Of a DNA stretch of 34,764 nucleotides, positions 1 through 34,764 are shown in pieces; the first letter of the stretch is position 1, and the number at the start of each line of letters is the position of its first letter. Origin of the DNA: a virus; IMG/VR virus record IMGVR_UViG_3300022934_000077, positions 1 through 34,764 of that record; one strand, 5' to 3'. The position numbers and the translations under genes are program-made. The notes beneath the pieces were generated by a model. It did no database searches and was not told the origin of the DNA. It was given only the letters and a program-made list of their open reading frames with translations.

Positions 1-27
1 ACCAGTTATCAAGAGAGGACAAGATGA
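1..27 (+). CDS. C-terminal end of an upstream gene (partial)
   Basis: Frame 1 reads eight codons (TSYQERTR) and stops with TGA at 25-27. That TGA overlaps the ATG at 24 of the next gene as ATGA, the junction used repeatedly in this operon. Only this arrangement supports it; nothing can be said about function. Confidence 0.4.
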   Translation, partial: TSYQERTR

Positions 28-347
28 TGACCCCAGAAGCAAAAGTTAAGAAGGTTGTTGTGCAACAACTAAAAGACATGGGTGCGTACTACTTCTACCC
101 AGTAACAGGTGGATACGGACGCAGCGGTGTGCCTGATATCGTAGGATGTCATGCAGGTTTGTTCTTTGGGATTGAATGTAAGGCAGGGAAAAATAAACCC
201 ACGCCGCTACAAGAAAAAAACTTAAAGCAAATATCCGAGGCAGGTGGTCTTGCCTTGGTAGTAAATGAAGAAAACATGAGATCAGTGCATGAGACACTAG
301 CGTTTTATGCAATAGACACTCATTTCGGTAAACTTGCAGAGGAATAG
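24..347 (+). CDS. VRR-NUC domain nuclease
   Basis: This 107-aa protein is a compact stand-alone VRR-NUC nuclease, a PD-(D/E)XK fold common in phage replication modules, where it probably cleaves branched or structured DNA. The whole length is the domain: a basic N-terminal helix, then GRSGVPDIVG with the metal-binding Asp at residue 38, the E51-C-K53 catalytic pair in GIECKAG, and Gln63 in the following helix. These are the expected catalytic positions and none is missing. A purine-rich GAGAGGA lies 5-12 bases before the ATG; a second in-frame ATG at 27 is equally usable. It heads the visible part of the replication operon. The family call is firm; the substrate is inferred. Confidence 0.85.
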   Translation: MMTPEAKVKKVVVQQLKDMGAYYFYPVTGGYGRSGVPDIVGCHAGLFFGIECKAGKNKPTPLQEKNLKQISEAGGLALVVNEENMRSVHETLAFYAIDTHFGKLAEE

Positions 348-357
348 ATAGCAAGCC

Positions 358-849
358 ATGCAAAATAAACTTATGACAGTAACAGTTTATTGCAACAAAC
401 TTCTGGAGAACGATGTTGCATTCGGGATCAACACAGACAATGGTGAGGATGTGTTTATACATCCAAGTGTTGTTCGTAATAATAACTTAGACGTAGGCAT
501 GACCGCAGACATGATTGTGATGCCTAACCGACCAGACAGGCAAGACGTGACGCCATGGCAAGCCGTACGTATGGTCAATAACACGTTACAAGAAGCACCA
601 AAAGAGGAACCCACATTATCGTGGGAGCAACGTGTGCTTGACTGGTTTAATGAGGACGATGCTAAATGGGCACGTACTACTGCCGATATAGCTGATGGGT
701 TGGACACAAATACGCACGCCATCAGTCAAGTGTTAGAGCGTATGCACCACCATGGCAAATTAGCCAAGGCTAAAGTCTATGCGTCTGGTATGCAAGACAG
801 TGCCTCGTTCTGTATGTGGGCACCTAAAACGGATTGGTTTGTAGAATGA
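358..849 (+). CDS. Cold-shock-like domain plus winged-helix protein
   Basis: Function is unknown, but two parts can be seen in the 163 aa. Residues about 5-60 resemble a cold-shock/OB-fold domain: VAFGINTDNGEDVFIHPSVV is close to the usual GFI-DG-DVFVH-S-I pattern, suggesting RNA or ssDNA binding. Residues about 85-160 (SWEQRVLDWFNEDDAKWART, then TADIADGLDTNTHAISQVLE) look like a winged helix in which a helix pair is followed by a basic wing. The start is the ATG 10 bases after the VRR-NUC gene; a second ATG five codons in is also possible. The stop overlaps the next start as ATGA. A nucleic-acid-binding regulator or replication accessory protein is inferred. Confidence 0.7.
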   Translation: MQNKLMTVTVYCNKLLENDVAFGINTDNGEDVFIHPSVVRNNNLDVGMTADMIVMPNRPDRQDVTPWQAVRMVNNTLQEAPKEEPTLSWEQRVLDWFNEDDAKWARTTADIADGLDTNTHAISQVLERMHHHGKLAKAKVYASGMQDSASFCMWAPKTDWFVE

Positions 850-1100
850 TTGAGTTTTTTACAATCCTATTCATTGAGTACGCATCACCTGAGTATGACA
901 TGGCACCAACGGCTTCTGTAATTTACGCTACAGAGGAACACTGCCAAGAAGTATTGGATAAAGGTTTTGCTGATCCAATCTACGATCATCTAATGAAACT
1001 ATATGGCAACGACATTATGATGTATTGTCATGTAACAGATGAAGTTTCAAAATTAGTTAGGCCGAAACTACGGCCTAACAACTTACAAGGAGGAGACTAA
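846..1100 (+). CDS. Small phage protein of unknown function
   Basis: This is an 84-aa protein starting at the ATG that overlaps the previous stop (ATGA). An earlier in-frame start at 834 is possible but would lengthen the overlap. The N-terminus (MIEFFTILFIEYASPEY) is hydrophobic but too short for a confident signal or membrane anchor. The C-terminus (CHVTDEVSKLVRPKLRP) is basic. Small proteins with a similar Cys-T-x3-S ending and a basic RPKLRP tail occur in other phages, from memory, without assigned function. Its last codons are also the DNA of the inverted repeat at 1056-1079, and its stop TAA overlaps the next ATG. Confidence 0.65.
   Translation: MIEFFTILFIEYASPEYDMAPTASVIYATEEHCQEVLDKGFADPIYDHLMKLYGNDIMMYCHVTDEVSKLVRPKLRPNNLQGGD
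1056..1079 (+). promoter_or_regulatory. Inverted repeat with GTTAGG/CCTAAC stem upstream of RBS
   Basis: GTTAGGCCG and CGGCCTAAC form a perfect 9-bp stem with the 6-base loop AAACTA. It lies in the end of the 84-aa gene and 7 bases before the very strong RBS AAGGAGGAG (1087-1095) of the next gene. The same GTTAGG/CCTAAC stem ends recur at 4761-4784 and 5463-5480. A translational operator, RNA-processing site or DNA operator is inferred; there is no T-run for a terminator. Confidence 0.5.
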
Positions 1101-1288
1101 TGGGAGACGAGCAGCTAACAACATTCCAAGCCGCGCATTTGAGGTGGTTGAAGCAACAGGTAAATAACCTGCAAGATTTGCGGTACACGCAAAACGCGCC
1201 ACCTAACCTTGACCGCGAACTTTTTGCGGCACGTGAAGAGTTGGATAACTACGTTGAGGAACTACGCAAAACAGGTGTGAACATATGA
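1100..1288 (+). CDS. Small helical protein, paralogue-like to the 58-aa protein
   Basis: This 62-aa protein has the strongest Shine-Dalgarno in the operon (AAGGAGGAG at 1087-1095), and its start overlaps the previous stop as TAATG. The sequence is charged and predicted to form a helical hairpin: a first helix up to LQDLRY, a turn around NAPPNLD, then ELFAAREELDNYVEELRK. The turn-plus-helix pattern (APN-D...EL...E.L) recurs in the 58-aa product at 1707-1883, so the two may be distant paralogues. It ends in an ATGA overlap with the next gene. No function is recognised. Confidence 0.7.
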   Translation: MGDEQLTTFQAAHLRWLKQQVNNLQDLRYTQNAPPNLDRELFAAREELDNYVEELRKTGVNI

Positions 1289-1599
1289 GTACGGTGATGG
1301 AAGACAAACTGCGCGAAGCTATGATGGCTGCAGCAGTTGAGGAAAACAAACGCGCCCGACAGAAGTGGGGTGGTAGCACAATCGAAAAGGTTGCGTCAGC
1401 AAAAGAAAATGGTGCCAAAGGTGGCAACCCGAAACGGCTGAAACTAACCGCGAAGGCTAAAGTTGTTAACCGTATGTTAAAGAAGCGTATGAAAATCCGT
1501 GACATTGGCGATGTGCTTGGCATATCGCATCAGTCTGTATCGGATATGAAAAAGCGGTACGCACTGCCACGGCCCGACGAGGAAGACGCCAATGAGTAA
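1285..1599 (+). CDS. Helix-turn-helix DNA-binding protein
   Basis: This is a 104-aa basic protein. Residues about 50-92 hold a resolvase/sigma-type helix-turn-helix: KAKVVNRMLKKRMKIRDIGD, then VLGISHQSVSDMKKRYALP, with the typical I-x2-I/V-x-LGIS-x2-SV-x3-K spacing. The N-terminal half is lysine-rich (NGAKGGNPKRLKL) and probably flexible. The ATG overlaps the preceding stop (ATGA). It is likely a small transcription regulator or DNA-binding accessory protein. Which promoter or operator it binds cannot be told; the hairpins at 1056, 4761 and 5463 are candidates only by proximity. Confidence 0.75.
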   Translation: MSTVMEDKLREAMMAAAVEENKRARQKWGGSTIEKVASAKENGAKGGNPKRLKLTAKAKVVNRMLKKRMKIRDIGDVLGISHQSVSDMKKRYALPRPDEEDANE

Positions 1600-1738
1600 T
1601 AAGTCATCACGTGAATGGCATAGTGTATATTTGCACTGCGAAGCGTCATACTTACTCGCGCCGAAATGGTCGCCGTACCGCATAATATTTAGATTGGGAA
1701 TGTGGTATGCCGAACGAAAAAGACGCAAGGCTAACTAG
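1592..1738 (+). CDS. Very small basic protein (48 aa)
   Basis: The reading frame begins at an ATG overlapping the end of the HTH gene and ends in TAG at 1736-1738. The 48-aa product starts MSNKSSREWHSVYLHCEASY and ends in the basic run YAERKRRKAN. Tandem overlaps on both sides fit the operon, and without it there would be a gap of about 110 bases. GACGAGGAAGACG upstream is purine-rich but not a strong RBS. Function is unknown. Confidence 0.5.
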   Translation: MSNKSSREWHSVYLHCEASYLLAPKWSPYRIIFRLGMWYAERKRRKAN

Positions 1739-1883
1739 CGTTGCGGCAGAAGTTAAGCGTCTGCGTAGGGAACTATCAGATGCTGAATGGGAAGACGCGC
1801 CGAATGTGGACAGTATAAGGTGCGAACTTACCCACTACGAAGACCTCTCAAGGCAAGGTGTCTTGTGGGAGCCAAACTTTTAG
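1707..1883 (+). CDS. Small helical protein (58 aa)
   Basis: The ATG at 1707 lies inside the end of the 48-aa gene, in another frame, with GGGAA about 8 bases upstream. The frame closes with TAG at 1881-1883, just before the RBS of the next gene. The product (MPNEKDARLTSVAAEVKRLR...) is charged and helical. Its middle segment, DAPNVDSIRCELTHYEDL, recalls the APPNLDRELFAAREEL segment of the 62-aa protein at 1100-1288, which supports a real gene and suggests old duplication. Function is unknown. Confidence 0.6.
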   Translation: MPNEKDARLTSVAAEVKRLRRELSDAEWEDAPNVDSIRCELTHYEDLSRQGVLWEPNF

Positions 1884-1892
1884 GAGAACGAC

Positions 1893-2360
1893 ATGGCTAA
1901 AAAAACTAAAGCGGAAAAAATATGGGCTTACAAATTGAAGAACCCTGCGGCTAGTGTATCGGAAACAGCCAAAGCCACCAAAACATCTTATGGCTACGTG
2001 CATAAACTGTTTTCAAAAATAGGCACACCAAAGGAGATTTTGGAACAGCCCCTAGAACACAATGTTTCACGTGAAACAATCACGCGTCAGGACATTTTAA
2101 ACAAAGCAAGCAGTCTAATCGACGGTTCACGCGCTGCCGAACATGGTAGTGCAGTGGATAACTTTGCGACTACGGCTGCGTATTGGAACGCGCACTTGGG
2201 CATTGATTGGATATTGCCGCAAGATGTCGCTCTTATGATGACACTGTTTAAGATAGCACGCCTACGCCAGAACGAAGAGAATATGGACAACTGGCTAGAT
2301 GCTTGTGGTTACATGGCACTGGGTGGCGAGATCGTGCAAGACTACGCAGATAAGAGGTGA
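1893..2360 (+). CDS. HTH-DUF6378-like phage protein containing a parS site
   Basis: This 155-aa protein has two parts. Residues about 1-45 are lysine-rich with a helix-turn-helix-like segment (ASVSETAKATKTSYGYVHKL). Residues about 66-150 match the phage family I recall as DUF6378: DILNKASSLIDGSRAAEHGS, VDNFATTAAYWNAHLG, then ILPQDVALMMTLFKIARL and DACGYMALGGEI. The family function is unknown; it is usual among phage nucleotide and replication genes. The linker codons N57-V58-S59-R60-E61-T62 spell a perfect parS palindrome (2063-2078). The RBS is AGGAGAAC 3 bases before the ATG, and the stretch AGGAGAACGACATGG is repeated exactly at the 7071 start. Confidence 0.75.
   Translation: MAKKTKAEKIWAYKLKNPAASVSETAKATKTSYGYVHKLFSKIGTPKEILEQPLEHNVSRETITRQDILNKASSLIDGSRAAEHGSAVDNFATTAAYWNAHLGIDWILPQDVALMMTLFKIARLRQNEENMDNWLDACGYMALGGEIVQDYADKR
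2063..2078. promoter_or_regulatory. parS: Perfect parS centromere-like palindrome
   Basis: The 16 bases TGTTTCACGTGAAACA form a perfect palindrome and fit the chromosomal ParB-binding consensus (TGTTNCACGTGAAACA) at every position. It occurs once in the window, within the inter-domain linker of the HTH-DUF6378-like gene. No ParA ATPase or complete ParB is encoded in this window. Binding of host ParB is inferred from the sequence match. Confidence 0.7.
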
Positions 2361-2363
2361 TCT

Positions 2364-4190
2364 GTGCAGTTAATCACACTTGACTTTGAAACATACTATG
2401 ACAGGGATTATTCCCTGTCTAAGTTAACCACAGAAGCCTACGTACGTGACGACAGATTTGAAGTTATCGGGGTTTCTGTTAAAGTAAACAATGAAGAAAC
2501 GGAGTGGGCGAGTGGAACACATCAACAAGTCACGCGGTATCTCAATACGTTCGATTGGGAGAACAGTATGGTACTTGCCCACAATACTATGTTTGACGGT
2601 GCTATTCTTAGTTGGCATTTTAATATCCGTCCTCGCGCTCTTACCGATACTTTGTGTATTTCCCGTGCTGTACATGGGGTCGAGGCTCGTGGTTCACTCA
2701 AAGCGTTGGCTGAGCGATATCGTATCGGAGAGAAGGGCACAGAGGTCGTACGTGCACTGGGAAAACGAAGAGTAGACTTTACTGATGATGAGTTAGCACA
2801 ATACGGTGACTACTGCATCAACGACGTTGACCTAACGTGTCGGCTGTTCCACATAATGCGCAAACACATAAGCAAGAAAGAGTTGAAGATGATCGACTTG
2901 ACCTTGCGTATGTTCACTGAGCCTATGCTCGAATTAGATCGTGGATTACTTGACAGCCATCTCGAAGACATCAAAGACCGTAAGGATAAGTTGTTAGATG
3001 ATGCAGGGGCGTCCAAGGACGATCTCATGTCTAACCCCAAGTTCGCTGAGTTGCTGAAAGGTTTCGGCGTCGAACCACCAATGAAAATTAGTGCGCGTAC
3101 TGGCAAGGAGACGTTTGCGTTTGCCAAGTCTGACGAAGAGTTCAAGGCGTTGGCATCTCATGACGATGACAGAGTGCAATCCTTGGTAGCGGCACGTCTG
3201 GGTACGAAGTCCACACTTGAAGAGACACGTACGCAGCGGTTCATCGACATCAGCAACCGTGGCAATCTACCTGTACCTGTAAGATATTATGCTGCACACA
3301 CTGGACGATGGGGTGGTGATGATAAGATCAACTTGCAGAACCTACCAAGTCGTGGGCCTAACGGTAAGAAGTTAAAGCAAAGTCTTATCGCACCAACAGG
3401 ACATTCGCTCATTGACGCTGACAGCGCACAAATCGAAGCGCGTGTGCTTGCTTGGTTATCTGGTCAAAAAGACTTGATACATCAGTTCGCCAACGGTGAA
3501 GACGTTTATAAACACATGGCATCCAGTATATATAATGTGGAGCCAGAAGATGTTAGTAAAGATCAGCGGTTCGTCGGGAAGACTACAATTCTAGGTGCAG
3601 GGTATGGCATGGGTGCGCCCAAGTTTCAGCATCAGCTTATGACGTTTGGGTTTGACATGGAGTTAGATGAAGCACGCCGTGTCATCAAAGTATACCGCAA
3701 AGCAAATTCAAAAATATCTGGGTTCTGGTCTGACTGCCAAGACATGATAACTTTTATGTTGTCCAACAAGAGTATGCAGATTGGACCGAAAGGGGTGCTG
3801 ACCGTGGATGCAAAGCGTAATGCTATCATCTTACCGTCAGGGTTGCCTATGTTCTATCACGGCCTTCACTACGAGAAAGGTGATAAAGGTCGTGAGTATT
3901 TCTACAAAACACGTCAAGGTGCCAAGCGTATATACGGTGGAAAGGTTACCGAAAATGTGTGCCAAGCAGTAGCACGCTGTATCATAGGTGAACAGATGTT
4001 ACGTATTGCCAAGAAGTACAAAGTGGTATTAACTGTACATGACTCGATTGTGTGTTGTGTTCGGGATGAAGAAGTGCCCGAGGCACAAGCATATGTGGAA
4101 GAATGTATGCGGTGGATACCCGACTGGGCTGACGGACTACCCATCAACTGCGAGTCTGGAGTTGGTAAATCATATGGAGAGTGTGAGTGA
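2364..4190 (+). CDS. polA: Family A DNA polymerase with 3'-5' exonuclease domain (Leu762 type)
   Basis: This 608-aa replicative polymerase begins at a GTG preceded by AGAGGTGA. The N-terminal proofreading exonuclease has D7-F-E9 (Exo I), N74-x3-D78 (Exo II) and Y150-x3-D154 (Exo III). The polymerase domain has RYYAAHTGRWGG, then motif A with D351 and D353 in IDADSAQIEARVLAWL. Motif B is R402-x3-K406-x3-L410-x3-Y414-G415, and motif C is H559-D560 in TVHDSIV. No 5' nuclease domain is present, as usual for phage PolA. The residue aligned with E. coli Pol I Phe762 is Leu410. The stop TGA overlaps the next start. It works with the primase-helicase and SSB-like protein of this operon. Confidence 0.95.
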   Translation: MQLITLDFETYYDRDYSLSKLTTEAYVRDDRFEVIGVSVKVNNEETEWASGTHQQVTRYLNTFDWENSMVLAHNTMFDGAILSWHFNIRPRALTDTLCISRAVHGVEARGSLKALAERYRIGEKGTEVVRALGKRRVDFTDDELAQYGDYCINDVDLTCRLFHIMRKHISKKELKMIDLTLRMFTEPMLELDRGLLDSHLEDIKDRKDKLLDDAGASKDDLMSNPKFAELLKGFGVEPPMKISARTGKETFAFAKSDEEFKALASHDDDRVQSLVAARLGTKSTLEETRTQRFIDISNRGNLPVPVRYYAAHTGRWGGDDKINLQNLPSRGPNGKKLKQSLIAPTGHSLIDADSAQIEARVLAWLSGQKDLIHQFANGEDVYKHMASSIYNVEPEDVSKDQRFVGKTTILGAGYGMGAPKFQHQLMTFGFDMELDEARRVIKVYRKANSKISGFWSDCQDMITFMLSNKSMQIGPKGVLTVDAKRNAIILPSGLPMFYHGLHYEKGDKGREYFYKTRQGAKRIYGGKVTENVCQAVARCIIGEQMLRIAKKYKVVLTVHDSIVCCVRDEEVPEAQAYVEECMRWIPDWADGLPINCESGVGKSYGECE

Positions 4191-4510
4191 TGAATGCTCA
4201 AGAAAGACATGACTTTATCGCGTCTGAAATAGAAAGGGCGTATGAAAACGAACCTGACGAGTGGAAGAAACAATACTACCAAAACGCTGCACAGTATTTA
4301 GCAGAAAACAGATACTTGGAAGGTGGCAAACTATGTGCGTTTTGTAGAGATAGGGGAATGAAAGAACCGCACCATCACAATGTGTGGGGTGCTATGGTAG
4401 CCTCACTTAGAAAGTTAGGTTGGGTAGAAAAAATAGGTATGGTGGAACCCACCACAAAACACACGCACATAAACGCGGTATGTCAATGGGAAAGTAAATT
4501 ATACAGATGA
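4190..4510 (+). CDS. Phage protein with CxxC and winged-helix-like C-terminus
   Basis: This is a 106-aa protein of unknown function. The ATG at 4190 overlaps the polymerase stop (TGATG); a GTG one codon earlier is less likely. Residues 1-45 are helical and acidic. A Cys-x2-Cys pair (LCAFCRDRG) is followed by PHHHNVWGAMVASLRKLGWV, KIGMVEPTTKHTHINAVCQW. The pattern of a His/Asn-Trp-Gly helix, GW or GL turn and hairpin ending in a Trp resembles the small wHTH-like proteins common next to phage replication genes. The cysteines and nearby histidines could bind zinc. It ends in an ATGA overlap with the nuclease gene. Confidence 0.6.
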   Translation: MNAQERHDFIASEIERAYENEPDEWKKQYYQNAAQYLAENRYLEGGKLCAFCRDRGMKEPHHHNVWGAMVASLRKLGWVEKIGMVEPTTKHTHINAVCQWESKLYR

Positions 4511-5178
4511 CAAAAGTAGCACCGTGGTCGTTCAGCAAAATTAAGGCATTTGAGCAGTGCCCCAAGCAATTCTACCATGAAAAAATACTCAAAGAGTATC
4601 CGTTTGTGGAGACCGAAGCCATTCGATACGGCTCTGAATTCCACAAAGCAGCGGAGTTGTTTGTCGGAGAACAAGACGCCCTACCTGCAAAGTTTACATT
4701 TGCGCGTGGGGCGCTGCAGGCACTTAAAGATAAACGTGGTAAGAAGTTAACAGAACGCAAGTTAGGTATAACGGAGGACCTAACAGCTTGTGACTTTTAC
4801 GATAAGAGAGTTTGGTTTCGTGGGATAGCTGACCTGATAATTGTGGACGTGCTTGCAGATTTGGCATGGGTGATTGACTACAAAACAGGGAAGAGCGCGA
4901 AGTATGCTGACAAAGGACAGCTTGAATTGATGGCGTTGTCCGTGTTTGCACACTACCCACAGGTTAAGAAAGTACGTGCAGGTTTATTGTTTGTCATCAG
5001 TAATGACTTGGTGAAAGACACCTACATGGAGTATGATAAGGGCAACCTTTGGGCGAAGTGGATCGGTAAGTATGAAGATATGAAAACCGCTGCAGAGAAA
5101 GATATCTGGAACCCTCGTCCATCTGGTCTGTGTAAACGGCACTGCCCTGTGACAGAGTGCCCACATAACGGAGCCTAA
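4507..5178 (+). CDS. PD-(D/E)XK nuclease, Cas4/RecB-like, with four cysteines
   Basis: This 223-aa nuclease has the full RecB-type signature: SKIKAFEQCPKQF at the N-terminus, H46 in GSEFHKAAEL, D109 in GIADLI, D124-Y-K126 in VIDYKTGK, and Q138 in the next helix. Cys18 plus C-terminal Cys209, Cys213 and Cys218 fit the arrangement that holds a [4Fe-4S] cluster in Cas4 and AddB nucleases. It probably acts as a DNA exonuclease or end-processing enzyme in phage recombination or replication. No cas genes are nearby, so a CRISPR role is not suggested. The start overlaps the previous stop by ATGA, and the gene contains the inverted repeat at 4761-4784. Confidence 0.88.
   Translation: MTKVAPWSFSKIKAFEQCPKQFYHEKILKEYPFVETEAIRYGSEFHKAAELFVGEQDALPAKFTFARGALQALKDKRGKKLTERKLGITEDLTACDFYDKRVWFRGIADLIIVDVLADLAWVIDYKTGKSAKYADKGQLELMALSVFAHYPQVKKVRAGLLFVISNDLVKDTYMEYDKGNLWAKWIGKYEDMKTAAEKDIWNPRPSGLCKRHCPVTECPHNGA
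4761..4784 (+). promoter_or_regulatory. Inverted repeat with GTTAGG/CCTAAC stem inside nuclease gene
   Basis: GTTAGGT and ACCTAAC form a perfect 7-bp stem around the 10-base loop ATAACGGAGG. The loop holds an RBS-like GGAGG, but no start codon follows at a usable distance. It is the second of three such repeats in the + operon and the only one not beside a gene start. A protein-binding or RNA-processing element is possible, but coding constraint could also explain it. Confidence 0.4.
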
Positions 5179-5179
5179 C

Positions 5180-5467
5180 ATGCCATATAAAAATAAACCT
5201 CGTCCATATAAGAAAGAATACGAACAGCAAAAGAAGCGCGGAGAACACTCTGACCGCATGGAGCGGCAACGTGCGCGGCGTAAGATGGACAAGACAGGTA
5301 AAGATGCCAACAAAAACGGCAAAGCCGACAAGCGTGAAGGTAAGGATATCGCGCATAAAAAACCGCTAAGTAAAGGTGGTACAAACAAAGACGGTTACAA
5401 GGTGCAGAACCGAAGCAAGAATAGAGCCGCAGGTGGTGCACTAAGTAAAGGTAAAAAGAAACGTTAG
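5180..5467 (+). CDS. Basic HNH-like protein
   Basis: This is a 95-aa, extremely lysine/arginine-rich protein. The first 55 residues are charged and probably disordered or helical. The C-terminal part, KDIAHKKPLSKGGTNKDG followed by VQNRSKNRA, matches the short treble-clef HNH-like core seen in many small phage proteins, with D and H of DIAH at the catalytic place. The cysteine knuckles of typical HNH enzymes are absent, so activity is uncertain and it may only bind DNA. The ATG lies one base after the previous stop, with GGAG upstream. Its TAG stop lies within the 18-bp palindrome at 5463-5480. Confidence 0.65.
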   Translation: MPYKNKPRPYKKEYEQQKKRGEHSDRMERQRARRKMDKTGKDANKNGKADKREGKDIAHKKPLSKGGTNKDGYKVQNRSKNRAAGGALSKGKKKR

Positions 5468-5480
5468 GGAATTCCCTAAC
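5463..5480 (+). promoter_or_regulatory. Perfect 18-bp palindrome before the helicase RBS
   Basis: GTTAGGGAATTCCCTAAC is fully self-complementary: a 7-bp stem with AATT at the centre. It spans the stop of the HNH-like gene and touches the AGGAG RBS (5481-5485) of the SNF2 gene. It shares stem ends with the repeats at 1056 and 4761. A DNA operator for a dimeric regulator or an mRNA hairpin controlling the junction is inferred. There is no T-run, so it is not a terminator. Confidence 0.55.
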
Positions 5481-5491
5481 AGGAGTACAGT

Positions 5492-7024
5492 ATGGACATT
5501 CTACAAAACAAGGCGTTGCGTTTACGGCTGCGTCATCCTCGCCGCGTCACTGAAACCATCCCTAGAAGTAAACAGGTGGGTGATGACACAGTAGTTTATT
5601 GGGGTATCGACGAAGCACATAAGCTGCGTAACCTTAATATAAAAGCACCCTCACCAATCGAAGGGCGTTACAACTGGTCAGGTAAGTTCAAGCCGTTCGA
5701 GCACCAGAAAACAACATCTGCGTTTCTCACACTGAACAGAAAAAGTTTTTGCTTCAACGAACAAGGCACAGGTAAAACTGCATCGGCTATCTGGGCAGCG
5801 GACTTTCTCATGAAGCAGGGTAAAATCAACCGCGTGCTTGTAATATGTCCACTGTCGATCATGGACAGCGCATGGCGCAACGACCTGTTCACTTTTGCTA
5901 TGCACCGAACGGTTGACGTGGCGCATGGTAGCGCAGCAAAACGTAAGAAGATCATAGAGAACGGCTCCGAGTTTGTCATAATAAACTATGACGGTGTAGA
6001 GATCGTGGCGGATACCATAGCCGCAGGTGGCTTTGATTGCATCATTGTCGATGAAGCAACACATTATAAGAACACGCAAACGAAGCGGTGGAAGACGCTG
6101 AAGAAACTAATTGGTGAAGATACTTGGTTGTGGATGATGACAGGCACACCTGCCGCGCAGTCACCACTCGACGCCTACGGTCTTGCTAAGTTAGTAAACC
6201 CACACTCTGTGCCAAGGTTCTATGGCTCATGGCGTGACATGGTGATGACCAAGATTACACAGTTCAAGTGGATACCAAAACACGATGCGTCCGACATGGT
6301 GTATAACGCGCTTCAACCTGCAATTCGTTACACCAAGGAAGAGTGCCTTGACTTGCCAGACATGACTTATGTCAAACGTCACGTAGAGTTAACAAGGCAG
6401 CAGAAGAAATACTATGACACGTTACGCACACGGCTTATCATGGAAGCATCCGGCGAAGAAGTGACCGCAGCTAACGCCGCCATCGCCATGAACAAGCTGT
6501 TACAGATAAGCGCAGGGGCGATCTATACCGATAATAGTGAGGTGTTAGAGTTCGATATTAAACACAGATACAATGTGTTGCGTGAGGTGGTAGACGAAAG
6601 TTCAAAGAAGGTGCTCGTATTCGTACCCTTCAAGCATACTATTGACATCTTAACAGAAAAACTAAGAGCGGACGGATTGACGGCAGAAGTGATACGCGGT
6701 GACGTGTCTGCGTCGAAACGTACGGAGATATTCGAACGGTTTCAAAATACGCCAGACCCCAAGATATTGGTGGTGCAGCCTCAAGCGGCGGCACATGGTG
6801 TGACTTTAACCGCTGCGAACACTGTGGTATGGTGGGGTCCGACTTCCTCACTCGAAACATATGCGCAAGCAAACGCACGTGTCCACAGGTCAGGTCAAAC
6901 TCATAACTGTACCGTTGTTCAGTTAGTAGGTTCACACGTGGAAAAACGTGTCTACTCACTTCTTGATAACAGAATAGACGTACACACAAAAATGATTGAC
7001 CTTTACAAAGAAATACTTGACTAG
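5492..7024 (+). CDS. SNF2-type DEAD/DEAH-box helicase
   Basis: This 510-aa superfamily 2 helicase/translocase has two RecA-like lobes. Lobe 1 carries Walker A G92-T-G-K95-T96 in NEQGTGKTASA, the DEATH box D187-E-A-T-H191, and motif III TGTPAAQSP. Lobe 2 carries the motif IV-like VLVFVPFKHTID, then motif V HGVTLTAANTVVWWGP and motif VI with R463 and R466 in ARVHRSGQ, the SNF2 hallmark. In phages such proteins usually sit beside the polymerase and probably remodel or unwind DNA during replication or recombination. The RBS AGGAG is 6 bases before the ATG. A possible promoter for the following genes overlaps its last codons. Confidence 0.92.
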   Translation: MDILQNKALRLRLRHPRRVTETIPRSKQVGDDTVVYWGIDEAHKLRNLNIKAPSPIEGRYNWSGKFKPFEHQKTTSAFLTLNRKSFCFNEQGTGKTASAIWAADFLMKQGKINRVLVICPLSIMDSAWRNDLFTFAMHRTVDVAHGSAAKRKKIIENGSEFVIINYDGVEIVADTIAAGGFDCIIVDEATHYKNTQTKRWKTLKKLIGEDTWLWMMTGTPAAQSPLDAYGLAKLVNPHSVPRFYGSWRDMVMTKITQFKWIPKHDASDMVYNALQPAIRYTKEECLDLPDMTYVKRHVELTRQQKKYYDTLRTRLIMEASGEEVTAANAAIAMNKLLQISAGAIYTDNSEVLEFDIKHRYNVLREVVDESSKKVLVFVPFKHTIDILTEKLRADGLTAEVIRGDVSASKRTEIFERFQNTPDPKILVVQPQAAAHGVTLTAANTVVWWGPTSSLETYAQANARVHRSGQTHNCTVVQLVGSHVEKRVYSLLDNRIDVHTKMIDLYKEILD

Positions 7025-7045
7025 CTTAACGCCTGTTAGTATATA
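7017..7045 (+). promoter_or_regulatory. Possible sigma70-type promoter
   Basis: TTGACT (7017-7022) is followed after 17 bases by TATATA (7040-7045); TATAAC at 7042-7047 is an alternative -10 with a 19-base gap. It lies at the end of the helicase gene, in one of the few gaps of this operon (46 bases), and would start transcripts just upstream of the 7071 gene. The score is moderate and there is no functional proof. Confidence 0.4.
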
Positions 7046-7070
7046 ACAAAGACTACAAAAGGAGAACGAC

Positions 7071-7460
7071 ATGGGTATACCTGTGGAAAAACTTGTAGGC
7101 ACGTATGTAAAAATAAGAAATAAGCGTGCCGAGATATCAGCCGCGTTCAAGGAAGAGGACGCCAAGCTGACAGAACAACTCAACAAAGTTAAGAACGCTT
7201 TGCTAAACTACTGCAAAGAGCATGGTGTCGAAAGTGTTCGCACGGCAGAGGGGTTGTTCTATCGCACTGTGAAACAAAGGTATTGGACGAGTGATTGGGA
7301 AGCCATGCACAAATTTATTTTGCAGCATGAATTACCTGAGTTTTTTGAGAAACGGCTCAACCAGACCAACGTGAAGCAGTTTTTGGAAGAGAACCCCGAC
7401 CTAGTTCCCAAGGGGCTAAACGTGGATTCTGAATATACAATTTCTGTGAGGAAGAAATAA
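7071..7460 (+). CDS. Conserved phage coiled-coil protein of unknown function
   Basis: This is a 129-aa protein. Residues about 5-50 form a helical coiled coil (VKIRNKRAEISAAFKEEDAK, then LTEQLNKVKNALLNYCKEHG). A beta-rich section follows (SVRTAEGLFYRTVKQRYWTS), then a helical part ending NPDLVPKGLNVDSEYTISVRKK. The coiled coil followed by a GT/EG-type hairpin recalls Gp157-like phage proteins, but the match is too weak to name. Very similar proteins ending in PxGLN-V-x-EY-V-x3-K/R occur beside phage SSB-like genes, from memory. The RBS AGGAGAAC matches that of the 1893 gene exactly. Its stop overlaps the next start (TAATG). Confidence 0.7.
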   Translation: MGIPVEKLVGTYVKIRNKRAEISAAFKEEDAKLTEQLNKVKNALLNYCKEHGVESVRTAEGLFYRTVKQRYWTSDWEAMHKFILQHELPEFFEKRLNQTNVKQFLEENPDLVPKGLNVDSEYTISVRKK

Positions 7461-7720
7461 TGGCAGAACCGTTTGTTGCAATAGAAGATTTGGCAAAGCA
7501 TTTTGCAGTGTCAATCTCAACTATCCGTTCGTGGGTGCGGCAGGGGCACATCCCCAAAGATACCTACATCAAAATCGGTAACACATACCGCTTTGATAAA
7601 AATAGAGTGTCAGATGCACTGACATCATTAAACGTTGATCTGGAAGGACCATCGGTCAATGTAGACCACTACGTGCCTACACCAGAGCAACTTGAATTAG
7701 ACTTAGATACAGACGTATAG
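7460..7720 (+). CDS. Excisionase/MerR-like helix-turn-helix protein
   Basis: This is an 86-aa protein whose first 60 residues form a winged-helix DNA-binding domain of the HTH_17/excisionase type: VAIEDLAKHFAVSISTIRSW, VRQGHIP, then IGNTYRFDKNRVSDAL. These give the recognition helix, G-x-I-P turn and wing. The remaining 25 residues are acidic (PEQLELDLDTDV), which could contact other proteins. No integrase is visible, so a role as a true excisionase is not supported; a small regulator or replication accessory protein is more likely. It starts by TAATG overlap and is followed by the SSB-like gene. Confidence 0.75.
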   Translation: MAEPFVAIEDLAKHFAVSISTIRSWVRQGHIPKDTYIKIGNTYRFDKNRVSDALTSLNVDLEGPSVNVDHYVPTPEQLELDLDTDV

Positions 7721-7733
7721 GAGAAAAAATAAC

Positions 7734-8651
7734 ATGTCGGATATGACTTTGTTTGAAAATAGTGCGTTAGCACAAAGCGACCTCTTCAAGTCTCTGCAAG
7801 AGGTTGACGATAACTTAACAGGTGGAAGCGGCGGCGGTATGCGCCGTATCAGTTTACGTGGTGGACGCTTCCGTGAAATCATCGGTGGGGAACAGGTAAA
7901 TGTGAACTCTTCTGGATCACTTAATATTGTGATAGTTAATGCTGCTAAAGTATCCAGAACATATTATGCAGGTGCCTACGACCCAGAAAACCCAACACCG
8001 CCACAATGTTGGTCATCGGATACTCAGACCCCTGCGCCTGATGTCCCCACCGAGCAGCGCATGGCGTCACGCTGTGGCGACTGCAAGATGAACATAAAAG
8101 GATCGGGGCAAGGCGAAAGCCGTGCGTGTCGGTTTGCACAACGTCTGGCTGTCTGTATAGAAGGTCAGTACGACAAGGTTTATCAACTGCAGCTTCCTGC
8201 TACGTCCGTATTCGGTGAAGCGAAAGACGGTAAGATGCCGATGCAAGCGTACGCACGCTACCTAAAGGCTCATAAAACACCGTCCATGGCAATCGTCACA
8301 GAGATGTACTTTGACGAAAACGCCGAGACGCCGAAGCTGTTCTTCAAACCTGTTCGTCCTCTTGAAGAAGCCGAATTGAAGCAGGTGCTTGAAGCCAAAG
8401 ACAGCGACGATGCACAACGTGCTGTTACGTTAACTGTATCACAAACTGACAACGTGCAAGCTAAGCGCGATGGTGCAGTGGGTGACGACGAGGTAGACAC
8501 CTCAAACCCTGCACCTAAGAAGTCAAAGTCAAAGTCAAACAACGTACTTGCTGATGATGTAGAGGAGCCTAAAAAGGCGAAGACTGCATCGAAGAAAGCC
8601 GAACCAGTAGACGAGGACCTAGCGGACCTTGTTGACGGTTGGGATGACTAA
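7734..8651 (+). CDS. Probable single-stranded DNA-binding protein
   Basis: The 305-aa protein has a beta-rich core (residues about 35-215) with a cysteine cluster at C-W-x-n-RCGDCKMNIKG-x-n-CRF that could bind zinc. A Lys/Ser/Asp-rich low-complexity linker (about 230-285) follows, then a very acidic C-terminus, DEDLADLVDGWDD. The order of core, disordered linker and acidic aromatic tail is that of phage and bacterial SSBs, which use the tail to recruit polymerase and helicase. The position before the primase-helicase fits. The RBS is AGGAGAAAAAATAAC before the ATG. A terminator follows immediately. The call rests on architecture and context, not on a recognised OB signature. Confidence 0.65.
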   Translation: MSDMTLFENSALAQSDLFKSLQEVDDNLTGGSGGGMRRISLRGGRFREIIGGEQVNVNSSGSLNIVIVNAAKVSRTYYAGAYDPENPTPPQCWSSDTQTPAPDVPTEQRMASRCGDCKMNIKGSGQGESRACRFAQRLAVCIEGQYDKVYQLQLPATSVFGEAKDGKMPMQAYARYLKAHKTPSMAIVTEMYFDENAETPKLFFKPVRPLEEAELKQVLEAKDSDDAQRAVTLTVSQTDNVQAKRDGAVGDDEVDTSNPAPKKSKSKSNNVLADDVEEPKKAKTASKKAEPVDEDLADLVDGWDD

Positions 8652-8658
8652 TTAGTGC

Positions 8659-8690
8659 GCCGTGGTTACTTAATTGTAGCCACGGCTTTT
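8659..8690 (+). terminator. Intrinsic terminator after the SSB-like gene
   Basis: GCCGTGGTTAC and GTAGCCACGGC form an 11-bp stem with one G-U pair, a 6-base loop TTAATT, and a following TTTT. It sits 8 bases after the SSB-like stop and before the primase gene. The short T-run suggests partial termination, giving more SSB than primase transcripts, since no clear promoter is seen between. Confidence 0.75.
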
Positions 8691-8706
8691 ACGTTGAGTG
8701 GCGGCA

Positions 8707-11547
8707 ATGAAAACAAAAGATTTTTTACAGACAGTATTGGGAGATGAAGGCTACTACTGCATATGGGCTAAAAACTATACGACAGGTCGTTATGACCAAC
8801 ACTTTTACCCGACTATTGATGACGCGGTAGCCGCAGCTTTCGATAAAGACGAAATAGAGTGGAACGCATTCTTTGCGTTGTCCACATTTAAAACAGACGA
8901 GACACGCGCAGCTAATAACGTGCAGTGGGTCAAGGCGTTTTTCTTTGATTTAGATTGTGGTGAGGGCAAAGAATTCCCTTCACAAAGCGTTGCGATCAAA
9001 GACTTACAAGCGTTTTGTAAACGTAACAAGTTACCTCAACCTACTATGGTTAACTCTGGTAACGGTGTACACGTGTATTGGCCTCTGAAAGAACAGGTGT
9101 GTCGTGAAGATTGGCAACCTGTTGCAGATCGTCTTAAGAAGTTATGTGTAGACCAAGGGTTCCCTGTTGATCCCAGTCGGACAGCGGATGCGGCAAGTAT
9201 ACTGCGCGTACCGAACACGCATAACTACAAGAATGGCAACAAAAAGAAAGTCGAGGTGCTCGGTGTTAGTCTACCCACGCCCTTAGATTTTGACGAATTT
9301 GCCATGGCTGTTGGCGGCGGTACGATACCAGTTCCTAAGATTTACGTACCACGTGGACCTGATCCTGTGCTTGACGCACTGGCAGGTAGTAGTGAAAACA
9401 AGTTCAGCACGCTTATAAGAAAGACGGTTGAGGGGAAAGGCTGTGCGCAGATTGCGCACATCATAAAGAACCAAGACACCATGTCAGAACCTTTGTGGCG
9501 TGCAGGGTTGTCTATTGCTATCAACTGTGTTGATGGTGACAAGGCTATACATAACATCTCAAGGAAACACCCTGAGTATTCTGAGGAGGATACCGTACGT
9601 AAAGCCGAACGCCTTATAGATATGCCTTATAGGTGTACTAAGTTCGACGAGTTCAACCCAGATGTTTGTGCGAATTGCCCCTTGTTTGGTAAAATCGGCA
9701 GTCCGATTTCGTTGGCGCGAGAGTTTATTGAGGCCACAGAAGAGGACAACGAGGTAGAAATACCTGCCAAGACACCGTTCCAACAACCTGCTACAGTACA
9801 GATACCAGAATACCCTGCACCATATTATAGGGGTAAAGGTGGTGGTGTGTTTATACTCATGCCACCTAAAGAAGATGACGAGGGTGAACCAGAACCTAAG
9901 TTGATTTACCATAACGACTTCTACGTAACACGTAGGATGATGGACCCCGAGTTGGGAGAAATGGTTAGCTTCGCTCTGCACATGCCAAGAGATGGCGTAC
10001 GTGAGTTTGTAGCACCCTTGTCTAACGTCACATCGCGTGAAGAGTTTAGGAAAACAATGGCTATGAATGGTATTGTTTTGATGAAAGGGGAAGTTGATCT
10101 AATGCAAGCCTACGTTTCAAAGTGGATAAACAAGTTGCAGTACGAAACAAACGCTACGAACGCCCACCTTCAGTTTGGGTGGGTCGGTGACACGTATGAA
10201 GAATTCGTGCTTGGTGAGCGAGTTATTGGAGCTTCAGGGAACGACTACAACCCTCCGTCTAGTAAGTTAACAGGATTGGTTGAGAACTTTACCTGTACGG
10301 GGTCACGTGACCGACAGCTTGAAATGATTAACTTTTACGATAAGCCAAACTTCGAACTGCATCAGTTTATCATTGGCACAGGGTACGGTTCACCGCTTAT
10401 GCGGATCACAGGCATGGGTAGTTTGGCAGTGCATATGTGGGGCGGCTCTGGGGTAGGTAAGACCACTGCAATGTACCTCGCCACTGGGTTGGCAGGTGAC
10501 CCTGAGAAGTTAACACTAGACAAAGCCGATACGCACAACTCGCGTATGAACCGTGCGGAGCGGTATAAAGACTTGCCTCTACCATCAGATGAAATGACGG
10601 ACATAGACAAGAAGGGCGCAAGGTATGAAGCTGACGTATCAGACTACGTGTACCAGATTGTTAACGGTAGGCAGAAAAACCGACTAGCGTCTAACGGTAA
10701 TACCGAACGCTTTCGGGGCGAACCTTGGTCGTTCATCGCACTGTCAACAGGTAACACCAGTATGTGGGATTTGCTTGTACGTAAAAAAGCTACGCCGATT
10801 GCGGAGATGCAGCGGCTGTTTGAGATACGTGTGGATAAGTTAATACAGCCATCGGACAACCTCAAAGAAACGACGGACGAGATGTTTAGAGACAGTAAGC
10901 TGCACTATGGTTGGCTTATGGAAGAGTACATCCGCTACGTAATAAATAACAAAGAAGAGGTAGAGACCACACTCAGGCAGGTGCAGCGAAAGATAGATAA
11001 AGCGGCAGGGTTGGATCAACCGAACCGTTTCTGGTCTGCAGGGTGTGCGGCTATACTAACAGGTTTGATATATGCGCGTAAAATAGGGCACATATCGTAC
11101 AACTTGGAAGGTGTGTATAAGTGGACTGTTGCTATGTTAAGAGAACGCAAGGCGTTTGTGGACGACATAGGGTCAGATGTTGAGAGCATAATTACGGACT
11201 ACATGAGTGAAAACTATGGTAGTTTCTTGCGTATAGACAGCGGTATTGACTTGCGTAAAGGTGATGATCCTTTGATGGACGCCACGGAAGTTTTAAATCC
11301 TGACCGTGATGCAGGGGCGAAGTTAGTGGGCAGGTACGAGCCTGACACCAACAAAGTCTATCTGCTACGCAAGCCGTTACGTGATTGGATGACCGACAGA
11401 CAACTTAACTACAGTGCCACAATCGGTGACGCCATGAAGGAACTCAACGGTAAAGTTATGAAAAAACGGCTTACAGCAGGTACGTCTATGGCAATGCCCG
11501 CAGTGGACGTGGTGGTTCTACAGTTAACAAAGGGTGTGGATGGCTAA
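8707..11547 (+). CDS. Primase-helicase (AEP-like primase plus P-loop ATPase)
   Basis: The 946-aa protein is a fused replication primase and helicase. The N-terminal primase-like part shows FFFDLDCGEG (about 79-88, metal-binding aspartates), NSGNGVHVYW (about 116-125) and RVPNTHNYK (about 168-176), the pattern of archaeo-eukaryotic-type phage primases. A cysteine cluster (CTKFDEFNPDVCANCPLF, about 309-326) separates it from a DUF927-like ATPase with Walker A GGSGVGKT (579-586) and an acidic Walker B-like LPSDEM near 625. A GTG three codons earlier (8698) is an alternative start; the ATG has GAGTGG upstream. It follows a terminator, so some readthrough is needed. It overlaps the next gene by 8 bases. 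Confidence 0.88.
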   Translation: MKTKDFLQTVLGDEGYYCIWAKNYTTGRYDQHFYPTIDDAVAAAFDKDEIEWNAFFALSTFKTDETRAANNVQWVKAFFFDLDCGEGKEFPSQSVAIKDLQAFCKRNKLPQPTMVNSGNGVHVYWPLKEQVCREDWQPVADRLKKLCVDQGFPVDPSRTADAASILRVPNTHNYKNGNKKKVEVLGVSLPTPLDFDEFAMAVGGGTIPVPKIYVPRGPDPVLDALAGSSENKFSTLIRKTVEGKGCAQIAHIIKNQDTMSEPLWRAGLSIAINCVDGDKAIHNISRKHPEYSEEDTVRKAERLIDMPYRCTKFDEFNPDVCANCPLFGKIGSPISLAREFIEATEEDNEVEIPAKTPFQQPATVQIPEYPAPYYRGKGGGVFILMPPKEDDEGEPEPKLIYHNDFYVTRRMMDPELGEMVSFALHMPRDGVREFVAPLSNVTSREEFRKTMAMNGIVLMKGEVDLMQAYVSKWINKLQYETNATNAHLQFGWVGDTYEEFVLGERVIGASGNDYNPPSSKLTGLVENFTCTGSRDRQLEMINFYDKPNFELHQFIIGTGYGSPLMRITGMGSLAVHMWGGSGVGKTTAMYLATGLAGDPEKLTLDKADTHNSRMNRAERYKDLPLPSDEMTDIDKKGARYEADVSDYVYQIVNGRQKNRLASNGNTERFRGEPWSFIALSTGNTSMWDLLVRKKATPIAEMQRLFEIRVDKLIQPSDNLKETTDEMFRDSKLHYGWLMEEYIRYVINNKEEVETTLRQVQRKIDKAAGLDQPNRFWSAGCAAILTGLIYARKIGHISYNLEGVYKWTVAMLRERKAFVDDIGSDVESIITDYMSENYGSFLRIDSGIDLRKGDDPLMDATEVLNPDRDAGAKLVGRYEPDTNKVYLLRKPLRDWMTDRQLNYSATIGDAMKELNGKVMKKRLTAGTSMAMPAVDVVVLQLTKGVDG

Positions 11548-11764
11548 AGCTACGCGGCTGGATGATTTGAACCCAGATGGCATACGTATAGTTGTTAACT
11601 GGGAGGGTATGGTAGTCGGGGCATCTGTATTTGTGCCCTGCGTAAACACCAGTAAGCTAAAGCTACAGCTAAAAAACATAGAAAAACTTAAAGGGTGGAA
11701 CTTAAAAGCTACACCCAAAATAGAAAATCAACAATTTGGGGTTCGCATATGGCGAACTACATGA
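11540..11764 (+). CDS. Small conserved phage protein of unknown function
   Basis: This 74-aa basic protein starts inside the end of the primase-helicase gene. It reads MAKATRLDDLNPDGIRIVVN, then WEGMVVGASVFVPCVNTSKL and a lysine-rich helix, ending FGVRIWRTT. The strand-rich first half with PCVNT and the final G-x-RIWR are features of a family I recall next to phage primase genes, without known function. It is the last gene of the + operon and is followed by the terminator at 11809-11836. Confidence 0.65.
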   Translation: MAKATRLDDLNPDGIRIVVNWEGMVVGASVFVPCVNTSKLKLQLKNIEKLKGWNLKATPKIENQQFGVRIWRTT

Positions 11765-11808
11765 TAAGGTAGGCTTAACGACATAGGTCGTTCTCCATAC
11801 TGTCCTCT

Positions 11809-11836
11809 GACCTCCACTGCGGTGGGGGTCTTTTTT
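11809..11836 (+). terminator. Intrinsic terminator of the replication operon
   Basis: GACCTCCAC and GTGGGGGTC pair over 9 bp (one G-U) with loop TGCG, followed by TTTTTT. The T-run overlaps the TAA stop of the convergent 2418-aa gene. On the - strand no T-run follows the hairpin, so it acts in one direction as far as can be seen. The 70-base gap before it also holds a short AACGAC/GTCGTT hairpin (11777-11792). Confidence 0.85.
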
Positions 11837-14800
11837 ATTCGGACAAGTCAGAGAACCAATCGAATAACTGTAACCCTTTGTCGTACTCTCGTAAGCTGTC
11901 AAGCATGTTAGGTGTATACTCAATACCGCCAACCATTTTTGCGGTACGTTGGTCAAACGCACGGCGCGATCTTTCTAAGGTTTTAGGTGTGATTGTACGT
12001 TTATCTGGGGCGAACCCTACCGCACGTGCCAATTCGACGTTGAACCTGTTTATCTCTGCGCTTACATCCAACATACCACGGATATCTCCCTCAACCGCTG
12101 CCATGTTATACTTACGCAGTAGTTTGCGCCGTTTGTTATCAACGTGCTGCTTCTTACGCGTCTCGTTACGGTTGTATTCTAGTTGATAGATGTAATCTGC
12201 AGGGGCAAAACCCAACGCCTGAGACACAAGGTTACCGCCAGTTAAGTCCATGGTTACCGCGTCACCTCTACGAGTTTTGGCTCCGCCTTCCGCGTAGTAA
12301 CGTGTTGCACGTAGAGCGTTACGTACTGACGCAGGCATCGCAGCTTCTGAACCGCGCCACCATTCACCTTCTGCCCATAATTTTCTACCTCGCTCTATTG
12401 ACTGCGCCACACCGATTGCAGGGCCACCGAGTTGTTCAGCGAGTGTCCACAACCACCACTGATCTTTTTCTATGATTGGCGGTCTATAGAGTAGGCTGTT
12501 CATGGCGATACGGCTAGATATGTCCACGCCAAGCACGTCATTTAACATGCCGTTGTACCAACCTTCGCCCCAGAATTTACGCATACGTGCGTCAAAGTCA
12601 TCTTCATCGTCAGCTATGACTGCATCGTATATCATACCGATAGCACCCATCATCGGCATACCTGCGATACCTGACATGAGGCCAGTAGCAATCATGAACC
12701 TAGCAAACTGATGCTGCGCTATGATCCGTTGTTCTTTTTCTTCTGCAGTCTTAGCAGTCTTGACCGCATCATTAAACATGCGAGACATCATGTAGTATTT
12801 ACTGACCGCAAATCGCTTAAAGAGGAACGCCACGTTGCCTATGCCAGACTGTGCTGCAATCGGCCTACCTGCAGCGGCGGTAGAACCAAGAGTAACATCG
12901 ACTTCATCAATGACTTCGAAAGCTATTTTTCTGTACTCATCGGGTGTTAACTGCACACTGTCCAATGCCTCTGAAGTTGGCCCCTCTTTGGCGTTCGGGT
13001 TGTCCTTCTTAAACTTGGCTCGTTTCACGCGGTCTACTTCTAATAAGAAGTGTGCTCCCATGGTGGCCTCACGACCCAAACGTTCCGAGTGATGAAAGAA
13101 GAAACTAGACACACGGTTTAGCGTGTTTAATGCCCGGTCCACTTTGTTCTGCGCACCGTCTAATATATCAAGCTGATCTTGCGTGATTGTGTGGTTAAAC
13201 TTCGCATACTCTGTTGCTATTTCGGCAAAGTATTTAAGATATTTAGGCACTCCATCTGGGAGTTCACCATCAAAGTCGTAGTTTCCTATAGAGAACCCGA
13301 CTGGACCTGTTTTCACCGTGCCTTTTTCTTTACCGTTTGGTCCGTAGGTAACAACAGTGCGTTCTTTGGGAGCCTTGGCTAGTATCGCCATAGCCTTTCC
13401 GTAGTAGAAGTTCGTTTTAACATCGCCGTATTTACCCATCAGGCGAGGCATGGCACTACCCATGACGTCAAAGAATGTAAGAGCCGCCGACGACACGTTT
13501 GCACCCATAGTCCACATGTACAACCCTGCGTTCATAGCGCGTGATATCGGGTGAATGCGTGGGCTTTGTGCAAACGAGGCCATCTGATTTAGCTTCGTCT
13601 TCATCTCTAACGTGGTCGTGTCAATATTTTTATCTTGGTAATTTGTGTTGAGGTCAGACTTAAACTTCTGCAACTCCGCGCCGTATTTCAACTGCACTAT
13701 CTGGCGGTTGAAGTCTTGTGCTTTTGTTTGCACCATATCAACCAAATCGAAATTTTCTTGTGACATACCTGTAGGTGTAACATCTCCTAAGAAACCACGT
13801 ATGTCTTTACGGGACCGATACTGCTGTAGGAATGACCGCTGTGGTACGTTATCCAAGATCAACTCGACCACTGCATCTTTAGTGCGTTGGTCAGCCTTTG
13901 TTTTTACAAGCACCTCCATAAGTTCTTTTGTGAACGAACCGCTTGGTGCTTTGTCAAAGTTAAGTGTTTCTCCTCTAAGCCCCTCTATTGGGCGGCTGCT
14001 CTCCAAAGTACGCCGTTGCGCTTTAGATACCTCGTCAGTCTTACCTTCTAGCTTTTTCAACTGTTCTGCGTTGTATTCTGCTAGGTTCTTAATAGCTTTC
14101 TGCCGAGCGCGTTCGGTCTTGTAGTATTCTACAAAATACTCTGGCTTGCCTGTCTTTGGGTCTAATGTGTTATACTCAAGACGATACGAACCTTCACGTG
14201 TCAACGGAGCGAACGGCTTGATAGTGCCACGCTCCATGTTCAACAATTCTGCTAACTTCTTAACAGCAGCTTTACGAGTTGCTGCGTCCGGTGAAGTAAG
14301 TTCGAGGCTTGCGTCCACTGACGAAAGAACCTCGCTGCTACCTGCTTCAAATAAGTTTGTAAGTGTGCTGTAAAGTGCCTTACCTTCTGCTCCCATGGAC
14401 ATATACTTTTTACGTAAGTCTTTATATATACGCTGTTGTTCTGCAGGGTCTTCATCTTTGCGCATTGTGTGCGCAGCCTTAAACGTATCGGCTCTGGGGT
14501 CAGTTCGTTCGTAAGACGCGTTCGGTATCAAATATGCAAGCGTGTCGAAATCTTTACGCTTATCTCTCTTCAGTGCGTTTAACTTATTTAGCACAGGCTG
14601 CACGCCAAAGTTACGCTCACGAATTTCTTCTGTCATGCGGTCAATGATACGAGGCAGTTCAATCGACTGCGGTATGCGCTCACGTGACACCTGACCTAAT
14701 ATGTTAGCAGGTTGAAGGCTGAGATATAGGCGCTTTGCAGCGCGAGGTATGACATTATCGTTTAAGAACGAACGTGCACGATCATAGTAGTTTTTATCTA

Positions 14801-17800
14801 CTTTTATCGGATCGGCAACCGAATCATTTAGGGCAGTTTCGGCACTGTTGGGGTTGTCCACTGCCATACGTAGTTTAGCCGCTGCACGGTTTTCTAGTGA
14901 TGGTGCAAGCGCGTCTCTGACGAGCATATCTACTTCTGTCAACACCGAATTTGCTTTGCGTGGGGGCATTCCTAGCTTGCTGCGCAAGAAGTTTATTACC
15001 GCATCGACAAAACGTTCCATAACTTTCTGACGCTTCACACTGACGCTATCTAACATCGCACGGAACATAGGGTTCGCTTGCGCTTCAGACACAAACTCGT
15101 CAAGAGAGTTCGCACCATACATGCCTTCGATGTGTGGTTTGGTGTCGTTGTATATCTGGTTTAAACGCTTGCGGAGTAGACTGTTAGGTTTAGCCAGCTC
15201 AGCCGAAGTTGTTGCATGTAACATCTCATGTATAAGAGCATGAGCGTTCATACCTCGTGTCTCGTCCAACGTAATTGTGTTGGTTGCAGGGTCGAACTCA
15301 CCTGCTAGGGGAGTGCCATCTTCGGACTTCAAGTCTTTCGACGTAACAAGTTTTGTGTTGCCTACTAACGTAGCCAGCGCCCGGGCCACGTCTTGTGCCA
15401 CCCTGTTAGGTGCCATAGCGCCATAGTTTAACAAGGCCCCTTTTAAATCACCTTCTTTTATTGCGGCTATTACGTCACCCCGAACAGGCATTCCAAGAGC
15501 CGCATCTGCCGTCAAAACAAATTTACCAGACGGTGCCGCGCCCTTGACGACACCAGTTACTGCGTCAATTTTGCCTTTTTCAATATCTTTCTGCCTTTGA
15601 GCAGCAGTCCGCTCCGCTGCAATACGGTCAAGTATTTTCTTTTGAGCCTCTTTTGACAGTGGAGAATCTTTGCCTGTTGCCCATAAAATAATTTTTGTCG
15701 CGGCTGATTTGCCCATTGCAGGTAGGTTTTTACCTGATCCGTAATACTCGTCGTTGATCGGGTCAGGTTCGTTTTTGTTTCGTCTGTAGTCAGGTGTGCT
15801 GTGCGCATAATCATATATCGCAAACTCAAGTGCGTTAGCAGGGTTACGCATTTGCCCAAAGTATTTATGAAACGCCCCAACAATATCACCTTTTACTTTT
15901 TTGGGTTTCTTGTTGAGGAAAGAAAAGAATTTTTGTTTGTCCGATGCAGACAGGAAGTCTTCTGCAGGTTGGTCGTTTAACTCTTTATCCTTACGTTTTA
16001 CAACTTCGCCTTGCGTTTCGTCGAACCTACTTGCAAATTTCTTGTCTTCTTCCTTTGTTGCAGCAGTGCGCTCTTTCTCTATTGTTTCTTTTGTTTTAGC
16101 CTTGCGTGCATCTGTAGACGCTAGTGTAGGCCGCGCTTCTGTTTCAGGTTTTTTTGGTTGTTGTCCTTCTAACGGCGCAAGTTGTGGGTCAGGTACAAAT
16201 GTAGGTTTGCCTTTTGCAATCAGTGTTGCTTTATCTACAGGCACCCTAGTGCCACCAATTTGCTGTCGAATACGTGGGCGGTCTGGACCTTGAAACTGTA
16301 GCGTTCGTCTTGATGGCTCGTTAATAGCTTCAAGACTAGCGGCCTCTCGCTCCGTAATCTCTAACGGTTTATCTTTTTGTTTTTTAGGTTTTGTTTTTAT
16401 AGCAGGACGTGGTTTTGCATTTTGAATTATATTTTGTGGAGAAACCGCGCTGTCTACTTCTTCTGCACCATTATAGTATCGTACTTCTGCTTTGATGCTA
16501 GGTATGCCAAATTCTTTTGCTACTGCGGCCCTATTATTCCCTTCTGCAATAAATGCTTCACCTTTATGATTAACGTCTATAAATACGGTGCTGCCTTTTT
16601 GGTCTGGATCAAAACCTTCTTTTTCTACTGACTTTTTTATATTTTTATATTTAGCGTTAGATGGGCCTACTACCTCATCATTTACACCTTTAAGGTTAGC
16701 AACAAAATTTGTATCTAAAAACAAAGGTTTTTCAGGGTCTGTACCAATAAAACCTGTTTGCGGACCGTCAACTAATTTTTTGGCGCTAGGAGGAGCACCT
16801 TTTTTCTTCGCCCTGTCTTCTGCGGCTTTTTGTTTTTTCTGTGCATATTCTTGAGAAGGTAGGCTTTGTCGATAACCATAATCATCTAATGCACTTGGCT
16901 CTGTTCCTGTTGCCATTGGAGATACATCAGCATCTCGCACACTCGTTCCCAGTCCCTCTGCGTCAGATGATTTAGATATTTCGGCACTTTGATCTGTACG
17001 AACTCCTCTTCGTTGTCCGAGTCCCATGCCTGCTGTACTATCTGAAACGCCTTCTCCAGTTCGTGCGTCTTGAAGTCGTCTGGTTCCATCTTGGGCCTCC
17101 TGTTCTGGCAGTAGGTTTACACCTCTTGGCGCGACTTGTTGTTCCAATTCTAATTGGTCGCGGCTCTTAGGTGTATCAGGCTCATATGTAGGACGGCTTT
17201 GTTTTATCTGTGCTACACGCTCCTTGACTGCTAATTTCTCATTACGCGTTAGTTGTGTGCGTTTGATACCCGCATCAGACAAGGCTTTACGCACAGCGTT
17301 TTCGGTGTTTATGCGACTACTTCTATCAGACTTTGCCAGTACATCATCAACTATAGCCTTACGTCGATCTGCGGCTTCACGAAACGGCGCTTCTGTCGCG
17401 GCTTTTAATCTTGGTGCTACGCGTTCTTCGGCTTCAGCTTCAGTACGTGTCGTAAGGTCAGCTTCTTGTGCAACGGCTTTACCACGACGTACTGCGGCAC
17501 TTGCTTCACGCGCTTCGTCCTGACGTATTAAGTCAACGAGGTCACCTGTAGCCGCCGGGGGTTCCGTTTGTACTGTTTCTGCTTCTTCAAGGAACAAGTC
17601 ATCCATAAACTGATCGGGACGTCTAAGTTCCTCGGGTCCTAACCTACGGCGCTCTTGCTCTACTTCCCGTGCAAACAAGTCAGGTTGTGCTGCTCTAGCT
17701 GCGGCCTCGTCAAATGCACGTTCATCACCACGTTTACCTGCAGCAAGCGCTTGTTGTTCAGCGCGTTGGGCTTCACGTTCTCTAGCGGCAGCTTGTACAG

Positions 17801-19091
17801 CTTGTTCGTTGCGTGCGATGTCAGATTCTGCTGCACTGCGCCCTGCTAGGGCATCGGCAACGGCTGTACTCATGCGAGAAGGTGGCCTATCGGACGGTGC
17901 AGTAAGCTCATCTAACTCTTGCTCCATTTCGCCACGTGCACGATCTGCCATTGCTGCACCGCGCTTTTCCATTTCTTCGGAAACTACACGCTCTAGTTCA
18001 GGTAGTGGTATCTGTGTCTGCGCAACAATGTCTTGCATGTCGCTGAGTTCAACGTCGCCTTTCTCGTCTAGTGCTTGTGCAATACGCTCACGTGCTTGTG
18101 ACGCACGTTGATCGGGAATTAACCCTGCAATACCTTCTGGTGCGGGTAGAGCCTGTTGTTCTGGCTCTTTTGGCGTAACTTCTGGCCTACGTCCTTTAGT
18201 AAACGCATCAACCAACAACTGGATTGTAGCACCTGCACCGCCGCCAAGTGCTCCTGCTTCTCCTGCGCCTTCTAATATAGCCTGTTCTGCGTTGTACCCA
18301 CGTTCGTTAAGGTTCTGTAGTATGTTAGCTGCAGCTTCTTGTGCGGCCTCTTCACCACCTGTTTTAGCCGCTCGTTTAACTCTGTCTCCAATAGTTTCAA
18401 CTACTTCATCACCAAGGTCATTAGATAGACGACGTAGGATGCGGCCTAGTGGTAATGCTTCGGTAGAGCCAATCAGTGCACCAAACCGTGTAGCTCTGTT
18501 GCGTTCTTCCTGTGTGGCACCTGCAGCGCGTGCACGTTCACTAGCTTCACCTGCTCCAACACCGATACCAAGCAACCCTGCTATACCTGTACCAAGTAGT
18601 GCGGGTGCCCCTGCATATACAGCAAGCGCAGCGGGTGCCGCAAACCCTGCGATAGAACCAAATGTCTGTCCAATCTTGTAGCTAAGATCGTCTTTGTCCC
18701 CACCTTCAGGTTTTATGGCGTCTGCTATCGTTTGGATTTTATCACGTGCGGCTACTTCAGCCTCTTCATCCAATAATGTAGCTGCACCTGTAGCTGCTAA
18801 CTCACCAGTTTCAATAAAACCTGCGCCAAACCCTTTCCTAAGATCACCGAACACACCTGTTTCTTCTGGAATTGCAGCCGCAGCTTCCATACGTCGTTGG
18901 AACTCTTCTTGGGCTAGGCGTCTTTCTTCTTCTTGACGTGCAAGCGCGTCCCTACGGTTCTGCACCATAGGAGATACACGGCTTTCCATTTGCTCGTTTG
19001 CAAGGCGGAACAACTCATTTCTAGTTATACCCGCTGGTGCCTCTACAGTTAGCTGTGTCCCGTCAACGAGGTCCAGTGTGTATGTAGCCAT
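11835..19091 (-). CDS. Giant polyvalent virion protein (2418 aa) with ParB/Srx-like, zincin and LPD38-like regions
   Basis: This is the largest gene and the last of the virion operon. Visible order: a small beta domain (1-45); a Gly/Ala-rich hydrophobic stretch (about 134-184) that could insert in membranes; long charged Ala/Arg/Glu helices (about 290-760); a ParB/sulfiredoxin-like domain (about 790-885) with FIDVN, E850-G-N-N-R854 and AVAKEFGIP; a zincin-like segment with H1288-E-M-L-H1292 and downstream Glu1332/Glu1336; and a C-terminal region (about 1960-2300, HHSERLGREATMGAHFLLE) resembling LPD38. This is the polyvalent-protein plan: enzymes packed in the virion and ejected into the host. 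Ejection is inferred. The start ATG has GAGGGG 7-12 bases upstream. The part coding for ParB/Srx is AT-rich compared with its flanks. Confidence 0.85.
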   Translation of the reverse strand: MATYTLDLVDGTQLTVEAPAGITRNELFRLANEQMESRVSPMVQNRRDALARQEEERRLAQEEFQRRMEAAAAIPEETGVFGDLRKGFGAGFIETGELAATGAATLLDEEAEVAARDKIQTIADAIKPEGGDKDDLSYKIGQTFGSIAGFAAPAALAVYAGAPALLGTGIAGLLGIGVGAGEASERARAAGATQEERNRATRFGALIGSTEALPLGRILRRLSNDLGDEVVETIGDRVKRAAKTGGEEAAQEAAANILQNLNERGYNAEQAILEGAGEAGALGGGAGATIQLLVDAFTKGRRPEVTPKEPEQQALPAPEGIAGLIPDQRASQARERIAQALDEKGDVELSDMQDIVAQTQIPLPELERVVSEEMEKRGAAMADRARGEMEQELDELTAPSDRPPSRMSTAVADALAGRSAAESDIARNEQAVQAAAREREAQRAEQQALAAGKRGDERAFDEAAARAAQPDLFAREVEQERRRLGPEELRRPDQFMDDLFLEEAETVQTEPPAATGDLVDLIRQDEAREASAAVRRGKAVAQEADLTTRTEAEAEERVAPRLKAATEAPFREAADRRKAIVDDVLAKSDRSSRINTENAVRKALSDAGIKRTQLTRNEKLAVKERVAQIKQSRPTYEPDTPKSRDQLELEQQVAPRGVNLLPEQEAQDGTRRLQDARTGEGVSDSTAGMGLGQRRGVRTDQSAEISKSSDAEGLGTSVRDADVSPMATGTEPSALDDYGYRQSLPSQEYAQKKQKAAEDRAKKKGAPPSAKKLVDGPQTGFIGTDPEKPLFLDTNFVANLKGVNDEVVGPSNAKYKNIKKSVEKEGFDPDQKGSTVFIDVNHKGEAFIAEGNNRAAVAKEFGIPSIKAEVRYYNGAEEVDSAVSPQNIIQNAKPRPAIKTKPKKQKDKPLEITEREAASLEAINEPSRRTLQFQGPDRPRIRQQIGGTRVPVDKATLIAKGKPTFVPDPQLAPLEGQQPKKPETEARPTLASTDARKAKTKETIEKERTAATKEEDKKFASRFDETQGEVVKRKDKELNDQPAEDFLSASDKQKFFSFLNKKPKKVKGDIVGAFHKYFGQMRNPANALEFAIYDYAHSTPDYRRNKNEPDPINDEYYGSGKNLPAMGKSAATKIILWATGKDSPLSKEAQKKILDRIAAERTAAQRQKDIEKGKIDAVTGVVKGAAPSGKFVLTADAALGMPVRGDVIAAIKEGDLKGALLNYGAMAPNRVAQDVARALATLVGNTKLVTSKDLKSEDGTPLAGEFDPATNTITLDETRGMNAHALIHEMLHATTSAELAKPNSLLRKRLNQIYNDTKPHIEGMYGANSLDEFVSEAQANPMFRAMLDSVSVKRQKVMERFVDAVINFLRSKLGMPPRKANSVLTEVDMLVRDALAPSLENRAAAKLRMAVDNPNSAETALNDSVADPIKVDKNYYDRARSFLNDNVIPRAAKRLYLSLQPANILGQVSRERIPQSIELPRIIDRMTEEIRERNFGVQPVLNKLNALKRDKRKDFDTLAYLIPNASYERTDPRADTFKAAHTMRKDEDPAEQQRIYKDLRKKYMSMGAEGKALYSTLTNLFEAGSSEVLSSVDASLELTSPDAATRKAAVKKLAELLNMERGTIKPFAPLTREGSYRLEYNTLDPKTGKPEYFVEYYKTERARQKAIKNLAEYNAEQLKKLEGKTDEVSKAQRRTLESSRPIEGLRGETLNFDKAPSGSFTKELMEVLVKTKADQRTKDAVVELILDNVPQRSFLQQYRSRKDIRGFLGDVTPTGMSQENFDLVDMVQTKAQDFNRQIVQLKYGAELQKFKSDLNTNYQDKNIDTTTLEMKTKLNQMASFAQSPRIHPISRAMNAGLYMWTMGANVSSAALTFFDVMGSAMPRLMGKYGDVKTNFYYGKAMAILAKAPKERTVVTYGPNGKEKGTVKTGPVGFSIGNYDFDGELPDGVPKYLKYFAEIATEYAKFNHTITQDQLDILDGAQNKVDRALNTLNRVSSFFFHHSERLGREATMGAHFLLEVDRVKRAKFKKDNPNAKEGPTSEALDSVQLTPDEYRKIAFEVIDEVDVTLGSTAAAGRPIAAQSGIGNVAFLFKRFAVSKYYMMSRMFNDAVKTAKTAEEKEQRIIAQHQFARFMIATGLMSGIAGMPMMGAIGMIYDAVIADDEDDFDARMRKFWGEGWYNGMLNDVLGVDISSRIAMNSLLYRPPIIEKDQWWLWTLAEQLGGPAIGVAQSIERGRKLWAEGEWWRGSEAAMPASVRNALRATRYYAEGGAKTRRGDAVTMDLTGGNLVSQALGFAPADYIYQLEYNRNETRKKQHVDNKRRKLLRKYNMAAVEGDIRGMLDVSAEINRFNVELARAVGFAPDKRTITPKTLERSRRAFDQRTAKMVGGIEYTPNMLDSLREYDKGLQLFDWFSDLSE
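16437..16724 (-). other. ParB/sulfiredoxin-like domain within the giant protein
   Basis: Residues about 790-885 carry the ParB/Srx core: KPLFLDTNF near the start, VFIDVNHKGEAFIAEGNNRA, then AKEFGIPSIKAEVRYYNGAE. In this fold the G-x-x-R box binds nucleotide or acts in catalysis. No parS-binding HTH domain follows it, so it is not a complete chromosomal-type ParB. Boundaries are approximate. Confidence 0.65.
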
Positions 19092-19104
19092 AAGGTGTTA
19101 CCCC

Positions 19105-21087
19105 TCATCCTAAAGGTCCGCTAACAGATGTAACCGAACTATCATCCACTGTTGTAACGTTTGGCATTTCTTCTGTCATTTCGCTTATAATCTCAAGAAG
19201 CTGTTCTATGCGGTCATCTACCGCATTTGCCTCATTCCACTTCATAGTTGCAGCGTAGGCTTTGCTTTCTGCAGTAGCAAGCAGATTGGTAAACGACTCA
19301 ATTCGTGCCTTATCGTCCTTGGTGCGTTCTTTTTCTGGTATAGCTTGTATCATAGCAAGCTGCTGTTGAAGCTGTGGCACACCGTAAAGATCGTTGTAGT
19401 ACGCTATTTGTTTATCTGTGTTGTCTTGAAGCTGATCTAACGCCACAGTAGCCGCTCTAAATCTGCGATCTAGGCTTATCTCTTCATTGTTTGCTTCTTG
19501 CGCTGCAATTCTTGCGCGTTCTGTAGCATCTTGTGTATCACGCCACAATTCTAACGAGGCTTGATCTTCTCGGCTAGCTTGGAAGTCTCTGTCATCACGA
19601 CGTCTTTGATCTAGTGCCGCTGCTCTATTAACTTCACGTTGCACTTCATTATCTAGTGCAGACATTTGCGCAGCCGTAAGTCTTGCTGCCGCTGCCGTAG
19701 CAGTTTGCACGTTGTCCATGTATTCTGAATACATAACGCGTCCGAGGTCCACACCGACTGCTGCTAGGTTCGCATCTACAGTCATGGCGTCTTTTTCTAA
19801 CTGCATGACTTCTAGTAATCTCTTACGACGATCACGTTTTTGCGCTTTTTTCATGTTCATAGAAGCTGCGGCACCGCCGCCAAATACAGACCCTACATTT
19901 GTGCGCCCACCTGCCCCAATTAAAAAGGCTTTTAGACGATCACTACGTTCTTCTTCAGGGTCGTACTCACGTTTTTCAAGTGTCTCTAACCGATCAATCA
20001 TACTTTGGAAACGATCCGCTTTGTCTTGGCGACCTGTTTGTTCATCTGCAAGTGCAAACCCACGTTGCATGGCAGCTTCTGCTCCCGCTTGGCCTGTATC
20101 TCCACCACCAATACTTGGGTCTGCGTATAACAACTCGTTCAAGCGTTGTTGTGCAGGTGACATAGGAGCTATCTTGTCCATACTAGGATCGTCTGGTGGT
20201 AGTACAGACGGTTTCTCCGCAGGTGCTGCAGGTGGCTCAAGTTGCGCTGTAACAGGCTCTAGTTTTGCTGGTTGTTGGTCAGGAAAAAGAGGCGCATCAG
20301 GTGGATTAATACCTGTGTTTGGCTTGTTAAATCCTGAAGCTATACTTGGTAGTGGCATATCACTTAGAACGTCAGGCCCTGCAGGGGGGGCTTTTTGCGC
20401 TGCAAGGTTAAGACCCGATCCTAGACCACCTAATCCTGAAGTACGACTCATGACGTCAGACATTTCTGTAGCAGACGTATCTCCCAAATTTAACTGTTTG
20501 TCGATTAAGTTATACGCTTCGCCTTGGGGTTTGTTATCAATAGCTGTGATAATTCTATCTGCTTTATCGCCAAATTGATTTCTAATTTTTAGTTTTTGCC
20601 CTTCAGTAAGCCGTACTATCTGACCTTCTTGGAACGCAACAATACCCCCTGCCGCCATTTTCGGCATAGGAAGACCACCTAGCCCACCTGCTTGACGTGC
20701 CATAGGCATCTGAGGTTGTTGTGGGCGTCCCATAGGCATTCGTTGTTGAGGTCGAGGAGTTTGACCTTGCGCCATACGCTGCATGTTCTTTTGCTGCTGC
20801 GCTTGTTTCTGCTGCATCACACCTGCAGTTTGTTTAACCATTTCATCTTTGGTCTGCTGCAGCAATTCAGCTTCTCGCTGTTGTTTTATGGTCTGAGGCT
20901 GCTGCTGCATCTTCATCTGTATGTCACGTGCAGCGGCGTCTTTCTCCGACTTCAACTTTTGCAAGGCCAACAAGTCTATCAACTGTTGATTTTGTGCGTA
21001 CCGTTGCTGCAGTGCCTGCGGATTATTGCGGTAGGCATCTACTTTTTCATTTATTTGTTGGTCAAGACCGCCACCTGTAGGTTGCAT
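19105..21087 (-). CDS. Glutamine-rich putative internal virion protein
   Basis: This is a 660-aa protein of the virion operon. Residues about 15-135 are strongly Gln/Met/Pro-rich (low complexity, QQ and PQQ runs), predicted helical then disordered. At about 145-165 is MAAGGIVAFQEG, a Gly motif shared with the 249-aa neighbour. A Pro/Ala-rich linker follows (about 225-310), then a long Arg/Glu/Ala helical C-terminal half (about 340-650) typical of internal or core proteins of short-tailed phages. There is no catalytic motif. The RBS AGGAGTT is 6 bases before the ATG. A role in the ejection apparatus is inferred from order and composition; a scaffold-like role is the alternative. Confidence 0.6.
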   Translation of the reverse strand: MQPTGGGLDQQINEKVDAYRNNPQALQQRYAQNQQLIDLLALQKLKSEKDAAARDIQMKMQQQPQTIKQQREAELLQQTKDEMVKQTAGVMQQKQAQQQKNMQRMAQGQTPRPQQRMPMGRPQQPQMPMARQAGGLGGLPMPKMAAGGIVAFQEGQIVRLTEGQKLKIRNQFGDKADRIITAIDNKPQGEAYNLIDKQLNLGDTSATEMSDVMSRTSGLGGLGSGLNLAAQKAPPAGPDVLSDMPLPSIASGFNKPNTGINPPDAPLFPDQQPAKLEPVTAQLEPPAAPAEKPSVLPPDDPSMDKIAPMSPAQQRLNELLYADPSIGGGDTGQAGAEAAMQRGFALADEQTGRQDKADRFQSMIDRLETLEKREYDPEEERSDRLKAFLIGAGGRTNVGSVFGGGAAASMNMKKAQKRDRRKRLLEVMQLEKDAMTVDANLAAVGVDLGRVMYSEYMDNVQTATAAAARLTAAQMSALDNEVQREVNRAAALDQRRRDDRDFQASREDQASLELWRDTQDATERARIAAQEANNEEISLDRRFRAATVALDQLQDNTDKQIAYYNDLYGVPQLQQQLAMIQAIPEKERTKDDKARIESFTNLLATAESKAYAATMKWNEANAVDDRIEQLLEIISEMTEEMPNVTTVDDSSVTSVSGPLG

Positions 21088-21101
21088 ACCGTTAACTCCT
21101 A

Positions 21102-21971
21102 TTACGCAGTGTTTTCTGTAGTGTCTGTTGTATTACCACTTGGGAACAGCAAGTCGTATAGTTCCATAATGCCACCACTTGTTGATAGTAGATTAGACAA
21201 TTCGCTTGGCTGTGCATAAGAATAAGATTGCGCTGCAATCGGCAATCCTTGCAGAAGTGACTGCATGTACTGTACTTGTTTGTATGGGAAGTCACGTTCT
21301 TCTTCGAACTGCATTCTATCTGCTATTACACCTTCAGATTCTATTCCGCGCTGCTGTGCACCCAATTCGGCTTGTTTGGTAAGTGCGGCTAGTCCGTAAG
21401 CATTTGCGGCATCTTGTGCCGTTTGTTGGCGTTGTTGTTCTACGTTAAACTGGTCCATGGCTTTATCGTACGCAGTAGCGTACCCTTGACCTGTTATACC
21501 CGCTAAGTTTTGTAGTAGGTTGCGGTTGAGTTCAGACTCCATAATGGCCTGACGCGAACCACCAAATGCTCCCGCTTGTGTCAATCTACCTGCATCTTGC
21601 ACCCTAGATATTTGTGCTTGGCGGCGTGCTTCCATTAGTTGCGGGTCTAACGCTGCTTGTAAGTAAGGGTTCATATACTGCTGAGCGGCATCTGCAGTAA
21701 ATTGTTGTGGCTGAAACGTGCCCATAGTTTCGGTAGGTACAGCTAAGTTTGCGACACCTTGAAAGGCTGCGGTTTGCGCTGCCGATTCCCCTGCGGTAAG
21801 GGGTCCACCGTATGCGGTGTATGGTTGTTCTGCTAGTGCCTGCCCTCGACCAAGCATTTCCGTAACATACGGACCTGCCCATGTAGATAGGGAAGACTCT
21901 GTACCTGTTTGTTGCCCCGCTAGTGGGTCAGCTACGTTGGTTACATCACCTGCTGTATTGCTAGTTGTCAT
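21102..21971 (-). CDS. Putative DNA-ejection/internal virion protein (289 aa)
   Basis: This 289-aa protein is rich in Ala and Gln. It has a central helical region with YMNPYLQAALDPQLMEARRQ, then AQISRVQDAGRLTQAGAFGG and SRQAIMESELNRNLLQ. This NPY...R-x-QI...GAFGGSR pattern is widely seen in proteins encoded between the tail and internal-core genes of short-tailed phages, from memory, and is thought to belong to virion proteins. The C-terminus has a hydrophobic end (SSTSGGIMELYDLLFPSG-like). The RBS GAGGTGAATT precedes the ATG. There are eight bases to the upstream gene and 14 to the downstream one. No enzymatic motif is seen. Confidence 0.65.
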   Translation of the reverse strand: MTTSNTAGDVTNVADPLAGQQTGTESSLSTWAGPYVTEMLGRGQALAEQPYTAYGGPLTAGESAAQTAAFQGVANLAVPTETMGTFQPQQFTADAAQQYMNPYLQAALDPQLMEARRQAQISRVQDAGRLTQAGAFGGSRQAIMESELNRNLLQNLAGITGQGYATAYDKAMDQFNVEQQRQQTAQDAANAYGLAALTKQAELGAQQRGIESEGVIADRMQFEEERDFPYKQVQYMQSLLQGLPIAAQSYSYAQPSELSNLLSTSGGIMELYDLLFPSGNTTDTTENTA

Positions 21972-21979
21972 AATTCACC

Positions 21980-22729
21980 TCACGCGGGTAGAAGTTTCAT
22001 AGGGTCTATCTCTTTACCCTGTTCATCATTGCCTGTGCGTTCTTTACGCACGCGGGCTAAAAACCTATCTAAGACTTTTGCGCCCGCTTCTGAATTTCCG
22101 TTACCTAGATGACTTACTACATCGGCAGGTATCACGTACTCTCCGTCGCTCAGTCGAGCTTCTTGCACACCGTCTATATTGGCACGAACTTTGTCAGCCA
22201 TACCATCAGTCTCACCGTTTAAATAACGACCTTTGGCTAGTTCGGTAATGCCACCTGCTGCATATTTTTGTTCGAAGTTCGCTAACCCACTTTGTGGGGC
22301 ATCTGCGGGTAAGTCTTCAATAACCCGTGAAGCTGCGCGTTTTTCTTGTTCTTCACCTTCGTCACGTGTTGGAAAAACTATAGGAGCGGGACGTTTTTCT
22401 GTATAAGGATTTGCAGCATTAAGTGCGGCTAACCCTGCTATTTGTTCTTCTGTTGCGGCACGAGCGGTCTCTATGCCTTCTGGCTTTGCATATGTTGTAT
22501 CAGAGAAGTACCGACGACCCCCACTCCCGGGTCTACGATCTGGGTCATACGCTATTTCAACAGGAGAACGCACTGCGGTGTAGTCTGGTATGCCACCTTG
22601 GTATCCTGTTTGCGGTATGTAGTTACTGTTAGCATCTCCACTGTTAAGTAGTAAGCTACCACCAACAGAAAGCACGCCTTTACCAGCGTCACTTTTTACA
22701 AAATCAAGCATTTTGCTCCAAATACTCAT
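21980..22729 (-). CDS. Putative virion protein with AAGGI motif (249 aa)
   Basis: The 249-aa protein has an N-terminal short hydrophobic helix (GVLSVGGSLLLNSG), a Pro/Gly/Tyr-rich middle (DPDRRPGSGGRRYFSD), and a C-terminal domain beginning KYAAGGITELAKGRYLNG and continuing VQEARLSDGEYVIPADVVSH, then a basic helix. The segment LSDGEYVIPADVVSHLG, following a GG-containing stretch, is familiar from phage internal and tail-associated proteins. It overlaps the 1942-aa gene by ATGA, indicating translational coupling. The function is structural by context only. Confidence 0.6.
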   Translation of the reverse strand: MSIWSKMLDFVKSDAGKGVLSVGGSLLLNSGDANSNYIPQTGYQGGIPDYTAVRSPVEIAYDPDRRPGSGGRRYFSDTTYAKPEGIETARAATEEQIAGLAALNAANPYTEKRPAPIVFPTRDEGEEQEKRAASRVIEDLPADAPQSGLANFEQKYAAGGITELAKGRYLNGETDGMADKVRANIDGVQEARLSDGEYVIPADVVSHLGNGNSEAGAKVLDRFLARVRKERTGNDEQGKEIDPMKLLPA

Positions 22730-25700
22730 TCTACATCTCCAAGCAAGCGTAGTAGTTCATCTGTTTCATCTACTGCACCGCCTTCAGAAAATCCAGCGGC
22801 TCTTCCCATAACTCCCATTGGGTTCATCCCTGCAAGTCCCGCGCCTAGAGGGACATTAGTATTGGCAGGTTGTGCGCGAGTGCCCCCATACGGGCTTGCA
22901 AATAACGAAGCCTGCGATGGATTGGCGAATATACTGTTAAAATCGTACAAATAATTTATCCTCATGGGGTCAGGTGTTCTTACGCTAACACGCTGTCCAC
23001 CTAAATCTTCAGCACCCATCAACATTTCTGTAAGGTCCGCTAGATTACGACGCTTCGTCTCAGTGTTTATTTGAGTGTTCAAGTCTGTTATAAGATCGGT
23101 TACCGTGTCGGTTTGCGCATCTATGTCAGATTGAACATCAGCTATCGTGCCATACAACCCAGTGGCAGGGCCAAACGTCGATGTGTCCGCAAAGGTAACG
23201 TCTTCACCTTGTAATGCAGAAGTTAACAGATTTTGGTCGTTTATGTCAACGATACCATCTCCTGTAACATCATACTGCGCCGTTTGTAACTCGTCGAGCA
23301 CCTGATTTTGCGCTATAACGTCTGCTACAAAGTCAATATCGACCTGTGTTACCTCTTGTGCGGGCTTTCCTATGATAGAAGATATGGCGTCAATATCTGC
23401 TCCTAAAGTCTCTTCGACTCCAGTAATCTGCCCACCAAGCTCGGTAATCTGTCCACCAAGCCCAGTAACCTCTCCTTTAACTGCCTCAACGTCTTCTGCT
23501 ACCGCATCTATTTCATCTCCTAGACGCTCTTCTGTAAGCCCAAGTTGGCGTAACACTTCTGTTTCAGACAAACCAAGATCGGTAGCAAGTTGGTCAATAG
23601 CTGACTGCAGTGCTTCATCACGTGTCGCACCCGCTTCAAATTCGGCATAGATGCCTGTAGCGTCTTTGGACTCATCTTCAGGTGTGTTCGGATTGTCTTC
23701 AACTGCAGGAGAACCTAGCACTTTACCAATTACGTTAAACGTTGCGGTTGGCATGTACGTTTCCAACTGTTCACGTTGGTACGTCTCAAACCCTTCGCCA
23801 GTATAGTCTTCAGACTCAGGATCAGCCTGTGCTACAAACCGATCTACGTCTTCTTGTGTTACGTCTACAAGGCCAAGCTCCTCGTAGGCTGCGCGGACCT
23901 CACTCGCATCAAACATTCGTGGGTCTACGTATTCATCAATCGCAACCTTTTGCGCAACTTGATAGTTTTCGTCGTTAACTTGCCCAACAAAACTTGTTAT
24001 TTCGTCTTGTGTCGGTTGATAACCAATAGCCGTCAGGAACTCTTCAGCTTCTTCAGCCGTGACTTGCCGTGGGTCTACATAAGAACCAATCGCGCTTGTC
24101 TGTGTCTCTTCAGTCTTGGATGCAACAAACTGAGCAATCTCTTCTGGGGTTGCGGTATAACCCGTATTTGCAAAAAACTGCGTGGCTTCTTCTAGGGTAG
24201 TAGCTAACGGATCGTATTCTGAACGTGCTTCTGATAGTTTCTCTTCTGCATAATTTTCTGCTACGCCTTGACTTACGTATGTAGCAGCAAGGGCATCTGT
24301 TAAAGTAAGTCCCTCTTCGTCAGCAATAACTTGCAACTCTTCGCGGGTCACCTGACGAGGGTCTACATATTGTGCTATGAGATCGGCTTGAGTTGTTTCT
24401 GAAACTTGCGCAACAAACTCTTCTACCTGCTCATCTGTTGGTTCGTACCCAAGATTCGTAAAGAATTCACGGGCTTCTTCAGAAGTAACCTGACGTGGGT
24501 CTACATAAGTTTCTACGCGATCAGGTGCAGTGGCTTCAAAATCAGCACCGCCTTGACCTACATAAGAGTTAATTTCATCTTGTGTGGGTTCGTAACCTTG
24601 GTCGGCAAAGAATTGACGTGCCTCTTCTTCAGTGACCTGACGTGGGTCTACATAGGCAGGTATCTCTCCAAGCGTATCGGTTTCGCTACCTTCTCGTACA
24701 AATTCGTTTATCTGCGCATCAGTAGGGTTAAATCCTAGCTCAGCAAACTTAGCACGGGCTTCCTCGGCGGTAGTAAACTGCGGATCATACTCCTCACGTA
24801 TTTCTTCAACCGCGCCAGACTCTTCTTTTTGCCCTACATACGCCTCTGCCTGTTCATCTGTTAGGGTTACACCTTCGGCAGCGGCAGCGGCTTTAACCTC
24901 TTCAGCATCTAAATATCGTGGGTCTATGTAAGCTGCGACTGAAGCCGCCACATCAGATTCTGGGTTGTTGGATACAAACGATTCTATTTCTGCATCTGTT
25001 GGCTCAAACTCAGGGTTTGCATCCTTAAATAGTTTGGCTGCTTCATTCGTGCTAACGTACATAGTATCGTACGTAGAATTAAGAACATTATTTAATATCG
25101 TTGTATCAGTAATACCTAAGTTGTTAAGTGCTGTAGTTGCAGCTTCTGCGCTTCCTGCGTTTTTAACAGTATCAACAACATCAGAATTTAATGTCATCAA
25201 CGCGTCAGCTACAGCGTTACCCGAGTATATGGTTGAAGCCGTACCAACACCAGCAATAGACCCCAGATAACCAGCCTCAAACACCGAACCCGCTACATCA
25301 TAACTAGGGTCAATCTGCGAGTTTACAGTTGCTGAGTACAACTGCGGCAATACCTCTTCTACAAACTCCGTTGATCCTTCTTTAAGTGTAACTTTTGTAC
25401 CATCAAGTATTTTAGTACCAAGTTGTTTAAAGGCAGTGTCTGCAAACTCACTGGCGTTGTCACCAAGAATATTTTTAGCTAATGCTTGACCGCCAACACC
25501 CGCAGTGACTGCTGTAGTAAACAAAGCAATCGTCCCTGCTTTTTGCGCTGTATCTAATGCAAGCTCCGTAGCTTCTTCTTCAGTAAATTTTCTTGAACCA
25601 TCTTCGTTTGTAGCAGCAATAGCATTTGCGTAGGTTTCATCGAAAGTGCTTGCAGCCGTACCGCCAAACGCTTCTGCGGCATCTAGTGTAAGTGCGGTGC

Positions 25701-28554
25701 CTAAAGCAGCGCGTGTACCTATTTTCTTCGCGTAAGCCTCACCACCTTGCAACAGGGCTGCTTTTGCAACATTACCTACGCCACCAGACGCTATAAAAAT
25801 AGGTACTTCTTGCAAAATTTCGCTTGCTACATTTTCTGCAAGGAACTGCACGGGGTGTTCTGTTAGGTTACCCCAAATAGCCTGCGCTTTTAACCAGCCT
25901 TTTTGCGCAACGGTTGGCTCTTCGCCGGGATTGTTTTCTCGCCACTCTTTGTCGTAATCCTGTGACCGCCTTTGCATATCCTCTGCACCTGCAACCCACG
26001 CGTCGGAACGTAAATCACCACTTAACGCTAACAAACTTTTAGCAGTCTGCCCTACAGAATTGTCTGGATTTGCGCCAACTAAAGTAGCCAGTCCAGATAT
26101 GGCCTGCAGCATCTCCCCACCTGCGTTAGTGACTACACTTGCAGCATTACTAAAGGCTTCTTGTTGGTCTTCAGGGGTTTCGTCTAAATACACTTGTTTT
26201 AGTTTGTTGTAGACTTGCCAAAGTTTACCGCCTGTAGCCTCATCAAACGCCGCGCCGTCTGCATCACTCAACCCTGCAATCGTAGACACTACAACTCCAG
26301 ACGCAGGAGGTAGATTTTTTACGGAAATAGAACCGTCTGCAGAATACGCGGTCATTCCATCATCGCTAAGATACGAAAATCCCGGAGGTATTTTTCTAAA
26401 TTCTAGTGGTTCGTACAGCGCATTAAACGCAATATCTACTACATCAAGATTTGAGCCTGCATAGTTAACTACACTGCTTAAATTTGTTTCGCCAAGTGTT
26501 GCTTGTTTTGTAGATGGTAGCTCCCATGATAGCTGTCCATTGGTGTTAACTAACACCGCGTTGCCATTTACAAGGGTGTTTACATCTACTCCTGCGCCTA
26601 AAGACACAGTATCTAGTGTAGGTTCAGGCGGGTTGTTAGTAAAATCGTCTACCGCTGCGTTTACCGCAGATAGGCTAGCGTGGTCAAAGGCCATATCACT
26701 AGAAGCACCACTATCAGGACGGTTATAGAATCCATCGCCTACATTAACTATATTGTTAGTAGAATATCCATTGGCACTTAGTAACGATTTTACCTCGTCA
26801 CCTGTCATACCTGTGGTATCAACAAAAATATTAGACCCGTCAGCATTTGTAGCGTCAAGTTTAATGTACTCACCTGCTAAAAACACATTATAGTCATCAG
26901 TAGACTGCGGTATAAAACCTGCGTCTTTTAACGCTGTTGTTAGTTCAGGAGTTAGTGCAGCATCTGCAACCATAGTGTTAGCAAATTTGTCTAAGTCTAA
27001 TCCTGTAATACTTCTAATATTTTTTATTTCTTTGTCTGCATAAGCAAGATACTTTGCTAACTGCTCTGGTGCTAACGAATCAAGAGTTATACCTTTTGCT
27101 TCTAACGCACTTTCTACAGTAGATAGGCGAATAGCGTCTAACGTAGCATCAGCTTCAGACTTACTTGCTGGACCTTGCTGCCCGTTAATAAGAAAATGTT
27201 GTGCTACGTTCTCAACTGACTCACCTATAAACTCAGAATAGGCTTCTTCATCAAAATTTGGACGTAACGTAAGCGCAACCGCCATATCTGCAGCAGACAT
27301 AACAGGCTTTAGCTCGTCTGCTAAATCTTCGGACTTAGTAACCATCCAATCTTTAGCATCGTTGTATTCTGCTTCTAAATCAGGGACTTTATCGTTCCAA
27401 AAGTTAAAATTACTTTCGGCTGTTTCTATCTGTTCTTTATAGTTGTCGTTATAGTCTGCCTCAAGTGCAAGTGCATATTCGTTAAATGCTCCCGCTGCAG
27501 CGTTAACATCGTTTGCATTGGCCTCTGTTTGATTGGCATTATATCTATCTAATGCAAGGTCGTATGCTGTTTTTAGACGGTCTTGCTCTTGTATCTTGCC
27601 ATTCAGTTCGCCAACCAAGGTATTATACTGGTCAGCGTAAGTACCTGCTTTTGTTGTTGCTTCGTTTAGTGCATTTGCAGCGGTTTCGGTACTGCCATAA
27701 GCACCGCTAAGACTGTCAATAGCATTGTTAACAGGGCGATCAACAATATCTTTTAGGGCATCTGCCCCTGCACTACTTAGCGCATTAAAAAATTGATCTC
27801 CTGACAAGTCAGGGTTACCAGCAAGAGCCGTAGCAACACTATTTGTAACTGCAGTAGTAATTACGTTAGCAGCAGTTTCAGACAACCCTGCATTATCTTC
27901 TAAGAAGGTGGTCATAAAGTCACCAACCCCAGAATATGTTTTAACTAAATCACCTACTGTATTTGCAGAAATACTTTCGTCATTTAAGGCAGCGGATACG
28001 CCCGCGATAATACTATCTTTTGCGCCGTCTTGTAGGTTCTCAAACTGACCTTCCATCATATCGTCAATTTGACCTAGCGTAGCACCAAGTGCGCCTTGTA
28101 TGCCCCCAGTAGCAAACGCTTGTAACGGGTCTTGTCCGTACACTAACGCAGTGGTTGCTGATTTAGCGCCTCCTGTAATACCTGCAGATAATACCTGACC
28201 GCCAAAACTATCACCAACATAATCACCGACGATGTTGCTAGTATACTTACCAGCAACTGCACCAACTTTACCCCCCGCATAAGAAATAGCAGCAGCTTTA
28301 AGTGCATCACCAAGATCACCGCCTTTAGCTAGAGTAGCCGCGCCGTCTACAAGAGGAATTGCCCACGCATACGCCCCACCAGAAACAACAGTGAGGCCGA
28401 TCTTAGCTATGGCCTCAATAGGGTTATCTAAGACGTAATCAATTACATCGTTAACACCACTGACAACAGGCTGCACGATTTCGTCAACAACCCAGTCAAC
28501 AACATCGTTAACTAGGTCAAATACGTCTTCTACAAGGTCAACTATAACACCCAT
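22726..28554 (-). CDS. Giant virion protein (1942 aa) with nine tandem repeats and a dockerin-like loop
   Basis: Visible order: an acidic amphipathic N-terminus (VDLVEDVFDLVNDVVDWVVD); Gly/Ala-rich hydrophobic stretches (about 45-160); coiled coil (about 300-400); a long mixed region to about 1000; further Ala/Gly-rich segments (about 1000-1140); nine repeats of about 49 aa (about 1161-1599, consensus YVDPRQVT-x-EEA-x2-FF...GYEPT-x2-EI-x2-FV-x-Q); a short coiled coil with GGQIT heptads; an EF-hand/dockerin-type loop D1762-V-T-G-D-G-I-V-D-I-N-D1773; and a C-terminal INYLYDFNSIFA motif that I recall from marine phage proteins. It is probably an internal or ejected virion protein. Tape measure is the alternative, but the composition and neighbours fit a short-tailed phage better. 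Confidence 0.7.
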   Translation of the reverse strand: MGVIVDLVEDVFDLVNDVVDWVVDEIVQPVVSGVNDVIDYVLDNPIEAIAKIGLTVVSGGAYAWAIPLVDGAATLAKGGDLGDALKAAAISYAGGKVGAVAGKYTSNIVGDYVGDSFGGQVLSAGITGGAKSATTALVYGQDPLQAFATGGIQGALGATLGQIDDMMEGQFENLQDGAKDSIIAGVSAALNDESISANTVGDLVKTYSGVGDFMTTFLEDNAGLSETAANVITTAVTNSVATALAGNPDLSGDQFFNALSSAGADALKDIVDRPVNNAIDSLSGAYGSTETAANALNEATTKAGTYADQYNTLVGELNGKIQEQDRLKTAYDLALDRYNANQTEANANDVNAAAGAFNEYALALEADYNDNYKEQIETAESNFNFWNDKVPDLEAEYNDAKDWMVTKSEDLADELKPVMSAADMAVALTLRPNFDEEAYSEFIGESVENVAQHFLINGQQGPASKSEADATLDAIRLSTVESALEAKGITLDSLAPEQLAKYLAYADKEIKNIRSITGLDLDKFANTMVADAALTPELTTALKDAGFIPQSTDDYNVFLAGEYIKLDATNADGSNIFVDTTGMTGDEVKSLLSANGYSTNNIVNVGDGFYNRPDSGASSDMAFDHASLSAVNAAVDDFTNNPPEPTLDTVSLGAGVDVNTLVNGNAVLVNTNGQLSWELPSTKQATLGETNLSSVVNYAGSNLDVVDIAFNALYEPLEFRKIPPGFSYLSDDGMTAYSADGSISVKNLPPASGVVVSTIAGLSDADGAAFDEATGGKLWQVYNKLKQVYLDETPEDQQEAFSNAASVVTNAGGEMLQAISGLATLVGANPDNSVGQTAKSLLALSGDLRSDAWVAGAEDMQRRSQDYDKEWRENNPGEEPTVAQKGWLKAQAIWGNLTEHPVQFLAENVASEILQEVPIFIASGGVGNVAKAALLQGGEAYAKKIGTRAALGTALTLDAAEAFGGTAASTFDETYANAIAATNEDGSRKFTEEEATELALDTAQKAGTIALFTTAVTAGVGGQALAKNILGDNASEFADTAFKQLGTKILDGTKVTLKEGSTEFVEEVLPQLYSATVNSQIDPSYDVAGSVFEAGYLGSIAGVGTASTIYSGNAVADALMTLNSDVVDTVKNAGSAEAATTALNNLGITDTTILNNVLNSTYDTMYVSTNEAAKLFKDANPEFEPTDAEIESFVSNNPESDVAASVAAYIDPRYLDAEEVKAAAAAEGVTLTDEQAEAYVGQKEESGAVEEIREEYDPQFTTAEEARAKFAELGFNPTDAQINEFVREGSETDTLGEIPAYVDPRQVTEEEARQFFADQGYEPTQDEINSYVGQGGADFEATAPDRVETYVDPRQVTSEEAREFFTNLGYEPTDEQVEEFVAQVSETTQADLIAQYVDPRQVTREELQVIADEEGLTLTDALAATYVSQGVAENYAEEKLSEARSEYDPLATTLEEATQFFANTGYTATPEEIAQFVASKTEETQTSAIGSYVDPRQVTAEEAEEFLTAIGYQPTQDEITSFVGQVNDENYQVAQKVAIDEYVDPRMFDASEVRAAYEELGLVDVTQEDVDRFVAQADPESEDYTGEGFETYQREQLETYMPTATFNVIGKVLGSPAVEDNPNTPEDESKDATGIYAEFEAGATRDEALQSAIDQLATDLGLSETEVLRQLGLTEERLGDEIDAVAEDVEAVKGEVTGLGGQITELGGQITGVEETLGADIDAISSIIGKPAQEVTQVDIDFVADVIAQNQVLDELQTAQYDVTGDGIVDINDQNLLTSALQGEDVTFADTSTFGPATGLYGTIADVQSDIDAQTDTVTDLITDLNTQINTETKRRNLADLTEMLMGAEDLGGQRVSVRTPDPMRINYLYDFNSIFANPSQASLFASPYGGTRAQPANTNVPLGAGLAGMNPMGVMGRAAGFSEGGAVDETDELLRLLGDVE
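23236..23271 (-). other. EF-hand/dockerin-type calcium loop
   Basis: The twelve residues DVTGDGIVDIND have Asp at loop positions 1, 5, 9 and 12 and Thr at 3, as in type I dockerin calcium loops, followed by the hydrophobic helix QNLLTSAL. Only one copy is seen, while dockerins carry two. Calcium binding is inferred. Confidence 0.6.
23422..23463 (-). repeat. 21-bp direct duplication (GGQIT heptads)
   Basis: Two adjacent 21-base units around GTAATCTG-CCACCAAGC encode two heptads, GGQITEL and GGQITGV, of a short coiled coil after the main repeat array. They differ by a few bases, consistent with in-frame slippage. Confidence 0.6.
23758..25073 (-). repeat. Nine tandem ~49-aa protein repeats
   Basis: Units begin YDTMYVS, YIDPRYL, YDPQFTT, YVDPRQVT (two in a row plus a third degenerate unit), YDPLATT, YVDPRQVT and YVDPRMF. 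Each has a helix (EEA-x2-FF), a G-Y/F-x-PT turn and a second helix (EI-x-x-FV-x-Q). Unit length varies from 45 to about 58 aa. The DNA has diverged between units, so this is an old repeat under protein-level selection. It is not a CRISPR array. Confidence 0.85.
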
Positions 28555-28557
28555 GCT

Positions 28558-29016
28558 CTAACCCTGCATCTCGTTTTGTCCTAATATTTCAAACCCAACC
28601 GCTGTTTTACCTCGTTTTTTAGCGGTTCTAATACGTACACCCAACTCATTCTGTCTGCGCTCTAATACCTTAAATACAGGATCGTATACATTACCGTCGT
28701 ATTGAGTAGCGTAGCCATCTATACCTTTACGTCTAAGGTGCGTTATGTATCTAGTAACGTTGTTTAAAAAATTTCGGCCTGTGTCCATGTTGAACGCACG
28801 TCCCACCATTTTGTTTTTGTTATCGCCTTTTCCTCTGTGCCCGATAAATACTGTGTTACCAATCTGCTCTACATCCACATCTGGCATACTCATTTCTTTT
28901 GCAATGCCCATCAATGCCGCTTGTTGAGGTATGTCTCCCGTACCAATCTGCTCCATAGCACCAAAAATAACATTGTAAGAAGGTAGAGGTGTTTCTTTGC
29001 TATTAACAGCTTGCAT
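28558..29016 (-). CDS. Conserved 152-aa virion-cluster protein
   Basis: This is a 152-aa basic protein of unknown activity. The core reads NTVFIGHRGKGDNKNKMVGR, AFNMDTGRNFLNNVTRYITHL, then a GIDGYATQYDG strand and a basic C-terminal hairpin. The order of strand, basic loop, helix and strand recalls a small acetyltransferase-like (GNAT) fold, and proteins of this pattern sit near internal core genes in other marine phages; both points are from memory and uncertain. A T7 gp13-like assembly role is one possibility. The start overlaps the acyl carrier protein stop (TGATG), and only 3 bases separate its end from the 1942-aa gene, so the three are probably co-translated. Confidence 0.6.
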   Translation of the reverse strand: MQAVNSKETPLPSYNVIFGAMEQIGTGDIPQQAALMGIAKEMSMPDVDVEQIGNTVFIGHRGKGDNKNKMVGRAFNMDTGRNFLNNVTRYITHLRRKGIDGYATQYDGNVYDPVFKVLERRQNELGVRIRTAKKRGKTAVGFEILGQNEMQG

Positions 29017-29297
29017 CAGACATGCTCCATCACATCACTTACAGACGCAGGTTCACAGGTTTTGTGAGCATCTACATAATCGCGCAGAGTGCCAAGCGTG
29101 TATTTTGATACATCATCAAACTCGGCAGTGTCTGGTATACCGTACGCATCGGTAATTACTGCTATTATCATTACCATATCTAAACTATCAAGTCCAACAT
29201 CTATTGGCTCATCGTAGTAGCTATTAGCGTCTCTTGCATCGTTGGGTCTAGTCACTGCATTGTTGGCTACAATGTTAAATACTTCGATAAACTCCAT
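29016..29297 (-). CDS. Acyl carrier protein
   Basis: This 93-aa small acidic protein has the acyl/peptidyl carrier signature PIDVGLDSLDMVMIIAVITD. Ser38 in D-S-L-D is where 4'-phosphopantetheine would be attached by the host ACP synthase, almost the same place as Ser36 of E. coli ACP. Helix II (DSLDMVMIIAVITDAYGI) and the acidic loop after it (DDVSKYTLGTLRDYVDAHK) also fit. The length is normal for a free ACP; no synthase or acyltransferase gene is nearby. It lies between a tail-surface gene and virion genes, with both junctions TGATG. Start: ATG at 29297; GTG one codon earlier is possible. Its role in the phage is unknown; binding host fatty-acid enzymes or acylating a virion protein are speculative. 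Confidence 0.85.
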   Translation of the reverse strand: MEFIEVFNIVANNAVTRPNDARDANSYYDEPIDVGLDSLDMVMIIAVITDAYGIPDTAEFDDVSKYTLGTLRDYVDAHKTCEPASVSDVMEHV

Positions 29298-29914
29298 CAC
29301 TCATTACTCACAAAAGTAATATCTATAGACGCTGATGGTAGGCCCGGATGAGGTGACGTAGCAGCCTCTGTATGCAAATTTAACTGAGTGTCGCCTGTAG
29401 CCCAGTATACTTCTATGTAGTCATTCGCTGCCAAAGATGCAGTAAACCCCCAATGAATAACGTAGTCGTCGTTACCTTTTACATCAAACTTATGCCCAGA
29501 ATAACTTATGGCTGTGCCATTTTTTTCTTCCCACACTGTTACAGGCGTTTCGCTAGAGTTATTGTGTTCTAACTGCAATGTAACATCAAAGCTATATATA
29601 CCTGCGTCTGCTACGTTTATGCGGCTGTTATTAGATAGAGTAACACCGCTAGTGTAGTTTGTATTGTTAAATGTAACCGCATACCCTGTATTTATCGCAG
29701 CAGCAGATTGATCTTGAGTGCTGTAAAAAGACCCACGTGGGGCATACAAAAACTTGCCACCGTTATCGGTACTAATCAACGTATCAAAAGCATTAACAAG
29801 TCTGTTAAAAAACAAACGTAACACATTGCTGTTCTGGTCCATATACGGACGGTCATACCCTTCGGGAGCAAGCGGTAATGCAGGCGCAGCGGGCCTGTCT
29901 AGCTCGTTAGTCAT
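29297..29914 (-). CDS. C1q-like tail surface protein
   Basis: This is a 205-aa probable tail-fibre or receptor-binding protein. Residues 1-50 (APEGYDRPYMDQNSNVLRLF then FNRLVNAFDTL) form the likely attachment part. Residues about 60-205 resemble a C1q/TNF-type jelly-roll domain: FYSTQDQSAAAINTGYAVTF, VADAGIYSFDVTLQLEHNN, SYSGHKFDVKGN and NDYIEVYWATGDTQLNLHTE. This domain is common at the tips of phage fibres and forms trimers. It starts by TAATG overlap with the gp10-like gene. Which host surface it recognises cannot be told. Confidence 0.75.
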   Translation of the reverse strand: MTNELDRPAAPALPLAPEGYDRPYMDQNSNVLRLFFNRLVNAFDTLISTDNGGKFLYAPRGSFYSTQDQSAAAINTGYAVTFNNTNYTSGVTLSNNSRINVADAGIYSFDVTLQLEHNNSSETPVTVWEEKNGTAISYSGHKFDVKGNDDYVIHWGFTASLAANDYIEVYWATGDTQLNLHTEAATSPHPGLPSASIDITFVSNE

Positions 29915-31773
29915 TACCGCCTCCCGTCTGGGCGCATATCAATGCGCGGCGTCCCAAGCTGCCATGTGACACCCTCGTTGGCGGACTCTACTTTTATCGC
30001 CATTTGTCTACCTCGTACCCGTGTGTAGACCTGTCCTGTGTACTGTTCGATAGGGATAGTCGCAGTACGTGTCACAGCGGCAGAATTCGAGCCGCCCTCT
30101 GAAGCGGGGGAGGAGTACCCTGATCCAGAATTGACGAGAGGAAGAAGTGTCATCGTTGCACTCGGGGACGCCGCGCTCGACCCATCAAACGTCATATCGG
30201 GAAGAATGCGCCAAACAAACGCAAACCTATGTCCGTCTTCAAGGTCGAATTCAGCCGAGGAAATATATGCGTGTATGGCTGCAGTGGTGCCTGTCTCATT
30301 GTCATCAGTACCGACTTCGTGGAACACCAAGTTATTGCTATACGTAGCAGCTAACGGATTGTCTTTAAGACCAGAGTCAAGCCATGCTGTGCGGCTCATA
30401 GACCCATGATACCAAATGTCTTCTAAATAATTATACACTACATAGCGGTCTGTCTGTGTCGCACTAGCAGAGCAATACCACCACCAAACTTCGTGGTATG
30501 CTTCATTCGTGCCTGCAACCACCTGCGAAAACTGTTGTCTGTTAAAGTCGTTAAATATGTAACGCCGTAGGTCGCAGCGGAGTGGTTGGGTTCTACCATC
30601 ATATTTGTAAAACTTGTCTTTCCCCATCCAGAAAGCCATACCAGACGCATAGGCTACGCAGTTTTGTGAAGCTATAGATACATTATCCCCAACAAGCTGT
30701 GCACCCCATACAATCGGCGCACCTTGGTACTGTAGTGAATACAGCGCAGAGTCAGTCCAGACTAGAACCTCTTGCCGAGCTTGCTTTGCCGTAATGATTT
30801 CGGTGCCGCTCGAAAGTCGAAGACTACCTGCTTGGTTGGTAGCTGCAGGGGTCCAGTTAACCACACTCTCTTGGTCAGACCACCGTATTAGCATGGGGTC
30901 CTGTGTAGCAGAACCTAACTCGTTACACCCAAAACAAAATACAAAACGACTTACGTCAGATATAAGCAAATAATTTTGTACTGTTGGTACGTTAGACGCA
31001 CCACCAAGACTTGAAACTAATACACCGCGAGTGGTTAATCCATTAGTAGCATCCCAGTAATATAAACCACCACCACGATGCCCAAACACCAAATCTTCAC
31101 CAAAATTAGATTGTGTCCACACGCGTAGTGCTTCAGTGGACGTCTCACCCACACCCCACGTACCTGTACCCCAAGAACCTGCGCCCCAACCAGTAAGCGG
31201 AATATTAAACGCGGGACCAATATTTACTTGATATGCGGCACTTACAGATGACCCTCCACCTGTTGTTGATGATGAAGCATTTGTACCAACGTCGATTGTG
31301 TATTTATTTGTATCAGAAATAGTAATTTGATATTCGCTGTTTAACGTAGCAGCATCAATACCACCTGTTGCAGTAGCACTGCTGAAAGTAACAAAATCTC
31401 CATCAGTATACCCACCTGCAGTGTCTGTAACTTCTACAATAGAAGAGCCGCTAGTGGTTTCAAATGGATTTGCGCCGAGTGTTACAGTGGCCCGCAACGG
31501 AGTGATGTCGTTATACCCACCACCGTTTTCAATATAAAACTTTAAGTTAGTGCCAAGCCCAACAAAGTTTTGACTGCCTAATGTTACCCAGTTATTAAGT
31601 GACCTACACACACCCAGAAAAGTGCTCGTTGAAATACGCTCCCACCCACCAATTTTTTCAGGAAACCCTTGGCGAAAACGCACTTTATCGCTGTCGTACC
31701 AACGCCCTTCTCCCGCATAGCGAGTTACTTCTTTATTTACACCAGCGGCAAATTGAATTTTCTGGAGCGTCAT
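29914..31773 (-). CDS. P22 gp10-like tail accessory/stabilisation protein
   Basis: The 619-aa beta-rich structural protein begins MTLQKIQFAAGVNKEVTRYA then GEGRWYDSDKVRFRQGFPEKIGGWER. This opening is common to phage proteins annotated as P22 gp10-like tail accessory factors, which close the head-tail channel. The rest is rich in Gly, Ser, Thr and Trp, with propeller-like blades (VLVWTDSALYSLQYQGAPIV, FYKYDGRTQPLRCDLRRYIF) and ends WQLGTPRIDMRPDGRR. Residues about 105-180 (GANPFETTSGSSIVEVTDTA) look like an inserted beta domain. The RBS is GAGGTTGATCT before the ATG. The family link is from memory of sequence patterns and fits the neighbouring tail gene. Confidence 0.75.
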   Translation of the reverse strand: MTLQKIQFAAGVNKEVTRYAGEGRWYDSDKVRFRQGFPEKIGGWERISTSTFLGVCRSLNNWVTLGSQNFVGLGTNLKFYIENGGGYNDITPLRATVTLGANPFETTSGSSIVEVTDTAGGYTDGDFVTFSSATATGGIDAATLNSEYQITISDTNKYTIDVGTNASSSTTGGGSSVSAAYQVNIGPAFNIPLTGWGAGSWGTGTWGVGETSTEALRVWTQSNFGEDLVFGHRGGGLYYWDATNGLTTRGVLVSSLGGASNVPTVQNYLLISDVSRFVFCFGCNELGSATQDPMLIRWSDQESVVNWTPAATNQAGSLRLSSGTEIITAKQARQEVLVWTDSALYSLQYQGAPIVWGAQLVGDNVSIASQNCVAYASGMAFWMGKDKFYKYDGRTQPLRCDLRRYIFNDFNRQQFSQVVAGTNEAYHEVWWWYCSASATQTDRYVVYNYLEDIWYHGSMSRTAWLDSGLKDNPLAATYSNNLVFHEVGTDDNETGTTAAIHAYISSAEFDLEDGHRFAFVWRILPDMTFDGSSAASPSATMTLLPLVNSGSGYSSPASEGGSNSAAVTRTATIPIEQYTGQVYTRVRGRQMAIKVESANEGVTWQLGTPRIDMRPDGRR

Positions 31774-31782
31774 AGATCAACC

Positions 31783-31992
31783 TCACATAGATTCCCCAAA
31801 CAAGGGGAGTGTCGTTACTTGTATTGCCACATTCTGTTTAAGATTCAAAGGTTCTCCGCAGTCAGAACATGTATCTGCAGCGAGTTCGGCCTCGTCTAAA
31901 TCATATCCACAGTTGTCGCATAGTTGTTCGATAGTATGTGCAGGCTCTACAGCGCCGTTTTCTAAAGTTTTTGGTTTGTTTTCTACCCTCAT
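31783..31992 (-). CDS. Zinc-ribbon protein (69 aa)
   Basis: This 69-aa protein has two Cys-x2-Cys knuckles, C25-DN-C28 and C42-SD-C45, separated by an acidic loop, the arrangement of a small zinc ribbon. A hydrophobic tail (QVTTLPLFGESM) follows. It lies between the endolysin gene and the gp10-like gene with 6- and 9-base gaps, so it is co-transcribed with the virion genes. The role is unknown; such ribbons can bind nucleic acid or stabilise a protein interface. Confidence 0.7.
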   Translation of the reverse strand: MRVENKPKTLENGAVEPAHTIEQLCDNCGYDLDEAELAADTCSDCGEPLNLKQNVAIQVTTLPLFGESM

Positions 31993-31998
31993 AATACA

Positions 31999-32472
31999 TT
32001 ACCCTATTAGTTCAAAGTGCGGACCATCAATAAACGGCCTGCGCCCTTGTGATCTGCGCAAGTCAATATACGCATTCATAGCGTCTTCCATCGTGCCGTC
32101 CCACTTACGGATGTCCATAGGATACGGCATATCGGGTGTGCCCCACGCTGCGCCCCAACAAATAGGAACTCCTACCACTTCTGCAGCTTCTTTAATAGCG
32201 TCAGCAAGATCATCGTATAAATTTAGTTCCCATGATGCACGCCCATTAACATATGCCATAATATCAAAAGCCTTACCTTCAAGATGCTTAGACTTCATTG
32301 TTTGACTAGCACCTTTAGCGACAAGTTCCTTCTGCTGTTCCAAGGTTCTCATTCCTTGCACAACACCAAAATCAGTTTTTGTTAAAGTTATGGCATGTTT
32401 CACAACAGCTTGTAGCCGTTCGTCAATACCCTCAAGCCTGTCAAGGCTACGCCTGCTTAATTTGAATCCCAT
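31999..32472 (-). CDS. M15-family peptidase endolysin
   Basis: The 157-aa protein has the zinc-peptidase motifs of M15 (L-Ala-D-Glu or D-Ala-D-Ala) phage endolysins: QGMRTLEQQKEL, then SKHLEGKAFDIMAY with H63 and D70 as zinc ligands, and PHFEL with H152 near the end. It would cut peptidoglycan stem peptides. There is no signal peptide, so release depends on a holin. The start chosen (MGFKLSRRSL) has TTGGAG upstream; the ten-codon longer form from 32502 lacks this. It overlaps the 34-aa membrane peptide gene and lies after the holin-like genes, forming a lysis cassette. Confidence 0.88.
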   Translation of the reverse strand: MGFKLSRRSLDRLEGIDERLQAVVKHAITLTKTDFGVVQGMRTLEQQKELVAKGASQTMKSKHLEGKAFDIMAYVNGRASWELNLYDDLADAIKEAAEVVGVPICWGAAWGTPDMPYPMDIRKWDGTMEDAMNAYIDLRRSQGRRPFIDGPHFELIG

Positions 32473-32561
32473 CGTTTTTTCTCCAAGTACAGACGGTAGC
32501 AATTAACTACCGTGTTTAAACTTACTGCGCTAAACAGCATTATCCATTGCCACATTTCCAT
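32457..32561 (-). CDS. 34-aa single-membrane-span peptide
   Basis: The frame starts at an ATG overlapping the holin stop (TAATG) and ends in TAA at 32457-32459, inside the endolysin gene. The product reads MEMWQWIMLFSAVSLNTVVN, then CYRLYLEKKRWDSN: one hydrophobic helix (about 4-22) followed by a basic tail, so probably an inner-membrane peptide of the lysis cassette. The endolysin RBS lies within it, which would couple their translation. Such short genes are easily missed; a chance frame remains possible. Confidence 0.55.
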   Translation of the reverse strand: MEMWQWIMLFSAVSLNTVVNCYRLYLEKKRWDSN

Positions 32562-32944
32562 TACTTTTTCCCCAAGAATTGCTTAAAGCCCCGTATCCCA
32601 AAAGAGGCACTTATCGCAGTTAAAAGGGCGTACATATACCAGTCGGGGGCTTTCTGGAGTTGGGTAAAACCATGCTCTACAACTCCTTCGAGGCCCGGAA
32701 TGAAGCATAAAATCATCGGGATCGACAGGACAATGACAAAATATTCGTCCTTCCAGCTTGATCCGCTGTTCTGGGCCATAATACGTTCCCAATCTGCCAC
32801 TGAAGTCTCTTTGGACAACATGATCTTTGCTTTCGCTTCTGCTTCGGTCAGCTTTAACTTTGCTTCTGCGGCTTGTTTGTCGGCCTTTCCTTGCAACCAT
32901 GATGATGCCAAATTACCCAACGGACCTAAAAGAGCTTGTATCAT
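32561..32944 (-). CDS. Putative holin (127 aa)
   Basis: This is a 127-aa membrane protein. Residues 1-65 form a charged Ala/Lys/Glu amphipathic helical region (AEAKLKLTEAEAKAKIML). Two membrane spans follow, at about 68-88 (YFVIVLSIPMILCFIPGL) and 101-118 (WYMYALLTAISASFGIRG), with a basic tail. This plan matches the holin family associated with gene transfer agent release in alphaproteobacteria, which normally has a third, amphipathic segment. It precedes the endolysin and overlaps the upstream membrane gene by ATGA. Confidence 0.75.
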   Translation of the reverse strand: MIQALLGPLGNLASSWLQGKADKQAAEAKLKLTEAEAKAKIMLSKETSVADWERIMAQNSGSSWKDEYFVIVLSIPMILCFIPGLEGVVEHGFTQLQKAPDWYMYALLTAISASFGIRGFKQFLGKK

Positions 32945-33165
32945 TGTGCGCTCCTATCTGTTTTAGCTTCTTTGCCCAACCACAATGCGAACGAAGCTGA
33001 AAGCATCGCTGTAACAAGCGACACAAATGCACTCTGTTGTGTTGTGGGATCAGGCAGTGTCATGAACCAAAGACAAACTTTCCACGTCAAAATGATCTGA
33101 CAAAGGAAAGCTAAGCGTGGTAGTATTTTCAACTGGTCTATAGCGTTAGCTGTGATTTGAACCAT
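32941..33165 (-). CDS. Small two-span membrane protein
   Basis: This is a 74-aa protein with two likely membrane helices, residues about 17-36 (RLAFLCQIILTWKVCLWFM) and 45-63 (SAFVSLVTAMLSASFALWL), and a basic soluble tail. It overlaps the holin gene by ATGA and so belongs to the lysis cassette; it could be a second holin, an antiholin or a pinholin-like protein. No motif decides. One base separates it from the upstream gene. Confidence 0.65.
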   Translation of the reverse strand: MVQITANAIDQLKILPRLAFLCQIILTWKVCLWFMTLPDPTTQQSAFVSLVTAMLSASFALWLGKEAKTDRSAQ

Positions 33166-33166
33166 A

Positions 33167-33424
33167 TTACACCTCTATATCTACATTACTTCCTTGTGGG
33201 CGTGCACCTGCTATCTTAGCACCAAACCTATCATAGCTTTCTGATAATTCCAACTGTTGCTTTCTTATGGCTTCTAAGTGCGTATGATTGGCTCTGTGTT
33301 CTTTCTCTACTCTTTGTTCTACCAAGTGACTTTCTATGCGCTCACGCATCCTCGTTTGGGCATGTATGTCGCTTCCCACGTTAAAAGGCATATTGCTACT
33401 TATTCCTTTTGTTCCATCAGCCAC
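33167..33424 (-). CDS. Charged helical protein, GTG start
   Basis: This is an 85-aa protein read from a GTG at 33424 with AAAGGGG about 6 bases upstream. An internal ATG at codon 12 is the alternative. Residues about 25-75 form a charged helix (MRERIESHLVEQRVEKEHRA, NHTHLEAIRKQQLELSESYD). The rest is Gly/Pro-rich. No family is recognised. It sits between small genes of the lysis and assembly cluster. Confidence 0.6.
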   Translation of the reverse strand: MADGTKGISSNMPFNVGSDIHAQTRMRERIESHLVEQRVEKEHRANHTHLEAIRKQQLELSESYDRFGAKIAGARPQGSNVDIEV

Positions 33425-33539
33425 AGCCGCCCCTTTCGATTACCCATTCAGCTATTCTACGATGATGCGTTATAATCACAATCTTGCCTCGCTCATCGTA
33501 CACTATCCACCGCATCCTACCTGTTTGCACCAGTCGCAT
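33417..33539 (-). CDS. Possible 40-aa basic protein
   Basis: The ATG follows the stop of the 157-aa gene with no gap (TAAATG), and the frame ends in TGA just inside the next gene. The product (MRLVQTGRMRWIVYDERGKI, VIITHHRRIAEWVIERGGCG) forms a plausible beta-beta-alpha unit. No strong RBS is seen; translation would rest on coupling. Filling the only gap between two genes supports it, but short length limits confidence. Confidence 0.45.
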   Translation of the reverse strand: MRLVQTGRMRWIVYDERGKIVIITHHRRIAEWVIERGGCG

Positions 33540-34013
33540 TTACCATCGGCCTTGGCCCTTACCTATCATCCAAAGTATAAAGCCCATTACAGCAATACCA
33601 ATCGCTGCGGCTAATATGCCAACAATCCATTCAATAATCTGACGCTTTAATTCTTCTTTGCGGTAAAGTTCGTCTTTTCGTTGCTTGCGCATTTTGGCTT
33701 CTATTGCCAACACCTCTTCCCACGCAGACGGACCGTAATTCCAAGAAATAAACGCCTTAATGTCTTTACGCATGGTTTCCATCTTCTTTTTTTGCGCAAA
33801 GATTTGTAACGCGGTTTCTTCGTCGGAGCCTTTGAAAGAATACCAAGGGGGGTTCTTACTTTTTTCTTCTGCATAGTTAAAATCGGAAAACGCCTTGCCC
33901 CACTGGGAAAGTTGCCCACTCATATCCTGAAGATCGCGCCCGACAGCAATACCTTGCTTAATTGCATTAAATGCAGAGGTAGCCACACCAACGGCTGTAA
34001 TAGGATCAATCAT
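33540..34013 (-). CDS. Conserved marine-phage protein with C-terminal membrane span
   Basis: This is a 157-aa protein. The N-terminus MIDPITAVGVATSAFNAIKQ, then GIAVGRDLQDMSGQLSQWG and NPPWYSFKGSDEETALQIFA, follows a pattern I recall in many marine phage genomes under 'hypothetical'. A coiled-coil stretch (about 75-125, KKKMETMRKDIKAF and KMRKQRKDELYRKEELKRQI) leads to one membrane helix (about 127-150, GILAAAIGIAVMGFILWMIG). It may be an assembly or lysis-associated membrane protein. ATGA overlap at its start; a GTTTCGTGAAAC inverted repeat lies just upstream of the ATG. Confidence 0.7.
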   Translation of the reverse strand: MIDPITAVGVATSAFNAIKQGIAVGRDLQDMSGQLSQWGKAFSDFNYAEEKSKNPPWYSFKGSDEETALQIFAQKKKMETMRKDIKAFISWNYGPSAWEEVLAIEAKMRKQRKDELYRKEELKRQIIEWIVGILAAAIGIAVMGFILWMIGKGQGRW

Positions 34014-34183
34014 GTTTCACGAAACCTCACTGGGCACTTGTAATCAGGATCAACTCTGTAAATCCTGTCGTAGTAACTAAAGGGTCGCGTGCCACAGTCA
34101 TACCAGCAGGCTTTATAGAACCAACTGCCGTAGCCGTTTATGAACACATGCCCGTATCCTATGAATACGAGTGTGCAAAGCAT
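34010..34183 (-). CDS. Small cysteine-containing protein (57 aa)
   Basis: The frame starts at ATG 34183, one base after the previous stop and with GGAG upstream, and ends in TGA overlapping the next ATG. The product reads MLCTLVFIGYGHVFINGYGS, then CWYDCGTRPFSYYDRIYRVD and YKCPVRFRET. A short hydrophobic start could be a signal or anchor; the later Y-x-C-x-n-Y-x-CP arrangement matches small marine phage proteins I recall beside the gene above. Cysteine pairing outside the cytoplasm is possible. Function is unknown. Confidence 0.6.
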   Translation of the reverse strand: MLCTLVFIGYGHVFINGYGSWFYKACWYDCGTRPFSYYDRIYRVDPDYKCPVRFRET

Positions 34184-34184
34184 G

Positions 34185-34418
34185 TTATCGCTCCATTAAG
34201 CGATCTATTTTTTCTTCGATACGATCAAACCGTGCGACAATTTGATTCATAACAGCCGTACTGTCAGTTTTAGTGACGTACTCTTTTGCCATCTCTTCCC
34301 TTGTTTTATTCAAGAGAATTTGAACGCGCCCAAGTTCAGCGTGTTGTGTCTTTATCCACCAACCTAAACCACCGATTGCAGTGGCTAGACCAAAATTTAT
34401 GAGCGCGTTCAGTTCCAT
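34185..34418 (-). CDS. Membrane-anchored coiled-coil protein (77 aa)
   Basis: This 77-aa protein has one N-terminal membrane helix (residues about 5-22, ALINFGLATAIGGLGWWI) and a coiled coil (about 25-77) ending in RFDRIEEKIDRLMER. The layout recalls small phage membrane proteins near lysis genes, including i-spanin-like ones, but no outer-membrane partner is evident. It starts by TAATG overlap with the upstream gene. Confidence 0.65.
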   Translation of the reverse strand: MELNALINFGLATAIGGLGWWIKTQHAELGRVQILLNKTREEMAKEYVTKTDSTAVMNQIVARFDRIEEKIDRLMER

Positions 34419-34651
34419 TATTCAGCCGCTACCTCTTGCGCGTTCTCTGGTGTATTCTCCAAAGATTCTTTGAGCATACCAACGAAGAATTTACGACCAC
34501 CTTCTAGCTGGGTTGTGTTAAACCGTGCCGATGCTAATTTACGGTCTAAATCAGCAACGTGGTTTACCATTTCCTGCTGCTCGGCGGTCATGTCTTCAAA
34601 AGTGTATTCTTTGTCGTCGATGACGATAGGCGTTGTTTTTTTCTCAGCCAT
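34418..34651 (-). CDS. Small phage protein, DUF6447-like
   Basis: This 77-aa acidic helical protein opens with a short beta hairpin (TTPIVIDDKEYTFEDMTAEQ) followed by a helix pair (EMVNHVADLDRKLASARFN and KFFVGMLKESLENTP). The I-x-IDD-x-EY opening followed by helices is what I recall of the DUF6447-type phage proteins; function is unknown. The RBS TTAGGAGAAGACAA precedes the ATG. Confidence 0.65.
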   Translation of the reverse strand: MAEKKTTPIVIDDKEYTFEDMTAEQQEMVNHVADLDRKLASARFNTTQLEGGRKFFVGMLKESLENTPENAQEVAAE

Positions 34652-34674
34652 TTGTCTTCTCCTAAGTTAAGTTA

Positions 34675-34764
34675 CTATGCGTCCCAAGGGTTGCCTGATG
34701 CTTCCGTTGGGTTTTTCTGGTTCTCGATATTTGCAGCGAGAGCAGATTCTGTGTCAGCTTGACT
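34675..34764 (-). CDS. C-terminal end of a gene cut by the window edge
   Basis: Twenty-nine codons and a TAG are seen; the product ends NPTEASGNPWDA. It reads in the same direction as the virion operon, 23 bases before the next start. A virion or assembly protein is expected from context, but the piece is too short to identify. Confidence 0.6.
   Translation of the reverse strand, partial: SQADTESALAANIENQKNPTEASGNPWDA

Follow-up and report, generated by a model that had tools for sequence, protein, structure and literature searches.

Phage ACP/fab genes are already known, and the usual view of them is as auxiliary metabolic genes acting on host fatty-acid synthesis. The acyl carrier proteins (ACPs) of the Erythrobacter phage R6L, the Alteromonas phage R22Y and the Vibrio phage R16F, as well as PHROG 5934, have been described in this manner. 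The protein considered here resembles the R6L, R22Y and R16F ACPs in being a small, free-standing phage ACP with a serine phosphopantetheine site. However, the ACPs of R6L and phiXF1, unlike ours, stand among replication or unassigned genes, and the reports consulted on phage ACPs as auxiliary metabolic genes describe no ketosynthase (KAS) partner, no GNAT neighbour and no conserved slot in a virion gene block. The closest PHROG of the ACP family studied here is the unnamed phrog_28189, and the family of the KAS that accompanies it in related phages is phrog_35856; both of these are without an assigned function.

Several other described systems bear on the genes that surround this ACP. The KAS of the related phages keeps the Cys, the two His and the Lys of the FabF-type beta-ketoacyl-ACP synthases (thiolase superfamily). 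However, it differs from FabF in its length of about 370 aa and in having a shortened and divergent N-terminal part, it scores 98.6 of 493.75 bits, far under the equivalog cut-offs, and the DNA analysed here lacks such a gene. The toxin-activating lysine acyltransferases HlyC and CdiC draw on acyl-ACP to lipidate proteins, and they rely on a His/Asp dyad (PMC8510554). Their likeness to the present case lies in the proposed logic, viz. a small transferase moving an acyl group from acyl-ACP to a large protein, but the phage GNAT-like protein has no invariant His (52 homologues) and no sequence match to them, and it is not a member of their family. With the LuxI-type autoinducer synthases the likeness is one of fold only. 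Lastly, according to one report, a podovirus group (Cobavirus pc40) carries a GNAT beside its internal virion proteins, which its authors compared with T7 gp13, itself suggested to be of GNAT type with a role in morphogenesis (PMC6775973). The resemblance here is that a GNAT-type gene adjoins internal virion protein genes; the difference is that the passages on these genes mention no ACP or KAS alongside. In the literature that was searched, which covers the field incompletely, no description was found of an ACP-KAS-GNAT arrangement in a virion block.

Results

Gene order around the ACP

The window, i.e. the whole stretch of viral DNA that was analysed (34,764 nucleotides), contains the following genes of interest.

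29016..29297, minus strand: acyl carrier protein (ACP), 93 aa, with the phosphopantetheine site Ser38 in D37-S38-L39-D40 (ORF, profile, AlphaFold)
29297..29914, minus strand: 205-aa gene, earlier labelled C1q-like, a conserved neighbour of tentative identity (Pfam BclA_C, E 0.05)
29914..31773, minus strand: structural protein of the virion, of 'stabilization protein' type, marking the slot on its upstream side (phrog_3287, E 3.6e-67; tblastn to annotated stabilization proteins)
28558..29016, minus strand: predicted GNAT-fold protein, 152 aa, encoded immediately after the ACP, the proposed acyltransferase partner (AlphaFold, Foldseek, VIA-align; ACP/KAS adjoining in relatives)
22726..28554, minus strand: 1942-aa gene downstream of the GNAT gene, a presumed internal virion/ejection protein (position; analogous order in MW202675)

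The ACP gene overlaps each of its neighbours by one base, with TGATG at both ends (positions 29297 upstream and 29016 downstream), as the preliminary description of this DNA had indicated in proposing translational coupling on both sides. However, base 29914 is likewise common to two neighbouring genes of the operon and, as other operon genes lie just as close together, this coupling is not special to the ACP. The ACP had also been placed between a C1q-like gene and a virion gene; its position in the virion block holds, but the C1q label, in view of the BclA_C match given above, is tentative. In MW202675 an acetyltransferase gene is followed directly by 'internal virion protein D', which is an analogous order. 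The N-terminus of the 1942-aa protein is amphipathic and valine-rich. The small residue (S, G or A) at position two of the protein encoded after the GNAT gene was also considered; it fits with N-terminal modification but, being common in bacteria, it provides no evidence.

Identity of the ACP

The ACP reading frame starts with an ATG at 29297 and ends with the stop TGA at 29018-29016 of the minus strand, and in its product Ser38 lies in the context G35-L-D37-S38-L39-D40. When this protein was compared alone with the Pfam PP-binding model (PF00550), its score of 17.2 bits was under the cut-off of 20.8; the homologue from locus L005 is above it (22.8 bits), and 12 of 45 homologues gave a PP-binding match at E<=0.01. 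A profile of 46 homologues matched 86 PDB sequences at E<=0.01 (best E 1.8e-6), with mitochondrial complex I ACPs among them, and all of the best 60 of these 86 are acyl carrier proteins or complex I ACP subunits. The AlphaFold model (pLDDT 91.3, pTM 0.83) has helices at residues 3-14, 31-34, 38-51, 68-78 and 86-92; it shows the predicted four-helix carrier fold, with helix II beginning at Ser38. The VIA-align matches listed for this model are carrier proteins nearly throughout, the top one being the holo donor-ACP 5kp7 (Z 7.8, rmsd 2.7, 74 aligned). However, Z values in this range can reflect a mere helical-bundle arrangement and due to this the identification is based chiefly on the profile of homologues and on the invariance of the motif. 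Residues D37, S38 and D40 are invariant across the 46 aligned homologues, every one of the 139 distinct homologues has the DS pair, and dN/dS values of about 0.02-0.3, obtained where dS was measurable, indicate purifying selection on the gene.

Based upon the profile of homologues, the invariant motif and the predicted fold, the product of 29016-29297 is a genuine ACP and the motif is no chance occurrence. The preliminary description had reported a free-standing ACP with an intact D-S-L-D site here, and had named a Ser38 not conserved in homologues, or a fold prediction other than ACP, as results that would speak against it; with the phosphopantetheine serine kept in 139/139 sequences and an ACP fold in the AlphaFold model, that identification stands. 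A single Phage_TAC_7 match (E 0.005) among 45 ACP members was discarded, and identity as a tail assembly chaperone is rejected because of the invariance of the DS pair in this family. No phosphopantetheinyl transferase gene (PF01648) was found in 32 phage records, and no ketoreductase-type gene in the phage records searched, and hence the host would have to activate, and mostly load, the carrier.

The GNAT-like partner

For the 152-aa protein encoded directly downstream, no sequence family match was found. Its AlphaFold model (51 sequences, pLDDT 93.6) has the helix/strand order of GNAT proteins, and in Foldseek it gave 18 matches at E<=0.001, those listed being GNAT N-acetyltransferases throughout. 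The VIA-align matches listed are likewise of this type, the best being the GNAT SACOL1063 (Z 11.3, rmsd 2.4, 115 aligned). A GNAT fold is thus strongly predicted for this protein. The canonical R/Q-x-x-G-x-G/A pyrophosphate loop is, however, absent from it (the strand4-helix3 region reads VGRAFNMDTGRNF), the invariant residues at this place being D78 and N82, and the family has no invariant His or Arg (His checked in 52 homologues). With the canonical loop missing and neither of these residues invariant, catalysis by this protein is not assured. Further, the GNAT-like gene occurs in about 20 loci that lack a phage ACP, and therefore it does not need one.

The annotated phages with related structural proteins carry 'acetyltransferase' genes in the same region, but a profile comparison of the GNAT-like family with these yielded nothing. 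Comparison with T7 gp13 by hhalign gave a probability of 0.2 (for a single T7 sequence) and detected no homology; T7 gp13 itself matches phrog_308, which is absent among the listed matches of the 152-aa protein of the window. The mean net charge of the GNAT-like protein is +4.2 where ACP and KAS are present, as against -0.6 and -2.9. However, on independent tree pairs, by which relatedness is allowed for, a tie of the basic charge to the presence of ACP/KAS is unsupported.

A conserved slot and a ketosynthase in related phages

Other viral contigs were found to share the gene order of the window, viz. the stabilization protein (phrog_3287), the 205-aa gene, the ACP, the 152-aa gene and a very large gene. 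In the public phage genome MW202545 a weak relative of the ACP (33% identity) occupies the same slot, and after it come a gene with the annotation 3-oxoacyl-ACP synthase and then a homologue of the 152-aa gene. Further searches yielded 72 ACP loci and 66 KAS loci, and for the 152-aa gene the best 80 loci were kept. Among the viral loci examined, the ACP was present in 194, the KAS in 170 and both of these in 169, although the locus counts are not independent, as some of the loci come from overlapping parts of a single contig; the distinct sequences number 139 for the ACP and 140 for the KAS. The sole locus with a KAS lacking an ACP (L098) begins only about 100 bases from the contig end. In most of the ACP loci the usual order is ACP, KAS, the predicted GNAT-fold protein and then the presumed internal-virion genes, and 120 of the 164 adjacent ACP and KAS pairs share a 4-base overlap. 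The survey of related phages that had been suggested earlier thus shows that the position of the ACP is conserved and not accidental. A scan of genome contigs gave matches in two MAG contigs (Balneolaceae and Hyphomicrobiales), both of which are apparently phage contigs.

The KAS of the relatives matches the Ketoacyl-synt_C and fabF models, and the equivalents of the FabF Cys-His-Lys-His residues (Cys129, His266, Lys294 and His299) are invariant in 126 distinct full-length sequences. No KAS match was obtained in the window, a linear record that may be incomplete, or in seven other ACP-only records, and three positive controls were matched; the lineage of the window has the ACP and the GNAT-like protein without a KAS. 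Loci L052, L057 and L070 were not accepted as further ACP-only cases, as they end at or just past the ACP and are contig-end fragments. The fabF matches from the ordinary phage collection (Listeria, Enterococcus and similar) were also set aside; these show 24-29% identity, come from unannotated records and look like host DNA.

In the relatives that lack an ACP (e.g. L160:4029-4364), a conserved beta-rich protein of 106-114 aa occupies the slot after a shortened C1q-type gene. These proteins were considered as divergent ACPs and rejected, as on reading they are without the DSL motif and resemble beta-rich tail proteins. In five loci (L073, L102, L106, L107 and L112) ACP-KAS pairs are found off the usual slot, with small genes next to them instead of the GNAT-like gene.

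Probable exchange of the cassette

In the structural-gene tree, well-supported branches force at least seven changes of the KAS state and eight of the ACP-only state; the ACP tree, from a short and poorly resolved alignment, needs one or two changes. In the loci L020 and L157, from a nearly identical phage pair, identity is 98% and 95% for the two upstream proteins and 88% for the first part of the downstream one, but it falls to 32% for the ACP and to 59% for the GNAT protein, and the KAS is present in only one of the two. Within the ACP gene their DNA is similar for only about the first 5 codons, and similarity returns in the GNAT gene around codon 42. These sequence comparisons support the view that the ACP, the KAS and the start of the GNAT gene were, in all probability, exchanged together in this pair. 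In addition, once structural-gene divergence is removed, ACP divergence correlates with the divergence of the main parts of the GNAT protein (partial r 0.44-0.69) and more weakly with that of the next gene (0.28-0.38). However, physical linkage alone could explain part of this co-divergence of the ACP and the GNAT protein.

A second phage lineage

In 15 viral loci and one MAG contig, which form a context unrelated to that of the window, the order is ACP-KAS, a gene for 110-132 aa and the portal gene. These loci include L225:4458-8243 and L237-L251; the ACP, the KAS and the small gene lie directly upstream of the portal, and in some of them a major head gene is found further on. The ACPs of this lineage are homologous to the ACP family of the window, and the ACP Ser and the KAS catalytic residues are kept in the sequences read. 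A profile comparison of the 116-aa gene of this lineage gave no tie to the GNAT-like family; the pattern of strands and helices leaves an impression, only, that its product may be GNAT-like.

A different ACP (annotated as 'putative acyl carrier protein') lies at positions 2542-2823 of L233 (MW202777.1), close upstream of the capsid gene, and overlaps a 250-aa partner. The ACP and a 228-aa protein of the Erythrobacter phage R6L form a similar pair.

Discussion

The GNAT fold encoded downstream of the ACP and the KAS of the relatives were both missed in the preliminary description, and they alter the meaning of the find. Of the three roles proposed there for the holo-ACP (packaging into the virion, use in assembly such as acylation of a virion or lysis protein, or late binding of host enzymes), assembly/acylation is best favoured by the comparative data, as the neighbours are a KAS, in relatives, and a GNAT-fold protein. 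We suggest, with a confidence that stops just short of even, that the ACP is part of an acyl-transfer cassette of the virion cluster, in which the holo-ACP would feed the GNAT-like protein and this, in turn, would modify a virion or ejection protein. This reading proceeds from a carrier of established identity with an invariant Ser38 in a conserved position, and from a KAS with intact catalytic residues in the relatives. Beyond the ACP itself, the fold predicted for the protein next to it and the linkage of the two, we infer each step, viz. the pantetheine loading, the use of acyl-ACP by the GNAT-like protein, the acceptor, the chemistry and its purpose. Late in infection, a host phosphopantetheinyl transferase would turn the phage ACP into holo-ACP, onto which host fatty-acid enzymes would load an acyl chain; in most of the related phages this chain may also be condensed or extended by their own KAS. 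From the phage acyl-ACP the GNAT-fold protein would then receive the acyl group, for transfer to an amino group of a virion protein. The most likely acceptor would be the protein of the internal/ejection block that is encoded next, and acylation might render it more membrane-active or competent for assembly. Acyl transfer to an amine is the best explanation for the occurrence together, before large virion genes, of an intact carrier, a KAS in most relatives and a GNAT-fold protein. However, the lack of a KAS in the window and several relatives counts against this reading, as does the fact that it is the portal which follows the small gene of the second lineage.

The cassette could also be metabolic, with a late ACP (and the KAS where present) boosting or diverting host fatty-acid synthesis or competing with it, and with late expression as the only reason for its location in the virion block. 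Phage ACP/fab genes have been read in this way in other phages (PMC11705849, PMC5463345, PMC8224337, PMC10653327), and both the intact catalytic residues of the KAS and the location of other phage ACPs among replication or unassigned genes are in accordance with it. However, the slot between a structural protein and the internal virion genes has been kept over deep divergence, the cassette has been exchanged along with the start of the GNAT gene, and the records searched yielded no ketoreductase-type gene, and we consider this explanation rather unlikely, albeit a serious one. Alternatively, a non-catalytic acyl-ACP, whether packaged or not, might bind the GNAT-fold protein and serve it structurally or as a chaperone during virion assembly. 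The mitochondrial ACPs of complex I work with LYR proteins, and such ACPs are among the profile matches; the window has the ACP and the GNAT-fold protein without a KAS, and the GNAT-like protein lacks the canonical loop, which also fit with a partnership of the ACP-LYR kind. Most of the relatives, however, retain a KAS with all of its catalytic residues, of which a purely structural role would have no need, and this makes the explanation improbable.

It would be less probable still, and in our view hardly to be expected, that the ACP, KAS and GNAT make a small molecule, i.e. an acyl amide (e.g. a 3-oxoacyl amino compound) that would serve as a signal or effector; LuxI-type and N-acyl amino acid synthases produce such amides from acyl-ACP. 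The fold matches obtained for the GNAT-like protein include the autoinducer synthase TofI (Z 9.7, rmsd 3.4, 130 aligned), and a KAS acting without a ketoreductase would give 3-oxoacyl-ACP. However, plain acetyltransferases outscore TofI, none of the 51 GNAT-like members gave an autoinducer-synthase Pfam match at E<=0.1, the family has few invariant residues, and the genes are located in the virion block.

Returning to acyl transfer onto a virion protein, the ACP and fabF genes described here form, with the GNAT-fold protein, a conserved and exchangeable unit in the virion gene block of many phages, which points to acylation during virion building. It is possible, though we hold it with considerable reserve, that a widespread group of aquatic phages has its own virion acyl-lipidation, in which the ACP, usually with a KAS, would give a dedicated chain to a GNAT-fold transferase acylating ejection or other virion proteins. 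If true, phage particles would carry a new post-translational modification, and the reason for the presence of a podoviral GNAT-type gene beside internal virion proteins would become directly testable.

Two observations concern the large genes of the window. The 1942-aa protein (22726-28554, minus strand), which gave no family over the cut-off, contains several degenerate repeats like YVDPRQVTxEEAxxFFxxxGYxPTxxEI. At 11835-19091 of the minus strand there is a single ORF of 2418 aa, which is very large for a 34.8-kb phage record.
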